Shown here piece by piece: positions 1-64,000 of a DNA stretch of 64,000 nucleotides. Both the position numbers and the translations under genes were made by a program. The notes below the pieces were generated by a model that saw only the letters and a program-made list of their open reading frames with translations, made no database searches and was not told the DNA's origin. Within the stretch, counting starts at the first letter, position 1; every line of letters begins with the position of its first letter. Origin of the DNA: Acetobacter peroxydans (lineage in GTDB: Bacteria > Pseudomonadota > Alphaproteobacteria > Acetobacterales > Acetobacteraceae); contig NZ_BJMV01000010.1 of NCBI RefSeq assembly GCF_006539345.1, positions 1 through 64,000 of the forward strand, in the 5' to 3' direction.

Positions 1-1
1 A

Positions 2-439
2 GAAGAAGAAAGCCTTCGCAAAACGGTCAACATGATTACAGGTGATGCGCGCGGCCTGAGCATGTTTTCCGATCAGTCATTCGATATCGTCGTCTGCAAT
101 TCGGTGATCGAGCATGTTGGCAACTGGCTGGATATGCGGCAGGCCGCCGATGAAGCCCGACGGGTTGGAAAACGCGGGTGGTTTCAGGCCCCTGCCTTTG
201 AATTCCCGCTTGAGCAGCATTTCCTGCTGCCTTTCATTCACTGGCTGGCCGACCCTTTGCAGGTCTGTATCATCAGGCTGTTCCGTCCAGCTTTCAAAGC
301 CATGTCGGTAGATGACCAGTATATGGCCGTTTACCATACGCGCCCGCTCACCCGCGCGCAGTTTTCAGCATTGCTGCCTGATACTGACAGGCTTTCAGAA
401 CGGCTTCTGTTTCCAAAAAGCCATGTGGCGATATGGTAA
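2..439 (+). CDS. Class I SAM-dependent methyltransferase, C-terminal part (gene starts before the window)
   Basis: The frame is open from the left edge, so only the C-terminal part is present. The first in-window ATG is at 32, but in-frame codons continue upstream of it. The fragment carries the second half of a type-11 methyltransferase Rossmann fold: GDARGLSMFSDQSFDIVVCN followed by SVIEHVGNW. This is the usual acidic-loop, SFDIVVCNSVIEH and helix pattern that holds S-adenosylmethionine. The substrate cannot be told from this part. The gene converges on putA, with a perfect palindrome between the two. Confidence 0.75.
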   Translation, partial: EEESLRKTVNMITGDARGLSMFSDQSFDIVVCNSVIEHVGNWLDMRQAADEARRVGKRGWFQAPAFEFPLEQHFLLPFIHWLADPLQVCIIRLFRPAFKAMSVDDQYMAVYHTRPLTRAQFSALLPDTDRLSERLLFPKSHVAIW

Positions 440-451
440 TGTCATAAACGT

Positions 452-477
452 GGATCGGGCGGTTAACCGCCCGATCC
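452..477. terminator. 26-bp perfect palindrome, likely bidirectional terminator
   Basis: Positions 452-464 (starting GGATCGGGCGG) are followed at once by their exact reverse complement at 465-477. The site lies 12 bp after the stop of the methyltransferase gene and 58 bp past the end of the convergent putA. As RNA it would form a GC-rich stem with a very short TTAA tip. There is no clear T-run on either side, so termination is inferred from position and structure. Confidence 0.5.
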
Positions 478-502
478 CCTCACCCGTTCAAAACGCTATT
501 TT

Positions 503-534
503 GCCGTTTCGGCCGTCCCGCAAAGGGAGCGGGA
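503..534 (-). terminator. Stem-loop pair after putA
   Basis: Two short inverted repeats abut the putA stop codon. TCCCGC (516-521) pairs with GCGGGA (529-534), and GCCG/CGGC frames a three-base T loop at 503-513. They could form the 3' end of the putA message. No long U-tract follows. Confidence 0.3.
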
Positions 535-3500
535 TTATGCCAGTGTCATCAGACTGGCATTGCCGCCAGCAGCCGTGGTGTTGATGCTGCGGGATTGCTC
601 CTCCAGCATATTTTCAATAGACGGCAGCGCCTGCCCCGTAAGCCAGGCCGAAACAATGGGGCCATTGCCTTCCGACAGGGCCTTGCGGGCCGCCCGGAAG
701 GCATCGTTATCTTCCTCCGCAAGAAGCACCGCGCAAGGCAGCGTGGTGGCATCCGCAACGGGGCGGATGACACGGCGCAGGCTGTCAGGCAGGGCCGTCA
801 TCCACTCGGTCAATGTCGGCCCGGCCATCACCAGCGCGGTGTTACCACCAGCGAGCGCCAGCGAGATCTGCGCGAACAGCCCGGCCCGTGTCGTCGCCAC
901 GCACAGCACATTGCCGCGCGGCGTCAGGCGGTACAGGTTCTGCTCCCCTACCGGGCCGGGGAGAGCGCGCTCTTCTCCCAGCAAGGAAGACCGTACGCAG
1001 GCAGCAGCCATTTCAGCCGCTTTGGCTTCGCCTTTACCACGCAGCCAGTCGACCCACCCTGTCATGACAGCGGAAGGCGCATAGTGACCAGCCGCATCCA
1101 GCCGAGGCACTTCGCTCAGCAGACGCCGCAGGATGAGCGGCCCGCCCGCCTTGGGGCCGGTGCCCGAAAGCCCACGCCCGCCAAAAGGCTGAACGCCGAC
1201 AACCGCGCCGATGGTATTGCGATTGACGTAAAGATTACCCGCGTCAATCTGCGCCAGAACGGTGTTCACCGTCGAATCAAGCCGTGTATGCAGCCCGAAT
1301 GTCAGGCCATACCCTGTAGCGTTGATGGCGTGCAGCAGGTCGTCCAGTTTTTCACGGCGGTAACGCAGCACGTGCAGAACCGGGCCGAAAACCTCGGGGC
1401 CGATGTCCGCAATGCTGTTCACCTCGATCAAGGTCGGAGCCACAAAGCTGCCATGCGCACAGGCTTCCGTCAGGGACAGGGAGAACACCGTGGCACCACG
1501 CTGGCGGAAGGCCTCGATATGCGCCGTGATGCCGTCCGCCGCCTCTTTTGTAATGACGGGGCCGACATCACAGGAAAGCTCGGCGGGGTTGCCAAGGCGC
1601 AGTTCCTGCATTGCGCCGCGCAGCATGGTCAGCACATGATCGGCGCAATCGTCCTGCACGCACAGCACACGCAGGGCCGAGCAGCGCTGGCCAGCACTGT
1701 CGAAGGCAGAGGCAAGAACATCGGCCACAACCTGCTCGGTCAGCGCCGATGAGTCCACGATCATGGCATTCTGCCCACCCGTTTCAGCCACGAAGGGCAC
1801 GGGCTGACCGGTGGATGTCCGGCGCGTTTCAAGCTGGCGATTGATGATCTGCGCGACCGTTGTCGAGCCGGTGAACATGACGCCCATCACGCGGGAATCA
1901 GCCACGGCGGCACTGCCAATCTCACCCGCGCCGGGCAGAAGATGCAGGGCGGATGTCGGGACGCCCGCTTTATGCAGGATACCCACCGCCACGGCGGCGA
2001 TAAGGGGCGTTTCTTCGGCCGGTTTTGCCAGCACGACATTACCTGCCGCCAGTGCAGCAGCAATCTGGCCGATAAAGATGGCCAGCGGGAAATTCCACGG
2101 GCTGATGCAGGTAACAATGCCCAGCGGCTTATGCGTGGCGTTGTTGAAATCACGCGCGATGGTTGCACCGTAATAGCGCAGGAAATCCACAGCCTCGCGC
2201 ACTTCCGCCACCGAGTTGGGCAGCGACTTGCCCGCCTCACGGCCCAGAAGCGCCATCAGGGCCGGGCGAGATTCTTCCAGCAGCTCAGCCGCCTTGATGA
2301 GAATTTCAGCACGGCGCGCAGGAGGCGTAGCGGCCCACTCAGCAGCGCCCTTCTCTGCGGCATCGGCAGCTTTGGTCACGCTTTCGGGCGTGCTCCATGT
2401 CACGCTACCAACCACATCGCGCTGATCAGACGGGTTGAGCACGCGGCTGCCTGCACCCGTAACGGTCTCGCCATTGATGATGGCGCCAGCAGTCCAGAGC
2501 TGTGGCGCCTGGGCAATGCTGTGGCGCAGGTCTTCCAGCACGCGGTCATCGGCCAGATCAAGCCCGGCGGAGTTTGTGCGTTCCGGCGCGAACAGATCAG
2601 CCGGTTTACGAATTTCCGCGTGGGGCGCGCCATAGGGCGTGTAGCGCTGCGCAACCTCAATCGGATTTTCGATCAGGGAAGCAAGAGGAATGCTCTCATC
2701 GCCAATCTGATTCACGAAAGAGGAATTCGCGCCGTTTTCCAGCAGGCGACGCACCAGATAGGCCAGCAGGGTTTCATGCGTGCCAACGGGCGCGTAGATG
2801 CGGGCGGGGCGGTTGAGCTTTTCAGAACCGACTACCTGCTTGTAGAGCGTCTCGCCCATACCGTGCAGACACTGGAACTCGTAAGAGCCGACTTCGAAAT
2901 CAGGGCCTGCCAGCGTGTAGATGGTGGCCAAGGTGCGGGCATTATGCGTGGCAAACTGCGGGAAAATGACATCGCGCGCGGCCAGCAGCTTCCGGGCACA
3001 GGCAATGTAGCTGATATCCGTGTGGTACTTGCGGGTGTAGACGGGAAAATCCGTCATGCCCTCAACCTGGGCTTTCTTGATCTCACTATCCCAGTAAGCG
3101 CCTTTGACCAGACGCACCATGATCCGGCGCTCGGTACGGCGGGCAAGGTCGATAATGAAGTCCAGCGCATACGGTGCGCGCTTGCCATAGGCCTGCACCA
3201 CAAAGCCGATGCCGTTCCAGCCTTCCAGCCCCGGTGTGTGGCACAGGGCTTCAAGCAGGTCGAGCGAGAGGTCGAGGCGTTCAGTTTCCTCGGCGTCGAT
3301 GTTGATGCCGATATCGTAGGAGCGCGCCAGCAGGGTCAGATCCTGCACAATGGCCAGCAGTTCCGTCATCACCCGCTCACGCTGGGCCCGCACATAGCGC
3401 GGATGCAGGGCGGACAGTTTGATGGAAATGCCCGGCCGCTCGTAGACATTCGCGCCTTTGGCGGTGCTGCCAATGGCATGAATGGCGTTGATGTAGTCCT

Positions 3501-4170
3501 GACGGTACCGCGCGGCATCCTGCGCGGTAAAGGCGGCCTCTCCCAGCATGTCATAGGAGTAGGCAAAGCCGATCTCTTCCAGCTTGGCGCTGTTCCTGCG
3601 CGCCTGCTCGATGGTCTGGCCAAGAACAAACTGCTCGCCCATCAGGCGCATGGCGGCATCCACAGCGCGGCGGACAACTGGCATGGAACTACGTTCCAGG
3701 AAGTTCATCAGCGCCCCGGTCAGCTTCTTCTCATCGTGGTCGCCGACGATACGCCCCGTCAGGGCCAGCCCCCAGGCGGCCGCGTTGGCGAAGAGAGGCT
3801 TGCCACGCCCGACATGGGCCAGCCAGTCGCTCTCGCCAATCTTGTCGTGGATCAGGGCGTCACGTGTGGCGACGTCAGGGATACGCAGCAGGGCTTCGGC
3901 CATGCACATCAGCGCCACACCTTCGGCGGAGGAGAGCGAGAACTCCTGCACCAGCGTTTCTACCAGACCGGGGTTCCGGCGCGCACGGAGCGCCGTAGCC
4001 AGACGGGTCGCCACCGCCGTGGTGGAGCGTTCCTCCTCAGCGGAAAGAGACGCGGCAGGGGTCAGCCTTTCCACGCACTCGGCTTCAGGAGTGCGGAACG
4101 CTTCGACAATCGCTTTGCGCAGAAGGGAGCGGGCTGAAAAATCAGGAGATGATGTGATGGTGGAGGGCAT
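535..4170 (-). CDS. putA: Bifunctional proline dehydrogenase / delta-1-pyrroline-5-carboxylate dehydrogenase PutA
   Basis: This protein of 1211 residues oxidises proline to glutamate in two steps, passing electrons to the quinone pool and to NAD+. The N-terminal half has the PRODH barrel (ERPGISIKLSALHPRY, NIDAEETERLDLSLDLLE, RLVKGAYWDSEIK). The second half is an aldehyde dehydrogenase with the glutamate motif VAETGGQNAMIVDSSAL and catalytic Cys in DSAGQRCSALRV. About 180 residues follow the ALDH active-site region and resemble the extra C-terminal domain of long PutA proteins. The N-terminal ribbon-helix-helix DNA-binding domain of E. coli PutA is absent, so this PutA should not repress its own gene. 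A GntR-type regulator is divergent from it. Confidence 0.95.
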   Translation of the reverse strand: MPSTITSSPDFSARSLLRKAIVEAFRTPEAECVERLTPAASLSAEEERSTTAVATRLATALRARRNPGLVETLVQEFSLSSAEGVALMCMAEALLRIPDVATRDALIHDKIGESDWLAHVGRGKPLFANAAAWGLALTGRIVGDHDEKKLTGALMNFLERSSMPVVRRAVDAAMRLMGEQFVLGQTIEQARRNSAKLEEIGFAYSYDMLGEAAFTAQDAARYRQDYINAIHAIGSTAKGANVYERPGISIKLSALHPRYVRAQRERVMTELLAIVQDLTLLARSYDIGINIDAEETERLDLSLDLLEALCHTPGLEGWNGIGFVVQAYGKRAPYALDFIIDLARRTERRIMVRLVKGAYWDSEIKKAQVEGMTDFPVYTRKYHTDISYIACARKLLAARDVIFPQFATHNARTLATIYTLAGPDFEVGSYEFQCLHGMGETLYKQVVGSEKLNRPARIYAPVGTHETLLAYLVRRLLENGANSSFVNQIGDESIPLASLIENPIEVAQRYTPYGAPHAEIRKPADLFAPERTNSAGLDLADDRVLEDLRHSIAQAPQLWTAGAIINGETVTGAGSRVLNPSDQRDVVGSVTWSTPESVTKAADAAEKGAAEWAATPPARRAEILIKAAELLEESRPALMALLGREAGKSLPNSVAEVREAVDFLRYYGATIARDFNNATHKPLGIVTCISPWNFPLAIFIGQIAAALAAGNVVLAKPAEETPLIAAVAVGILHKAGVPTSALHLLPGAGEIGSAAVADSRVMGVMFTGSTTVAQIINRQLETRRTSTGQPVPFVAETGGQNAMIVDSSALTEQVVADVLASAFDSAGQRCSALRVLCVQDDCADHVLTMLRGAMQELRLGNPAELSCDVGPVITKEAADGITAHIEAFRQRGATVFSLSLTEACAHGSFVAPTLIEVNSIADIGPEVFGPVLHVLRYRREKLDDLLHAINATGYGLTFGLHTRLDSTVNTVLAQIDAGNLYVNRNTIGAVVGVQPFGGRGLSGTGPKAGGPLILRRLLSEVPRLDAAGHYAPSAVMTGWVDWLRGKGEAKAAEMAAACVRSSLLGEERALPGPVGEQNLYRLTPRGNVLCVATTRAGLFAQISLALAGGNTALVMAGPTLTEWMTALPDSLRRVIRPVADATTLPCAVLLAEEDNDAFRAARKALSEGNGPIVSAWLTGQALPSIENMLEEQSRSINTTAAGGNASLMTLA

Positions 4171-4462
4171 GGACTTGCATTCCGAAAAGCCGGTTCCTCC
4201 TCATGATGAGGGGGTATGGGCAACTGGTTCCGATAGCATAATGACCGCGCTTCATGGCATGGAAATATATTATCCGCAAGATTGTATATTATGTCGGTCC
4301 TTAAAATAAATCTCATGCTCCGGGGCAAAAACACGTTCCTCAAGTCTGACACTGGGCTCAGCCCGATTTCAGGCCACAGGGGCCATACGTTGCAACCCCG
4401 CAAAGAAGTCCTTAGTGTCTCGGAGTTCCCGCCCCTCGCTAAACAACCATTGGAGCCGCCTC
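4171..4462. promoter_or_regulatory. Divergent putA / gntR control region
   Basis: This 292-bp non-coding gap separates the two divergent starts. Its core (about 4261-4312) is far more AT-rich than the surroundings. It contains a direct repeat TATATTAT at 4266-4273 and 4285-4292, which could be promoter -10 elements or half-sites for the adjacent GntR regulator. No clean consensus promoter or symmetric GntR operator was recognised. Confidence 0.4.
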
Positions 4463-5158
4463 ATGCTGCCCTCCTCAATTTTCTCCAGTGCGGCTGAAAT
4501 TGGTCATGGCACAGCCGCCGAGACAATTTGCGGCGCGCTGCGAGCGGCCATCAGTCAGGAGGTTCTGTTTTCGGGGCAGGCGTTACCGCAGGCGGAGCTT
4601 GCGCAGGGGTTTGGCGTCAGCATCATTCCCGTACGGGAGGCTCTCAAGCGCCTGGAAGCCGAAGGCTTTGTGTCGTGCCTGCCCAATCGCGGCGCGATGG
4701 TGCTGGGCCTGAACGAGGACGATATTGACGAATACTCCCACATTCGCGCGCTGCTGGAGGAACAGGCAGCAGCCGAAGGCGCGCGCAACATGACGCGGGT
4801 GGAGCTGGCGCGGGTAGAAGACGCGTACGAAGCGTTTGTAAGCGGCGTAAAAGAGAGCGATGGCGCCGTACAGTCCGGCACCCTCAACCGTGCGTTTCAC
4901 AACGCCATTTATGAGGCGGCTCACCGCCCACGCCTGTTCGAGATGATTGACGATCTGCATGTGAGGCTTGATCGTTATATCCGCGCCCATCTGGTTCTCG
5001 AGGGGCGGAAGGAAATCACGGATCGCGAGCACAAAGCCATTCTGGATGCCTGCCGCGCGCGCGACCCGGATCTGTGCGCCCGCCTGACGCGGGAACATAT
5101 TCTGGAAGCAGCGGCAACATCCATCGAAGTCATGCGCCGCCGCAAGAAAATGGGCTGA
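4463..5158 (+). CDS. GntR family transcriptional regulator (FCD/FadR subfamily)
   Basis: The protein is 231 residues long with this start. An N-terminal winged helix (ALPQAELAQGFGVSIIPVREAL, then RLEAEGFVSCLPNRGAMV) is followed by an all-helical FCD ligand domain. That domain includes EYSHIRALLEEQAAAEGARN and the histidines of FHNAIYEAAHRP and REHKAIL, which in this family bind a metal and a small carboxylate. ATG 4463 is chosen because GGAG lies 7 bp upstream; GTG 4415 would add 16 residues without homology. Divergence from putA suggests that it senses proline, glutamate or a related acid and controls putA. The effector is not known. Confidence 0.85.
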   Translation: MLPSSIFSSAAEIGHGTAAETICGALRAAISQEVLFSGQALPQAELAQGFGVSIIPVREALKRLEAEGFVSCLPNRGAMVLGLNEDDIDEYSHIRALLEEQAAAEGARNMTRVELARVEDAYEAFVSGVKESDGAVQSGTLNRAFHNAIYEAAHRPRLFEMIDDLHVRLDRYIRAHLVLEGRKEITDREHKAILDACRARDPDLCARLTREHILEAAATSIEVMRRRKKMG

Positions 5159-5188
5159 AGAAGAACGCCTTCACCCAGACAGGACAAG

Positions 5189-5217
5189 AGGCGGCGCCAT
5201 CACTGACAGCGCCGCCT
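5189..5217. terminator. Bidirectional terminator hairpin between gntR and the permease gene
   Basis: A perfect 9-bp inverted repeat (AGGCGGCGC at 5189-5197, GCGCCGCCT at 5209-5217) with an 11-nt loop sits between the convergent stops at 5158 and 5230. It is GC-rich, and no U-run follows. Confidence 0.6.
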
Positions 5218-5229
5218 GATCAGCAGGCC

Positions 5230-6612
5230 TCAGCGGGTCGAACCCACAGCACCCGCTGTCTTGCGTGAGAAGTAAGTGGCCAGCCCGTAGCACACCACCG
5301 CCGTACCCAGCGATGCAATGGCGGTCATACGCTCGGACGGATTGGCCAGCATGGCCAGAAAGACCAGAATCACCCCGCCGATTGTCAGGTAATTGGCCAG
5401 CGGGAAAAGCGGCATACTGAAGTCGGTCTTTTCCGTCCCGCGCCGCCGCGCCGCCGTGCGCACCACAATATAAGACGTCGCAATCATGCAGTAGATCAGC
5501 AGGATCAGGCCACCACTGCAGCTCAGCAGGAAGGCAAAAATCGTCTGCGGCGCAAGGATGGAAGAGAACGCCACCAACATCCCCGCCACTGAACTGAACG
5601 TAATGGCCATACGCGGGGCTTCATTGACCGAAGCGCGCGTCAGAATGGCGGGGGCGTCGCCCTGATCAGCCAGTTCCGTCAAGATACGTGACGTGATGTA
5701 CATGCTGGAATTCAGGCAGGACAACACAGCGCTCAGCACAGCAATCCGCATAATGAAAGCAGCACCGGGAATGCCCATCATTTCCATTGCCGTCACAAAA
5801 GGCGACTTGCCCGGCACAACGGAAGTCCAGGGAATAACCATGAGGATCAGGCCAATCGCTGCGACGTAAAACAGCGTGATCCGAACACCAAGACTGCGCG
5901 TAACCCGTGCCACGTTCCGGCCGGGGTCCGAGGATTCTGCCGCTGCTACTGTCGCGACTTCTGAACCCATCATGGTGAAAAGCACGGTAGGCACGACAGA
6001 CAGCAGCGCAATGAAGCCGTGCGGGAACACACCGCCATGCTCAAAGACGTTCTGCACCACTGGCACACCCGGCCCGAATAGATGCAGCACATAAAGAATG
6101 CCCATGACCACAAAGGCGACGATCGTAAAGACCTTGATGCTGGACAGCCAGAACTCACACTCGCCAAAAATGCGCGGCGCGAAGAAGTTGATGATCTTCA
6201 TGACCACCACAAGACCGACCGCCAGAATCCACGCCGGCGCCGTAATCCAGTCCTGCAGAAGAAGCGCCCCCGCGATTGCCTCGCTTCCCAGCACCACAAC
6301 CCAGAAGAACCAGTAAAGCCAGCCTGCGGTAAATCCCACCCGATCACCATGGGCGATGCGGATGTACTCCACAAACGAACCACGGCCAGGGTTTGCCACC
6401 ACCATTTCGCCCAGCATCTGCATGATCATCATGATCAGACCGCCGACGAGCAGGAAAGCCAGCAGAATAGCCGGGCCTGTCGCGACGATCGCAGCGCTGC
6501 TGCCGACAAACAAACCCGCCCCGATCGTGCCGCCCAATGCAATCATGGCAATGTGACGATTGCGCAAGCCGCCCTGGACAGGAGGCGCGGACGTGGAAGT
6601 ACTTTCTGACAT
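5230..6612 (-). CDS. APC superfamily amino-acid permease (AAT family, ProY/GabP-like)
   Basis: The protein has 460 residues and about 12 hydrophobic membrane spans. The first span holds the family hallmark IALGGTIGAGLFVGSSAAI, followed by LGEMVVANPGRGSFVEY, the conserved loop of the amino-acid transporter (AAT) family. It should import an amino acid by proton symport. Proximity to putA makes proline a reasonable guess, but the sequence does not decide the substrate. ATG 6612 is chosen because GAGGAT lies about 9 bp upstream; the codon before it in the open frame is TTG. Confidence 0.88.
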   Translation of the reverse strand: MSESTSTSAPPVQGGLRNRHIAMIALGGTIGAGLFVGSSAAIVATGPAILLAFLLVGGLIMMIMQMLGEMVVANPGRGSFVEYIRIAHGDRVGFTAGWLYWFFWVVVLGSEAIAGALLLQDWITAPAWILAVGLVVVMKIINFFAPRIFGECEFWLSSIKVFTIVAFVVMGILYVLHLFGPGVPVVQNVFEHGGVFPHGFIALLSVVPTVLFTMMGSEVATVAAAESSDPGRNVARVTRSLGVRITLFYVAAIGLILMVIPWTSVVPGKSPFVTAMEMMGIPGAAFIMRIAVLSAVLSCLNSSMYITSRILTELADQGDAPAILTRASVNEAPRMAITFSSVAGMLVAFSSILAPQTIFAFLLSCSGGLILLIYCMIATSYIVVRTAARRRGTEKTDFSMPLFPLANYLTIGGVILVFLAMLANPSERMTAIASLGTAVVCYGLATYFSRKTAGAVGSTR

Positions 6613-6673
6613 CAAAACATCCTCTGTTGCTGCATTCTGTAATGGTTATGAAATGAACTGCTCCGCAAAGCCA

Positions 6674-8251
6674 TCAGAAATGTTTGTAAAAATACACCTC
6701 CAGAACCCCTGCCGTACCGTCCATACGCGGTATGGGCTCACCCGTGGGCACGCCTGATTTTGCCAGCGCCTTGCCGGATGGCCCCGCAAAAGCCACGCCA
6801 CCGGCCACCGCACCCGACGTCGTGGGGTCAAGCATATATTCAGCGGTAAAATCAACTTCGTCCGAAATATGATTACCCGTGCCCGGTTTGAGCCCCATGC
6901 CTGCAGGATGAATGAGCGACAGGTCATAAAAATGCACGCCCAGTTTGAGCTCATCATCTTTTTTGAAAAGATGGACCGGCGGCACACCTGTCAGATCGAC
7001 CTGATGGATATTCAGGTCAGACAGCGGGGCAAGATACATCCCCACGATTTCGCCCGGCCAGTAACCGCCATAGGTATAACGGCGTCCATCATAGAGAAAG
7101 AACGTATCGTACCCGCGCTTGACCGTTCCGTTGGAGGTCTTGTTGCCACTGAAACGGGTATAACGGTAGAAAATATGCGGTTTCCAGGGCAGCATGGAAA
7201 ACGTGTAGCCCGGTTCGAAATACATACCGTAGGCTTCTACGGAGTTGTATCCATTGCCGGCATGGCTGTTTTCCTGTGCGACGAAATCCCCATAGAACGT
7301 AAAATTCTTTGATATTCCCAGTGCCTTGACAGGAACAACCGTTCCCCCCCAGCTCAGGGCAGCGACATTCATGCCGTTACGGTCAGCGCGTGAGCTATAA
7401 TCATAGTGTGAAGACGTATCCGCATCCCGCACATGGAAATAGGTCAGGGTTACATACGCCGCGCGATCCTCGTAAACGGAACCGCCCTTGCCTCCTGCCT
7501 TGTTACGGAACAACGTGACGTCAAAACCGACGAATTTGGTTTCGGGCCTGTCATACCCGCGGTCCATCACGTTGTTGCTGTTGCTCTCAAGCATGAAAAT
7601 GTCGCCGCGGATTGACTCGCCTTCAAACTTGATGGCCCCAGGCCCCGAAAACGCATAACGCGGCGCGTACCACCAGCCTCCCTTGTCACCGGAGCTGTAG
7701 GTGCCCTTGCCGATCAAAAAGCCATCGTCAATCTGGAAACGCTGGCGTCCGCCCTCGATCACCAGCTTCTGCTGCCCCCCATTGAAATGGAACGGTATTT
7801 CCACCCCGGCATTGGCATCTTCCAATGTCACGGCGCGCGGGGTTCCAGAAGTCTGGGACACACCCTCCGCATCGCCATCGCCCAGAGTTGTAGAGCCGAC
7901 CGCTGAAATCAGTCCGAAAACATTGAAACCCCAAGGCGTAAGCCACTTCCCGGACAACATGGGTTTTCCGTAGAGTTCGCCGTAACTGACATTGCTGTTG
8001 CGGGTATAGCGGCCAGACTTATGTAATTCGTAAGAACCAGCGCCAAAATTGGTATTAGGCAGGTAAAAGGCGTCACCGCCAATATCAAGACCACCCTGAA
8101 TTGTCAGGCCCTTGACCGACACGAGCGTCTTTTCGGCGCGCGCTTCCACGCCGTTGGCAAGCATAAGAAACGCTGTTGTCAAAAACCATGTTCCCTGGGA
8201 AAGAAAACGCTCCTTCTTTCTCCTGTGTCCTTTTCCCAGCGTAAAAGTCAT
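6674..8251 (-). CDS. Outer-membrane beta-barrel protein, alginate-export-like
   Basis: The protein has 525 residues from ATG 8251. A basic start (GKGHRRKKER) and a hydrophobic stretch end in ANGVEARA, a likely signal-peptidase site. The mature part consists of alternating amphipathic strands rich in Y, G, D and W (GGWWYAPRYAFSGPGAIKF, PWKPHIFYRYTRFSGN) and ends in phenylalanine, as outer-membrane barrels do. The pattern resembles AlgE-type export porins, but the substrate is unknown. A GTG at 8317 would add 22 residues upstream. It precedes the permease gene by 61 bp on the same strand, so the two may be co-transcribed and form an uptake route. Confidence 0.65.
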   Translation of the reverse strand: MTFTLGKGHRRKKERFLSQGTWFLTTAFLMLANGVEARAEKTLVSVKGLTIQGGLDIGGDAFYLPNTNFGAGSYELHKSGRYTRNSNVSYGELYGKPMLSGKWLTPWGFNVFGLISAVGSTTLGDGDAEGVSQTSGTPRAVTLEDANAGVEIPFHFNGGQQKLVIEGGRQRFQIDDGFLIGKGTYSSGDKGGWWYAPRYAFSGPGAIKFEGESIRGDIFMLESNSNNVMDRGYDRPETKFVGFDVTLFRNKAGGKGGSVYEDRAAYVTLTYFHVRDADTSSHYDYSSRADRNGMNVAALSWGGTVVPVKALGISKNFTFYGDFVAQENSHAGNGYNSVEAYGMYFEPGYTFSMLPWKPHIFYRYTRFSGNKTSNGTVKRGYDTFFLYDGRRYTYGGYWPGEIVGMYLAPLSDLNIHQVDLTGVPPVHLFKKDDELKLGVHFYDLSLIHPAGMGLKPGTGNHISDEVDFTAEYMLDPTTSGAVAGGVAFAGPSGKALAKSGVPTGEPIPRMDGTAGVLEVYFYKHF

Positions 8252-8658
8252 GCCATCCACATCGGAATCAGCAATGTACGGCTGTTTTCTGCAATTCAAT
8301 TCGCGCCCCCCTTTCACCCGCCAATGGCCGTTTTTTGCACGGCTGTGTTGTTCCCATAGCGATATTATATTCTCATGAAAATGATATATGCATCAAGGCC
8401 CCCGTACACGCCTCAAACACGGCTGCAGGAAGGCCCTCTCCGGAAAAACTAACGTAATTGTGAAGAAAAACCGTATGGACACGGGCAAAAGCCCGGTCTG
8501 CTGGCGCGGAGCGCGATGACTATGGCCGCGCATCGTCTTTCCGGCTGCGAACGTTCAGGAATGCGCTGCAAGAGCGCCTGAGGCTTTAGTGCGCCTGTCG
8601 TCAGCAATGCCGCCGCTTGCGGCTCCCGTTATGAGAGCCGCAAGGGAAACCTGTTATT
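8252..8658 (-). promoter_or_regulatory. Non-coding gap with candidate promoter for the barrel-protein gene
   Basis: This gap of about 400 bp lies between the barrel-protein gene and hmp. On the minus strand a perfect TATAAT occurs at 8364-8369 in an AT-rich patch (8345-8390). It would start transcription near 8357, upstream of both possible start codons. No good -35 hexamer stands 17 bp before it. The rest (8400-8610) shows no convincing gene. Confidence 0.4.
8616..8644 (-). terminator. Stem-loop after hmp
   Basis: A perfect 10-bp inverted repeat (CTTGCGGCTC at 8616-8625, GAGCCGCAAG at 8635-8644) with a 9-nt loop starts 15 bp beyond the hmp stop. No U-run follows. Confidence 0.5.
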
Positions 8659-9870
8659 TCAAAGGACGAGTTCGGGATTCGTGGCCGAACCAAAAATTTC
8701 ATAGCGAATCTGGGCGGCTGGCAGGCCGGCATCACGCAGGGTACCGATCATGTCCTGCATGAACCCCTCCGGCCCGCAGATATAATACGTGGCCGTAGGA
8801 TCGACTGCCCCGCGCAGCCACTCGGTGCTGATCCGCCCGGCGTGTCGCGTTACGCCCTTTTGAGAGGCCTCATCCTGCACCGAGTCTCGCGCGTAAAAAA
8901 AGTCAGCACTCAGAACATTATCGGCGGCAAGAGCGGTGATCTCCGGCACAAAGGCTGCCAGCTCCCGTGTATCCGCACCATGGACATAACGTATCGCACG
9001 CGCTGCCTTTGTTCCGCACAGGTCTTCCAGCATGGACACAATGGGGGTTAGCCCCACGCCAGCCGTCAGGAACACAACCGGGCTGGACGCGGTCTCCTCA
9101 AGGAAAAAATCGCCAGCCGGATTAGCCGCCAGCAGCGTATCGCCCTCGTGCACGTTCTCATGCAGCCAGGAGGAAACAAGGCCCAGCTCGTGATGCCGCA
9201 CGGTAATCCGGTAGTGATCCGCACCGGGAGCCGAAGAAATGCTGTAATTACGACGCTGCGAGCCATGGCCGGGAATGTCCAGCCGGAAACTCAGATACTG
9301 GCCAGCCTTATGCCGGAACAGAGCCCCGCCATCAGCGGGCACCAGATCGAAAGAGGCGATTTCGGGCGTTTCCTGCCGCCGGGCGCGCACTTTAAACGCG
9401 CGCCAGCCTTTCCACCCGCCCGGAGCCTGCTCGTGCTCATCGTAAATCTGCTTTTCGCGCCCGATCAGAACATCGGCCAGAAACCAGTAAGCCTTACCCC
9501 AGGCATCCATAATCTCCGGTGTTGCAGCATCGCCAAGCACGTGCGCGATAGCGCCCAAAAGCGCGTCCGCCACGAAGGGGTAATGTTCGGGCAGGATGTT
9601 CAGGCCAACATGCTTTTCCGCGATACGTTCAACCATACCGCCAAGCCGCCCAAGGTCGTTGATGTTCTGGGCATAGGCAAGCACCGCCAGCGCCAGTGCC
9701 CTGGGCTGCTCAAGATCGCGCTGGTGCGACTCATTGAACAGATCGCGGATTTCGGGGCGAACCAGAAGCCGCTTGTACATTTCCTCGGTTATAGCCAGGC
9801 CATGCGCCTTCAGGGCAGGCACGGTCGCGAGGATTATGGAGCGGGTTTTCTCATCAAGGGGAGTCGGCAT
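8659..9870 (-). CDS. hmp: Flavohaemoglobin, nitric oxide dioxygenase
   Basis: This cytoplasmic protein of 403 residues has three domains: a globin (residues about 1-140, with proximal-histidine region EKHVGLNILPEHYPFVADALL), an FAD-binding domain (QYLSFRLDIPG, QRRNYSISSAP) and an NAD(P)H domain (VFLTAGVGLTPIVSML, YYICGPEGFM). It oxidises NO to nitrate with O2 and NAD(P)H. ATG 9870 (MPTPLDEKTRS) is chosen by family alignment; the open frame runs 21 codons further upstream through the regulatory palindrome. It is divergent from an Rrf2 regulator with a symmetric operator between them, which is the usual arrangement for NO-induced hmp. Confidence 0.95.
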   Translation of the reverse strand: MPTPLDEKTRSIILATVPALKAHGLAITEEMYKRLLVRPEIRDLFNESHQRDLEQPRALALAVLAYAQNINDLGRLGGMVERIAEKHVGLNILPEHYPFVADALLGAIAHVLGDAATPEIMDAWGKAYWFLADVLIGREKQIYDEHEQAPGGWKGWRAFKVRARRQETPEIASFDLVPADGGALFRHKAGQYLSFRLDIPGHGSQRRNYSISSAPGADHYRITVRHHELGLVSSWLHENVHEGDTLLAANPAGDFFLEETASSPVVFLTAGVGLTPIVSMLEDLCGTKAARAIRYVHGADTRELAAFVPEITALAADNVLSADFFYARDSVQDEASQKGVTRHAGRISTEWLRGAVDPTATYYICGPEGFMQDMIGTLRDAGLPAAQIRYEIFGSATNPELVL

Positions 9871-9885
9871 GGGATTTGCGTCCTT

Positions 9886-9910
9886 AAAGGTATACGACTC
9901 GTATACCTTT
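9886..9910. promoter_or_regulatory. Perfect inverted repeat, candidate NsrR-type operator
   Basis: AAAGGTATAC (9886-9895), a 5-bp spacer GACTC and GTATACCTTT (9901-9910) form a perfect 10-5-10 palindrome. It lies 15 bp from the hmp start and 43 bp from the Rrf2 gene start. That is where an NO-sensing repressor would bind to silence both genes. The sequence differs from the published enterobacterial NsrR consensus, so assignment to the neighbouring regulator is inferred from position. Confidence 0.7.
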
Positions 9911-9953
9911 TTATATCTTGGAAAACCTGTCAAGTGCGTGCATCTTCCGCCTT

Positions 9954-10400
9954 ATGAAATTAACATTGCAGACTGATTATGCCCTGCGCGCCCTGATCTA
10001 CCTTGGCGTTCGCACTGAAGGGCTGTGTTCGATCCGGCAGATCGCACAGGCCTACGGTGTCTCGGAAGGGCATATGATCAAGGTCATTCACCGGCTGGGC
10101 ATGGGCGGATTTATCGAGACAGTCCGGGGCCGCAATGGGGGTGTCAGACTGGGTCGAGCACCCGAAACTATCCTGATTGGCGCGGTTGTGCGCTACATGG
10201 AGGAAGACCTCTCCCTGCTTGCCTGTATGGAGCCAGACGGTGCCAGCAAGGCTGAACTGTGTGCGCTCATGCCAGCCTGCCGCCTGCGCGGCGTGCTGTC
10301 GCAGGCAATGGGGGCCATGCTCGGCGTGCTTGATCAGTACACTCTGGCCGATGTTATCACCCCCCATGAACGCCGCCGTCTGACAGAGGAAGCAGGCTGA
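9954..10400 (+). CDS. nsrR: Rrf2 family iron-sulphur regulator, NsrR-like
   Basis: The protein has 148 residues. The N-terminal winged helix is typical of Rrf2 (MKLTLQTDYALRALIYL, then SIRQIAQAYGVSEGHMIKVI, RGRNGGVRL). Three cysteines at 91, 103 and 109 can ligate an Fe-S cluster; their spacing resembles NsrR. ATG 9954 is fixed by the conserved first residues. Divergence from hmp, with a palindrome in the gap, points to nitric-oxide sensing. The name is by context and motif. Other Rrf2 regulators such as IscR also have three cysteines, but no isc operon is adjacent. Confidence 0.8.
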   Translation: MKLTLQTDYALRALIYLGVRTEGLCSIRQIAQAYGVSEGHMIKVIHRLGMGGFIETVRGRNGGVRLGRAPETILIGAVVRYMEEDLSLLACMEPDGASKAELCALMPACRLRGVLSQAMGAMLGVLDQYTLADVITPHERRRLTEEAG

Positions 10401-10443
10401 TGCGCCTGGCTTTTCCGCACGGCGCTCAGCACCAGAGGCCGGT

Positions 10444-11349
10444 GTGTTTCTCCGTCAACTGACGTATCTGATCGCGCTGGACCGTTTTCGTCATTTTTCA
10501 CGCGCTGCGGAGTATTGCGGGGTGTCGCAGCCCGCCCTGTCCGCAGCAATCCGCCAGCTTGAGCATGAGTTGGGCGTCACCATCGTCATGCGCAACCGGC
10601 GCGTGTTCGGGCTGACAAAGGAAGGCGAGCGCGTGCTCGAATGGGCACGTCAGAGCGTTGCCGCTCTGGACAACCTGCGGCAGGAAGCCCGATTCGCGCA
10701 GGCTGTGGCGGGCGGCAGCCTGTCCATCAGCGTGGTGCCGCCCGCCATACAGATCATCCCGCACCTGATGGAAAACCTGCGCGCGGTCGTGCCCGCGCTA
10801 CAATTATCACTGACTGTTGGCCCCAATGCCCAGATTCTGCGCGATCTGGCCGAGCAGCGCACACAGATTGGGCTGGCTTATCTTGATCAGATTCCCGCCG
10901 AGAGCCCGTTTGAAACGCACTGCCTGTACGCCGAACAGCTTGTCGTGATCGCATCCTCCCGCATCCGCCTACCCGGACGCCGCCGCTGTAGCTGGCAGGA
11001 TGCAGCAATGCTGCCGCTCTGCCTGCTCGAACCCGGCACCCGCAGCCGCCAGATCATAGATGCCGGTTTTCACACGGCAGGGTGCGAGCCTACCGTGCTG
11101 CTGGAAACCAATGCGCTGGAGCTGCTCCATGCCGAACTGCTGGCCGGGCGCATGGCAAGCATTCTGCCTGTTGCCGCCATACCCGCGCGCGGCGATATGG
11201 CCGGCCCGTTGCAGACCCGGCTGCTTGAGCCCTGCCCCATGTCCAAGGTCGGGCTTGTGCGCCTGCGCCAGCCCGCCAGAACGGCCCTGATGGCCCGTAG
11301 CTGGGAAATTGCCTGCGGCCTTGTTCTGGATGACGTGCTGACCCTTTAA
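10444..11349 (+). CDS. LysR family transcriptional regulator
   Basis: The protein has 301 residues, starting at GTG 10444. Its N-terminal helix-turn-helix is canonical (LRQLTYLIALDRFRHFSRAA, then VSQPALSAAIRQLEHELG), followed by a periplasmic-binding-protein-like effector domain. It lies 60 bp upstream of, and in the same direction as, the FUSC exporter gene. A T-N11-A palindrome of LysR type sits just before that gene, so the exporter is the most likely target. The inducer is unknown, possibly an aromatic acid by analogy with aae systems. Confidence 0.85.
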   Translation: MFLRQLTYLIALDRFRHFSRAAEYCGVSQPALSAAIRQLEHELGVTIVMRNRRVFGLTKEGERVLEWARQSVAALDNLRQEARFAQAVAGGSLSISVVPPAIQIIPHLMENLRAVVPALQLSLTVGPNAQILRDLAEQRTQIGLAYLDQIPAESPFETHCLYAEQLVVIASSRIRLPGRRRCSWQDAAMLPLCLLEPGTRSRQIIDAGFHTAGCEPTVLLETNALELLHAELLAGRMASILPVAAIPARGDMAGPLQTRLLEPCPMSKVGLVRLRQPARTALMARSWEIACGLVLDDVLTL

Positions 11350-11386
11350 CCCCGGCCCTCCGCCCCACTCCGTGCCGCGCCTCCTG

Positions 11387-11405
11387 TCATAAGCAATGCT
11401 TATGA
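11387..11405. promoter_or_regulatory. 19-bp perfect dyad of LysR type
   Basis: TCATAAGCA, a central A and TGCTTATGA form a perfect palindrome containing the LysR signature ATA-N9-TAT with T-N11-A spacing. It ends 4 bp before ATG 11410. A bound regulator would therefore sit on the translation start region. Either the transcription start lies close by or the true start codon is further downstream. Confidence 0.55.
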
Positions 11406-11409
11406 TAAG

Positions 11410-13131
11410 ATGAACACAAACACTTGGACGGAGAGCCACCACAAGCCCAACCTGCCGTTTTTTCGGAGCGGAACGGTGGCGGTAGGAACAAGACACGCTG
11501 GAGCTGCAGGAGCCTGCCTGCCCGTATGGAGCGCCCGCTGGCTGACCGCTCCCACCCTGGCCGATCTGGGCTTTGCCCTGCGCAATACGCTGGCGGCGGA
11601 GCTTTCGCTGCTCATCGCCATGTGGATGGAACTCGACAGCCCGCAATGGGCTCCCCTGACAGTCTGGGTGGTTGCTACCGCATCACGCGGAGAATCGCTG
11701 TCAAAAGCGCGCTGGCGGCTAGTAGGTACGGGTATAGGCTGTGTTGCGGGTATCAGCCTGATTGCGGCGTTCCCACAGCAGGAGGGACTGTTTTTTGTCG
11801 GGCTGGCGCTATGGATCGGCCTGTGCTGCGGCGGGGCGACCTTTTTCGACGGATACCGGGGCTACGCCCTGCTTGTCGCCAGTTTTACCTCGGCCATTGT
11901 TGCCGCCGGCGCCATTGAGCAGCCGGACAGCGTTTTCGATATCGCCATGGCGCGCGGCACTTACATCGTGCTGGGGATTGTGTGCGAGTCCGTTCTGGCC
12001 ATCCTGTTTCTCCCCGGCGCGCGCGCAGCCGCGCGCATCCGCCTGCCTGCCCGCCTGCGCGCTCTGGCGGACAGGGTGGCGGCAGGCATCAACCCGACAT
12101 CCGGCCGTTTCGATGTTGAGGTGGAAAGCCATCTGCTGAGCGATCTCGTCGCCACCAATGTCCGGGTCGAATTCGACGTGCTGGAAATGGGCGGGGGTCA
12201 GGGCCGTGCGGCCGACCATGCCCGCGCGGCGCTGGCCAACCTGCTCGCCGCCATGGCCCATGCGCGCGGGGGCGCACCGGCTGCCACCTGTGCGGGTGAT
12301 CTGGCGGCAGCCCGCCAACATATCAGCGCCATTCTGGCACCCCCGCGGCGGGACCGCTTCCGCTTCGCCAGCCGTTCGCCCCGCCACGCTGTCGAAGCCC
12401 TGCACAATGGCATTCGGGCAACCTTTGGCATTCTCAGCGCATGGCTGGTCTGGACAGTCACGGCATGGCCAGCCGGGCCGACTTTTGTTTCCTTTGTGGC
12501 ACTGGTTTACGGGCTACTGGCCACGCGAGAGGTGCCAGCCCTGGCCTCGGCCGGTTTCTACCACGGAGCTGCCCTCTGCGCCGGGGTCGCGGGACTTTGT
12601 GTCTTTCTGGTCATCCCGGCCGTCACAGCGCCGGAATGTCTGGCGCTGGTGCTGCTCGTCCCGATGGTGGTGGGCGGGCTTGCCGCGCGCTCGCCCCGGC
12701 TGGTCAATCAGGCGTTTGCCTTCAACATGTTCCTGCCTGTTCTGATCGGCCCCTCCAATACGGGGCGGCTGGACGAGGCCTCCTTTCTCAACACCACGCT
12801 GGCGTTTCTGGCGGCGGTGCTGTTCGTACGCTTTACCTTTGGCACCGTTCTGCCTTTCCGGGCGGACAGCCATCTGCGGCGCACCGCCGCGTGGGTTGAG
12901 CGCCGCCTGCGCGCGGTCGGGCGGGCAAACAGCCGCGTTGGCGAGCACCAGTGGCTCATGGCCAACGCAGACAGCATGGTGCGCGCCATGCGCACCAGTC
13001 AGGGCATCCCGCGGCAGGAAATTCTGACCTACATGGACCACCACCTGCAGGCGATGGTGCAGGGACTCTGGCTGATTGAACAGCGCAAGGCCCTCACGCC
13101 GCCGGATACGCACACCACCCCCATGCGCTGA
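11410..13131 (+). CDS. FUSC family membrane protein, aromatic-acid-exporter-like
   Basis: The protein has 573 residues in two repeats, each a bundle of membrane spans. The first is at about residues 55-200 (LRNTLAAELSLLIAMWMEL and following) and the second at about residues 330-480. They are separated and followed by cytoplasmic helical segments. This is the layout of the fusaric-acid-resistance/AaeB family, which exports aromatic acids and other weak acids by proton motive force. ATG 11410 has no good ribosome site, being crowded by the palindrome; GTG 11476, preceded by GGAG, would shorten the protein by 22 residues. The substrate is not known. Confidence 0.75.
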   Translation: MNTNTWTESHHKPNLPFFRSGTVAVGTRHAGAAGACLPVWSARWLTAPTLADLGFALRNTLAAELSLLIAMWMELDSPQWAPLTVWVVATASRGESLSKARWRLVGTGIGCVAGISLIAAFPQQEGLFFVGLALWIGLCCGGATFFDGYRGYALLVASFTSAIVAAGAIEQPDSVFDIAMARGTYIVLGIVCESVLAILFLPGARAAARIRLPARLRALADRVAAGINPTSGRFDVEVESHLLSDLVATNVRVEFDVLEMGGGQGRAADHARAALANLLAAMAHARGGAPAATCAGDLAAARQHISAILAPPRRDRFRFASRSPRHAVEALHNGIRATFGILSAWLVWTVTAWPAGPTFVSFVALVYGLLATREVPALASAGFYHGAALCAGVAGLCVFLVIPAVTAPECLALVLLVPMVVGGLAARSPRLVNQAFAFNMFLPVLIGPSNTGRLDEASFLNTTLAFLAAVLFVRFTFGTVLPFRADSHLRRTAAWVERRLRAVGRANSRVGEHQWLMANADSMVRAMRTSQGIPRQEILTYMDHHLQAMVQGLWLIEQRKALTPPDTHTTPMR

Positions 13132-13236
13132 AAACCGCCTCCAGCTCTGGCGTTCGGCTCTGACCGCTACCATGTTATGCAGGCCCTGACTGGTCCATAC
13201 GCCAGCCCCCAACAGCACAAGACCGCGCCTTGCACG

Positions 13237-13878
13237 ATGCTGCCTGATCTCTTTTCCTTCGAACGCCGGCGGGTCGATCTCGGGCCGGGCGCTGCCATCC
13301 TTGGCGGCTTCGCGCTTGATCAGGCCGACGCGCTGCTTGAACAGATCGAGCGGCTTTCCCTTCTTGCGCCCTTCCGCCATATGCAGACACCGGGCGGCCG
13401 ACGCATGTCCGTGGCCATGCTCAACGCCGGTTCGTTAGGCTGGGTGTCAGACCTATCCGGCTATCGTTACGAGCGGACAGACCCCCAGACAGGCTGGAAC
13501 TGGCCACCCATCCCCCCTGTGTTCCTTGAGCTGGCCAGCCAGGCCGCGCAGACTCTGGGCTTCGAGGCGTTTGTTCCCGATGCCTGCCTCATCAACCGTT
13601 ATGCGCCGGGCACCCGCCTGTCCCTCCATCAGGACCGCGATGAACAGGACCACCATGCGCCTATTATTTCGGTCTCGCTCGGTCTGCCCGCGACCTTTCT
13701 ATGGGGCGGGCTTGAGCGCCGCGACCGCACGACCCGATACCGCCTGACCCATGGTGATGTCGCTGTGTGGGGAGGCCCGTCACGCCTGATGTTTCATGGT
13801 ATCAGCGAACTCAAAGACGGTGTGCACCCGCTCACAGGGGCATTGCGCTATAACCTGACCTTTCGGAAAACACGATGA
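13237..13878 (+). CDS. alkB: 2-oxoglutarate/Fe(II)-dependent DNA dealkylase AlkB
   Basis: This protein of 213 residues repairs 1-methyladenine and 3-methylcytosine in DNA by oxidative demethylation. It closely matches E. coli AlkB along its length. The iron ligands are visible as H131-x-D133 (LSLHQDRDE) and H187 (LMFHGI), and the 2-oxoglutarate-binding arginines as R204 and R210 (RYNLTFR). ATG 13237 gives the typical MLPDLF start; an upstream ATG at 13177 would add 20 unrelated residues. It overlaps the tag start by 4 bp, so the two repair genes are translationally coupled. Confidence 0.95.
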   Translation: MLPDLFSFERRRVDLGPGAAILGGFALDQADALLEQIERLSLLAPFRHMQTPGGRRMSVAMLNAGSLGWVSDLSGYRYERTDPQTGWNWPPIPPVFLELASQAAQTLGFEAFVPDACLINRYAPGTRLSLHQDRDEQDHHAPIISVSLGLPATFLWGGLERRDRTTRYRLTHGDVAVWGGPSRLMFHGISELKDGVHPLTGALRYNLTFRKTR

Positions 13879-14432
13879 ACACCCCCCTGCCGCGCTGCCG
13901 CTGGGCACAAACCGACCCCACCCAGTGGGCCTATCATGACCACGAATGGGGTGTGCCGGTGCGCGACAGCCGGACATTATGGGAAAACCTCATACTCGAC
14001 AGCTTTCAGGCTGGTCTTTCCTGGCGCACCATCCTGCTCAAACGCGAGGCCTTCCGCCGGGCGTTCGAAGGGTTTGCCCCCTCCCGGATCGCGCTATACG
14101 GAGAGAGCGATATTGAACGGCTTATGGCGGACAGTGGCATTGTCCGATCCCGGCAGAAAATTATCGCAACAATCCGCAATGCCCGCGCTTATCTGACCAT
14201 GCAGGACAATGGCGAGGACTTTTCTGCATTTGTCTGGAGTTTTACAAACAACCAGCCCATCAAGGACCATGGCGATTCAGGCAACCCGCGCTCCCCGCAG
14301 GGAGACGCCCTCTCTCTCGCCCTCAAAAAACGCGGATTCAGCTTTGTCGGCCCGGTTATCGTCCATGCCTGGCTACAGGCCTGCGGCATTATCAACGATC
14401 ACGACACTACATGCTTCCGGCGCACAGGATAA
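13875..14432 (+). CDS. tag: DNA-3-methyladenine glycosylase I
   Basis: This protein of 185 residues excises 3-methyladenine from alkylated DNA. Family motifs are present: RCRWAQTDPTQWAYHDHEWG near the start, the SFQAGLSWRTILLKREAFR helix and the final H-D-x-x-C segment (NDHDTTCFRR). His17 and the terminal His/Cys correspond to the structural zinc site of Tag. It starts inside the alkB stop codon (ATGA overlap). Together they cover cytotoxic N-methyl lesions by two mechanisms. Confidence 0.94.
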   Translation: MNTPLPRCRWAQTDPTQWAYHDHEWGVPVRDSRTLWENLILDSFQAGLSWRTILLKREAFRRAFEGFAPSRIALYGESDIERLMADSGIVRSRQKIIATIRNARAYLTMQDNGEDFSAFVWSFTNNQPIKDHGDSGNPRSPQGDALSLALKKRGFSFVGPVIVHAWLQACGIINDHDTTCFRRTG

Positions 14433-14488
14433 CACAGGTGCGAACTCAGTAACCACCACACGTTTTTTCAGGTCAGGTCACATCCCAC

Positions 14489-15034
14489 ATGCCCGCTGCC
14501 CGCACACAATCCGTCTTTGGCGTTACAGGTCGTAGCGGTTCTGGAAAGACGACGCTTATTCAAAAACTTTTGCCGTTTTTCTTAGAAGTTGGCATACGGG
14601 TTTCCACCATCAAGCACACCCATCACGGGGTGGATATGGACCAGCCGGGTAAGGATACTTTTCTGCACCGGCAGAGCGGCGCTTACGAAGTCATGCTGGC
14701 AACACCCCAGCGCTGGGTACTGCAACATGAAATGGAAACGCCACCATCCCTGAAAGAACTTTTACGGGCTATGAGCCCTGTTGACCTGATTCTGGTCGAA
14801 GGCTTTCATGCAACGGTTCCGGCCAGTCTGGAAGTCTGGCGGCCCGCGATACAAAAGCCCCCGCTTTTTCCAGATACGCCCGCCATCTCGCTGGTGGTGA
14901 CAGATAGCCCGGACGCGCCACAAGGCAGGCCCGGCCTGACCTTCATGAAGCTGGACGATATTGAAAACATTGCCGCGTTTATAAGAAAAAACGCCGCATC
15001 CATAACGCTGGATCAGGCGGAGCCTACATGCTGA
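14489..15034 (+). CDS. mobB: Molybdopterin-guanine dinucleotide biosynthesis adaptor protein MobB
   Basis: This protein of 181 residues has a P-loop GTPase signature (FGVTGRSGSGKTTLIQKLL) and the MobB signature STIKHTHHGVDMDQPGKDTF, then VDLILVEGFH. MobB assists MobA in making the bis-MGD form of the molybdenum cofactor needed by formate dehydrogenase. It is the only plus-strand gene of the formate module. Its 3' end overlaps the 3' end of convergent moeA by 11 bp. Confidence 0.92.
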   Translation: MPAARTQSVFGVTGRSGSGKTTLIQKLLPFFLEVGIRVSTIKHTHHGVDMDQPGKDTFLHRQSGAYEVMLATPQRWVLQHEMETPPSLKELLRAMSPVDLILVEGFHATVPASLEVWRPAIQKPPLFPDTPAISLVVTDSPDAPQGRPGLTFMKLDDIENIAAFIRKNAASITLDQAEPTC

Positions 15035-16307
15035 GGCGGCTGAATAGCATCAATTCGGCCCGGTCCCCTGCCTGCACGGCCCGGCCCGCATCAACCCGCA
15101 TGACCCCGCTGGCCCGCGTCAGGCACTGGATGTCAGACGCCCCGACCGAAGGCACAAGGCTGAATCGGGTTTCTTCTCCCTCCCCCGTGACGGAAACCGG
15201 CAGGAAGCACGTCGCATCGGGCGGTGGCGCGTAGGCAAAATCGCTCCGCCCCATGACAGGCACACGGGGCTGCAAGTGCGCAACACAGCCGCTCATGGCC
15301 ACAAGAAACGGCACCACAAAAAGCTGGGCGCATAATGCCGCCGCCCCCGAATTGCCCGGCAGGCAGAACACGACTGTCCGCCCCAGCCGCATGACTGTCA
15401 TGGGCTTGCCCGGACGCATCCGAACCCTCCGAAACAGACACCCGGCCCCCATGCGCTGCAGAACAGGCAGAACATGATCTGTCTGACCGACGGAAATGCC
15501 CCCCGTCGTCACTACAACATCAGCCTGCGCAACGCAGCGGCGCAAGGCACTTTCCAGCTCGTCCGGGCTGTCGGAGGCGGAGGTCTGCTTGGTTACATGC
15601 ACGGTTTCGCGCCGCAGCATGGCCTCGAGCATATGGGTGTTAAGTTCGATCCGGCCATCTTCCGCCTGACAGCCAAACTCGGCCCCGTTGGCCAGCACGC
15701 TGACGTTCAGCGGCCTGTAAACGCGCACTGCCGTCTTTCCCTGATCGAGCAGCAGGGGCACATGCCGCCAGTCCAGGGGGGTGCCGCGTTTCAGCAGGCA
15801 TTGCCCGACCTCAAACTCCTCTCCCGCCCAGCGGATATTCGCGCCCGTTCTCGCAGAAATGCCCTCAGCCAGAACGACACGGCCACCGACAAGTGCCGTC
15901 CGCTCACGCGCCACTACGCAATCCGCCCCATTGGGGATACGGGCACCTGTCAGGATCTCGCAGGCCGCACCGGCTACGAGCGGGGCAGGTCTTGTGCCCG
16001 CCGCCACATACCCACGCACCGGAAGCCCCGCCCCACCCGCCTGCTGCATCTCGCCTGCACGGAAGGCGTAGCCATCCATGGCGGAAATATCGGCCTCCGG
16101 CCGGGGGCTACGCGCCTGCACGTCCTCGGCCAGCACGCGCCCACAGGCCTGCAAGGGAGGCAGAGTATCCACCCTGTCGTGCAGGAGGGTCTGGAGCGCG
16201 GAAGTCAGGAGAGCCTGTGCGGTATCGTAGTCAACCAAACAGGGTGTATCGTCCGGCATGCAGGCTCTCGTATCTTGTGGCGGGTCTTCTGTCTGGGACA
16301 GACTCAT
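15024..16307 (-). CDS. moeA: Molybdopterin molybdenumtransferase MoeA
   Basis: This protein of 427 residues inserts molybdate into adenylylated molybdopterin. Family motifs are AEDVQARSPRPEADISAMDGYAF (in segments), LTGARIPNGADCVV, VVTTGGISVGQTDHV and FCLPGNSGAA. It starts in an ATGA overlap with the fdhE stop, so it is the last gene of the formate dehydrogenase operon. That ties cofactor supply to the enzyme. Confidence 0.94.
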   Translation of the reverse strand: MSLSQTEDPPQDTRACMPDDTPCLVDYDTAQALLTSALQTLLHDRVDTLPPLQACGRVLAEDVQARSPRPEADISAMDGYAFRAGEMQQAGGAGLPVRGYVAAGTRPAPLVAGAACEILTGARIPNGADCVVARERTALVGGRVVLAEGISARTGANIRWAGEEFEVGQCLLKRGTPLDWRHVPLLLDQGKTAVRVYRPLNVSVLANGAEFGCQAEDGRIELNTHMLEAMLRRETVHVTKQTSASDSPDELESALRRCVAQADVVVTTGGISVGQTDHVLPVLQRMGAGCLFRRVRMRPGKPMTVMRLGRTVVFCLPGNSGAAALCAQLFVVPFLVAMSGCVAHLQPRVPVMGRSDFAYAPPPDATCFLPVSVTGEGEETRFSLVPSVGASDIQCLTRASGVMRVDAGRAVQAGDRAELMLFSRLSM

Positions 16308-17224
16308 TCGTGAAAGGAAAAAGGACTGAACCCCAGCCTGACAAATCCTTCCTGCTCCACCAGACTGTCCAGAAACTGGTCAATCAGGTTCTGCGACACC
16401 GCTTCCAGTTCAGGGTCGTAATCCAGACGGAACATCTTGATAAAGGTGTTGCAGGCATCACAGGCTTCCGCCTGCACGGGGCTTTTTTCGTAAAGCATGT
16501 AGTACTGGATTTCAGCCGGGGAATGACAGTTGACGCACACGCCGCGCACCCTGTGCCAACGTGTCTCGCAAAGACTGCACTGGAGGTAGCGCAAGCCCTC
16601 ACGGTCGCCCCCCAGCACGAGGCTGGCGACCGGTAGCGCACCACAGCAGGGACAATGCGTGGCATGGCCAATACCGTCCACCCCGTCGTGCTGCCGCATG
16701 GCCTGCGCCCAGCACACTGACAAGGCCGCCCACAGCAGAACAGCCTGACCTGCATCCACCTGATCATACGCCCCGCGCAGCAGCAGGGCCGCCTGCCCGC
16801 TCAGCACGTCAAGCCTCTCCAGATCAGCCGCGAAGTCCGATGCGATCGACGGTTTCAGATGCGGTGTCAGGTATTCCACGAGTTGCGCATAGGCTGTCTG
16901 CCAGGCCGTAAGCGCCTCAAGCCTCTCCGTAAGCCGCTCATCTCCGTAACGATCGGCGGCCAGAGCGCGGATGGTCGCCACATCCGCCGCACTCAGCGGA
17001 GACTGGAGCACGATTTCCTTCTGCCCATCGACAAGGTGCGACAGAAACAGGAAATACTCTTTGTTCAGCAGGATATAGTCTTCCTGATCCTCGTTGGTCA
17101 GCGCCCGCAGTTTGGCGGCCCGTCGCGCGTAAAGGCGCTCCAGATCAGGAAAAATCAGCGGCTCGATAGCCGCCACACCCGGCGCCCGCTTGTCCAGCGG
17201 AACAATGTCGGAATCCGCCCGCAT
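16304..17224 (-). CDS. fdhE: Formate dehydrogenase accessory protein FdhE
   Basis: This cytoplasmic protein of 306 residues is needed for assembly of respiratory formate dehydrogenases. Four CxxC pairs typical of its rubredoxin-like metal site are seen in the second half: CPCCGALP, CSLCETRW, CVNCHSP and CDACNTF. ATG 17224 overlaps the fdhI stop by 4 bp and begins [16 protein letters not shown]. The open frame extends 19 codons upstream into fdhI and was not used. Confidence 0.93.
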   Translation of the reverse strand: MRADSDIVPLDKRAPGVAAIEPLIFPDLERLYARRAAKLRALTNEDQEDYILLNKEYFLFLSHLVDGQKEIVLQSPLSAADVATIRALAADRYGDERLTERLEALTAWQTAYAQLVEYLTPHLKPSIASDFAADLERLDVLSGQAALLLRGAYDQVDAGQAVLLWAALSVCWAQAMRQHDGVDGIGHATHCPCCGALPVASLVLGGDREGLRYLQCSLCETRWHRVRGVCVNCHSPAEIQYYMLYEKSPVQAEACDACNTFIKMFRLDYDPELEAVSQNLIDQFLDSLVEQEGFVRLGFSPFSFHE

Positions 17225-17880
17225 CAGGAGTGGTGCTTTACGGATGTGGTGTCTTCGGGAGCGACTTCCTCCGCATACCATCTGTCATGATGCTGGCGTG
17301 CCCATGCCCGCGAGACATAGCCCGTTACCATCCCCGTGATCGACCCACGCACCCAGAGCCCCATATAGATATGCCCCAGCACCAGCAGGATAAGCGCCAG
17401 CGCCGCGGCTGAATGCGCCAGAAGGGCAAGCCTGATAACCGGGATAGGGAAATACACGGCAAAATAGGCCCGCCAGATAACCAGCCCAGTCACAAACAAC
17501 GCGCTGATAAGCGCCATGATACCCCAGAACAGGATTTTCTGCCCGGCATTGTATTTGCCAATCTGGAGTTTCTGCCCATGCCGGTTCCGCAGCACATCAA
17601 GAACATGACGGAACCAGACGGCATCCGTGCGAACCGGCATGTTATGGTGCACGAAGCGCACGAACATGCACATCAGCAGCACAAATACCACCACGCCCAG
17701 GAACGGATGCAGGATACGCGCCAACTGCGGTGGGCCAAGCACACTGCCCAGCCAGTGCAGGCTCGGGAAAAACCAGGACAGGCCGGACATGGCGACAAGG
17801 AAAAAGCAGCTTACCATTGTCCAGTGGAGCAGACGGTCACCAAATCTGGTGCGCAGCACGCGATTGTCCGTATCCATCAC
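17224..17880 (-). CDS. fdhI: Formate dehydrogenase cytochrome b556 (gamma) subunit
   Basis: This protein of 218 residues has four membrane spans and histidines placed for two b haems ([61 protein letters not shown]). It passes electrons from the Fe-S subunit to the quinone pool. It overlaps the upstream fdhH stop and the downstream fdhE start by 4 bp each, so the operon is tightly coupled. Confidence 0.94.
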
Positions 17881-18818
17881 GCATCTCCCGTCTTGTCTGA
17901 AGGCGCGGTATCGGCCTTCTCCTGCACCGGGTTTGGGGCCGGTTCCGTGGGGGGTGTTTCATCCGTCTCGTTCGGGCCGACACCCATGTAATGGGCAAAA
18001 GCCCCGGCAACAGTGGCGATAAAGCCCAGCGCGCCCACAGGTTTGAGCCATTCCTTCCAGCCCCGCACGACAGGGCTGATAGTCGGATCGGCTGGCAGCC
18101 GGTGGTACAATTCGGGCTTGTCCGCATGGGTCAGCACGTACATCACATGCGTGCCGCCAACACCCGCCGGGTCGTACAGGCCCGCGCCATTATGGCCACG
18201 CCCTTTGAGTTCTTCCACACGCTCGGCGGCCAGATCTTTCATTTCCGCCTTGGAGCCAAAGGAAATCGCGCCGGTGGGGCAGGTTTTCACGCAGGCTGGC
18301 TCCTGCCCGACAGCCACCCTGTCCGCGCAGAGCGTGCATTTATAGGCCCGATTATCCGTTTTACTGATACGCGGAATATCGAACGGGCACCCGGCCACGC
18401 AATACCCGCAGCCGATACACTGTTCGGACTGGAAATCGACAATACCATTGGCAAACTGCAGGATAGCGCCGGGGCTGGGACAGGCCTTCAGGCAGCCCGG
18501 GTCCTCGCAGTGCATACAGCCTTCCTTGCGCAGGAGCCATTCCAGCTTGTCGCTTTCGTCTTCCACCTCGTCAAACCGGATGACTGTCCATGTTTCCGAA
18601 GTCAGATCGGCAGGGTTATCGTAAACCCCCACATTATGGCCGACTTCGTCACGCAGGTCGTTCCATTCGGAACACGCGACCTGACAGCCCTTGCACCCTG
18701 TGCAGAGGGAAACATCAATCAGCTTGGCCACCTCGGTTTCATGACTGCGCGCCTGTGGGGTGGGCGTGAAAGCATTGGTGGCGGAGCGTCTGATGATATC
18801 CTGTGACTGCATACCCAT
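17877..18818 (-). CDS. fdhH: Formate dehydrogenase iron-sulphur (beta) subunit
   Basis: This protein of 313 residues has four [4Fe-4S] cysteine sets: [44 protein letters not shown] and [16 protein letters not shown]-x3-C. A single C-terminal membrane helix ([20 protein letters not shown]) anchors it on the periplasmic side, as in FdnH/FdoH. It carries electrons from the alpha subunit to the cytochrome b subunit. It starts 13 bp after fdhG. Confidence 0.95.
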
Positions 18819-18831
18819 CTTTCAGCGCTCC

Positions 18832-21800
18832 TCAGATTTTCTCGACATTGACAAGGAACGCCTTGAACTCGGGGGTCTGGGAGTTTGCATCCCCCATAGC
18901 CGGCGTGAGCGTATTGGCCAGAAAGCCCTTGCGCGCCGCCCCCTTGAAGCCCCAGTGACAGGGGATACCCACCTGATCGAGCTGCTGCCCCAGCACATTC
19001 AGCCGCTTGAGCCGCTTTGTCACCACCGCCTTGGCCTCGATATACCCGCGCTTGGAAGAAACCCGCACCCGATCACCCGCCGCGATACCCAGCCTTTCCG
19101 CCAGACGGTCACCGATTTCCACAAACTGCTCCGGCTGCATAATGGCGTTTAGTCGTGAATGCTTTGTCCAGTGGCGGAACAGCTCCGTAACCGAATAGGT
19201 CGTGGCCACGTAGGGGAATTGCTCCGGCCCGCCCATACGCGCCACATCATCGGGGAACATGCGTGCAACCGGATTATGCCGCACGGTCTTGCCCAGTGCC
19301 GCCCCAGCAATGGGGCTTTCCGTCGGTTCATAATGCTCGGGGAACGGGCCATCGACCAGCGCCTTGCGGGAAAACAGCCGCGCGACGCCTTCGCTCTGCA
19401 TGATAAACGGCCCGACCCCGCTGCCCGGCGGCGACGTTGGGGGATAATCCGCCACATCCGCCCCGGCCCAGCGTTGCCCGTTCCATTCGATAATCTGACG
19501 GCGCGGGTCCCAGGGCCGCCCCTGCGGGTCAAGAGAGGCGCGGTTGTACAGCAGCCGCCGGTTGGCAGGCCACGCCCAGGCCCAGCCCGGCGTGTTGCCA
19601 AGCCCCGTATCGGTATTGTCGCGCCGCGCCATCTGGTTGCCCGCCTGTGTCCAAGAACCCGCGAAAATCCAGCAGTAGCTACTTGTCGTGCCGTCATCCT
19701 TCATCACGGAGAAATCAGGCAGCAGTTCCCCCTTGCGCAGGACAACGGCGCCGGAAGCATCCTGAATATCAGCCAGCGCGTAACCATTGGCCTCCCGCGC
19801 GACTTCTTCAGCCAAGGGCTCTTCAGGATCGCGGTAGTTCCACTGCATGTTCAGCACAGGTTCGGGGCACGCGCCGCCTTCCTTGGCATACAGGGCGCGC
19901 AGTTTGGTAAAGATCGTGCCCAGAATCCGGCCGTCTCCCCACGCTTCGCCGGGCGGTCTGGCTCCGGCAAAATGCCACTGCACCCACCGCGCGGAATTGA
20001 CGATGGAGCCGTTTTCCTCCGCAAAGCAGGTGGACGGAAGACGGAAGACCTCGGTCTGGATTTCCTTGGGGTTTACGTCGTTATATACGCCCTCATTCTG
20101 CCAGAAATTGGCCGTTTCCGTATCCAGCGGGTCGATCGTTATCAGAAACTTCAGCTTCGACAGTGCCGCGCGCATCTGGTTCTTGTCCGGCATGGCCGCC
20201 AGCGGATTGAAGCCCTGCGCGATATAGCCGTTGACCTTGCCCTGACCCATCAGCTCGAAATAGGCCAGCATGTCATAGCTGCGATCCCACTTGGGCAGCC
20301 AGTCGTACCCCCAGCTATTGGCGGCGGTTGCGTGGTCACCCCAGAGGGTTTTCATCAGGCTGACAAAGAATTTGGGCGTATTGTGCCAGTAATTGACCTC
20401 ACCCTGCTCATCCGCCTTGGGGGTTACCCCCTGCAGATAGGTATCAAGCGTCTGCTGGCTGTCCTTGGGCAGGTTCATGTAACCGGGCAGGCGGGTGGAA
20501 AGCAGGCCCAGATCGGTAAAGCCCTGAATGTTCGAATGTCCCCGCAGGGCGTTCATACCGCCGCCGGGCATACCGATATTGCCGAGCAGCATCTGGATAA
20601 TGGCCGCCGTGCGGATAATCTGCGAGCCATTGGTATGATGCGTCCAGCCCAGCGCGAACAGGATGGTAGCGGTGCGGTCGGGAACACTGGTGCTGGCCAG
20701 TGTCTCGCAGACATGGAGAAAATCCTTCTCGGGCGTGCCGGTAATCTGCGAGACAAGCTCGGGCGTATAGCGGCTGGCGTGTTCGCGCAGCAGGTTGAGC
20801 ACACAGCGCGGATTTTGCAGCGTGGGGTCTTTCTTCGCGTATCCCTGCCCGTCACGCTCATATTCCCATGAGGACATGTCGTAGCTGCGCGTTTTCGCGT
20901 CGTAGCCGGTGAACAGGCCATCATGAAACTGGAAGTCATCGCGCACGATCAGGGCCGCGTTGGTATACGCCGCAACATACTCATGCTGGATTTTATCATG
21001 CGACAGCAGGTAATTGACGACGCCGAGCAGGAACGCCGCATCGGACCCCGCCCGGATCGGCGCGTAGAAGTCCGCCACAGCCGCACTGCGGTTGAAGCGC
21101 GGGTCCACCACCATCACATGTGCCGCGTTACGAATCTTGGCTTCCACCACCCATTTGAAACCAACCGGGTGCGCTTCCGCCGGGTTGCCGCCCATGATCA
21201 GCACGACATTGGCGTTCTTGATATCCACCCAGCTATTGGTCATGGCTCCACGCCCGAGGCTTGAGCCCAGGGCGGCCACAGTCGGCCCGTGGCAGAGCCG
21301 CGCCTGACAGTCCAGCGCGACAATGCCCATCGCGCGGGCAAACTTGAAATCAAGCAGCCCCGTTTCATTGCTGGCAGCGGATGAGGCCAACATACCGGTG
21401 CTGATCCAGCGATTGACGCGCTCACCCTTCTCGTTGGTCTGGATGAAGTTTTTGTCCCGGTCATCCTTGAGAAGGCGGGCAATCCGGTCGGTGGCCTCCT
21501 CCCAGCTTATGCGCGTCCATTCCTGACTGCCGGGCGCACGGTAGGACGGATATTGCAGGCGGCTTTCGCTATGGATGAAATCAACCAGCCCCGCCCCCTT
21601 GGGGCAGAGGGAGCCACGGCTCACAGGGTGATCCGGATCGCCTTCGATATGGAAGATGGAGGGCTTGGCGTTTTTGGCGCCGTCGCCCAGAGAATACATC
21701 AGAATCCCGCAGCCGACGGAACAGTAGGTGCAGTTGTTCCGTGTCTCACGCGCACGGAGCAGCTTGTACTGCCGTGTTTCCTGCGCCTGCACGCGGGGCG

Positions 21801-21885
21801 GGACAAACCCAAGGGCAACAGCACTGGCACCTGCGACGCACGTGCCGGTGTTCACCAAAAACGCTCTGCGCCCGAGGCTCGTCAT
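18832..21885 (-). CDS. fdhG: Formate dehydrogenase catalytic (alpha) subunit, Cys form, Tat-exported
   Basis: This bis-MGD enzyme of 1017 residues oxidises formate to CO2 in the periplasm. It begins MTSLGRRAFL with a twin-arginine signal, then a hydrophobic stretch ending PPRVQA. The [4Fe-4S] site is C52-x2-C55-x3-C59 and C94 followed by the conserved K96. The active-site residue is Cys198 in RLCHGPTVAALG, where E. coli FdnG/FdoG have selenocysteine. ATG 21885 has AGGA upstream; the frame runs 17 codons further but breaks the signal peptide. A perfect FNR/FixK-type box precedes it. Confidence 0.95.
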   Translation of the reverse strand: MTSLGRRAFLVNTGTCVAGASAVALGFVPPRVQAQETRQYKLLRARETRNNCTYCSVGCGILMYSLGDGAKNAKPSIFHIEGDPDHPVSRGSLCPKGAGLVDFIHSESRLQYPSYRAPGSQEWTRISWEEATDRIARLLKDDRDKNFIQTNEKGERVNRWISTGMLASSAASNETGLLDFKFARAMGIVALDCQARLCHGPTVAALGSSLGRGAMTNSWVDIKNANVVLIMGGNPAEAHPVGFKWVVEAKIRNAAHVMVVDPRFNRSAAVADFYAPIRAGSDAAFLLGVVNYLLSHDKIQHEYVAAYTNAALIVRDDFQFHDGLFTGYDAKTRSYDMSSWEYERDGQGYAKKDPTLQNPRCVLNLLREHASRYTPELVSQITGTPEKDFLHVCETLASTSVPDRTATILFALGWTHHTNGSQIIRTAAIIQMLLGNIGMPGGGMNALRGHSNIQGFTDLGLLSTRLPGYMNLPKDSQQTLDTYLQGVTPKADEQGEVNYWHNTPKFFVSLMKTLWGDHATAANSWGYDWLPKWDRSYDMLAYFELMGQGKVNGYIAQGFNPLAAMPDKNQMRAALSKLKFLITIDPLDTETANFWQNEGVYNDVNPKEIQTEVFRLPSTCFAEENGSIVNSARWVQWHFAGARPPGEAWGDGRILGTIFTKLRALYAKEGGACPEPVLNMQWNYRDPEEPLAEEVAREANGYALADIQDASGAVVLRKGELLPDFSVMKDDGTTSSYCWIFAGSWTQAGNQMARRDNTDTGLGNTPGWAWAWPANRRLLYNRASLDPQGRPWDPRRQIIEWNGQRWAGADVADYPPTSPPGSGVGPFIMQSEGVARLFSRKALVDGPFPEHYEPTESPIAGAALGKTVRHNPVARMFPDDVARMGGPEQFPYVATTYSVTELFRHWTKHSRLNAIMQPEQFVEIGDRLAERLGIAAGDRVRVSSKRGYIEAKAVVTKRLKRLNVLGQQLDQVGIPCHWGFKGAARKGFLANTLTPAMGDANSQTPEFKAFLVNVEKI

Positions 21886-21954
21886 AGGGAAATGTCCTGT
21901 TATTCTGATCGCGGAAGTCGATAATATTTTAAACACGCATGTTTTACTATGTCT

Positions 21955-21968
21955 TTGATCCCAATCAA
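21955..21968. promoter_or_regulatory. Perfect FNR/FixK-type box upstream of fdhG
   Basis: TTGAT-CCCA-ATCAA matches the FNR/FixK consensus TTGAT-N4-ATCAA at every defined base. Its centre lies about 76 bp upstream of the fdhG start codon, a fitting place for activation from around -41 with a short leader. This suggests the formate dehydrogenase operon is induced at low oxygen. The gap 21886-22105 holds no gene. Confidence 0.75.
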
Positions 21969-22105
21969 GACATTGTGTTCAATGGTTTTAAATTTCTGAG
22001 GCGCTTTCACTGTGTCTGTATATGACGAATTATAGTGATTAACTTGGCACTATTTACCGCCATAACCAGACATGGCCATTTTTGAACCAGCCCGGCCTGT
22101 TCCGT

Positions 22106-22963
22106 TTATCGCCCGACCAGACGACGGGCACCGCAGAACACAAACTGCCTGTGCGGCCGGGCAATGGCGATAACGGTCTGGTTCATCCGTTCAGCCAGCT
22201 TCAGCGCGCGCCCTGTCGGGGCGGACACGGCCACCACCGTATCCATGCCAGCACGCACGGTCTTGAGCGCCATTTCAAACGAATACCGGCTGGTCAGCAC
22301 GCAGATCCCGCCTGAAGGCAGGAGACCGCCGCGCATCCGCGCGCCTATCAGCTTGTCCAACGCGTTATGTCGCCCGACATCCTCGCGCGTGAGCACAATA
22401 CGCCCCTGCGGGTCTGCCCAGGCCGCACCATGCACCATGTGGGTGGCGGCGTTCAACGTCTGGCACGCCTCAAGCGCCTGAAGGGCGTTACGCACGGCGT
22501 CGGCGGTAATCGTGCCGTCCCATGCAAACGGCGCGCAGCCTACCGCGTCGGGGGCGGGCACTTCATCACTCCCACACAGACCGCAGCTCGAATGGCCCGT
22601 CTGGGCGCGCGGCCTGCGCCGAAGCAGCAGAGCCAGCCGCTCCCCCGTAATGGTAATATGCAACGCCAGACCGTCGCCCTCATCCGCAATGGTAACAGCG
22701 CGTATCTGCTCCGCGCTGTCCACGATCTGTTCGGTCAGGCAGTAGCCAAACGCAAAATCTTCCAGATCATCCGGTGTCAGCATCATGGTGCCGTGGGGAA
22801 AAATACTGTTGAAAACCAGCCTGACCGGCACTTCATCCGCAACATTGAGCGCCAGCGGCGTGTCCGGGGTATCCAATGCCGTTACGTCCAGCGTTTCAAA
22901 CAGGGGACGTGCAGGCCGGGGCTCCGCGCCCTTGCTGGCCTTTTCACTCACCACAAACACCAT
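22106..22963 (-). CDS. fdhD: Formate dehydrogenase sulphurtransferase FdhD
   Basis: This protein of 285 residues carries sulphur from a cysteine desulphurase to the Mo site of formate dehydrogenase. The active-site loop C-x2-C is visible as SSCGLCGSDEVP. Other family motifs are DDLEDFAFGYCLTEQI, TREDVGRHNALDKLIG and LTSRYSFEMALK. Its start overlaps the end of mobA by 20 bp, so mobA-fdhD form one transcript upstream of fdhGHIE. Confidence 0.95.
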   Translation of the reverse strand: MVFVVSEKASKGAEPRPARPLFETLDVTALDTPDTPLALNVADEVPVRLVFNSIFPHGTMMLTPDDLEDFAFGYCLTEQIVDSAEQIRAVTIADEGDGLALHITITGERLALLLRRRPRAQTGHSSCGLCGSDEVPAPDAVGCAPFAWDGTITADAVRNALQALEACQTLNAATHMVHGAAWADPQGRIVLTREDVGRHNALDKLIGARMRGGLLPSGGICVLTSRYSFEMALKTVRAGMDTVVAVSAPTGRALKLAERMNQTVIAIARPHRQFVFCGARRLVGR

Positions 22964-23585
22964 CGCGCCTGTTTTCCATCATCTCAACGGCCCTTTCGCG
23001 CTCTTCCCCGGTATTGACGTTGTTCAGCACCGCAGGGTTACGGGCTGATAAAACCCGCGTGGTCTCACCGGTCAAAACCTTACGCGGGCTCAACGCTCCC
23101 GCCGTGACCTGCTGGCACAGCAGCGCAAGGGCGGGCGGTTCCCAGATGGTGCAAAGCGGTTCGGGCAGGCCATCATACGCACTGCGGAATGCCACGGCAT
23201 GATAGCGGGGGTCACGCGCGGCAATCAGGGCGTCAAGGCTGGCACCGTCCATCAACGGCATATCGCAGGCCAGCACCAGCCATGCGGCTTCGGGATATGC
23301 TGTGTGCGCCGCGACAAGGCCCGCCGTTGGGCCGCAATTCTCAAGCGTATCAACAATGACCGGATACTGCCGCCGCAACGGGTCGTGACACTGTGCCTCC
23401 CGCAGCGAGACAAAACAGGACGCAACACGCGCGCTGAGCAGGGTAAACGCCCTGACAAGCTGTGGCCGCCCTGCATAGGGTAGAGCCGCCTTGTCCGTAC
23501 CCATGCGCTGGCTCAGCCCCCCTGTCAGCACGAGGCCGAAAAGCGGGGCGCGCATACCCTGCATGGATGAGCTTCCGGCATTCAT
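22944..23585 (-). CDS. mobA: Molybdenum cofactor guanylyltransferase MobA
   Basis: This protein of 213 residues attaches GMP to the molybdenum cofactor to make MGD. The nucleotide-binding motif LVLTGGLSQRMGTDKAAL lies at about residues 18-35 (usually LAGGxSxRMGxDK). LVLACDMPLMDGASL carries the metal-binding aspartate. ATG 23585 is the first of three near starts (also Met8 and Met11). It is transcribed with fdhD. Confidence 0.92.
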   Translation of the reverse strand: MNAGSSSMQGMRAPLFGLVLTGGLSQRMGTDKAALPYAGRPQLVRAFTLLSARVASCFVSLREAQCHDPLRRQYPVIVDTLENCGPTAGLVAAHTAYPEAAWLVLACDMPLMDGASLDALIAARDPRYHAVAFRSAYDGLPEPLCTIWEPPALALLCQQVTAGALSPRKVLTGETTRVLSARNPAVLNNVNTGEERERAVEMMENRRDGVCGE

Positions 23586-23828
23586 GGAATGACCCTCGGT
23601 TTTCTGGAAACCTTTTTATCCGACCGCAATGCGGGTTGCATACCCCCGCAACTGGCCGGATGCTCCGCCTCCATTCCTTCCCTCATGGAAGAAATGCAGT
23701 GCCATTCGCCCTGATACCCCTGAAGGAAAGGAAAGCCTACACAGGGTTCATGCAGTATGCGCCTGAAACAGCAACCAGTCAGGGTCGTTTCAGCCGTATG
23801 ACCCCCATTACAGGAACAGAGGCCCCTT

Positions 23829-24827
23829 ATGCTCGTTGATGGAAAATGGGTTGAAAACTGGCAGCCCGTGCAGAACAAGGATGCAAAAGGCGGTTTTGTC
23901 CGCCAGACCTCTTCCTTTCGGAGCTGGGTTACGCCGGATGGACGGCCCGGCCCCACCGGCCATGGCGGGTTTACCGCCGAAAAAGGACGCTACCACCTGT
24001 ATGTGGCGCTGATCTGCCCGTGGGCGTCCCGCACATTGATCGCCCGCAGGCTGAAAGGGCTACAGCAGAGCGTATCCGTGTCCGTCGTGGAGCCCTGTCT
24101 GACCGATCAGGGCTGGCGCTTCGGCACCTATCCGGGAGCGGATCAGGACACGCTCAACGGCGCGACATGGATGCATGAACTCTACACCCGCGCAGACCCG
24201 CATTTTACTGGCCGCGCAACAGTGCCGGTGCTGTGGGACAAGCAAACGCAGACCATCGTCAACAATGAGTCCGCCGATATTGTCCGCATGTTCAACAGCG
24301 GCTTCGGCGCTCTGGCCTCGGCGGAATATGATCTTTACCCCGAAGCCCTGCGCGCGCAGATTGATGCGCTTAACGAGCCCCTGTACCAGCGGCTCAACAA
24401 CGGGGTTTACCGCGCAGGATTTGCCACCACGCAGGACGCCTACGAAGAAGCTTTCCGCGATGTCTTTGGGATGCTCGACACGCTCGAAGCCCGGCTGGCC
24501 AAACACGATGGCTGGCTTGTGGGGGATGTGCTGACAGAAACCGACATCCGGCTGTTTGTCACGCTTGTGCGTTTTGACGCTGCCTATCACGGGCTTTTCA
24601 AATGCAACCGCCAGCGCATTGCAGACTACCCGGCTCTCAGCCGCCATCTTGAACGGATGCTGGCTGTGCCCGGCGTTGCAGAAACGGTTAATCTTGATCA
24701 CATCAAAAAAGGCTACTACTCGATCAAGGCCCTCAACCCCACCACAATCGTCCCGCTCGGCCCTGATCTGGCATGGGCCAACCGCCTTGGCCACAGGGCT
24801 GGCAGTGCGCCTGCCATCGGGCAATAA
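23829..24827 (+). CDS. Glutathionyl-hydroquinone reductase (Xi-class glutathione transferase)
   Basis: This protein of 332 residues matches the YqjG/ECM4 family, which reduces glutathionyl-hydroquinones using glutathione. The active-site Cys63 lies in YVALICPWASRTLIARRLKGL, followed by the family insert with the SVVEPCLTDQGWRF segment, then VPVLWDKQTQTIVNNESADI and an all-helical C-terminal domain. It is followed in the same direction by a LysR regulator gene, which probably controls it in response to quinone or electrophile stress. The 243 bp upstream (23586-23828) show no gene. Confidence 0.92.
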   Translation: MLVDGKWVENWQPVQNKDAKGGFVRQTSSFRSWVTPDGRPGPTGHGGFTAEKGRYHLYVALICPWASRTLIARRLKGLQQSVSVSVVEPCLTDQGWRFGTYPGADQDTLNGATWMHELYTRADPHFTGRATVPVLWDKQTQTIVNNESADIVRMFNSGFGALASAEYDLYPEALRAQIDALNEPLYQRLNNGVYRAGFATTQDAYEEAFRDVFGMLDTLEARLAKHDGWLVGDVLTETDIRLFVTLVRFDAAYHGLFKCNRQRIADYPALSRHLERMLAVPGVAETVNLDHIKKGYYSIKALNPTTIVPLGPDLAWANRLGHRAGSAPAIGQ

Positions 24828-24901
24828 TTCAGCATTGAGGACGTGCCAGCCGCCAGCCGGACAGCGAGGGGTGTCACGCATTCACTATAAGGGCACCCTG
24901 T

Positions 24902-25819
24902 ATGGTTGATCGCATCAGTCTGGACCGTCTGTTCGTCTCCGTTCTCGAAACAGGCAGTTTCGTCGCGGCGTCCGAGCGTATGGGGGTGAGCAGCGGTCAG
25001 GCCTCCAAGATGCTGTCCCGGCTTGAAGCCGATCTGGGTGTCCAGCTTATCAAACGCACCACCCGCGCCCTTTCCCCAACGGAAATCGGACAGGTTTATT
25101 ACGAGCGCATCAAGGTTCTGCTCGAACAGCGTGATGAACTGGATGCCTCCATACGCAACACCAGTGGTGCGCCTTCCGGCCGCCTGCGTATCACAGCGCC
25201 TATGTCGTTCGGCTCAGCCCAGCTCATGCCCGCTCTGCTGGATTTTGCCGAGCACTACCCAACCCTGAAATTCGACGTCAGTTTTTCCGACCGTCTGGCT
25301 GATCTGATCGAGGAGGGCTTTGATCTGGCTGTACGCATCGGTCAGTTGTCAGACAGCAGCCTGATCGCACGCAGGCTCTGCGATGCCAGAATTGTCATGG
25401 TTGCCTCTCCTGCCTATATCGCAACGCATGGTCTGCCGAACGCTCCGGAAGACCTGACCCATCATGAATGTATTATCGACACCAACTTCCGTAATCCCCA
25501 TAGCTGGCCTTTCCGCAATCCGGTATCCGGCCAGTCCGTTACGATTCCGGTCACAGGGCGGATCACCCTTTCCAATGGCGAGGCCTGCCTTATGGCGGCC
25601 GAGCGCGGACTTGGCATAGCCCTGCTGCCGAGCTTTATTGCCGGGCCAAAAATCCGCGAGGGCAAGCTTGTTCCGCTGTTGCGCGATGCAGAGTCTCCCC
25701 CTCTTGGGGTTCATGCGCTCTATCCGCCTGCCCGCCACCTTGCCCTGAAAGTACGTGTGCTATCCGATTTTCTGACTGACTATTTCAGGGGCCGTCCGGA
25801 ATGGGACGAGGGCTGGTAA
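24902..25819 (+). CDS. LysR family transcriptional regulator
   Basis: The protein has 305 residues. The N-terminal DNA-binding domain (MVDRISLDRLFVSVLETGSF, then GVSSGQASKMLSRLEADLGVQLIKRTTRAL) is of the AaeR/DmlR type, followed by an effector domain (GRLRITAPMSFG, DLAVRIGQLSDSSLIARRL). It lies 74 bp after the hydroquinone reductase gene and is the likely regulator of it. It converges on fixX with only 10 bp between stops and no terminator-like hairpin. Confidence 0.85.
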   Translation: MVDRISLDRLFVSVLETGSFVAASERMGVSSGQASKMLSRLEADLGVQLIKRTTRALSPTEIGQVYYERIKVLLEQRDELDASIRNTSGAPSGRLRITAPMSFGSAQLMPALLDFAEHYPTLKFDVSFSDRLADLIEEGFDLAVRIGQLSDSSLIARRLCDARIVMVASPAYIATHGLPNAPEDLTHHECIIDTNFRNPHSWPFRNPVSGQSVTIPVTGRITLSNGEACLMAAERGLGIALLPSFIAGPKIREGKLVPLLRDAESPPLGVHALYPPARHLALKVRVLSDFLTDYFRGRPEWDEGW

Positions 25820-25829
25820 AAAGTGTCGT

Positions 25830-26120
25830 TCAGCCGAACTTGAACAGAACGCCAAACCCGCCCCGCGGATAGCTCCACTCAATCTCGCCCGTGTCCTGAC
25901 ATACGACGCGGCATGTCCCGCATTCCATACAGCCATCGGCAACGATTTCCACCTGCCCATGCTCGTTTTTGCTGTAACAGCCCGCCGGGCAGACATGCAC
26001 CATGGACTGCAATGCCTCCGACGGGGTTTCATGCGGCGTAACGCGGATATGCGGCTGCCCTGTATCGACAATATAGCGGTTCTGAAAAAGACGGTTTTCA
26101 ATAGTGTCGCTCATCGCCAT
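25830..26120 (-). CDS. fixX: Ferredoxin-like protein FixX
   Basis: This protein of 96 residues has a ferredoxin fold with one [4Fe-4S] set visible ([11 protein letters not shown]) and the preceding CPAGCY cysteine. It is the last component of the FixABCX electron-bifurcating complex, which sends low-potential electrons from NADH towards ferredoxin/flavodoxin and nitrogenase. It overlaps fixC by 10 bp. Met3 at 26114 is an alternative start. Confidence 0.95.
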
Positions 26121-27421
26121 GCCCTCGCCAGTTTGACAGCATCTCCAAGAAGTCCCAGCCCACGCGCGTGCCAGGCGGCCTTTACAATGGCGTTTTCCTT
26201 GGCTTTCTTATCGCGCCCATCCACGCGGAACCATGTCTGGGCCGCACCGTTCATCAACCGTGGATACAGATCCATGATCGTGCTGCCCTGTTTTTCCAGC
26301 ATGCGTGGAACATCCTTGTATTTTTTCATATCCTTCATAACGAAGGAATTTTCCAGGCGCTTCCTGTAAGCGCCCAGCGCCTGCCGCGTACAACGCTGCC
26401 CCTGCCTGTGCAGATCAATAATGGTTTCAGCAGCAAGACGCCCCGTGGTCATGGCAAGGTTTGAACCTTCCCGGTGAACGGCGTTGACAAAATGTCCCGC
26501 GTCGCCAACGGCAATCCAGCCATCTCCTGCCAGTTCTGGAATAGCCCTGTACCCGCCTTCAGGAATCAGATGGGCGGCATATTCCTTCATTTCCGAACCT
26601 TCCAGAAGACTACGGATGGAAGGATGTGCCTTGAAACGGTCAAGCAACTGATAGGGTGAACATTTACCAACGCGGCTCAGATCGCTGACCAGACAGCCGA
26701 TACCGATGGAAATGGACTCCCTGTTCGTGTAAAGAAAAGCGGTCCCCACCATACCTTCCGTGATCGTGCCCATGGCTTCAATCACGACGCCTTCCCCGCC
26801 CGTAATATTAAAGCGGCTTTCTATTGTTTCCTGTGGCAGAAAGTGCATTTCCTTGACGGCCAGAGCAACATCCTCCGCCCTCAGTTCAGGCCGCAGGCCG
26901 GATCGTTGCCCGACAAGAGCGTTGACCCCTTCCGCCAGCACCACCACATCGGCGTAATAGCCATCCCCCTCCCGGTCGGTCTGCACACCGATGACGCGCC
27001 CCTGAGCATCACGCAGCAGGTCGGTAACGGTGGTTTCATACAGAACGGTCGCACCAGCGTCCCGCACCTGACGGTTGAACCACTTATCGAACTGCGCGCG
27101 AATAATCGTGTAGCGGTTGGGCCGTTCCTCGTTATAATCGTCGCTACGATGGTGCATCCCGGTGTGGCCCTTGTCATCCATCATCCAGATACGCTGCTCG
27201 ACAATGTGTCGTTCAAGAGGCGCTTCCTCACGGAAATCAGGAATCATCTGCTCAAGGGCATCGGCATAGAGAATGGCGCCCTGCACGTTTTTAGACCCGG
27301 CATATTCACCGCGTTCGATCTGCAGGACGTTCAGCCCGGCTCGGGCCATCGTATAGGCGGCAGCATTGCCAGAAGGTCCGGCCCCCACCACAATGGCATC
27401 GAATCTTGTCGTGTTGCTCAT
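26111..27421 (-). CDS. fixC: Electron-transfer flavoprotein-quinone oxidoreductase FixC
   Basis: This protein of 436 residues has an N-terminal FAD-binding Rossmann motif ([22 protein letters not shown]) and the family segments [15 protein letters not shown] and [19 protein letters not shown]. It is the quinone-facing flavoprotein of the FixABCX complex. It lies 14 bp after fixB. Confidence 0.95.
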
Positions 27422-27435
27422 GGCTTTTTCTCCCT

Positions 27436-28527
27436 TCAGCCTGCCATCCGGTTAACAAGCAGCCGCTGGCGGAACGCCTCGGTCAGAACCGGCAGCAGGG
27501 CGACAGCGTCGGACACAACTCCCAGGTGCGCGAAATCGAAAATCGGCGCATTGGGGTCGGTATTGATGGCCACAATCATGTCGGCCCCTTCCACCCCCAC
27601 GCGATGCTGGATGGCACCGGAAATCCCTGCTGCAATATACAGTTTTGGCCTGATGGTCTTGCCGGTCTGGCCAATCTGCCGGTCAGCCGCAATCCAGCCT
27701 TTCTGCACCAGAGGGCGCGAGCCGCCCCAGTCTCCCCCCAGGACCGACGCCAGTTGACGGACAAGCTGGATATTTTCCTCAGACCGCAGCCCCATGCCGC
27801 CCGCCACGACGATATCGGCAAACGCAAGGCCCGAGGCCTCCGCCGCATCATCGGGCAGAAAATCCAGCACCTTGGTAATGATGCGCTCTTCCTCCAGCTC
27901 CGGCGTATAGACAACCACGCGGCCTTCACGCCCTTCCTCGGGTCGGGGCATGGCCATCACACGCGGGCGCACCGTTGCCATCTGAGGCCGATAATTCAGC
28001 GTATGGATGGTGCACAGCAGCGAACCGCCAAAGGTCGGCCGTGTAGCCGCCAGCGAGCGTTCATCATCAATGGCCAGTTCCGTGCAATCCGCTGTCAGGC
28101 CTGTCTTGAGGGTGGTTGCAACCGACCCGGCAAGGTCTCGCCCCAGAACAGTCGCCCCCAGCAGCATGATTTCGGGCTGGAACTTCTCGACCAGTTCCGT
28201 CATGACCTTGGTGTAGGGCTGGTTACGGTACTGCGCGAGCACGGGGTGTTCAACCCGGTAGACAACATCGGCCCCATACGCAAAACAGTTTCGGGTAGCA
28301 TCATCCAGGCTGTCAGCCCCACTACCCAGCAGCACGCCCGCCAGTTCCACGCCCAGCTTATCCGCCAGCTTGCGCCCCTCGCCCAGCAGTTCCAGCGAAA
28401 CGGGATGAATCCGTCCATGCTCGAACTCGATAAAAACCCAGACATGTTTATAGGAGCGGAAATGTTCCGGCAGTTCCTTTTTCATGCCTGCACGCTGGCC
28501 CGCAGCCTGAGGTGAAGACGTTGTCAT
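27436..28527 (-). CDS. fixB: Electron-transfer flavoprotein alpha subunit FixB
   Basis: This protein of 363 residues ends in the ETF-alpha FAD domain ([20 protein letters not shown], then [21 protein letters not shown] and [22 protein letters not shown]). With FixA it forms the bifurcating flavoprotein core. It lies between fixA (33 bp upstream) and fixC in the fixABCX operon. Confidence 0.95.
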
Positions 28528-28560
28528 GTCGCGCTTTTCCTTCCACGGCCCGCAGGCCGC

Positions 28561-29412
28561 TCAATACCCACTTGCCTGCTCAAGCAGGTCGGTCTCAAGA
28601 GCTGGCTGCCGCTCCAGAATAGCCTCGATCAATGCTGAGGCTGTGGCAGACACACCGGATTCTGATGAAACGATCGTCGCTTTTTCAGACCGGACAGATG
28701 GGGCGAAAACCCGTTTGACCACAGTAGGGGAACCCCGCAGCCCACACAGGGACAGATCCTCGATCCCGACACCCGCCGCATTCCACTGCGTAATGTCGGA
28801 ACGCGCTGCCCTGAGCACGTCATTTTGCGTACCCCGGCGGATCTGGTTGCTGCCCTCAAGCATGGTGATCATGGCGGGCAGACGCGAGGACAGCACCTGC
28901 ACCCCATGGTCAGCCCTGCGACGCACCGTAATCGTGCCCTGCTCCGGATCGACCGCATCAATGGCGGACACATAGGTAAGCTGTGACAGGCCCAGACGCT
29001 GGGCAATTCCCGGCCCGACCTGCGCGGTATCGCCGTCAATGGTCTGCTTTCCGCAAAACACAATGTGCGGCATTCCCTGCTCTTCGGCGGCTTTTTCTAT
29101 CAGTCTGGACAGGGCATAGCTTGTCGCCAGCGTATCTGATCCGGCAAAAAAACGGTCCGTCAGCAGCAGCCCGCGATCGGCCCCATACCCCAGAGCCTTG
29201 CGGAGGCTCTCCGATGCCATGGGCGGGCCCATGCTCAGCACCGTAACCTCGCCGCCAAACCGATCGCGCAGCCGCAACGCCTCTTCCAGACCAAACAGGT
29301 CATAGGGGTTGATGATGGTCGGCACACCCTGACGCATGATCGTATTGGTAACCGGATGCACGCGGATTTGTGCGCTGTCCGGCACCTGCTTGATGCAGAC
29401 AAAGATACGCAT
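28561..29412 (-). CDS. fixA: Electron-transfer flavoprotein beta subunit FixA
   Basis: This protein of 283 residues shows the ETF-beta pattern (MRIFVCIKQVPDSAQIRVHP, NPYDLFGLEEALRLRD, CGKQTIDGDTAQVGPGIAQRL). ATG 29412 has AGGGA upstream; the frame extends 33 codons further through the promoter and was not used. It is the first gene of fixABCX, driven by a consensus sigma-54 promoter with a perfect NifA site. Confidence 0.95.
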   Translation of the reverse strand: MRIFVCIKQVPDSAQIRVHPVTNTIMRQGVPTIINPYDLFGLEEALRLRDRFGGEVTVLSMGPPMASESLRKALGYGADRGLLLTDRFFAGSDTLATSYALSRLIEKAAEEQGMPHIVFCGKQTIDGDTAQVGPGIAQRLGLSQLTYVSAIDAVDPEQGTITVRRRADHGVQVLSSRLPAMITMLEGSNQIRRGTQNDVLRAARSDITQWNAAGVGIEDLSLCGLRGSPTVVKRVFAPSVRSEKATIVSSESGVSATASALIEAILERQPALETDLLEQASGY

Positions 29413-29459
29413 CGCCCTGTTCCCTCTGCTATTGGTCCTTCCTGTCTCTGACTGTTCCC

Positions 29460-29474
29460 GCAAAACGCGTGCCA
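29460..29474 (-). promoter_or_regulatory. Sigma-54 (-24/-12) promoter of fixABCX
   Basis: On the minus strand the site reads TGGCACGCGTTTTGC, an exact match to the TGGCACG-N4-TTGC consensus. Transcription would start about 12 bp past the GC, near 29449, giving a leader of roughly 36 nt before the fixA ATG. Confidence 0.88.
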
Positions 29475-29535
29475 TTTCGTAAAGCGGCGTGTTATCAGCA
29501 GAACGGCTCAACCCCCGCAGCCTGGCTCCTGTATC

Positions 29536-29551
29536 TGTCGGAAAAACGACA
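29536..29551. promoter_or_regulatory. NifA upstream activator site for fixABCX
   Basis: TGTCGGAAAAACGACA is a perfect TGT-N10-ACA and also a perfect inverted repeat (TGTCG-N6-CGACA). Its centre is about 94 bp before the predicted transcription start, the usual distance for NifA. It lies between the end of nifW and the fixA promoter. Confidence 0.85.
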
Positions 29552-29553
29552 TG

Positions 29554-29907
29554 TCAGCTTGGCGTCACGCTGTCATGGCCGGATGCCACGGTCATGTCCT
29601 CAAGCGTGACCATCATGGGGGACGGCGCGCGCACGGCGTCACGATGCACCTTGAACGAACGCTCCGCGATCGGCGTGGACACGACAAAATCCTGATAGGC
29701 GCGAGACAAAATAGCGCGGCAATGCGCACGCACTGCTTCCTCGTCCTGCCCACCTTCCAGTTCATTGGCATCAAGGTAGGATTTCATACGCCGCAGAATA
29801 TGCAGCCGCGCCACATTGAGAACCGCCGGATCGTAGGCAACACCCAGTTGCTCGAAGAACTCTTCCGCAGCGGAAAGACGACGGAGTTCCTTGAAAATTT
29901 GCATCAT
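29554..29907 (-). CDS. nifW: Nitrogenase-stabilising/protective protein NifW
   Basis: This protein of 117 residues carries the NifW pattern (FKELRRLSAAEEFFEQLGVAYD, LHILRRMKSYL, then SFKVHRDAV). NifW associates with the MoFe protein and helps protect or mature it under oxygen. It lies 20 bp after nifV; Met2 is an alternative start. Confidence 0.92.
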   Translation of the reverse strand: MMQIFKELRRLSAAEEFFEQLGVAYDPAVLNVARLHILRRMKSYLDANELEGGQDEEAVRAHCRAILSRAYQDFVVSTPIAERSFKVHRDAVRAPSPMMVTLEDMTVASGHDSVTPS

Positions 29908-29927
29908 CAGGTTTCCTTACGGTTTGC

Positions 29928-31082
29928 TCAGGCTGCCCGGCACTGTAAAGCTGCCAGCAGAGCCGCTATTTCGCCCAGACTGACCGAGTGTTTACGCTGC
30001 TCGGCCAGATGGCGTACATCGGCCAGCAAGGCGGCTACCTCTGCCTCGCTCGCCGTCAGCCCCAACTGCCCGAGCGCATGATGGATGGCGGCACGCCCGG
30101 AATGTTTACCAAACATAATCTCACGCTCGCGCCCCAGCAACATGGGGTCGATCGCCTCGTAGGTGCTGGCGTCACGTAGCAACCCCGAGACATGAATACC
30201 CGACTCATGCCGGAACACCGCCTGCCCCACAACGGATTTTCCATCCGGCACGGCTCTGCCTGAGGCGACCGCGACCCTGTCAGCCAGCGTGCTCAGATGG
30301 CGCAAATCAACCCCATGCACACAACCCAGCAAACGGGGAGCCGCAAGCGCCACCTCCTCCAGCGCCGCGTTGCCCGCGCGCTCTCCCAGCCCCAGAACAG
30401 TTACGCTGGCAACATCCGCACCGGCCCTGAGGGCTGCCAGTGTGTTGGCGGTCGCCAGTCCGTAATCATCATGTCCATGAAACTCTATTTCCAAACTGGT
30501 TTGTGATCGCAACCACAAAAGCGCTTCAAAAGTCGAAAATGGATCAAGCACGCCCAATGTGTCCGCATACCGGAACCGCGCGGCTCCGGCCTGTGCCAAC
30601 AGACCTAAAAAATCGGCCAGAAACCCGCGCTCTGCCCGGCTGGCATCCTCCGCGCCGACAGAAACCAGCAGCCCCGCATCCACCGCGCGGGACACGACCT
30701 CATAGGTCATGTCCAGAACCTGTGCGGCAGACATGCGATACTTTGCCGCGATCTGCATGGGCGATGTCGAAACGGACAGATGCACGCTGCCAAGGCCTGT
30801 CGCCAGCGCCAGCGCCAGATCACCGCACGTCATCCGGCACCACGGAATAACCCGCGCATGGGATACCGACTGACCAATGCGGGTCAGAACCGCCAGTTCC
30901 TCAGGCCCCATGGCCGGAGTACCGGCCTCGATCTCATCCACGCCGGCCTTGTCCAGCAGATCGGCAATGGCGAGTTTTTCCGCTGCCGTAAAAGCCACGC
31001 CGGGCGCCTGCTCCCCATCACGCAGGGTACTGTCGTTCACCTTAAAACGACGGGGAGGCCGAACATGCGACAGGTCGTTCAT
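29928..31082 (-). CDS. nifV: Homocitrate synthase NifV
   Basis: This protein of 384 residues condenses acetyl-CoA with 2-oxoglutarate to homocitrate, the organic ligand of FeMo-co. The active-site loop is [16 protein letters not shown] at residues 17-32 and the metal/acid motif is [22 protein letters not shown]-terminal [13 protein letters not shown] is the family closing motif. It lies between nifS and nifW. Confidence 0.95.
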
Positions 31083-31108
31083 GTTTCTTGCCCTTTTTGC
31101 CGGAACAC

Positions 31109-32311
31109 TCAGGCATAGCTGGGAGTAAAGGCACTCCGGGTTGCTGACGCCCCGTCCCAGAACGGCGACATGCCTCGCAGGGTCTCGACAATACCGGGCA
31201 TGACCTCCAGAACACGGTCCACATCTTCCGCCGTATTTTCACGCGAGAAGGAAAAGCGGATAGCGCCATGCGCGGCCGTGTAGGGAACCTTCATGGCACG
31301 CAGAACATGCGAAGGTTCAAGCGACCCGGACGTACAGGCCGAGCCGGAAGATGCCGCAATGCCCGCTTTGTTCAGTAGCAGAAGAATACCTTCGCCCTCT
31401 ATATACTCAAACGCGATATTGGATGTGTTAGGCAGGCGGTTGTCTTCATCCCCTGTAATCATGGCGTGGGAAATACGCTGGATCAGGCCTTTTTCCAGCC
31501 GGTCACGCAAGGCTTTTACCCGCGTGTTTTCTTCATCAAGGTGCCGCATGGCCAGTTCGGCCGCCACGCCCATACCGATGATGGAAGGCACGTTTTCCGT
31601 ACCGGCCCGTCGGCCACGCTCCTGATGGCCGCCACGGATCATGGGCCGCAGGCGCACGCCCCGGCGCACATAAAGCGCGCCTATCCCTTTGGGCGCATGG
31701 AATTTATGTCCAGACAGCGAAAGCATGTCGATTTCTGAGCTTTTCAGATCCATCGGCACCTTGCCCACCGCCTGTACCGCATCCGTGTGAAACAGGGCGC
31801 CCGCTTCGTGCGCCAGTTCGGCCAGAGTTTCCACCGGGAACAGGTTGCCGGTTTCGTTATTCGCCCACATAACGGACGCAATGGCGGTCCTCGGCCCCAG
31901 AGCCTTGCGATAGGCATCCATATCCAGCCGCCCGCGTGAATCAACGCCAATATAATGGACTTTCACACCACGGCTTTTTTCAAGCCACGCGCACAGCGCC
32001 AGAATGGCCGGATGTTCGACACAGCTCGTCACAATCTCATTGCGCCCCGCTTGCGTTTCCAGTGCGGACAAAAGGGCTGTGTTGTCGGCTTCCGTCCCGC
32101 AGCCGGTATAGACAATTTCGTGGTCGAATTCCGCCCCCAGCAGAGCCTGCAACTGCCTGCGAGCCCCCTTGATGGCCGCGCCAACATCCGCCCCAAAAGC
32201 ATGAATGGAGGAGGCATTTCCAAACTGCTCGGTAAAATACGGGAGCATGGCGTCCACCACGCGCGGGTCAACCCGTGTCGTCGCGTTGTTGTCGAGATAA
32301 ACCGGCTGCAT
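31109..32311 (-). CDS. nifS: Cysteine desulphurase NifS
   Basis: This protein of 400 residues is a PLP enzyme that releases sulphur from cysteine for nitrogenase clusters. The PLP lysine is in [17 protein letters not shown]. The catalytic cysteine is in [17 protein letters not shown]. It lies 71 bp after nifU and 26 bp before nifV. Confidence 0.95.
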
Positions 32312-32382
32312 CTGTTTTCTCCCGTCTTATGGTTGGAGCACTGACGCCCCTGTTCTCAGCGCCTCATGACAAATGTGAAAAA

Positions 32383-33315
32383 TCAATGTGTGGCGGGAAG
32401 CGGAAGTACGCGCACCGGCTCTCCCAGCCGTTCCGCCAGACGCTGCTGGATGCCCTGTACGGTAACGGACGCCAACTGGCAGTTCACGCAGGCGCCGCTC
32501 AGCCTCACCATAATCTTGTTGCCGTCCACATCGACCAGCTCGCAGTCTCCGCCATCCCCCTGCAGGGCCGGACGCAGTTCCGCCAGTACGTCCTCCACCG
32601 CGCGAATCCGCTGCACCGTTGTCAGCTTCGTCGGTGTCACCGGCGCTGTCAGATCGACCAGAGGCGATGTCTTGCGGGCGCGGCGGGCCGGTGGCAGCGC
32701 GCCGACCACAAAGGCGTCACGCGCGTCCAGCGCTCCTTCGCTCACCATGGCGGCGTTAATGCGCTCAAGCGCTTCCTCAACCGTTTCAGCACAGGTGGAA
32801 CAGCTTGCCGTCGCCTTGGTGAACTGCGCGACCTGCTCCATGCTCGTCAGCCCGTTGTTGCGGATGGCCCGCTCAAGCATACCTTCATCGACACCAAAGC
32901 ATTTGCACAGGAGCGCGCCTTCCTCGTGGTCGTCTTCCCATGTCTCGCCACGATAATTGGCAACAGCCGCGCGCAGGGCCTCATACCCCATGACCGAACA
33001 GTGCATTTTCTCAGGCGGCAGACCACCGAGAAAATCAGCAATATCCTGATTGGTAATCCCGAGCGCTTCATCAACAGTTTTACCGACAATGATTTCCGTC
33101 AACGCGGAAGAAGACGCAATGGCCGACCCGCAGCCAAATGTCTGGAACCGCGCACTGGTAATCCGGTCTGTGTCGGGATCAACCTGAATCATCAGCTTGA
33201 GGGCATCGCCACAGGCAATGGCCCCTACCTCCCCTACGCCGCTGGCATCCTCGATCACACCAACATTCTTGGGGTTGAAAAAATACTCTTTGACCTTGTC
33301 TGAATATTCCCACAT
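32383..33315 (-). CDS. nifU: Fe-S cluster scaffold NifU
   Basis: This protein of 310 residues has three domains. The first is an IscU-like N-terminal scaffold (MWEYSDKVKEYFFNPKNVG; Cys in GAIACGDA, TFGCGSA and KMHCSVMG). The second is a central [2Fe-2S] ferredoxin-like domain (LLCKCFGVDEG ... TASCSTCAETVEE). The third is the C-terminal Nfu domain with SGACVNCQLA. It assembles clusters for NifH and other Nif proteins. ATG 33315 starts at the conserved MWEYS; the frame upstream overlaps iscA. Confidence 0.96.
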   Translation of the reverse strand: MWEYSDKVKEYFFNPKNVGVIEDASGVGEVGAIACGDALKLMIQVDPDTDRITSARFQTFGCGSAIASSSALTEIIVGKTVDEALGITNQDIADFLGGLPPEKMHCSVMGYEALRAAVANYRGETWEDDHEEGALLCKCFGVDEGMLERAIRNNGLTSMEQVAQFTKATASCSTCAETVEEALERINAAMVSEGALDARDAFVVGALPPARRARKTSPLVDLTAPVTPTKLTTVQRIRAVEDVLAELRPALQGDGGDCELVDVDGNKIMVRLSGACVNCQLASVTVQGIQQRLAERLGEPVRVLPLPATH

Positions 33316-33350
33316 CGCACGCCACTCCTGTTCCCAAGTTCCTGCGGATA

Positions 33351-33671
33351 TTAGTTGAAAGACTTTCCGCAGGAACATTTCGATGCCGCGTTGGGGTTAT
33401 CGAACGAGAACCCGGACTGCTCCAAAGACACCACGAAATCGACCGTCGTGCCCGCAAGGTGGGGGCTGCTTTCCCGATCAACAAAAACCTTCACGCCATC
33501 GCAATCAATGACGAGATCACCGCTCTCGGGTGCAGAAACCAGGCCCATCATATATTTGAAGCCGGAACAGCCCCCGGCTTCCACCATAATACGAATGCCC
33601 TCAGCCGGGTTGCTTGAGGAAGCAATGGCAGAACGTACCGCATCACGCGCCGCGCTGGTCAACTGGATCAT
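33351..33671 (-). CDS. HesB/IscA-type iron-sulphur assembly protein, nif-associated
   Basis: This A-type carrier of 106 residues has the three conserved cysteines, in GGCSGFKYMMG and KCSCGKSFN. It starts at MIQLTSAARDAV with GGGGGAAGAG upstream. It is the first gene of iscA-nifUSVW, behind its own sigma-54 promoter. It is often named nifIscA or hesB. Confidence 0.93.
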   Translation of the reverse strand: MIQLTSAARDAVRSAIASSSNPAEGIRIMVEAGGCSGFKYMMGLVSAPESGDLVIDCDGVKVFVDRESSPHLAGTTVDFVVSLEQSGFSFDNPNAASKCSCGKSFN

Positions 33672-33707
33672 TTTCTCTTCCCCCGTGTTGCTTGCAAAAC
33701 AGAACAC

Positions 33708-33722
33708 GCAAGGGCCATGCCA
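33708..33722 (-). promoter_or_regulatory. Sigma-54 promoter of iscA-nifUSVW
   Basis: On the minus strand the site reads TGGCATGGCCCTTGC, matching TGGCAYG-N4-TTGC. The start would fall near 33696, about 25 nt before the iscA ATG. Some 92 bp further upstream is TGTGC-N5-GCACA (33779-33793), a symmetric site resembling a NifA box but with N9 rather than N10 between TGT and ACA. Confidence 0.82.
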
Positions 33723-33774
33723 GAATCAGTCGCCAGCCTTCAGCCTATTGGAGGATTTGATAGACCGTAACGGG

Positions 33775-34380
33775 TCACTGTGCATTCCGCACACGCGCCA
33801 TCCGGCTTTCGCCCGTTTCATCACCAAAGCAGTGATCAAAATCGTCGCATTCCGAACAAACCGGCACGCTGCACAGGCGGTATCCTTCATCGCGGCATAT
33901 CATGCGAAAAAGGAATTTTTTCCATTTCATATCGGCGGTGTTGCGCAGGGCCAGCGGCTCGAAATGCCGTTCCATGATCCACGACAGTTCCCTGCGCGAG
34001 CGTAGCCCCAGATCCTGCCACAGATGATTGGGGGCCATAGCGCGGCGCGCAACCATATCCGCCAGGAGCAGATCACGCTCCGCCCCCGCTGTAGCGCGCC
34101 GCAGCAGGTCACGCAGGCAGGTTTCGTCCTCCGCCATATCCGGTTCGGCCAGTGTTTCGAATTTGCTGAAAACGGTCCGAAGTGCAGGAAACACTTCATC
34201 AATCATCCCGCACAGCCGAACACCACCAATACCCAGCGTTTCCGAAGGCATACAGCCACGCTCATGGGCATCCGTCAGCCCCACCGCCACAATGGAGGCC
34301 AGTACATGTGCATCAAACCCGTTGCACAGCTCCCCCCGGACGGCGGGCATAAGCCAGGCGTAAAGATCGGCGGCTCCCAT
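33775..34380 (-). CDS. nifQ: Molybdenum-delivery protein NifQ
   Basis: This protein of 201 residues ends in the family metal motif C-x4-C-x2-C-x5-C (LCSVPVCSECDDFDHCFG), which in NifQ binds a Mo-Fe-S cluster used in FeMo-co synthesis. ATG 34380 (MGAADLYAWLMP) is taken over a longer frame that overlaps fdxB. It closes the nifHDKEN transcript; the next gene has its own promoter. Confidence 0.93.
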   Translation of the reverse strand: MGAADLYAWLMPAVRGELCNGFDAHVLASIVAVGLTDAHERGCMPSETLGIGGVRLCGMIDEVFPALRTVFSKFETLAEPDMAEDETCLRDLLRRATAGAERDLLLADMVARRAMAPNHLWQDLGLRSRRELSWIMERHFEPLALRNTADMKWKKFLFRMICRDEGYRLCSVPVCSECDDFDHCFGDETGESRMARVRNAQ

Positions 34381-34397
34381 CGGCTGTCTTTCCCTGT

Positions 34398-34676
34398 TCA
34401 GGCGGCCGTATGTGTCTGGCAGTTTGTTGGACAAACGCGCGCGCAGGCCCCACAGCCAATGCACGCTCCGGCATCAGCCAGCGCCATAACACGACGGTCT
34501 ACGTCCTCGTCGTCCTCATCCTCAACGATATCGCCTTCGTCGTTCACGCCCCGCAGGGTCATGACATGGCGGCCGCACACCTTGTAACAACGGCCGCAGC
34601 CAATACACAGTGCGGCGTCAATCGCCGTTAGATAGGACGGAACCCAGCTTCGGCCGTCGCGCGTCTGTGCGCTCAT
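34398..34676 (-). CDS. fdxB: Nif-specific ferredoxin III (FdxB)
   Basis: This protein of 92 residues has two [4Fe-4S] motifs, [13 protein letters not shown] at about residues 24-36 and [15 protein letters not shown] at about residues 73-87. They are separated by an acidic insert ([15 protein letters not shown]) typical of nif-type ferredoxin III. It probably donates electrons in nitrogenase maturation or catalysis. It starts 2 bp after the upstream small gene. Confidence 0.92.
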
Positions 34677-34678
34677 GC

Positions 34679-34885
34679 TCAGGCCCCCTTTTCTTCAAGC
34701 ACGCGCAGTTCAGACCGCAGCGCCTCCAGTTGCGCGTAGGCCTCGTGAGCGCGCGCCGCCACGTCGGGAATACTCCCCCAGCCCTGCGGCAGGTCTTCGG
34801 ACAGGTCGTGTAGGTCCATCTTGGCCTTAACCGCCCGGGCCGAGAGTTTTTTCATCTGTGCGCGCAGCGCTTCAATATCAGCCAT
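34679..34885 (-). CDS. Small NifX-associated protein (CCE_0567/DUF683 type)
   Basis: This protein of 68 residues is mostly helical ([36 protein letters not shown]), probably a coiled-coil pair. Its place between the DUF269 gene and fdxB is conserved in many nif clusters. The molecular role is not established. ATG 34885 is the conserved start; the longer frame overlaps the upstream gene. Confidence 0.88.
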
Positions 34886-34898
34886 GCGGCTCACTCCT

Positions 34899-35378
34899 TC
34901 ACGCATTCGCCACGTCCGGATACTCATTGATGACATCAAGCGCCATGCGTACGGATTTCATGCCTTCATCTGCCAGTGTCTCGATATTTTCAAACCCGAA
35001 GCGATGCACGTCACGCAGGGTTTTCGAAAACACGACCAGCCGCCCTGTTGTCAAAATAACGCGCCCAAAGCCTTCATGGCTCATTTTCATCATGGGGGAT
35101 GCCATCAGGCCGCTCATCTGCTCTATGGCCAGCCCCACAGCCTGATAAAAATGCTCCACCCGCGAGAGAATATCGGGATCAGGATCGCCAATCAGAGGAA
35201 TAGCCCGCCGCTCCTCCCGGCTGACAAGATAGTCGCGCAAGAGCCACAGGTCCGGCTTGTTTTCCCATACGCCAAAGGAGTCCTCCGCACGGATGCGGCT
35301 GATCAAAGACCTCAGAAAGGGCGTCCGCATGGGATCGACCTGCATATCCGCAATGCCGATTGCTGCTTTTTCAGACAT
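34899..35378 (-). CDS. NifX-associated nitrogen fixation protein (DUF269)
   Basis: This protein of 159 residues shows the DUF269 pattern (FLRSLISRIRAEDSFGVWENKPDLWLL in parts, then HEGFGRVILTTGRLVVFSKTLRDVHRFGFE). It is nearly always encoded just after nifX. The role is not fixed, but it is linked to FeMo-co handling. It starts 2 bp after the nifX stop. Confidence 0.92.
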   Translation of the reverse strand: MSEKAAIGIADMQVDPMRTPFLRSLISRIRAEDSFGVWENKPDLWLLRDYLVSREERRAIPLIGDPDPDILSRVEHFYQAVGLAIEQMSGLMASPMMKMSHEGFGRVILTTGRLVVFSKTLRDVHRFGFENIETLADEGMKSVRMALDVINEYPDVANA

Positions 35379-35380
35379 GC

Positions 35381-35872
35381 TCAGTCTTCCTCATCCAGAA
35401 AATCCAGTGCGCGCTTCATTCCCATGGCCTTGCGCAGCCACGGGGGCGGATTGCCAACCAGCATGGCCTGCACACGCTCGATCACGGCAGGAATGGTCTC
35501 GGGCGCCTGCAACTTGACGGGATGGATATGCGCCCGCACGACCTTGGCCGCCGCCGGCCCGCCAATGGCGAGCACAAACAACAGGTTGCATCCGGCCAGC
35601 GCCTCAACCTTGGGGCCTATCCTGTCGTCCCCTTCGGTCTGGTGGGCTCCGGTTTCATCGGAAACATCGTCGAAGCCGACCGCCTCGACAAACTGCGCCT
35701 CGGTGGGGCTGACCTCCCAGATTGCAAACCGCCTGGCCGACCCGAAATGCGCGTTCAGAGACTTCATGTCCTGCGTGGCGATGGCGATCCTGAGGCGCGG
35801 CCCCCCTTCAGGCTGAGCGTCAGCCCCGTTTTGCCGCGCTGTTTCAATGATTTGCAAATGAACCGCCGACAT
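35381..35872 (-). CDS. nifX: FeMo-cofactor carrier NifX
   Basis: This protein of 163 residues has the NifX/NafY dinitrogenase-cofactor-binding fold (LRIAIATQDMKSLNAHFGSARRFAIWEV, CNLLFVLAIGGPAAAKVVRAHIHPVK). It holds NifB-co or VK-cluster during FeMo-co assembly on NifEN. It overlaps the end of nifN by 29 bp. Confidence 0.93.
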   Translation of the reverse strand: MSAVHLQIIETARQNGADAQPEGGPRLRIAIATQDMKSLNAHFGSARRFAIWEVSPTEAQFVEAVGFDDVSDETGAHQTEGDDRIGPKVEALAGCNLLFVLAIGGPAAAKVVRAHIHPVKLQAPETIPAVIERVQAMLVGNPPPWLRKAMGMKRALDFLDEED

Positions 35873-37244
35873 GGCGTCCCTCCTCCATACTGCTCAGCAC
35901 GGCTGGGATAGCTGTGCGGAAATCCTCTTCTTTCGCATGATGGTTTTCGCTCATGAGCTGGTTCGCCACGCGAAAGATCAGAGACCGCGTGCCGCGATAC
36001 CCCACGGTTTCCTCGTGCGCGACACCAAGACGGTCGAAAATCGGAAAACCGACCCTGAACAGCGGGATACCAAGGCGCTCTTCCGCCTGCCGCCCATGGC
36101 TGTGCGTAACCAGCAGATCAGCCTCCGCAGCCGCCGCGCCGTCTTCCAGGTCCGTCAGATCTCCGACAATCACCGTCTCTGCGGGTACGGACTTCAGGTG
36201 TCGCCCGGTGCCGGTAGAGGCAACAGCCGTCACAATCTTCGCCCCCATCCCCACAAAGAACTGTGACAGGCTGAACAGAAGGTCAGGATCAGCCGCAATG
36301 GCAACTTTCCTGCCCCCAAAATGGAAATGCCCATCCAGCATGGCATCAACAAGCTGCGCCCGCTGCCGCCGCAACCGGCCCGGAACCGGTTTGAGAGAAA
36401 GCCGCGCCAGTAACGACACAAGCCTGTCTGACGGCTCCAGCCCTGTCAGGGTTGGAAAAACCGTAACCGGCACACCTGTCAGGGCCCCCAGCGTATCAGC
36501 CGGAGCGCGCATATGCTCACCAATGGCAATGGTATGCACAGCACGGGCCATATTGGAAATTTCAGATAAAGGCGTGCCGCCCAATGCGGTCGCCGTCCAG
36601 TTTTCAGCTGCATGCCCATCAAGGGAGTATGAAATATCCGGCAGGATAACGGGATAAAATCCAAAACTTTCTATAATCTCACGCAGGGCGTCTATATCGG
36701 CTGGCGTCTGGTGCACGCCCGGCAGCACATTGATCTGCTGAAAGGAACGGATGGCGGGCGACCACGGCTCGACAAGATTTTCGATAATGGCGCGGGTTGC
36801 GCTTGCCCAACCGTCTTCCAGAGCGCCCGTATAATCGGGCGTGGACGCCAGAACGATTTTTGTATCCGCCAGTTCTGCATTTCTGGCCAGAATCAACCGC
36901 AGATCGCCCGCGCTGTCCTCGCCGCGTGTTTCCACAAGGGCTGTGGTGGCAATACCGACAAAGCCCGGCTTCATACGCCGCACCACGGTCAGCAGAGCTT
37001 CCTCCAGATTGGTGGCGGAGCCCAGAACAGTTGCCACCTCATCCATGGCCGTGGTCTGAAAAGGAATAGCCTCCTTGAAATGCCGCACAGACAGGACAAG
37101 GGCAAAAGACGTGCAGCCTTGCGCTCCATGAAAGAGCGGCACCCCTTTTTCAATCCCCAGATAGGCAAGGGCCGCCCCTAAAGGAGCCGAGGATTTCAGT
37201 GGATTTACCGACACCGCCCGGCGACGCTGGACAATCATGGCCAT
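35844..37244 (-). CDS. nifN: FeMo-cofactor scaffold subunit NifN
   Basis: This protein of 466 residues is a NifK homologue (VNPLKSSAPLGAALAYLGIEKGVPLFHG, GCTSFALVLSVRHFKEAIPFQTTAMDEVATVLG). With NifE it forms the scaffold on which the cofactor precursor is completed. It starts 14 bp after nifE. Confidence 0.95.
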   Translation of the reverse strand: MAMIVQRRRAVSVNPLKSSAPLGAALAYLGIEKGVPLFHGAQGCTSFALVLSVRHFKEAIPFQTTAMDEVATVLGSATNLEEALLTVVRRMKPGFVGIATTALVETRGEDSAGDLRLILARNAELADTKIVLASTPDYTGALEDGWASATRAIIENLVEPWSPAIRSFQQINVLPGVHQTPADIDALREIIESFGFYPVILPDISYSLDGHAAENWTATALGGTPLSEISNMARAVHTIAIGEHMRAPADTLGALTGVPVTVFPTLTGLEPSDRLVSLLARLSLKPVPGRLRRQRAQLVDAMLDGHFHFGGRKVAIAADPDLLFSLSQFFVGMGAKIVTAVASTGTGRHLKSVPAETVIVGDLTDLEDGAAAAEADLLVTHSHGRQAEERLGIPLFRVGFPIFDRLGVAHEETVGYRGTRSLIFRVANQLMSENHHAKEEDFRTAIPAVLSSMEEGRHVGGSFANH

Positions 37245-37258
37245 CTCTCATCCCCTCC

Positions 37259-38704
37259 CTAAGCAATCGGCATCAGAGCCTGAACGCCCTCATCGTCAAA
37301 GTCGGTCTCGCCCTCTTCTTCCTCCCATGGCGCCAGGCGCCTGACATCGGCCCAAACCGGATTGGACAGGGAGGCATCAAGCTCCCGCACAAGCGTCACC
37401 ATGCCGTCGTATCCCGCAAAGGCGTGGTGTCGTTCCTGATTGATATCCAGCCACGGCGTGCGCGCCTTGAGTGCAACAAACTGCGTACGCCCGCCCGAAA
37501 GCAGGATATCGGCATCGCCACGGCGTAGCTGGGCATACATCTCACGCGGGGGAATGGAATCGACCATATGGGCGTCTCCTCCCATCAGGTCCTTCACTTT
37601 CTGCTTGTCATTATCGGTCGATTTACGCACCGACGTACTGACAATCACCATGCCCATTTCCTGCAGGGCGGATACGATCGACCAGGATTTGACGCCGCCG
37701 GTGTACAGCAGCACACGTTTGCCCGCCAGACGCGCGCGGTAGGGCTCCAGTCTGCTCCAGGCCCGCTTCTCCTCCTCCTCGATCAGCGCTTCCGTGCGCG
37801 TGAGAAGATCCGCCGCAGCCCCGCGTGCGACCAGAAGCCGCGCAATGTTCCGCAGGGCGTCAGACATGTCGCTAATGCCGTAAAAGGAGCCTTCAAAATA
37901 CGGAATACCCCACCGTTCCTCCATCTTGCGCGCCATGTTGATCAGCGCGGTGGAGCAGACCATCATATTGACCCGCGCACGATGGGCGGAGGCAACCTCA
38001 TGATACCGGGCATCGCCTGTAATGCAGGCGCTCATGCGGATACCCAGTTTTTCCAGCAGGGGCTTAACCTGCCATAATTCACCGGAGAGATTATATTCCC
38101 CCAGAATGTTAATATCAGTTGGCGTGCTGGTAGCCGGCTCCCTTGTGCCGATCACATGATCAAGCAGGGCTTCGCCCGCCAGTTTGTTGCCGAGATTTTT
38201 CGACCCAACAAAACCCGGCGCGTTAATCGGGATACAGGGCGTTGCAAATTTTTCCGTCGCATGGCGGCACACGGCGTCGATATCATCGCCGATCAGGGCC
38301 GTCACACAGGTCGAATAGACAAAAATCGCGGGCGGCGCATACCGGTCTATAATTTCACGCAAGGCACGGTAAAGGCGCTTTTCGCCATTCCCCATGACAA
38401 TATCGGTTTCCGTAATATCCGTGGTTGCCCCCAGACGATACAGCACAGGCCCGGACGATGCCGCGTGGCGGTTGTCCCACCCGTTGCCCTCGCAGGCCAG
38501 AGGGCCATGCACCAGATGCACGACATCGGTAATCGGCTGCAGGGCAATCTTGGCACCGTCAAAAGCACACCCTCCCGCTGCCGCACCAGGCTGAAGCGGC
38601 TTTGAGCAGCCTTTCTTGCGGGCCTTTTCGTCCTTGGCCGCATTTTTGTCGCAGCCCGGCTCATTGAAAAGGGCCGCGACCTTCGCGTTCAGGGATTCCG
38701 CCAT
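37259..38704 (-). CDS. nifE: FeMo-cofactor scaffold subunit NifE
   Basis: This protein of 481 residues is a NifD homologue with the cluster-binding segments GGCAFDGAKIALQPITDVVHL and HGPLACEGNGWDNR, then FVYSTCVTALIGDDIDAVC. ATG 38704 follows an AGGAG sequence; an in-frame TTG lies 5 codons upstream. It is the fourth gene of the nifHDKEN operon. Confidence 0.95.
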   Translation of the reverse strand: MAESLNAKVAALFNEPGCDKNAAKDEKARKKGCSKPLQPGAAAGGCAFDGAKIALQPITDVVHLVHGPLACEGNGWDNRHAASSGPVLYRLGATTDITETDIVMGNGEKRLYRALREIIDRYAPPAIFVYSTCVTALIGDDIDAVCRHATEKFATPCIPINAPGFVGSKNLGNKLAGEALLDHVIGTREPATSTPTDINILGEYNLSGELWQVKPLLEKLGIRMSACITGDARYHEVASAHRARVNMMVCSTALINMARKMEERWGIPYFEGSFYGISDMSDALRNIARLLVARGAAADLLTRTEALIEEEEKRAWSRLEPYRARLAGKRVLLYTGGVKSWSIVSALQEMGMVIVSTSVRKSTDNDKQKVKDLMGGDAHMVDSIPPREMYAQLRRGDADILLSGGRTQFVALKARTPWLDINQERHHAFAGYDGMVTLVRELDASLSNPVWADVRRLAPWEEEEGETDFDDEGVQALMPIA

Positions 38705-38724
38705 GCCATGCTCCTGCAAGAGAC

Positions 38725-38748
38725 GCCCCGCCCAGCCATGGACGGGGC
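38725..38748 (-). other. Intergenic stem-loop nifK-nifE
   Basis: GCCCCG (38725-38730) and CGGGGC (38743-38748) form a 6-bp GC stem with a 12-nt loop, between the nifK stop and the nifE start. It could set relative expression of nifK and nifE, but the stem is short. Confidence 0.3.
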
Positions 38749-38767
38749 ATGGTGAAAAAGGCCCGCT

Positions 38768-40303
38768 TCAGCGTGTGAGATCGAAAGAGTAATCCGTAAC
38801 GCCCGGCTCAATCGTATCCTGGTCCAGACAGTCGAAAATCTTGTCCAGCAGCGTCACCAGAACCCGCAGGCCGCCCTGATACCCCCACACCGGAAAACGA
38901 TGATGGTGATGTCGATCAAAAATCGGGAACATCAAGCGGATAAGAGGCGTTTTTGTATCGCGCTCCAGATATTTTCCGTAGGAATTTCCGATCAGCAGGT
39001 CCACCTTTTCCGTCGCCAGCAGGGAGCGCATGTGCCACAGGTCGCGCCCGCCCCACGCCTTGCAGCCCGCACCAAAGGGAGAACTGTCGAACAGCGCCTG
39101 CATCTGGGCTTCCCAGACTTTAGAACCATTGGTCGCGAGGCAGTGCCTGGGTTCACCGCCCGTTTCCAGAACGAAGCGCGCCATGCCGTAAACGAAGTCT
39201 GGGTCGCCATAAATCGCGTATGTCTTGCCATGCAGCCAGGACTGGCTGTCCGCCAGGGCATCCACAAGGCGGCCGCGCTCCAGCTCCAGCGCCTCGGGCA
39301 CCGGCTTGCCGGTCAGTTCCGAAATACTGGCCAGCAGTTCATCCGTACCACCCACGCCAATCGGATAATGCAGGGCCTTTGTTTTCTGACCAAAGCTCGC
39401 CGCATATTCAAGCGTTTTGGGGGTACAGTATTCCTGTAAAGACAGCGTCGCTGCCGCATTGACGGCGTTTCTGGTCGCCTCGATCGGGGTGCCGCCATCA
39501 TACATACGGAACTCACCATCCGAAGGCGTGTCGAACTGGTCTGATACATCCGACAGGATCGTGTAATCCACGCCCATCATATCCAGCATACGCTTGAGTT
39601 CACGGTTGTTGCCCACCGCAAAACCATCAAACCCCGGAATGATGTTAAGCGAGCCGTCAGGCTTCGCCGTAGCGCCTTTCCAGAAATGCTCCAGAATACC
39701 CTTGAGCATATTGTCGTAGCCGGTCACATGGCTCCCGACAAAAGCCGGCGTATGGGCAAACGGTACATCGTAATCCGCCGGAACAGAGCCTTTTTCCTTT
39801 GCTGTGGAAATGAATGCGTTCAGGTCGTCGCCGATAACTTCGGCCATGCAGGTGGTGGAAACGGCGATCATCTTCGGGGCGTAAAGCTGGTAGGTGTTGG
39901 CCAGACCGTCCACCATGTTGTTCAGCCCACCAAAAACGGCCGCATCTTCCGTCATGGAAGAAGAAACCGCCGAGGATGGCTCCTTGAAATGCCGTGAAAG
40001 ATGCGAACGGTAATACGCAACACAGCCTTGGGAACCATGCACAAAACTCATGGTGCGCTCAAAGCCAGAAGCCACAAACACAGCGCCAAGAGGCTGGCAC
40101 GCCTTGGCCGGATTGACGCTCAGCGCTTCACGCGCGAAATTCTTTTCGCGGTAGTCCCAGCTTTTTGTCCAGTCGGCAATCTGCGTGACCTGCTCGGCAG
40201 GCGGCATGTTTTCAAACTCAGCCTTGCGCGCCAGCATTTCCTTGTATTCCGGCTCGCGGAACAACGGCGCGTGATCGAGAATTTTATCAGCGGACTGTGG
40301 CAT
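38768..40303 (-). CDS. nifK: Nitrogenase MoFe protein beta subunit NifK
   Basis: This protein of 511 residues carries the P-cluster cysteines in [19 protein letters not shown] and [21 protein letters not shown], then [18 protein letters not shown] (written as [13 protein letters not shown]). It forms the alpha2-beta2 dinitrogenase with NifD. It starts 78 bp after nifD. Confidence 0.97.
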
Positions 40304-40381
40304 TGTCCTTGCTCCTACTCAGGCCGTGGGTGCGCCAGACGGCACCACACGCCTGTTCAATTCAGTGATGCTCAGGCGGCA

Positions 40382-41872
40382 TCACGCCGCGTCTTTTTTC
40401 CAGGGCGCCTTGAACAGCCCCCACACCGGATTATTGATGGCCAGATCCATATCCCGCGCGAAAATCGCAAAGCCGTCATAGCCATGATACGGGCCGGAAT
40501 AGTCCCATGAGTGCATCTGCCGGAACGGAATACCCATTTTCTGGACTGGATATTTTTCCTTGATCCCGGAGCCGACAAGATCAGGGCGCATACCTTCGAT
40601 AAAGCGTTCCAGTTCATAGCCAGTCACGTCGTCGTATATGAGCGTGCCTTCACGCACATAATGGCCGGTGCGCTGGTAATCGTCAGTATGGGCAAACTCG
40701 TAGCCCGTGCCGGTAATGACCATGCCCAGATCGTCGTAGGCGTTGACCACATGGCGCGGCCTGAGGCCACCGACATAGAGCATGACGGTCTTGCCTTCGA
40801 GCCGGGGCCGGAATTTCGCCAGCACCGCATCAACCAGCGGCTGATATTTGGCGATAACCCGTTCGGCATTCTGCTGGACGGTTTCATCAAACAGGGAAGC
40901 AATCTTGCGCAGGGAGGCGGCGATCTGCGACGGGCCAAAGAAATTATATTCAACCCACGGAATACTGTATTTTTCTTCCATGTAGCGGCAGATATAATTC
41001 ATGGAACGATAGCAGTGGATGAGGTTGAGGCGGGCTTTGGGCGCGCGCTCCATCTCGGCCAGCGTGGCATCGCCAGACCAGTTACCCACGACCCGCAGGC
41101 CGATTTCCTCCAGAAGAATGCGCGACGACCAGGCATCCCCGCCGATATTATAGTCACCGATGACGTTCACATCATAAGGCGTTGTCTCGAATGCCTCTTC
41201 CGAACCATCCTGGTTGAACACCCAGTCGCGGATGGCATCATTGGCGATATGGTGGCCAAGAGACTGTGAAACGCCACGAAAACCCTCGCACCGAACGGGT
41301 ACGATGGTCTTGCCCGTTTCCTTCTTCTTCTTGCGCGAAACCGCCTCGATATCATCCCCGATCAGGCCGATCGGACATTCGGACTGAATGGAAATACCCT
41401 TTGAGAGCGGAAAAAGCGCGTCAATTTCATCGATGATCTTTTCGAGCTTCTTGTCACCGCCGAAAACAATATCGCGTTCCTGAAAATCGGACGTAAACTG
41501 CATCGTTACGAACGAATCAACGCCCGTATTGCCGATATAGTAATTTCGACGCTGTGACCACGAATACTGTCCGCAGCCCACCGGCCCATGGCTGATATGA
41601 ACCATGTCCTTGACCGGCCCCCACACCACCCCTTTCGAACCGGCATAGGCACAACCGCGAATGGTCATGACGCCAGGAACGGATTTCACATTCGACTTGA
41701 CGTCGCACTCGCTCAGCGCGCCTTCGGCCTTTTCCTCCGCATCCGGCGTGACCGAAACGCCCAGATGTTTCTGACGGCGTTTACGCGCCTTGTCAGGATA
41801 GGCTTCCAGAACTTCCGCAATCAGACGTTCGGGCAGCGCGCTGTCGTTGATGGTCCCTTCATCAAGGCTCAT
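40382..41872 (-). CDS. nifD: Nitrogenase MoFe protein alpha subunit NifD
   Basis: This protein of 496 residues has P-cluster cysteine regions [20 protein letters not shown] and [20 protein letters not shown], plus [16 protein letters not shown]. The FeMo-co ligand region and the C-terminal histidine segment [15 protein letters not shown] are also present. It catalyses N2 reduction together with NifK. ATG 41872 ([11 protein letters not shown]) has AGGAGAAA upstream; a longer open frame runs into the nifH-nifD hairpin and was rejected. Confidence 0.97.
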
Positions 41873-41901
41873 CGTCTTTCTCCTGTATCTCGAAAACGAA
41901 A

Positions 41902-41937
41902 AGCCAGGCGGATGCACATATCCCGCTCCGCCCGGCT
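41902..41937 (-). other. Stem-loop between nifH and nifD
   Basis: An 11-bp inverted repeat (41902-41912 with 41927-41937, 14-nt loop) contains one position that pairs as G-U in the minus-strand RNA. It lies 6 bp past the nifH stop. Such hairpins usually stabilise the nifH message and lower read-through to nifDK, which gives the excess of Fe protein nitrogenase needs. Confidence 0.65.
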
Positions 41938-41942
41938 CAGGA

Positions 41943-43022
<1,080 letters not shown>

Positions 43023-43025
43023 CTA

Positions 43026-43904
43026 TCAGGCGCAGTAGCCGACATAATCCGGAGCCACCAATGGCAGATCGAGAACGGAAATATTCATATCCTGCAAGAA
43101 GCGTTCTTCGTTCCTGGTTAATCCGCCATCGGCCATGATGGCGTAATGCGGCCCCGCCGACCGTTTGAGGATCTGCCGGGCGTAGCTACGCAGCATCTGG
43201 TCATCAAACCGACAGCCGAGAAACAGAAAGCCCATGTCTTTTCTGCTCTGTCTGACAATGTCGGGTATGGGTGTCTGAATGTCGATCTCCGTAAGAACCT
43301 CTACATAGTCGGAATCCGCCACAAGATAATGATGCGCGGGTGAGACCGCACCATGCGGCTTGTAAAGAAGGGTTTTCCAGCCCTGTGCCCTGTCAACCGG
43401 CACGCCGTCTCCCTCTGCGTCATATGCCCGATACCAACTGGTTTCGCCTACGCCCGCCCTGGGCGTGCCCTGTATCTCGCCCCAGTTCGTGGCGGCCGTG
43501 CTGGTCAGCGCCAACCGCACAATGCCATCGTACCATGTGTCAACAATCATCCTCGGCGCGCAGGCCACGAGCGCGAAATGCAGCGGCGACGGCGCCACTG
43601 GTGCGGAAAATGCCCGGTCCATCAAGGCTATAAGCGTTGCGCGGTGTTTGTTACTTTCAATATACTGCGCCGATGCCCACGGGTTGCCCCGCGCGCGCCG
43701 GGGAAGGGCTACGTTAGTGCTGAAAAACGTGGCCAGTTCGTGCGTGCTGGCGGGCACCCTGCTTCCGAGCGCCCCGTCCTGCGCGATATCGGCCTTTTGC
43801 GGTAATTTCTGAAGCTCCAGCGCCATGGCGGTCATACCCGGCCCCAGATAAGGGGCCAGATGCCCCGCCCGAATGGCGGAAAAAAGCTCATTCCAGCCGG
43901 TCAT
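43026..43904 (-). CDS. SIR2-like domain protein in the nif cluster
   Basis: The protein has 292 residues. The start AIRAGHLAPYLGPGMTAMA resembles the SIR2_2-type nucleotide loop (commonly PFLGAGxS, here with GPGMT). It is followed by IVDTWYDGIVRLAL (counterpart of the NYD motif), LLYKPHGAVSP (HG motif carrying the catalytic histidine of sirtuins) and MGFLFLGCRFDDQMLRSYARQI. It probably binds NAD or a related nucleotide; the activity is unproven. It starts inside the nifT stop (ATGA overlap), so it is the last gene of the nifB operon, just before nifH. Confidence 0.65.
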   Translation of the reverse strand: MTGWNELFSAIRAGHLAPYLGPGMTAMALELQKLPQKADIAQDGALGSRVPASTHELATFFSTNVALPRRARGNPWASAQYIESNKHRATLIALMDRAFSAPVAPSPLHFALVACAPRMIVDTWYDGIVRLALTSTAATNWGEIQGTPRAGVGETSWYRAYDAEGDGVPVDRAQGWKTLLYKPHGAVSPAHHYLVADSDYVEVLTEIDIQTPIPDIVRQSRKDMGFLFLGCRFDDQMLRSYARQILKRSAGPHYAIMADGGLTRNEERFLQDMNISVLDLPLVAPDYVGYCA

Positions 43905-44119
43905 GCGTCGCTCCCCCCGTCAATACGGCGTGCCTCAACCGTAACCGGCAGTCTTGTGCCTTCATCCAAAGCCGGAAGCTCAAGCACCCAGCCATTTTTG
44001 AGGCGGACCCACCCGCCCCACAACGTCTCGCGCTGCTGCTCCATGACAGGCTGCTCCAGGTCCTTTTTGGGCACATACACCGAAAGCCCGCGCTCGTTCC
44101 GCCGCAACATCACCTTCAT
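43901..44119 (-). CDS. nifT: NifT/FixU family protein
   Basis: This small protein of 72 residues has the family pattern MKVMLRRNERGLSVYVPKKDLEQPV and GGWVRLKNGWVLELP. The function is not known; it is common in nif clusters and usually dispensable. It overlaps nifZ upstream and the SIR2-like gene downstream by 4 bp each. Confidence 0.93.
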   Translation of the reverse strand: MKVMLRRNERGLSVYVPKKDLEQPVMEQQRETLWGGWVRLKNGWVLELPALDEGTRLPVTVEARRIDGGSDA

Positions 44120-44400
44120 GATGCACTCCCTGAGTCATTTTCCGCATGAAGCTCGCGCGCGCGCATTCCAACGATCGTGCCGCGCTCTATGAATTCTACC
44201 GCGTAGATATAGTAACGTTGCAGAAAAACCCCGACATCGCGCACGTATCCAACGTCGCCTTTATGCACGAGCATTTCGCCAATCTCGCGTCCGGCGAACG
44301 TGCCGTCATTTTTGACATAGCGTGTCGCGCGAACTTTCGTGCCGGGCATGAAAACCGGCACGCCGCGTGTTTCCACCTCTTCCTCACGCCCCAGTCCCAT
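44116..44400 (-). CDS. nifZ: Nitrogenase P-cluster maturation protein NifZ
   Basis: This protein of 94 residues has the NifZ pattern (GTKVRATRYVKNDGTF, GEMLVHKGDVGYVRDVGVFLQRYYIYAVEF). It assists formation of the second P-cluster in NifDK. ATG 44400 is used; the open frame continues 52 codons upstream within the LRV gene. It overlaps the end of that gene by 17 bp. Confidence 0.92.
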   Translation of the reverse strand: MGLGREEEVETRGVPVFMPGTKVRATRYVKNDGTFAGREIGEMLVHKGDVGYVRDVGVFLQRYYIYAVEFIERGTIVGMRARELHAENDSGSAS

Positions 44401-45220
44401 GATCTTTCTCCCTTTCGTTGGCTTCGTGCGTATCCCGCCCCAGCCTGCGCGCCACCAGATCGCGGATAATTTTCTCGCTATCCGCAGGCAACGTCGCAAC
44501 AATGGAGAGCGGCAACCTCTCCATTGACGTAAACCGGACACGAATGTCGTCGTCACGGGCCAGTTTCAGCAAAAGCCCTTCCTGCGCGCGGGTCGCGACG
44601 ATCTGCCTGACAGTCGGCTCCGCATCACACACCATCAGACCGAGATATTTCCGGTCGATCCGCCGCGCTACCCACCGCCGCACATCCGGCTCAGGGTCAC
44701 GCACGGCCCGCACCAGACACTCGGCCGCAAGCCTGCGCACCACAATCAGGCGAACAAACCAGTCCTCATCCGACAGCATTGCCATCAGGGCTTTTCCGCC
44801 CAGACGGCTTGCCACGGCAAGGCGAACCCGCCGGTCTGGATCGGCCGCCATGCCCTCAATCCGCGCCACAGGCAAGCGCAGGGCAACGCCTGCACGGACT
44901 TCCGCATCGCTGTCGGTTATCAAAGGCGAAAGACGAAATATGGACGCAAACCTGACCGCCAGCGCCCTGACCTCAAAATATGGGTGATCGAGATAACCAT
45001 CGGCTGAACCGGGATTTTCCATAAAAAAGTGTTCAATACGCCGCGCTCGCGCATCCCGGACGCACACACGGCCACGCCTGCACCGCCCATCGCGGTGCAA
45101 TGCCTCATGCCGACACCCCTGACAGTGGAGCTGGTGGCCAAGCCAGTCTTGTGGCTCGGCCGTTTCCCAGGCCGAGGTTTCGTCCCCTGCCTGGTTTTCT
45201 CCGGAAACAGCGTCAGGCAC
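44384..45220 (-). CDS. LRV (leucine-rich repeat variant) protein with N-terminal Fe-S motif
   Basis: The protein has 278 residues from GTG 45220. A four-cysteine cluster (C-x2-C-x10-C-x5-C, in LHCQGCRHEALHRDGRCRRG and VC) is followed by about eight LRV repeats of roughly 24 residues (DPDRRVRLAVASRL, DEDWFVRLIVVRRL, DPEPDVRRWVARRI). This matches the [4Fe-4S] LRV protein of Azotobacter nif clusters. The role is unknown, perhaps binding of nucleic acid or protein. An ATG at 45292 would overlap fdxN by 59 bp and add residues without homology; the start is uncertain. Confidence 0.82.
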   Translation of the reverse strand: MPDAVSGENQAGDETSAWETAEPQDWLGHQLHCQGCRHEALHRDGRCRRGRVCVRDARARRIEHFFMENPGSADGYLDHPYFEVRALAVRFASIFRLSPLITDSDAEVRAGVALRLPVARIEGMAADPDRRVRLAVASRLGGKALMAMLSDEDWFVRLIVVRRLAAECLVRAVRDPEPDVRRWVARRIDRKYLGLMVCDAEPTVRQIVATRAQEGLLLKLARDDDIRVRFTSMERLPLSIVATLPADSEKIIRDLVARRLGRDTHEANEREKDHGTGA

Positions 45221-45233
45221 GACAGCCCAGCCC

Positions 45234-45428
45234 CTAGGCCGGAATGCAGGTCTTGGGCACCGGGCATACAGCCGCGCATTGCGGAACATCAAACTGTCCC
45301 TCGCATTCGGTACATTTCTTGGGATTGATCACGTACAGGTCATTCTTGAGCGAAATAGCGCCATTCGGACACTCGAACTCACAGGCGCCACAAATCGTGC
45401 ATTGCGAGGTAACGATTTTATAAGCCAT
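45234..45428 (-). CDS. fdxN: Nif-associated 2[4Fe-4S] ferredoxin FdxN
   Basis: This protein of 64 residues has two cluster motifs: [16 protein letters not shown] at residues 10-25, and a second with the nif-type insert [18 protein letters not shown]. It likely supplies electrons to NifB or nitrogenase. It lies 30 bp after nifB. Confidence 0.94.
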
Positions 45429-45458
45429 ATCGAAAAACCTTTCATATAAGGTAAGAAA

Positions 45459-46937
45459 TCAGGCGCTCCGGCGCGTTTGCTGCGACTGGCTTATCTGCTT
45501 GTACCAGCAGCCTATGCCTTCCTCGATCCACTCAAGAGCGTATTCATCCGTGGCAACAATACCCGCCGCTGCCAGAGATTCCTTTGGACAATCGCCAATT
45601 TTTCCGCACAGAACAGCGCTCACCCCGTTCAGCGCGGCAATGACGCCATCCAGAGAGGCGTCATCCCCCCAGCCGCCTTCGCAGTACTGTTCCGTTTTGC
45701 GATGGCTCAGAAAACGCACCCCGTGCGGAGAAACCTCGTAAACGAGGAACTCCTTTGCATGACCAAAATGCTGGTTAATGCGCCCGCCGCCTTTCGTCGC
45801 AACGGCCACCAGACAGGTCGGGGCTGTCTCAAGATCGGCCAGTGTTTCACCCACTGCGCGGCGGGCCGCTTCATGCTCGCCGCGCATTTCTGACACCAGT
45901 GCCCGGTAGTCCGCCCGCCTGGAAGGGTCGTAGGAAACGACCTCCGGCACCTGCGTCAGCGTAAACTCCTGTCCGCGGTCTTCACCCAGCAAGCCCACGG
46001 CATCCGCCCGGCACTGGCGACAATGGCGCATGAGCTTCGTGCCGTCCTCAAGTTTGGCCTGTAGGGCCTGCAACTCGGCATGGGTAGGGCCACGCTGGCC
46101 TGTCAGCCCGTAATGCGTGCCGTGCGCGGGGTCAGAAATCAGCGGCATGATGTTGTGCAGGAACGCACCTTTTTCCTTCACCACCCGGTTGACCTCGGCC
46201 AGATGCGTATCATTAACGCCCGGTATCATGACCGAGTTGATTTTTGTCAGAATGCCGCGCGTCGTCAGCATCTCAAGCCCGAGCATCTGGCGCTCATGCA
46301 GGATTTTTGACGCGTCCGGGCCAGTCCACCGGCGGTTTTTATAGAAAATCCAAGGATATATCTCTAGTCCGACCTGCGGGTCGATCATGTTGATGGTAAT
46401 CGTGACATGGTCAATATTCATGGTCGCGATTTCATCGACATGATCAGGCAGCGCCAGACCATTCGTGGAGAGGCACAATTTTATGTCGGGTATTTCATCC
46501 GCTATCCGGCTGAACGTCTCGCGGGTCTTTTTCCAGTCGTAGCAGGCATCGCCCGGCCCTGCGATGCCCAGCACAGAAAGCTGCGGCACTTCATTGGCAA
46601 CAGCAATAACTTTGCGTCTTGCCTGTTCTGGTGTCAGTTTTTCTGAAACAACGCCGGGGCGGCTTTCATTGGCGCAATCATACTTGCGATTGCAGTAGTT
46701 GCACTGGATATTACAGGCTGGCGCAACAGCAACGTGCATACGTGCAAAATAGTGATGCGCCTCTTCCGAGTAGCATGGGTGATCCTTGATTTTTTCCCAG
46801 ATTTCGGCGGACATGGAGTCCGGCTTGTCGGAACTGCCACATTGCGACGACGAACAGCCCCCAGCCGAGAGCGCCGCGCGCATGGTTTCCGTTCCGCTGG
46901 CTGCAAGCGTCTGCAACCCGATCAACTGCCCTCCCAT
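45459..46937 (-). CDS. nifB: FeMo-cofactor biosynthesis radical SAM protein NifB
   Basis: This protein of 492 residues makes the NifB-co (8Fe-9S-C) precursor. The radical SAM cysteines C-x3-C-x2-C are in PACNIQCNYCNRKYDC at about residue 75. Preceding HPCYSEEAHHYFARMHVAVA and later CRQCRADAVGLLGED provide cluster ligands. The C-terminal 120 residues form a NifX-like domain (RINQHFGHAKEFLVYEVSP). It leads the nifB-fdxN-LRV-nifZ-nifT-SIR2 operon. Confidence 0.97.
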   Translation of the reverse strand: MGGQLIGLQTLAASGTETMRAALSAGGCSSSQCGSSDKPDSMSAEIWEKIKDHPCYSEEAHHYFARMHVAVAPACNIQCNYCNRKYDCANESRPGVVSEKLTPEQARRKVIAVANEVPQLSVLGIAGPGDACYDWKKTRETFSRIADEIPDIKLCLSTNGLALPDHVDEIATMNIDHVTITINMIDPQVGLEIYPWIFYKNRRWTGPDASKILHERQMLGLEMLTTRGILTKINSVMIPGVNDTHLAEVNRVVKEKGAFLHNIMPLISDPAHGTHYGLTGQRGPTHAELQALQAKLEDGTKLMRHCRQCRADAVGLLGEDRGQEFTLTQVPEVVSYDPSRRADYRALVSEMRGEHEAARRAVGETLADLETAPTCLVAVATKGGGRINQHFGHAKEFLVYEVSPHGVRFLSHRKTEQYCEGGWGDDASLDGVIAALNGVSAVLCGKIGDCPKESLAAAGIVATDEYALEWIEEGIGCWYKQISQSQQTRRSA

Positions 46938-46975
46938 CTGGCTTTCTCCCCTTCATTGACACACAATGAAAGGCC

Positions 46976-46990
46976 GCAAATTTCATGCCA
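46976..46990 (-). promoter_or_regulatory. Sigma-54 promoter of the nifB operon
   Basis: On the minus strand the site reads TGGCATGAAATTTGC, matching TGGCAYG-N4-TTGC. It lies in the 90-bp gap between nifA and nifB. The start would be near 46964. No perfect TGT-N10-ACA was found in the 200 bp above it; TGT-N10-ACC occurs in the nifA 3' end near 47142. Confidence 0.83.
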
Positions 46991-47027
46991 GACCAGCATC
47001 AGGGCGACAGGAACCAGAAATCTTACC

Positions 47028-48719
47028 CTAGAATTTTTTGATGGGAATGCCGTTCTTGCGCAGGGCGTATCCAACCTGCCGCGGGGTGAGGCCCAGCATC
47101 CGTGCGGCTTTGGCCTGAACCCAGCCGGCTTTTTCCATCGTGTCTTCCAGCATACCCTTTTCAGACAGAGAGGAAGGAGGCGACGCCTCCGGGGCTTCGG
47201 CAGGCGTGGCGACGCTGGGTGGCGCTTCGGTAAGAGAAAACAGCCGTTGTTCCGATGGCAGCGAAGCACGCAGGACATCGCCGCTTCCACCCCCTTTCCA
47301 GAATACGGAAGACAGGCAGCCCTCACTATGGCAGGCGAAATCGTCCCGCCCGATCACGCTGCCACGCGACAGGGTGGCCGTACGCCGGATGCAGTTTTCA
47401 AGCTCACGCACATTGCCGGGAAAATAGCAGCCGCCCAAAACGGCCAGCCCTTCCGCATCGATCTGCAGGTGCGTGCCGTTTTCGGTATTGAACCGTTCAA
47501 GAAATTCTTTGGCCAGAAGAGGAATATCTGAAGGCCTTTCCCTCAACGGCGGGAGAAAGACAGGAATGACGCTCAACCGGTAATAAAGATCCGCGCGGAA
47601 TTTTCCCTTGGTTACAGCATCTTCCAGATCACGGTTGGTGGCCGCCACAATGCGGACGTTGACCTTGAGTGTGCGGGTGCCCCCAACCCGTTCGAACTCG
47701 CCCTCCTGCAGAACACGCAGAAGCTTGGCCTGAAACGCCATCGAAATTTCGCCAATTTCATCCAGAAACAGCGTGCCGCCGTCGGCCAGCTCAAAACGCC
47801 CCTTACGGGCGTTAACTGCCCCCGTAAAAGCTCCTTTTTCATGGCCGAACAGTTCTGATTCCAGCACGCTTTCGGACAGGGCCGCGCAGTTGAGCTTGAC
47901 AAACGGCGCGTGAGATCGTGGAGAAAAATTGTGCATTGCCCGGGAGAAAACTTCTTTCCCTGTACCGGACTCACCACGGAGGAACACGGTTGCGTTGCTC
48001 CGTGCGACAATTTTTATTTTCTCCATGACCGCCAGAATGGCCGGGCTTTCCCCCACAATGCGGGTTTCAGCCTCGTCGTCTGCCAGCCTGCTGTCCGCTA
48101 CCACAGCGTTGCGCCGGTCAAGCTCTCCCATCAGCCGGGTGCGATCTCGCTCCACCAGCCTGTGCAGCCGCACCGTCTGCCCGATCAGATGACCGACCAT
48201 GGCAAAAAGCCGCGTATTAAGCTCGACTGCCGACGAGTCCGGAGAAAAAGCGTTGCAGTCCAGAATCAGAGCACCAATAACCCCGTCACGTCCGGGAACA
48301 GGCACCCCCATCAACCCGATCCGGCCGGGATCAACCTGCCATGTCGCACGGGAGCGGAACCCAAGCTCCTGATCCAGAGCGACATCCGGTACGACAAGAG
48401 GCGCCTGGTGCGTGACAATATGACCCAGAACGCGCTCCGGCATTGAAAAAAAATAATCGCGCGAAACAGCAGGGTCTACATGAGAGCCCACAATACGCTC
48501 CACACGGTCTTCTGCATCCAGAAGGACACAGACGCAGGCATTCATATCCAGAAAGTTCTCAAGCGTCAGCATGACCTGCACGAGCATGGCCCCCAGTTCC
48601 GTCGGGGAGCACAAGATCCGCGATATTTCGTAAAGACCGGACAGGGAAACCGCCGCACTCGCCTCAGAGACATCGACCGCACCGGACACGGTACCCTGAC
48701 TTTCTTTTCGTAGCGTCAT
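47028..48719 (-). CDS. nifA: Nif-specific sigma-54 activator NifA, oxygen-sensitive type
   Basis: This protein of 563 residues has an N-terminal GAF domain, a central AAA+ domain ([43 protein letters not shown]) and a C-terminal Fis-type helix-turn-helix ([22 protein letters not shown]). Cysteines at 431, 443, 463 and 468 give C-x11-C-x19-C-x4-C, the signature of oxygen- and iron-dependent NifA of alphaproteobacteria that lack NifL. ATG 48719 with GGAG upstream is preferred over GTG 48734. Confidence 0.97.
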
Positions 48720-48921
48720 GCCATGCTCCCGCACCTGCGTTGTCGTACAGTAAGGTTATGTGAGCGCTAATCCCGCCATAATGTCACATATGGAACGATG
48801 ACGAAATGAATAAATGAGCAGTATCCCTGATTTGAATATAAACAGAGAAATATAGTTGTCTTTTAATTCAGCGAAACCAGTCCCGTTTTCTATGGGTATG
48901 GCGACCCTGTTCTTTTTACGC
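48720..48921 (-). promoter_or_regulatory. nifA upstream region with a weak -24/-12-like site
   Basis: This 202-bp gap lies between rpoN and nifA. On the minus strand TGGCGGGATTAGCGC (48764-48778) keeps the GG-N10-GC core of sigma-54 promoters but lacks the TTGC half. No FNR-type box or NifA site was seen. How nifA is transcribed is not clear; read-through from rpoN is possible. Confidence 0.3.
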
Positions 48922-50352
48922 TCAGGCCGCGTGCTGCCCCTTGCGGAGCGCAATCTGTCGTTTTCTTGAAAATGAAGGCGGAATATTCATCAGTTCCCGG
49001 TATTTTGCGACCGTCCGCCGTGCGATGACAATGCCGCGTTCCAGAAGCAGCCGCACCAGATCATCATCCGAAAGGACGGCCCGTTCCTGCTCACCCGCGA
49101 CCAGCCGCCGGATAACCTCGCGCACGGCTTCGGCGCTATGGGCCTGCTGGTTCGCGCTGGCCAGAACGGACGAGAAAAAGAAACGCAGTGTAAACAGACC
49201 CTGGGGTGTTGAAATGGATTTACCGAACACCGCCCTGCTGACTGTGCTTTCATGCACCCCGATACTGTCCGCCACATCACGCAACGTCATGGGGGCCAGA
49301 CCGGAAGGCCCGACTGTCAGGAATTTTTCCTGTCGCCTGAAAATCTCGCGGGCCACCCTTAGCAGCGTGTTGCACCGTAGTTCCAGCCCCCGGACAAGCC
49401 AGTTCGCCTGCGTGCGCCACTGATTCATAAACCATGTTACCTGACGGTCCTGCGGTCGCACGTCTTTTCCATGGAGGGAAACGCGGGTCTGGATATCCTG
49501 TGCGAGCATGACACGCGGCAGGGTCTGGGTGTTGAGTTCCACAGTCCAGCTTCCATGCCCGTCGGCACTCACAATCATGTCCGCCGTGCGAACCGGCAGC
49601 GTCTCGCTTCCGGGGTCGAATCCGGGTTTTGGATCAAGTCTTTTCAGCTCGGCCACCATCGCCTCAAGCCGCGCAAGGTTTACGCCGCAGAGCCGGGCAA
49701 GGCGCGCCATTTCTCCACGCGCCAGAAGATTCATATGATCGAGGAGCTTTTCCATCGGCGCATCGAGTGCACCGCGTTCATGCAGTTGCACTGCCAGACA
49801 TTCACGCAACGAACGCGCAAAAATACCGACCGGTTCAAAGCGCATCATATACTGGCGCACACGCTCGATATCTTCGGCAGGATAACCTGTGTAAAGAGAA
49901 AACCTTTCCGCACTGTCCACCAGACGCCCGGCAGCATCCAGCGCTTCGATCAGATAAGCGCCAATCTGTAAATCCGTTTTTTCAACAAGGGAAAGTCTGA
50001 GCTGTTCGTACAGCCTGTCGGTCAGGGACAGGGGCATGTCAGGTAAACGCGCCGTGCCGTCATCCTCGCTAGCCACGCCGTGGGTGAGCAGATCTCTCTG
50101 GCCTCGTTCAGAACGCATGGGCTGAACCGGGGGCAAATCGCTCTGCGGGAGTTCCAGCAATGGATTGGATGCCGCCTGTTCCTCCAGATAGGCCTGCAGG
50201 TCAGCATTGGTAAGGTGCAGCAAATGAAGGGCCTGCCGCATCTGTCCGTTCATGAACAGACCCTGACCCTGCCGCATTTCCTGACCCTGCAGCATCAGCC
50301 CCGCGCCTCCGTGGCTTTGCCCGATGGCCCGAGAAGATAAACTCCCATGCAC
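48922..50352 (-). CDS. rpoN: RNA polymerase sigma-54 factor RpoN, nif-linked
   Basis: This protein of 476 residues has a Gln/Leu-rich region I (MRQGQGLFMNGQMRQALHLL, ASNPLLELPQ), a core-binding region, a helix-turn-helix (LRDVADSIGVHESTVSRAV) and the RpoN box ARRTVAKYRELMNIP near the C-terminus. GTG 50352 is preferred for the GGGGAGGGG site before it; GTG 50388 would add 12 residues. It is placed directly upstream of nifA and has its own sigma-54 promoter. Confidence 0.94.
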   Translation of the reverse strand: MHGSLSSRAIGQSHGGAGLMLQGQEMRQGQGLFMNGQMRQALHLLHLTNADLQAYLEEQAASNPLLELPQSDLPPVQPMRSERGQRDLLTHGVASEDDGTARLPDMPLSLTDRLYEQLRLSLVEKTDLQIGAYLIEALDAAGRLVDSAERFSLYTGYPAEDIERVRQYMMRFEPVGIFARSLRECLAVQLHERGALDAPMEKLLDHMNLLARGEMARLARLCGVNLARLEAMVAELKRLDPKPGFDPGSETLPVRTADMIVSADGHGSWTVELNTQTLPRVMLAQDIQTRVSLHGKDVRPQDRQVTWFMNQWRTQANWLVRGLELRCNTLLRVAREIFRRQEKFLTVGPSGLAPMTLRDVADSIGVHESTVSRAVFGKSISTPQGLFTLRFFFSSVLASANQQAHSAEAVREVIRRLVAGEQERAVLSDDDLVRLLLERGIVIARRTVAKYRELMNIPPSFSRKRQIALRKGQHAA

Positions 50353-50418
50353 ATGACCGGCCCCTCCCCGATGTTTTTCGTGAAGCACCCGGTTAAAGAC
50401 GCTTCACGACAACATCAC

Positions 50419-50433
50419 GCAAAAACCGTGCCA
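50419..50433 (-). promoter_or_regulatory. Sigma-54 promoter of rpoN
   Basis: On the minus strand the site reads TGGCACGGTTTTTGC, an exact TGGCACG-N4-TTGC. The start would be near 50408, about 20-55 nt before the candidate start codons. This means RpoN would drive its own gene together with an activator. No TGT-N10-ACA was found within 130 bp upstream. Confidence 0.82.
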
Positions 50434-50503
50434 ATCTTATCCGGCGGAAAAATGCAAAGGCGCTTCTTCCGCGCATATGGCACAGGGCAAGGCGTTTGAT
50501 GCC

Positions 50504-50713
50504 TTACCCGACTCCCACCATCACATCCGATGCCTTGATAACGGCGTAGGCGGGCGCTCCTTCCTTCAGAGCGAGATCGGCCACGGCTTCATTGGTGATG
50601 GACGCCATGAGAACAACCCCGCCGCCGATTTCGATGCTGACGTGAGATGTTGTGGCCCCTTTTGCAATTTTGACGACAGTGCCTTTGATCTGATTGCGCG
50701 CGCTCAGTTTCAT
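50504..50713 (-). CDS. mop: Molybdate-binding Mop protein (molbindin)
   Basis: This protein of 69 residues is a single TOBE/Mop domain (MKLSARNQIKGTVVKIAKGATTSHVSIEIGGG, then MASITNEAVADLALKEG). Such proteins form hexamers that bind several molybdate ions and buffer cellular Mo. ATG 50713 has a strong AAGGAGG site 5 bp upstream. It is divergent from modABC, whose ModC lacks this domain. Confidence 0.93.
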   Translation of the reverse strand: MKLSARNQIKGTVVKIAKGATTSHVSIEIGGGVVLMASITNEAVADLALKEGAPAYAVIKASDVMVGVG

Positions 50714-51076
50714 GGGTGCCTCCTTCAATATTTCAATTGAAACCTCTATTCCCATTGGGATATAGTTCGATTCTGTAAGGGCTTTTCCTTACGCGTGAGC
50801 ATAGTGCCATTCCCTATGGGCAAGGGAACATAAAATTTTTGACACAGGCCAGATCACACGTCCGCCCCGGCTGCGGCGTCGAAAGATGACAAAAGCAGAG
50901 ACTTGTTTTTAATAGAAATTTTGAAAAAATAACCGTCGAAAAAAGGAAAATTAAATCAGTGCGCGCCTGAATCCACCCGTATCTGTCGAATTTCCCCTAC
51001 CGGGGTTTTCATCCGTGTCGTTTTTGGCACGTTTTTTGCATCATTCCTGACATATCCGCCTCAGGGAGTTCCATTC
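50714..51076. promoter_or_regulatory. mop / modA divergent control region
   Basis: This 363-bp non-coding region contains two similar imperfect dyads, ATTCCCATTGGGATA (50748-50762) and ATTCCCTATGGGCAA (50809-50823). It also has a small stem GTAAGG/CCTTAC (50775-50792), a very AT-rich bend-like stretch (about 50904-50957, possible IHF binding) and the modA sigma-54 promoter. The dyads flank the expected mop promoter and may be operators for a molybdate-responsive repressor. Confidence 0.5.
51025..51039 (+). promoter_or_regulatory. Sigma-54 promoter of modABC
   Basis: TGGCACGTTTTTTGC is an exact match to TGGCACG-N4-TTGC. The start would be near 51051, some 26 nt before the modA ATG. No TGT-N10-ACA site was found between 50770 and 51020, so the activator is not identified. 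Confidence 0.85.
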
Positions 51077-51850
51077 ATGCAGCCTCGTGCCCGCAAGACG
51101 CCGTCATCCCGCCCTTGCCGCCTGCTTTTCAGCGTTCTGGCCATAACGCTTGCACCCGCCGTTGCCCATGCGGAACAGGCGCGTATTGCCATTGCCGCCA
51201 ACTTTATCGGCCCGGCAAAAGAGCTGATTGCCGCCTACACCAAAAAAACGGGCGACACGATCATACCCAGCTTTGGCTCTAGCGGTCAGTTTGTCGTGCA
51301 GATCGAACATGGCGCGGGCTATGATGCGTTTTTATCCGCCGATGAAGCCAAACCTGCCCGATTGATACAGGACGGGTACGGCGTACAGGCGTCGCGCTTT
51401 ACTTATGCCATCGGCAAGCTGGCTCTGTGGAGTCCGACACCCAACCTGCCCGCCAGCGAGGCAACCCTGCGCGCCGCCTCGTTCCAGCATATCGCCTTGT
51501 GTAACCCGGATCTGGCCCCTTATGGGGCAGCGGCCGTAGCGGCACTGAAGGCGCTCGACGTCTACCAGTCCCTTCAGCCCCGCTTTGTCATGGGTATGGA
51601 CATCGCCCAGGCCTACCAGTTTGTACAGAGCGGCAATGCGGAGCTGGGGTTTGTCGCCCTCTCGCAACTTCATGCACACCCCGTCGGTACAGTCTGGCTG
51701 CTACCACAATTCCTTTACCCGCCCATCCGTCAGGACGCGGTGCTTCTCACCAATGGGGCACACAACCATGCGGCGCAGGCTTTCCTGTCGTATCTGAAAA
51801 GCCCCGAGGCGCTGACAATCATCACCGCCTACGGTTACGCGACCCCGTGA
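51077..51850 (+). CDS. modA: Molybdate ABC transporter substrate-binding protein ModA
   Basis: This periplasmic binding protein of 257 residues has a signal peptide ending in PAVAHA and the ModA pattern (RIAIAANFIGPAKELIAAYTKKTG, SFGSSGQFVVQIEHGAGYDAFLSAD). It captures molybdate for ModBC. It starts 26 nt after the predicted sigma-54 transcription start. Confidence 0.95.
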   Translation: MQPRARKTPSSRPCRLLFSVLAITLAPAVAHAEQARIAIAANFIGPAKELIAAYTKKTGDTIIPSFGSSGQFVVQIEHGAGYDAFLSADEAKPARLIQDGYGVQASRFTYAIGKLALWSPTPNLPASEATLRAASFQHIALCNPDLAPYGAAAVAALKALDVYQSLQPRFVMGMDIAQAYQFVQSGNAELGFVALSQLHAHPVGTVWLLPQFLYPPIRQDAVLLTNGAHNHAAQAFLSYLKSPEALTIITAYGYATP

Positions 51851-52539
51851 CGGGTATGGGCATCCCCGATGGTCTTCTCGTGGCGCTCCGGCTCAGCCTG
51901 TCTCTGGCGTGCGTTACCACGGTCATTGCCGTGCTGATCGGTGTGCCACTGGCCTGGTGGCTCGCCCACGGGCGCAACTGGTGGCATGATGTCGCCACCA
52001 GCGTGCTGACACTGCCGCTTGTGCTCCCCCCGACCGTTCTGGGGTTTTATCTGCTGATCCTGCTTGGCCCTTCCGGCCTTGGCGCGCTGGCGGCACATCT
52101 AACCGGCAGGCCCACCCTTGCGTTCAGTTTTGGCGGGCTTGTGCTTGGTTCGGTTCTGGCGGCCCTGCCTTATGTCGTACAGTCCACACAGGCGGCTTTT
52201 GAAACAGTTGGCCGCAAGCCTGTCGAAATCGCCTATACGCTGCGTGCCAGCCCTTTGCGCGCTTTCTGGACGGTCGCCCTGCCGCTGGCGGCCCCCGGTC
52301 TGATGGCAGGCGCGGTGATTGCCTTTGCCCATACAATCGGGGAGTTCGGTCTGGTGCTCATGATCGGCGGAGACATACCAGGCCAGACCCGCCTTTTATC
52401 CATCCTGCTGTTTGATAATGTTGAGTCCGGCGACTGGGCCTCTGCGCACTGGATCGCGGGAGGGATGGTTGTGTTTGCCTTTGTGGTCATTCTGGTTCTG
52501 CGACTGGCCCAGAAGCGTCTGGCCCGGCAGGCCGCCTGA
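51847..52539 (+). CDS. modB: Molybdate ABC transporter permease ModB
   Basis: This inner-membrane protein of 230 residues has about five membrane spans and the EAA loop (AYTLRASPLRAFWTVALPLAAPGLMAG). It forms the channel for molybdate. GTG 51847 overlaps the modA stop; ATG 51856 is an equally possible start that would remove 3 residues. Its stop overlaps the modC start (TGATG). Confidence 0.95.
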   Translation: MTGMGIPDGLLVALRLSLSLACVTTVIAVLIGVPLAWWLAHGRNWWHDVATSVLTLPLVLPPTVLGFYLLILLGPSGLGALAAHLTGRPTLAFSFGGLVLGSVLAALPYVVQSTQAAFETVGRKPVEIAYTLRASPLRAFWTVALPLAAPGLMAGAVIAFAHTIGEFGLVLMIGGDIPGQTRLLSILLFDNVESGDWASAHWIAGGMVVFAFVVILVLRLAQKRLARQAA

Positions 52540-53195
52540 TGGTTCCCTCCCACGTTATGCCTGATATCGCGTTTCGTTTCGCGGGCCGTGTTGGCGCGCT
52601 TGATCTTGCCCTGTCGCTGGAAACGGACAGTGCAGGCATTATCGGCATCAAGGGGCCATCGGGCTGTGGCAAGACAAGTCTGCTGCGCGCCATTGCCGGG
52701 CTGCACCGCTTCGCGCAGGGGTATTGCCGTGTGGGTGAAACCGTCTGGCAGGATGAAACCTGCTTTGTGCCTCCCTGGCAACGCGCCATCGGCTATGTGC
52801 CACAGGATGGCGGGTTGTTTGCTCATCTGAGTGTCAGGAAAAATCTGCTGTTCGGCGCCAGAAGTCCACAGTGCCGTGGCGGCGTAACATGGGACGAGGT
52901 CGTAACCGCGCTGAACCTGCACCCTCTGCTCCGCCGCCGTGTCCATGCGTTATCGGGGGGCGAGCGCCAGCGTGTAGCCATTGGCCGCGCCCTGCTGACA
53001 CAACCGGCCCTGCTGTTGATGGATGAGCCTCTCTCAGCGCTGGACCGGCCGACGAAAACAGAGCTTATCGCCCGCATAAAGCTCTTTCTTGAAGAGAAGA
53101 AAATAGCGACCCTCCATGTCTCCCACGACGAGGAAGAAACGGAAATGCTATGCAGCACTGTGGTTTCGTGGCCTGCACTGTGCGGCACTGGTTAA
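52539..53195 (+). CDS. modC: Molybdate ABC transporter ATPase ModC, short form without TOBE domain
   Basis: The protein has 218 residues. Walker A GPSGCGKTSLLR (from residue 39), signature LSGGERQRVAIGRALL, Walker B LLLMDEPLSALD and H-loop HVSHDEEE are all intact, so it should hydrolyse ATP for ModAB. It stops soon after the H-loop (TVVSWPALCGTG), whereas usual ModC is near 350 residues with a C-terminal molybdate-binding TOBE domain. No such domain follows in any frame before 53328. The separate mop gene may replace it. Confidence 0.88.
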   Translation: MVPSHVMPDIAFRFAGRVGALDLALSLETDSAGIIGIKGPSGCGKTSLLRAIAGLHRFAQGYCRVGETVWQDETCFVPPWQRAIGYVPQDGGLFAHLSVRKNLLFGARSPQCRGGVTWDEVVTALNLHPLLRRRVHALSGGERQRVAIGRALLTQPALLLMDEPLSALDRPTKTELIARIKLFLEEKKIATLHVSHDEEETEMLCSTVVSWPALCGTG

Positions 53196-53327
53196 CGAAT
53201 AGTAAAACAGCAAGCCATTTACAGGAAACAATTCGTTTTACCATTTTCGCGCGTGTCATTAGTATCGCCGCCTGTTTACAGGGTGGCTCCGGGCTGCTGC
53301 CCAGCCACCATAGGAACCATATCCGGC

Positions 53328-56300
53328 ATGAAATTCCAGCAGACTGCCTTCATCGTTCTGGCCACGGCCTGCCTTGCTACGCCCCTACAGGCCGCAGACA
53401 AACTGACGCCGGCTGAGGAGAGTCCACGCCTGAACTTCCAGCGCCTGACTCTCAACACCGGGGGCGAGACACCCGAGGCCTGTCTGCATTTCGACCAGCC
53501 GCTGGATAGCGCAGCCGCCCCGCAATACGCCGACCACCTGACCCTGACACCCAGCTTCAAACCGGACGTACGGGTGAGTGATTCGGATCTGTGCCTCGGG
53601 GGGCTAAGCTGGAACGCGCACTACCAGATCGCGCTTTCTGCCGGCCTGCGCGACATGGACGGCGGGAAACTGACTACACCCGTCAGCGTGTCCGTTGTCA
53701 CGGGCGATCGCACGCCGCAACTGGCGCTGGTGGGGAATGGTTATATTCTGCCGCGCCTGACCGCCGCAGGCGTGGATGTGCAAAGCGTCAACATGGATCG
53801 TGTCCGTGTTGTCGTATGGCGTCTGTCCAAGGCCTCCTCACTCCGGATGAGCGGCACGACCGACAATGGCCCCCGGATCGACCTGTCCACCACCACCCTG
53901 TCTCCATGGGAGTTCAATTCCTTGCGCGATGCACAGCTTACCCGGGTATGGGCGGGTGTGCTGGATGTCAGGAACGATCACAACAAAACCATGACAACCG
54001 CTTTCCCTCTAACGGGACTGGTGCAGGGCAAACAGTCCGGCCTGTATCTGGTGACCGCGGAAAATGCGGCCATCCCAGCGGAAAAAAGTATTCTGCTCAC
54101 CACGACCCAGTCCGATGCGGATAACAGCGACCTCGCAGCGCATTGGGTCAATGTGTCCGATATCGGCCTGTCCGCCATTCGGGGGCATGATGGCCTGCAT
54201 GTCTTTGCCCGTTCGCTCGCAACCGCAAAACTCCTTTCAGGCATCAATGTCGCGCTCACGGCCCAGAACGGCGATGAACTCGGCCGCGTTACCACCGACA
54301 GCGCCGGGCAGGGTCTCTTCGCGCCCGGCCTGCTGCGTGGCCAGCGGGCTCAGGCCCCCGTTTCCATCATGGCGCAGGCTGCGGACGGCGATTTTTCGAT
54401 GCTTCAGGTCAACCAGGACTGGTTTGACTTTTCCGACCACGGCTCCGCCGGACACCCCGCCCCCGGCCCCCAGCAGGCCGTTCTTGTGACCGACCGCGGG
54501 CTTTACCGTCCGGGCGAGACCATCAACATCACCGCCCTGCTGCGTGACCAGAAGGGCAATGCCCTGTCCTCCCAGCCGCTGGTTCTTGTGCTGACCCGGC
54601 CCGACGGGGTTGAGGCCCATCGTATGACCCTGCCAGCCCGCGCAGGAGGCGGCTTTGTCACGACGGAAGTCCTTGCCAGCAGCGCGCCAGAAGGCCCATG
54701 GTCGCTTTCCGCCTATGCGGACCCGACCTCACCTGCGATTGGGAGCGCCTCCTTCTCGGTGCAGGATTTCGTGCCGCAGACACTCGAGGTAGCCCTTACA
54801 ACCGAAGCAAAGACATTCCCATCAAGCGGCGCGCTGGATGTCCAGCTTAACGGGCGCTACCTGTACGGAGCCCCCGCAGCCGGGCTGCATGGCGAAGGCT
54901 GGGTCACGATTGTTGCCGACCCCACGCCCCTGCCGGGCCTGAGCGACTACACGTTCGGCCTGTGCACACAAACACTCGATGAAGAGTCCCAGAAACTGAC
55001 CGTAGCCGACACGGACGCGCAGGGGCACACGACGCTTTCTGTTACCCCGGTCATTCCTTCCGGGCAAACACAGCGCCTGCGTGCCGTGATACAAGCCATG
55101 CTGTTCGAACCAACAGGCCGCGCTGTCAGGCGCACCCTCTCGCTGCCGCTGGCCCGCACGCAGCCCATTATCGGGATCAGAACCCAGGACAGCGGCTCAA
55201 ATGGCACAGCACAGTCCGTTCCGGCTGATTTTGTCACGCTTGGGCCGGACAGCAAGCCTGTGGCCATCAAGGATCTGGCGTGGAATGTCGTGCGCGAAAA
55301 CAGCGTCTATGACTGGATTTACGATTCCGGGCGCTGGAGTTTCCATGAACATGTGATTGACGAGCCTGTTCAGCACGGCACCATCAGCACGGGGGCGGAC
55401 GGGCGCGCCAGCCTGTCGCTGTCTCTGGTTCCGTCGCGGTATCTGTTGGTTGTGACAGACCCGGCAACCGGCGTTTCAAGCTCACGGAAGTTCTATGTCG
55501 GCTGGTGGTCCGCCGATAACGGCCAGACCAATGCGCCCGACCGGCTGACCGTTACACCCAAAGAGGCGACCATCGCGCCCAATGGCAGCACATCCGTGCA
55601 TATCGAAGCGCCCTTTGCCGGGAAAGCGCAGGTTATCATCGCCACGGACCACGTCGAAAGTATCCAGAACATCGACATCCCGCAGGGTGGCGTGGATATT
55701 CCCGTGCGGGCGGAAGCTGACTGGCCCGGCGGCGCTTATGTACTGGCGACCCTCTACCGCCCGCTCGATGCGTCCGCCCGCCCGCATGAACCGATCCGCG
55801 CTGTGGGGCTTGCCTATATCGGCACGGACCAGTCTGCACACCGCCTGTCTGTCTCGCTCGATGCCCCCGGCGTTGTCCGGCCCCGCGCGAAACTGAACGT
55901 GCCGGTCACCATCAAAGGCGGGCAGACAGGGGCCGTACACCTGACGCTCGCCGCCGTGGACAAGGGTATCATCGGGCTAACAGACTGGAAACAGCCAGAT
56001 GTTTTCAAAAGCCTTTACGGCCAGCAGGCATTGGCCGTTGACGTTACGGACACCTACGCGCACCTGCTGATCCCTTCGGCACTTGCGGGGGCCATCCATG
56101 AAGGCGGGGATGAAGGCAGTGATCAGGGCAGCGCACTGGCCGTGACATCGACCCGGGTCGTCTCGCTGTTTTCCGGTGAGGTCACGCCTGACGCCAATGG
56201 CCACGCCGTGGTGACGCTGGATGTCCCGGATTTTGAAGGCACGCTGGACCTCATGGCCACCGCGTGGCGCGATGATGCCGTTGGGACAGCCCGTGCGGAA

Positions 56301-58316
56301 ACCATCGCGCGTGACCCGGTTTTTGCGGACATCACACTCCCACGCTTTCTGGCGCCGGGCGATAGCGCCACCAGCCTTGTCTCGCTGGTCAATACGGATG
56401 GTGCCGCCGGACATTACACGGTCAACCTCAAGGTCGATGGCCCTGTCACGCTCACCGGCGCGCCTGATTTCGCAGCGGATCTGACAAAAGGCGCACGCAA
56501 GAGCTTCCCCACCACCCTGAGCGCGCAGGCACCGGGTATCGCCCATATCACCGCCACACTGCGCAAGGCTGGTGGCCAGACCCTGCTGACCCGCTCGTGG
56601 GATATACAGGTACGCGCGGGCCATCTGCCCATGACCCGCTCGCTGGTACGCAAACAGGCACCGGGGGAGTCCTATACGCTCGACCCGAACCTGCTGGCGG
56701 ATTTCGAACCCGGCGCCAACTTGACCCTGAGCTATAGCGGCCTGAACGGCGTGGATACGATCGGGCTGCTGCAATCCCTGCAGGACGTTTCGTGGGGGTC
56801 ATCGGAAAGCCTTGCCTCCACCGCGCGGGCTCTGCTGTCCTTCAAAGGGCATGACCATCTGGGCACGGAACTCGTCGCGGGGGGGGCGGACAAGTTTATC
56901 GGCAATGCCATCACCACGCTGCTCAACCGCGAAGATGCCGGCGGCCGCATTGGTGACTGGCAGCTGAATGACGGTGGCACCCTGCCCTGGACACAGATTC
57001 ATCTGGTCGATTTTCTCAGCCGGGCCAAAGCGGCGGGGTATGATGTGCCCCAGCCCGCGCTCGACCGCGCACTGGACTGGCTTGATACGCAACAGGCGCA
57101 GGCCAACATCTTTGCCGGAACCGATAATGCTTCCGATGCGACCGTAACGCCCGATACCCGCGCCTATGCCCTTTATGTGCTGGCCCGCGCCGGACGACCA
57201 GATGCTCCCGCCCTGCGCGCCCTGTACGACAACATCAACGTGTTTGGCGGCGCGACGCAGAAGCGCCGCCTGTTCTGGGGTTCGGACGCGGAGAACGCCA
57301 CAAGGGCGGATGCCCTGGCGCTCGGCCATCTGGCAGGCGGGCTGATGCTGGCCAACCAGCGCGAAGCGGGCCGTGAGGTATTTACCTTTGCGACCGAAGC
57401 ACTGATCCCACCCAAAGGCAGGCGGCCTTACCCGTTTGATATGGCATACTGGACTTATGTCCGTGACCTGACGGGGCTGGCAGCCGTTGCCGCCGAAAGC
57501 GGCAACACACGACTGGCGCAAACACTGGTAGACCATTTTGCCGCGCTGGCTCCCAGCCCGGCAGACCTGCTTGAGCAGAGCAAGGTCAACCTGCTGGAAA
57601 CCGCCGCAGCCATGAACCATGAAAGCGCGGGACGGGCCATTGCCGTCAATGGCAAGCGTCTGCCCGAACCGCTGAGCCTGCCGGTTGTCCTGACACCCAG
57701 CCCGGCTGAAAGGCAGGGCTACACGCTCACCAATGCCGGTTCCACCCCGCTGTGGCTCTCGGTCACGACAAACGGTGCGCCCAAAGAGGCCTCAAAGCCT
57801 GTCTCGAAAGGGTTTACGCTGGATGTTTCCACCCTGACCATGGATGGCCAACCGATTGACCCGTCCTCTCTGCGCCAGGATGACCGCTTTGTGGTCATCA
57901 TCAGCGGCACGGTAAAGGACAAGTACCCGCACCAGTGTGTCATTACCGACCTGCTGCCCGCGGGCTGGGAAATCGAAGGCGCTCTCACCGGCCCGTCCGC
58001 TGACGGCGATGAGAACACCAGCGGCCTGTCCTTTCTGGGGCCGACCACCACCGCACGCTCCATTTCAATCGGGGATGACCGCTTTGTTGCCGCCTTCGCT
58101 CTCGATGCGAGCGACGTATCGGAAACCACCAACGACAATGGCGACAATAACGAGGCTCAGAAAACCTTGCCCGCCGGTGCTTTCCGCTTCGCCTATAGTG
58201 TGCGGGCTGTAACCCCCGGCCACTTCCTCCGTCCTGAAACCGTGGTGCTCGATCTCTACCAGCCAACCAAGACCGCCCGCACCGCCGCCGGAACCACAAC
58301 CATCGTTCCCCGATGA
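53328..58316 (+). CDS. Bacterial alpha-2-macroglobulin-like protein without thioester motif
   Basis: This protein of 1662 residues has a signal peptide (MKFQQTAFIVLATACLATPLQA). Macroglobulin domains follow (DRGLYRPGETINITALLRDQKGN is the MG signature), then a helical thioester-domain fold and a receptor-binding-like end. The position where the CxEQ thioester is expected reads SLQDVSWGSSESLASTARAL (about residues 1150-1168), so no covalent trapping is possible, as in E. coli YfaS. It probably guards the periplasm against proteases. ATG 53328 is set by the signal peptide. It is coupled to pbpC by an ATGA overlap. Confidence 0.9.
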   Translation: MKFQQTAFIVLATACLATPLQAADKLTPAEESPRLNFQRLTLNTGGETPEACLHFDQPLDSAAAPQYADHLTLTPSFKPDVRVSDSDLCLGGLSWNAHYQIALSAGLRDMDGGKLTTPVSVSVVTGDRTPQLALVGNGYILPRLTAAGVDVQSVNMDRVRVVVWRLSKASSLRMSGTTDNGPRIDLSTTTLSPWEFNSLRDAQLTRVWAGVLDVRNDHNKTMTTAFPLTGLVQGKQSGLYLVTAENAAIPAEKSILLTTTQSDADNSDLAAHWVNVSDIGLSAIRGHDGLHVFARSLATAKLLSGINVALTAQNGDELGRVTTDSAGQGLFAPGLLRGQRAQAPVSIMAQAADGDFSMLQVNQDWFDFSDHGSAGHPAPGPQQAVLVTDRGLYRPGETINITALLRDQKGNALSSQPLVLVLTRPDGVEAHRMTLPARAGGGFVTTEVLASSAPEGPWSLSAYADPTSPAIGSASFSVQDFVPQTLEVALTTEAKTFPSSGALDVQLNGRYLYGAPAAGLHGEGWVTIVADPTPLPGLSDYTFGLCTQTLDEESQKLTVADTDAQGHTTLSVTPVIPSGQTQRLRAVIQAMLFEPTGRAVRRTLSLPLARTQPIIGIRTQDSGSNGTAQSVPADFVTLGPDSKPVAIKDLAWNVVRENSVYDWIYDSGRWSFHEHVIDEPVQHGTISTGADGRASLSLSLVPSRYLLVVTDPATGVSSSRKFYVGWWSADNGQTNAPDRLTVTPKEATIAPNGSTSVHIEAPFAGKAQVIIATDHVESIQNIDIPQGGVDIPVRAEADWPGGAYVLATLYRPLDASARPHEPIRAVGLAYIGTDQSAHRLSVSLDAPGVVRPRAKLNVPVTIKGGQTGAVHLTLAAVDKGIIGLTDWKQPDVFKSLYGQQALAVDVTDTYAHLLIPSALAGAIHEGGDEGSDQGSALAVTSTRVVSLFSGEVTPDANGHAVVTLDVPDFEGTLDLMATAWRDDAVGTARAETIARDPVFADITLPRFLAPGDSATSLVSLVNTDGAAGHYTVNLKVDGPVTLTGAPDFAADLTKGARKSFPTTLSAQAPGIAHITATLRKAGGQTLLTRSWDIQVRAGHLPMTRSLVRKQAPGESYTLDPNLLADFEPGANLTLSYSGLNGVDTIGLLQSLQDVSWGSSESLASTARALLSFKGHDHLGTELVAGGADKFIGNAITTLLNREDAGGRIGDWQLNDGGTLPWTQIHLVDFLSRAKAAGYDVPQPALDRALDWLDTQQAQANIFAGTDNASDATVTPDTRAYALYVLARAGRPDAPALRALYDNINVFGGATQKRRLFWGSDAENATRADALALGHLAGGLMLANQREAGREVFTFATEALIPPKGRRPYPFDMAYWTYVRDLTGLAAVAAESGNTRLAQTLVDHFAALAPSPADLLEQSKVNLLETAAAMNHESAGRAIAVNGKRLPEPLSLPVVLTPSPAERQGYTLTNAGSTPLWLSVTTNGAPKEASKPVSKGFTLDVSTLTMDGQPIDPSSLRQDDRFVVIISGTVKDKYPHQCVITDLLPAGWEIEGALTGPSADGDENTSGLSFLGPTTTARSISIGDDRFVAAFALDASDVSETTNDNGDNNEAQKTLPAGAFRFAYSVRAVTPGHFLRPETVVLDLYQPTKTARTAAGTTTIVPR

Positions 58317-60319
58317 GTGATTCCAAAAACCGGTGGAAATCCCTTCCGTCATGGGCGCGACTGACCATGATGGGAGGGGCGGCCTGTCTTCTTACCACCA
58401 CTCTGCTCCTGACACTCGACCGGCTGTTTCCGCCGGATCTGCACCGTGCACAGGCGCAGGCTCTTGTTCTGTACGACACCACGGGCGCGCCGCTTGACGG
58501 GCGTGTGAGCACGGATGGAAGCTGGCGACTGACCACAAACCGCGCTGCCGTGGACCCGGCCTATCTGGCCCTGCTGCTCAGAACCGAGGATCGGCGCTTC
58601 TGGTGGCATCCGGGGGTGGACCCGTTTTCCATCCTCCGGGCGGCTGGTCAGCTTATGCTGCGTGGCCATATCGTTTCGGGCGGTTCAACGCTGGCTATGC
58701 AGACCGCCCGGCTCCTGACACCACACCGCCACACATGGCGCGGCAAGGTGGAGGACGCCCTGCGCGCTCTCCAGCTTGAATGGCGTTACGGACATGCGGG
58801 CGTGCTCGACCTTTACCTGAGCCTTGCCCCTGAAGGCGGGGCCATAGAAGGGACCGCCGCCGGGTCGCTCTTCTGGTTCGGCCATAGCGCCGCCCATCTG
58901 AGCCCGGCGGAGGCAGCCCTGCTGGTCGCCCTGCCAAGACGCCCCGCCGCCCTGCGGCCCGACCGCCACCCACAGGCCGCGCAGCAGGCCGCCGCCCTTG
59001 TGCTGGCACGTGCAGGAACCCCCGTGCCGGACGGTCTGGCACAGCATTTCGGCACAGCCCACGTCCCTCATGATGCGCCCTCCGTGCTGACATATCTGTG
59101 GCGCACGGGCGCGCGCGGCCCTGTCAGAACCAGCCTTGAGCGGCCCATGCAGGAAACCGTACTGCGTATTCTGCGGGCCACGCCACCCCCACGACTGGGG
59201 GGCTGGGCCGCTCTGGTTCTTCGGCCCGACAGCAGCGTTGCCGCATGGGCGGGCAATGCCGGCAATGACTGTCCGGGCTGCGCGATGGATATGGTCACGG
59301 CCTGGCGCTCGCCCGGCTCCACCTTGAAGCCGTTTATTTACGCTCTGGCCTTCCAGCGGGGCGTACTGGCCCCCGATACGATCCTGCATGACAGGGCCAC
59401 GCGGTTTGCGAACTACGCCCCCCGCAATTATGACCGCGTTTTTCATGGTAGCACCACCGTGCGCACGGCGCTGCAACAGTCCTACAATCTGCCTGCCGTA
59501 CGGGCGCTGGACCTGATCGGAGCGCGGTATTTCCGGGCAACATTGCAGGATAACGGGGTTGAACTGCGTCTGCCCAAAGGGGCCACGCCCAGTCTTGCCC
59601 TCGCCCTTGGCGGAGCGGGCGTGCGGATGCTGGATCTGGCGCGGCTTTATAATGCACTGGCCCATGAGGGCCTTAGCACACCCCCCAGCGTTACAGAGCC
59701 CGCCCCCGATATGCAGCCGACGCGCCTGTTCAGCAGTGCTGTGGCACGGCAGGTTCTGGGTATCCTGCGCGGCACGCCTTTGCCTAACGGAATGCAGGAT
59801 AGTCCCGCCCGCTCGCTCGCGTTCAAAACCGGCACCTCCTACGGCCAGCGCGACGCCTGGGCGGCAGGCGTACAGGCAGGCTGGACAGTTGTTGTCTGGG
59901 CGGGCAGGCCAGATGGCGCGTCCAGCCCCGGTATAACCGGGCTGCACGTCGCCGCGCCCGTCATGACGCGTATCATGGACACGCTGCCCGCAGGCCCCGA
60001 CACCGTAGGCACGCCCCTGCGCGCCCTTGCCCCGCTGGCTCCCTCGTTGCAGGTGCTCCCCGAACATGAGGGGCCGCGCGTTCTTTCGCCGCCAAACGGC
60101 GCGGTCATTGAAAGTTTCGGGCCGGATGGCGCGGCGACACCCGTCGGGCTGGAAGCATCGGGCGGGGCTCAGCCCTATCGCTGGATGATCAATAATCAGC
60201 CGCTCGCCACCCCGCCCGGTCTCGCCGCTTCATGGCAACCGGACGGGCCGGGCTTTGCTCATGTCGCAGTCGTTGACGCACTGGGCCGGGCATCCTCTGT
60301 CACCATACAGGTGCATTAG
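58313..60319 (+). CDS. pbpC: Penicillin-binding protein 1C
   Basis: This protein of 668 residues has an N-terminal membrane anchor, a GT51 glycosyltransferase (LLLRTEDRRFWWHPGVDPFS, GGSTLAMQTARLL) and a transpeptidase with S-T-L-K (SPGSTLKPFIYAL), SYN (QQSYNLPA) and KTG (FKTGTSYGQRDAW) motifs. It ends in the PBP1C-specific C-terminal domain (about residues 580-668). It builds or repairs peptidoglycan. The pairing with a macroglobulin gene is the known arrangement for periplasmic defence and repair. Confidence 0.94.
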   Translation: MSDSKNRWKSLPSWARLTMMGGAACLLTTTLLLTLDRLFPPDLHRAQAQALVLYDTTGAPLDGRVSTDGSWRLTTNRAAVDPAYLALLLRTEDRRFWWHPGVDPFSILRAAGQLMLRGHIVSGGSTLAMQTARLLTPHRHTWRGKVEDALRALQLEWRYGHAGVLDLYLSLAPEGGAIEGTAAGSLFWFGHSAAHLSPAEAALLVALPRRPAALRPDRHPQAAQQAAALVLARAGTPVPDGLAQHFGTAHVPHDAPSVLTYLWRTGARGPVRTSLERPMQETVLRILRATPPPRLGGWAALVLRPDSSVAAWAGNAGNDCPGCAMDMVTAWRSPGSTLKPFIYALAFQRGVLAPDTILHDRATRFANYAPRNYDRVFHGSTTVRTALQQSYNLPAVRALDLIGARYFRATLQDNGVELRLPKGATPSLALALGGAGVRMLDLARLYNALAHEGLSTPPSVTEPAPDMQPTRLFSSAVARQVLGILRGTPLPNGMQDSPARSLAFKTGTSYGQRDAWAAGVQAGWTVVVWAGRPDGASSPGITGLHVAAPVMTRIMDTLPAGPDTVGTPLRALAPLAPSLQVLPEHEGPRVLSPPNGAVIESFGPDGAATPVGLEASGGAQPYRWMINNQPLATPPGLAASWQPDGPGFAHVAVVDALGRASSVTIQVH

Positions 60320-60322
60320 GCG

Positions 60323-60355
60323 GCCTGAAGCGGCGTGACGACGCCGCCATCAGGC
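60323..60355. terminator. Bidirectional terminator between pbpC and the glycerate kinase gene
   Basis: A two-part hairpin has outer arms GCCTGA/TCAGGC (60323-60328, 60350-60355) and inner arms CGGCGT/ACGCCG (60331-60336, 60341-60346) with a 4-nt loop. It fills the 30-bp gap between convergent stops and runs into the glycerate kinase stop codon. No U-run is present. Confidence 0.55.
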
Positions 60356-61504
60356 GGGAGATGATGCCTTCATGGGAGCAAGCGCCAGCAGGGCCGCGAT
60401 ATTGCGGGCCGTGCCCCGAATGTTGGGGCGCGCGTCGGCCAGTGCCTCTTCCAGCAGGCAAGGCCGGTTCACAACGCTAAACACGGCGCTGATCCCATGG
60501 TCGTAAACGGCCTCGTAGCCCGGCCCCAGAGCCCCGACCAGCGCAATCACGGGAACGCCCTGCCGCCGGGCGACGTGGGCAACGCCCACCGGGGTTTTGC
60601 CCCGCGCGGTCTGACCATCCAGCCGTCCTTCGCCCGTGATCACCAGATCCGCCCCGGCCAGTACCGTCTCCAGCGCCAGGGCATCAAGCACGATCTCCAC
60701 ACCGGGCCGCAGCCGCGCGCCGAGAAAGACCGAGGCGCCGGCACCCAAACCGCCTGCCGCCCCGGCCCCCGGCACGGTCATGATTCCAGCACCGCCGATC
60801 CGTTCCAGCGCCTCGCCAAACCGGACAAGGGCCGCGTCCAGCAGGGCCACCATCTCGGGGGTGGCTCCTTTTTGCGGCCCGAAGACAGCCGAGGCGCCGT
60901 GTTCGCCTGTCATGGGATTATCGACATCGCAGGCAATTTCGAACACGCTTTCACCCAGCCGAGGATCGAGCGCGCTGGTGTCGATGGTCGCAAGCGCCTG
61001 CAGGGCGGCCCCGCCACGCGGCAGGTCCTGTCCGTTTGCATCCAGAAGGCGCACGCCCAGCGCCTGCGCCATGCCAGCGCCGCCGTCGTTGGTGGCGCTG
61101 CCCCCCAGCCCCAGAATAAAGCGGCGGCACCCGCCATCAAGCGCGTGCAGAATGAGCTGCCCAAGGCCAAATGTCGTGGCGATACGTGGATCGCGCACCG
61201 CCCGTGGCACAAGGTCCAGCCCGGCGGCGGCAGCCATCTCGATCACGGCGGTTCGGCCGTCACCCAGCACGCCGTAGCGCGCCCGCACAGGCGCGCCCAT
61301 CGGGCCTGTCACATCATGAAAGCGGAACTGCCCCGCCGTTGCGTGTACCAGCGCATCCACTGTGCCTTCACCGCCATCGGCAACAGGCAGGCTGATACAA
61401 TCGAGCGCGGGAAAAACCGTCCGAAACCCCGCCTCAATCTCTTCCGCCACGGCAGATGACGACAGACTTTCCTTGAAGGAATCACAGACAATAACGACTT
61501 TCAC
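60350..61504 (-). CDS. Glycerate kinase (GarK/GlxK family)
   Basis: This protein of 384 residues phosphorylates glycerate. Family motifs are MKVVIVCDSFKESLSSSAVA, LPVADGGEGTVDALV, ILGLGGSATNDGGAGMAQALG and LVITGEGRLDGQTARGKTP. GTG 61504 has GGAGGGA upstream. It is next to manC on the same strand with a 51-bp gap, but no functional tie is evident. Confidence 0.93.
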   Translation of the reverse strand: MKVVIVCDSFKESLSSSAVAEEIEAGFRTVFPALDCISLPVADGGEGTVDALVHATAGQFRFHDVTGPMGAPVRARYGVLGDGRTAVIEMAAAAGLDLVPRAVRDPRIATTFGLGQLILHALDGGCRRFILGLGGSATNDGGAGMAQALGVRLLDANGQDLPRGGAALQALATIDTSALDPRLGESVFEIACDVDNPMTGEHGASAVFGPQKGATPEMVALLDAALVRFGEALERIGGAGIMTVPGAGAAGGLGAGASVFLGARLRPGVEIVLDALALETVLAGADLVITGEGRLDGQTARGKTPVGVAHVARRQGVPVIALVGALGPGYEAVYDHGISAVFSVVNRPCLLEEALADARPNIRGTARNIAALLALAPMKASSPA

Positions 61505-61555
61505 GATTCCCTCCGCCCGCGGGGCAACAGAACGGGCCTGCTGTCAGGTTGGGCT

Positions 61556-62998
61556 TCAGGCCCGGCTGTAGACGTCTTCTATCCGCACGATATCATCGTC
61601 CCCCAGATAGGGGCCGGACTGGACCTCGATCAGAGTGAGAGGAATTTTGCCCGGATTTTCAAGCCTGTGCACAACACCCAACGGCAGATAGATGCTTTCG
61701 TTTTCACGCAGCATCACAAGCTCTTCGCCCTTGGTCACAAGGGCCGTGCCCGCCACCACCACCCAGTGCTCGGCACGGTGGAAGTGCTTTTGCAACGACA
61801 GCTTCTGCCCCGGCTGCACCACAATGCGCTTGACCTGAAACCGCTCGCCCTGAATCAGCCCGTCGTAAAACCCCCAGGGGCGGTAAATACGGTTATGCGC
61901 CGTAGCCTCCTGCCGCCCGGCCTGGATCAGACGCGCCACCATTTTCTTGACATCCTGCGCCCGCTCACGGTGCGAAATCATGACCGCGTCACGCGTGCTC
62001 ACAACCACAAGGTCTTTCACCCCGCACACGGTCGTCAGAATACCTTCAGAACGCACATAGCAGTTACGGGCATCGTCCAGAAAGACATCGCCATATACGG
62101 CATTGCCCTGCACATCCTTGGAACTGAGTTCCCACAGGGCATCCCAGCTCCCGATATCCGACCAGCCGAAATCTCCCGGCACGGTCGCGGCCAGCTTCGT
62201 GCGCTCGGCTATGGCGTAATCCACTGAGATGTCCGGCGCAGCGCAGAACGAGGCCGGATCAAGCCGCTCAAAATCCAGATCAGCGACCCGGCGGGAAACC
62301 GCCTGCTGTACCGCATCGAAAACCTGCGGTGCATGGGTACGGGTTTCTTCTAAAAAGGTGCGCGCACGGGCAATGAACATACCCGAGTTCCACAGGTAGC
62401 GGCTGTCCGCCACCAGAGCTTCCGCCACCTCTGCCGTGGGTTTTTCCACAAACCGGGAGACCGCCCACGCACCCGGCACGCCCGGCAGTTCGGCACCCTG
62501 TTCAATATAGCCATACCCCGTTTCCGCGCGGGTGGGCCTCATGCCAAACGTGACCACATAGCCTTCGGCCGCAGCCGCCACGGCCTTGTCCAGCGCGCGG
62601 GAAAGGGCGGGCACATCCCCGATCGCGGCATCCGCCGTCATGACCCACAAAATGGTATCCGGGTCCTGTTCCGCCACCAAAAAAGCCGCCGCCGCGACAG
62701 CCGGGGCGGAATTACGCCCCTCCGGCTCCAGCACAATCGTTGCATCGGTCACGCCGATCTCACGCAACTGCTCGGCAATAATGAAACGGTGCTCCGCATT
62801 GCACACGATCACCGGCGCGGACAGGCCTATGTTCCGACTGCGCAGCACCGTGTCCTGCAGGAGTGTATGCTCATCCAGAAGCCGCCAGAACTGCTTGGGA
62901 TAGCTACCCCGTGACAGCGGCCACAGGCGGCTTCCCGCCCCCCCGGACAAAATGACAGGAATCACTTTGGAGTTTGACGGCAATACGGCTTCGTTCAC
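61556..62998 (-). CDS. manC: Mannose-1-phosphate guanylyltransferase / mannose-6-phosphate isomerase
   Basis: This bifunctional protein of 480 residues makes GDP-mannose. The N-terminal pyrophosphorylase has VILSGGAGSRLWPLSRGSYPK, SRFVEKP and YLWNSGMFIAR. The C-terminal cupin isomerase has QKHFHRAEHWVVVAGTALVT. GDP-mannose feeds exopolysaccharide (such as acetan-type polymers in acetic acid bacteria) or lipopolysaccharide. The start is GTG 62998. Confidence 0.94.
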   Translation of the reverse strand: MNEAVLPSNSKVIPVILSGGAGSRLWPLSRGSYPKQFWRLLDEHTLLQDTVLRSRNIGLSAPVIVCNAEHRFIIAEQLREIGVTDATIVLEPEGRNSAPAVAAAAFLVAEQDPDTILWVMTADAAIGDVPALSRALDKAVAAAAEGYVVTFGMRPTRAETGYGYIEQGAELPGVPGAWAVSRFVEKPTAEVAEALVADSRYLWNSGMFIARARTFLEETRTHAPQVFDAVQQAVSRRVADLDFERLDPASFCAAPDISVDYAIAERTKLAATVPGDFGWSDIGSWDALWELSSKDVQGNAVYGDVFLDDARNCYVRSEGILTTVCGVKDLVVVSTRDAVMISHRERAQDVKKMVARLIQAGRQEATAHNRIYRPWGFYDGLIQGERFQVKRIVVQPGQKLSLQKHFHRAEHWVVVAGTALVTKGEELVMLRENESIYLPLGVVHRLENPGKIPLTLIEVQSGPYLGDDDIVRIEDVYSRA

Positions 62999-63084
62999 AA
63001 CGCAGACTTCCCGTTTTGTTCAGACTCAGGCCTGAACATACGCGCCCATGCTCCAGCCCTGTTCCCTGTTTGGCATGATCCCTG

Positions 63085-64000
63085 TCATGACACCAGTATT
63101 CGGTCGGGAAAGACCTGCCGCGCCACCCGAAAGAAAGTCTCCCGCAGCCAGCGGTGCACCGGGTCGGTATCCCGGCGTGGATGCCACGCCTGAAACGCCT
63201 CGACAAACGGGAGATCCAGCGGAAACTCGAACGACGCCAGACCCAGCGCCTCCATGGAAATGTTTTCGAGCACCATACCCGGCACGGCCAGCACCAGATC
63301 TGTCCTGGCCATGGTTTCAATCATGGCATGGTAGTTGGGCACCACCATGGCGATATGTCGCGTCAGCCCGTAGTCACGCAGGGCCCAGTCGATCGGCCCA
63401 CGCGCGCGCCCCCGCCGTGACACGCTGATATATTCATACCGCACCATGCTGTGCGGGGTGATGGGCTCATCCAGAATGGGGTGCCCCTTGCGCACCAGAC
63501 CATACATCCTGTCACGGAACAGGGTCTGGCGGCGGATTTCCGGCTTGAGCGCATCCGTAGCGCCTATGTACAGGTCGATGCTGTTATGGCGCAGCGGATC
63601 AGACGCGGGATCATCCACTTCCGGCGCGAAAATAATATCGCATTGCGGGCAGTCCTGCCGTAGGGCGCGCAACAGGGGCAGACCGATCGCGGCGATAATC
63701 AGGTCGTTCGCACGGATGGTAAAGGTAGGCGCCATATTGGCCAGATCGGCCAGTGCCTGTGTTTCTATCAGTGCATCGGCCAGCCGCACCACCTCCTGCA
63801 CCCGGCCCAGAATACCCGTGGCGAAGGAAGAGGCTATCATCCGCCGGCCAGACTGGACGAGAATGGGGTCGGCAAAAACGCGCCGCAGCTTGGCCAGATG
63901 GCGGCTCATGGCGGGCTCGCTCACCTGCATCCGCCGTGCTGCTGCTGACACGCTTTCTTCTTCCACCAGCACATGCAGATACCGCAGCAGATCGAGGTCG
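63085..64000 (-). CDS. LysR family transcriptional regulator, start outside window
   Basis: The gene runs off the right edge; about 305 residues are present. The frame continues past the first in-window start to the last base (DLDLLRYLHVLVEEESVSAA). The helix-turn-helix (VSAAARRMQVSEPAMSRHLAKL) and effector domain resemble the NodD/NahR branch of LysR regulators. The target and inducer are not known. The 3' end lies 86 bp from the start of manC. Confidence 0.85.
   Translation of the reverse strand, partial: DLDLLRYLHVLVEEESVSAAARRMQVSEPAMSRHLAKLRRVFADPILVQSGRRMIASSFATGILGRVQEVVRLADALIETQALADLANMAPTFTIRANDLIIAAIGLPLLRALRQDCPQCDIIFAPEVDDPASDPLRHNSIDLYIGATDALKPEIRRQTLFRDRMYGLVRKGHPILDEPITPHSMVRYEYISVSRRGRARGPIDWALRDYGLTRHIAMVVPNYHAMIETMARTDLVLAVPGMVLENISMEALGLASFEFPLDLPFVEAFQAWHPRRDTDPVHRWLRETFFRVARQVFPDRILVS

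Follow-up and report, generated by a model that had tools for sequence, protein, structure and literature searches.

A candidate nif-dedicated SIR2 pseudoenzyme encoded beside nifT in Acetobacter peroxydans

Our analysis points to a gene in the nif region of Acetobacter peroxydans whose product would be a SIR2-fold protein dedicated to nif and deprived of its active-site pair, which would bind NifT without NAD chemistry and take part in a dispensable tuning of nitrogenase maturation that depends on conditions; we give this reading a probability of about one half. The predicted fold, the operon, the linkage to nifT, the loss of the catalytic dyad and purifying selection were all computed here; published work supplies the NifA dependence of the R. 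capsulatus protein and the M. loti insertion mutant, which was fully effective. Judged by its residues, the nif protein probably lacks SIR2 catalysis, and its partnership with NifT comes close to an even bet. It is gene order that suggests a physical SIR2-NifT complex, and we infer both the absence of activity and the maturation step that would be acted on. In the proposed mechanism, the gene would be expressed with nifT from a NifA/sigma54-type nifB operon, its product would bind NifT without NAD chemistry, and the two would contribute a dispensable, conditional tuning step of nitrogenase maturation or activity with a subtle effect; the reshaped pocket could be either empty or still occupied by a nucleotide. 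Because of the published work on msi351, Rcc03262 and ZMO1821, the gene and its regulation are already known, and what is added here is the family-wide loss of the active site, set against a control, and the scale of the pairing with nifT.

The gene lies on the minus strand of the window (the whole 64,000-nucleotide stretch of DNA that was analysed), and the plus-strand frame at 43026 to 43904 is interrupted by stops. Codirectional with it and upstream are nifA, nifB, a fdxN-like ferredoxin gene, an LRV Fe-S protein gene, nifZ and nifT, and downstream of it are nifH, nifD, nifK, nifE and nifN. The features on which the argument draws are as follows.

41943 to 42893, minus strand: nifH, open reading frame as listed, true start probably at MGKLRQ
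42903 to 42917, minus strand: sigma54 -24/-12-like element of nifH, TGGCATGGAGTTTGC, read by eye
43010 to 43022, minus strand: terminator-like stem and T run directly after the SIR2 stop codon, weak because such sites in the region do not exceed shuffles (4 vs 4.8)
43026 to 43904, minus strand: nif-linked SIR2-fold gene, 292 aa, ATG start
43353 to 43355, minus strand: His184 codon (YKPHG), matched to the catalytic His of SIR2 enzymes by profile alignment to ThsA
43533 to 43535, minus strand: Trp124 codon (DTWYD), matched to the catalytic Asn of SIR2 enzymes by profile alignment to ThsA
43830 to 43853, minus strand: PYLGPGMT, counterpart of the GAGxS nucleotide loop by sequence
43901 to 44119, minus strand: nifT (TIGR02934, E 5e-29), overlapping the SIR2 gene by 4 bp (ATGA in common)
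44116 to 44556, minus strand: nifZ, open reading frame as listed, true start probably further in
44384 to 45292, minus strand: LRV Fe-S protein gene, open reading frame as listed
45234 to 45428, minus strand: fdxN-like 4Fe-4S ferredoxin, named from its place, with family matches to 4Fe-4S models
45459 to 46937, minus strand: nifB (TIGR01290, 681.8 bits)
46976 to 46990, minus strand: sigma54 -24/-12-like element 5' of nifB, TGGCATGAAATTTGC, read by eye

Read by eye, a TGGCAT-N5-TTGC element of the -24/-12 type stands at both nifB and nifH; the former is likely the promoter of the operon that ends in the SIR2 gene, and the latter lies about 110 bp beyond the end of that gene. Gene order, promoter elements and terminator-like stem together make the SIR2 gene look like the last of the nifB operon. 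The placement made by the sequence-only reading therefore stands, with its 4-bp overlap with nifT, its end shortly before the nifH promoter and its co-production with the maturation genes, for which the order nifB-fdxN-LRV-nifZ-nifT in one direction speaks. A strict NifA/sigma54 pattern (at most 1 mismatch) gave 5 sites, none of them at the operon, and at least 5 arose in 38 of 100 shuffles; this stricter pattern overlooked the nifB element, and the -24/-12 elements were later picked by eye. TGT-N10-ACA occurred at 14 sites against a shuffle mean of 9 (at least 14 in 9 of 100 shuffles), which is near chance, and no such site lies just upstream of nifB or nifH.

The SIR2 relationship itself is borne out by a PF13289 (SIR2_2) match of 77.9 bits against a curated cut-off of 24.5, the sole Pfam domain of the protein, and by a predicted SIR2-type Rossmann fold whose nearest solved counterparts are ThsA, DSR2, KomC and Avs5. 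In SIR2 enzymes an Asn and a His are the catalytic residues. When a profile of 53 orthologues is aligned with ThsA, D-T-W-Y-D falls over T-T-N-Y-D and K-P-H-G over K-x-H-G, and on sequence and profile alignment Trp124 would thus be the equivalent of the catalytic Asn; the ThsA chains carry Asn at this place in 6lhx and Ala in 8bto, the latter presumably a designed mutant. The NYD counterpart that had been claimed for the protein is accordingly not there, since the T-x-N-x-D motif has Trp124 for its Asn. The HG motif (YKPHG, His184) and the variant nucleotide loop (YLGPGMT, with GPGMT for GAGxS) are present as described. The translation holds only 3 Cys, so the four-Cys zinc ribbon of CobB-type deacylases is missing, and C231 is the sole invariant Cys in the orthologue alignment A2. 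Behind the nucleotide loop sits an extra segment (window 43767-43817, roughly residues 30-46) that only 4 of 81 sequences have.

Loss of the catalytic pair extends over the family. Genome searches found members in 7/200 family, 7/385 class and 17/398 phylum genomes, amounting to 26 different genomes in which the pairs G684/G827 and G612/G806 are identical or nearly identical; these members were not chosen by a Trp pattern, although sequences found by pattern had supplied the alignment for the phylum and class searches. The Asn has become Trp in 21 of the 26, and the His is kept in 14 and lost in 12: 14 members have Trp with His, 7 have Trp with Ser, Met, Trp, Leu or Tyr in place of the His, and 5 retain Asn with Met or Leu in place of the His. 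An intact Asn and His dyad occurs in 0/26. The Asn group is homologous to the nif SIR2 protein by profile comparison (probability 99.7). Left out of these counts were a family-sample hit in G091 (E 1.3e-4, 83 residues, internal TGA, no NifT), partial copies in G755 C107, G612 and G806, and fragments in G612 C1526 and G806 C47; the G755 C107 copy (L109) is a second, partial NifT-SIR2 copy in a genome with an intact one elsewhere. As a control, a SIR2_2 search of 32 genomes gave 19 non-nif proteins, all of which keep both Asn and His (16/19 by motif search, 3/19 by eye). This set takes in a protein of G091, where NifT is absent, and proteins of G346, where NifT is present and the nif SIR2 gene is not. 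The control Asn motif lies at most 1 residue from the start of the Pfam match in 18/19; in L142 it lies 53 residues before the assumed place because the locus flanks are uneven, with the motifs inside the match's 290-aa frame. A maximum-likelihood tree built from 27 nif-linked proteins and 19 controls sets the nif-linked ones on one side of a branch (support 100/99). The Asn group forms clade III (100/100), five DegT-linked proteins make up clade II, and clade I, weakly separated from clade II (63/66), holds the remaining nif-linked proteins, including one of the His-to-Tyr pair; long control branches make the deeper placing unsure. Searches of one open-licence library gave no published account of the dyad loss in the nif protein.

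With one active-site residue replaced, the nif protein is probably a non-enzymatic helper and not the deacetylase of the published proposals, though loss of the dyad does not prove that all NAD chemistry is lost. The main rival to a non-enzymatic NifT partner is a ligand-sensing version, in which a non-catalytic protein would sense NAD/NADH or ADP-ribose and the pocket-bound nucleotide would signal redox state to NifT or to nitrogenase assembly; we consider this an appreciable but minority possibility. The fold is kept, and in a set of 81 sequences (loci being the best 80 of 162, found by two peptide patterns) the first Gly of the nucleotide loop is present in 81/81, D122 and Y125 in 81/81, and His184 in 80/81, with Trp124 also in 81/81, a figure biased by the inclusion of this Trp in one of the two patterns. 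Such a conserved pocket-side set without the dyad would fit binding without turnover. The same set argues in the other direction at the phosphate loop, where the last-place Ser/Thr survives in 34/81 and is gone in 47/81, and the second Gly survives in 71/81 and is gone in 10/81; the Trp at the Asn place may, moreover, fill the nicotinamide-ribose site.

The partnership with NifT draws on gene neighbourhoods. Among the best 80 of 162 loci, all of named genomes, nifB lies near the SIR2 gene in 80/80 and nifT directly upstream in 79/80; L046 gave no NifT match. The survey for nif-linked orthologues that the sequence-only reading had proposed thus finds them widespread. In 26 of these loci the order is nifB-fdxN-(LRV)-nifZ-nifT-SIR2, after which comes nifH or the stretch ends, and in 54 it is nifT-SIR2-nifB-fdxN-(LRV)-nifZ; both orders keep the neighbours, and thus the NifT-SIR2 pair survives rearrangement. 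Intergenic distances were measured with whichever start codon lay closest to the nifT stop, a choice that favours short gaps. The 7/200 family-sample genomes with NifT are exactly those with the SIR2 gene, one weak hit dropped, and in the class sample the 7/7 SIR2 genomes fall among 12 NifT genomes, 5 of which are without the gene. The 20 carriers of the class and phylum samples have NifT in 19 and NifH over the cut-off in 17; the exception for NifT is G635, which shows neither NifT nor convincing NifH, the NifH of G806 is cut by a contig end, and that of G612 is a partial match near a contig start. All 5 clade II loci have a DegT-type aminotransferase gene between nifT and the SIR2 gene. In clade III the SIR2 gene does not adjoin nifT in 5/5 loci, the nearest nif marker lying about 4.5-7 kb away in 4/5 and no nif marker being seen in the fifth (G635). 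Tight nifT pairing is therefore a property of clade I, and, with the 5/12 NifT genomes that have no SIR2 gene, the need of NifT for the SIR2 protein is not constant. These genomes, the separation in clade III and a carrier without NifT all count against our preferred explanation.

Two further observations concern these neighbourhoods. A DegT/DnrJ/EryC1-type aminotransferase gene is part of many nif clusters: it occurs in 49/80 named loci and in L115-L117, L123, L124 and L112, standing downstream of nifZ in L112, and has no match within the 64,000-nucleotide window. A clade III SIR2 gene (L119:8641-13812) has an oxygen/Fe-S neighbourhood of Fe/Mn superoxide dismutase, rhodanese-ankyrin, glutaredoxin, BolA-like, flavodiiron-like and ArsC-like genes, then fdxN and nifB.

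A passenger without function, hitch-hiking in the operon, is an unlikely account. Passages of PMC3538637 describe the M. loti msi351 insertion mutant as fully effective in symbiosis, so that the phenotype check proposed by the sequence-only reading turns out partly against a role, and partial copies are seen in G755 C107, G612 and G806, besides the absence of the gene from 5/12 NifT genomes of the class sample. The gene is nevertheless under purifying selection, with dN/dS (Nei-Gojobori) of 0.07-0.19 in 8/9 pairs, two of which have dS close to saturation, and with dS undefined for the remaining pair; 46 positions are invariant across 53 orthologues, and adjacency to nifT is retained despite operon rearrangement. 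Tight conservation of a protein whose catalytic pair was lost by several routes makes a pseudoenzyme with another task the best reading, and the M. loti mutant means that any helper role would be subtle or conditional. Should the active site be dead throughout the family, it would clearly exemplify a SIR2_2 fold that was disarmed more than once yet kept under selection. More tentatively, NifT and the SIR2 protein might form a dedicated two-protein module: the fold, disabled as an enzyme by several routes and rebuilt around the conserved Trp, would serve nitrogenase assembly as an adaptor that senses a ligand or a partner, and would thus be a SIR2 pseudoenzyme drawn into the maturation of a metalloenzyme. 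NifT, a nif protein without an assigned function whose deletion raised nitrogenase activity in Leptolyngbya according to passages of PMC6428710, would then gain a testable partner.

The published alternative, suggested for ZMO1821, is a lysine deacylase that depends on NAD and has nitrogenase proteins or NifA as its targets; it seems to us improbable. Passages of PMC8600466 report that Z. mobilis ZMO1821 is up under nitrogen fixation, put it forward as a deacetylase, and report acetylation of NifA, NifH and NifK; the likely-deacetylase proposal motivated that acetylome study of nitrogen fixation, and in those passages the assignment rests on family prediction. SIR2 homology, the place in the nif island and co-induction speak for it. 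Against it stand Trp for the catalytic Asn in 21/26 members and loss of the His in 12/26, the lack of a zinc ribbon in a protein of 3 Cys, a GAGxS Ser/Thr in 34/81, and NCBIfam, which gave no match up to E 1. The earlier idea of an NAD-consuming modifier of nitrogenase components is likewise disfavoured by the 0/26 intact dyads. A role confined to nif is further challenged by the ZMO1821 transcript, which a table in PMC4578398 gives as up 3.6- to 4.3-fold under phenolic aldehydes. The label 'SIR2 family protein' is carried by 28/30 plasmid records, mostly rhizobial, among the matches listed (74 with a match). If the active site is dead family-wide, the deacetylase reading should be dropped and the protein treated as a candidate NifT partner.

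An anti-phage NADase of the ThsA/DSR2 kind, in the nif operon by chance, is highly improbable: the nearest solved folds (ThsA, DSR2, KomC, Avs5) recall such systems, but the dyad is intact in 0/26, the nif linkage is strict, SIR2_2 stands alone by Pfam with no sensor domain, the PADLOC matches (ThsA 14.3 bits, LmuA 14.6 bits, E about 0.003) reflect superfamily-level likeness, phage records gave no match, and a viral-contig scan yielded 45 pattern stretches and 0 relatives, so that the defence role once entertained is disfavoured. Equally remote is the idea that the protein stands in for DraT/DraG in switching nitrogenase post-translationally: the claim that draT is missing holds for the whole genome searched, with no DRAT match, but the nif protein has no DRAT domain by Pfam, and across 25 genomes exclusivity, and with it a DraT-comparable regulatory place, was rejected, DraT occurring in 6/20 carriers and 3/5 NifT genomes without the SIR2 gene. 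In one carrier, G905 (L118), nifH is separated from the SIR2 gene by draT together with a HI1420/Gp49-type toxin-antitoxin pair (L118:11237-12789).

Among known systems, the closest are three proteins with a SIR2 or sirtuin-like label beside nifT/fixU or in a nif island, linked to the nif SIR2 protein by operon place and description; the passages on them do not take up their catalytic residues. M. loti msi351, called 'prokaryotic sirtuin-like', is last in nifB-fdxN-nifZ-fixU-msi351 behind a NifA-RpoN promoter, and deletion of fixU (nifT) there left plants slightly smaller with acetylene reduction unchanged (passages of PMC3538637). R. capsulatus Rcc03262, adjoining NifT, was detected in the wild type and not without NifA, as passages of PMC6925177 have it. 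The third is ZMO1821, also named in a passage of PMC8594446. The R. etli p42d orthologue stands in the order nifA-nifB-4Fe4S-nifZ-nifT-SIR2, and the legend of a Rhodovulum operon figure in PMC9412634 gives a matching gene order; no SIR2 passage was found in PMC7860042. From the SIR2 NADases ThsA and DSR2 the nif protein differs in its Trp for Asn, its altered phosphate loop, its lack of a sensor or effector domain and its nif context, and from human FAM118A/FAM118B in that these have the active-site Asn and His, mutation of either of which stops NAD processing (passages of PMC12700824). On the same contig, outside the window, lies a second SIR2_2 protein (G000:C10:136497-136817, L160), an 827-aa open frame with intact TTNYD, HG and GAGAS motifs. 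The SirAAB proteins, known from in silico predictions, are likewise SIR2_2 proteins of acetic acid bacteria, but they average 1179 aa and the main text of PMC11820453 has no 'nif' or 'nitrogen'; the 292-aa nif protein is a group apart from them.
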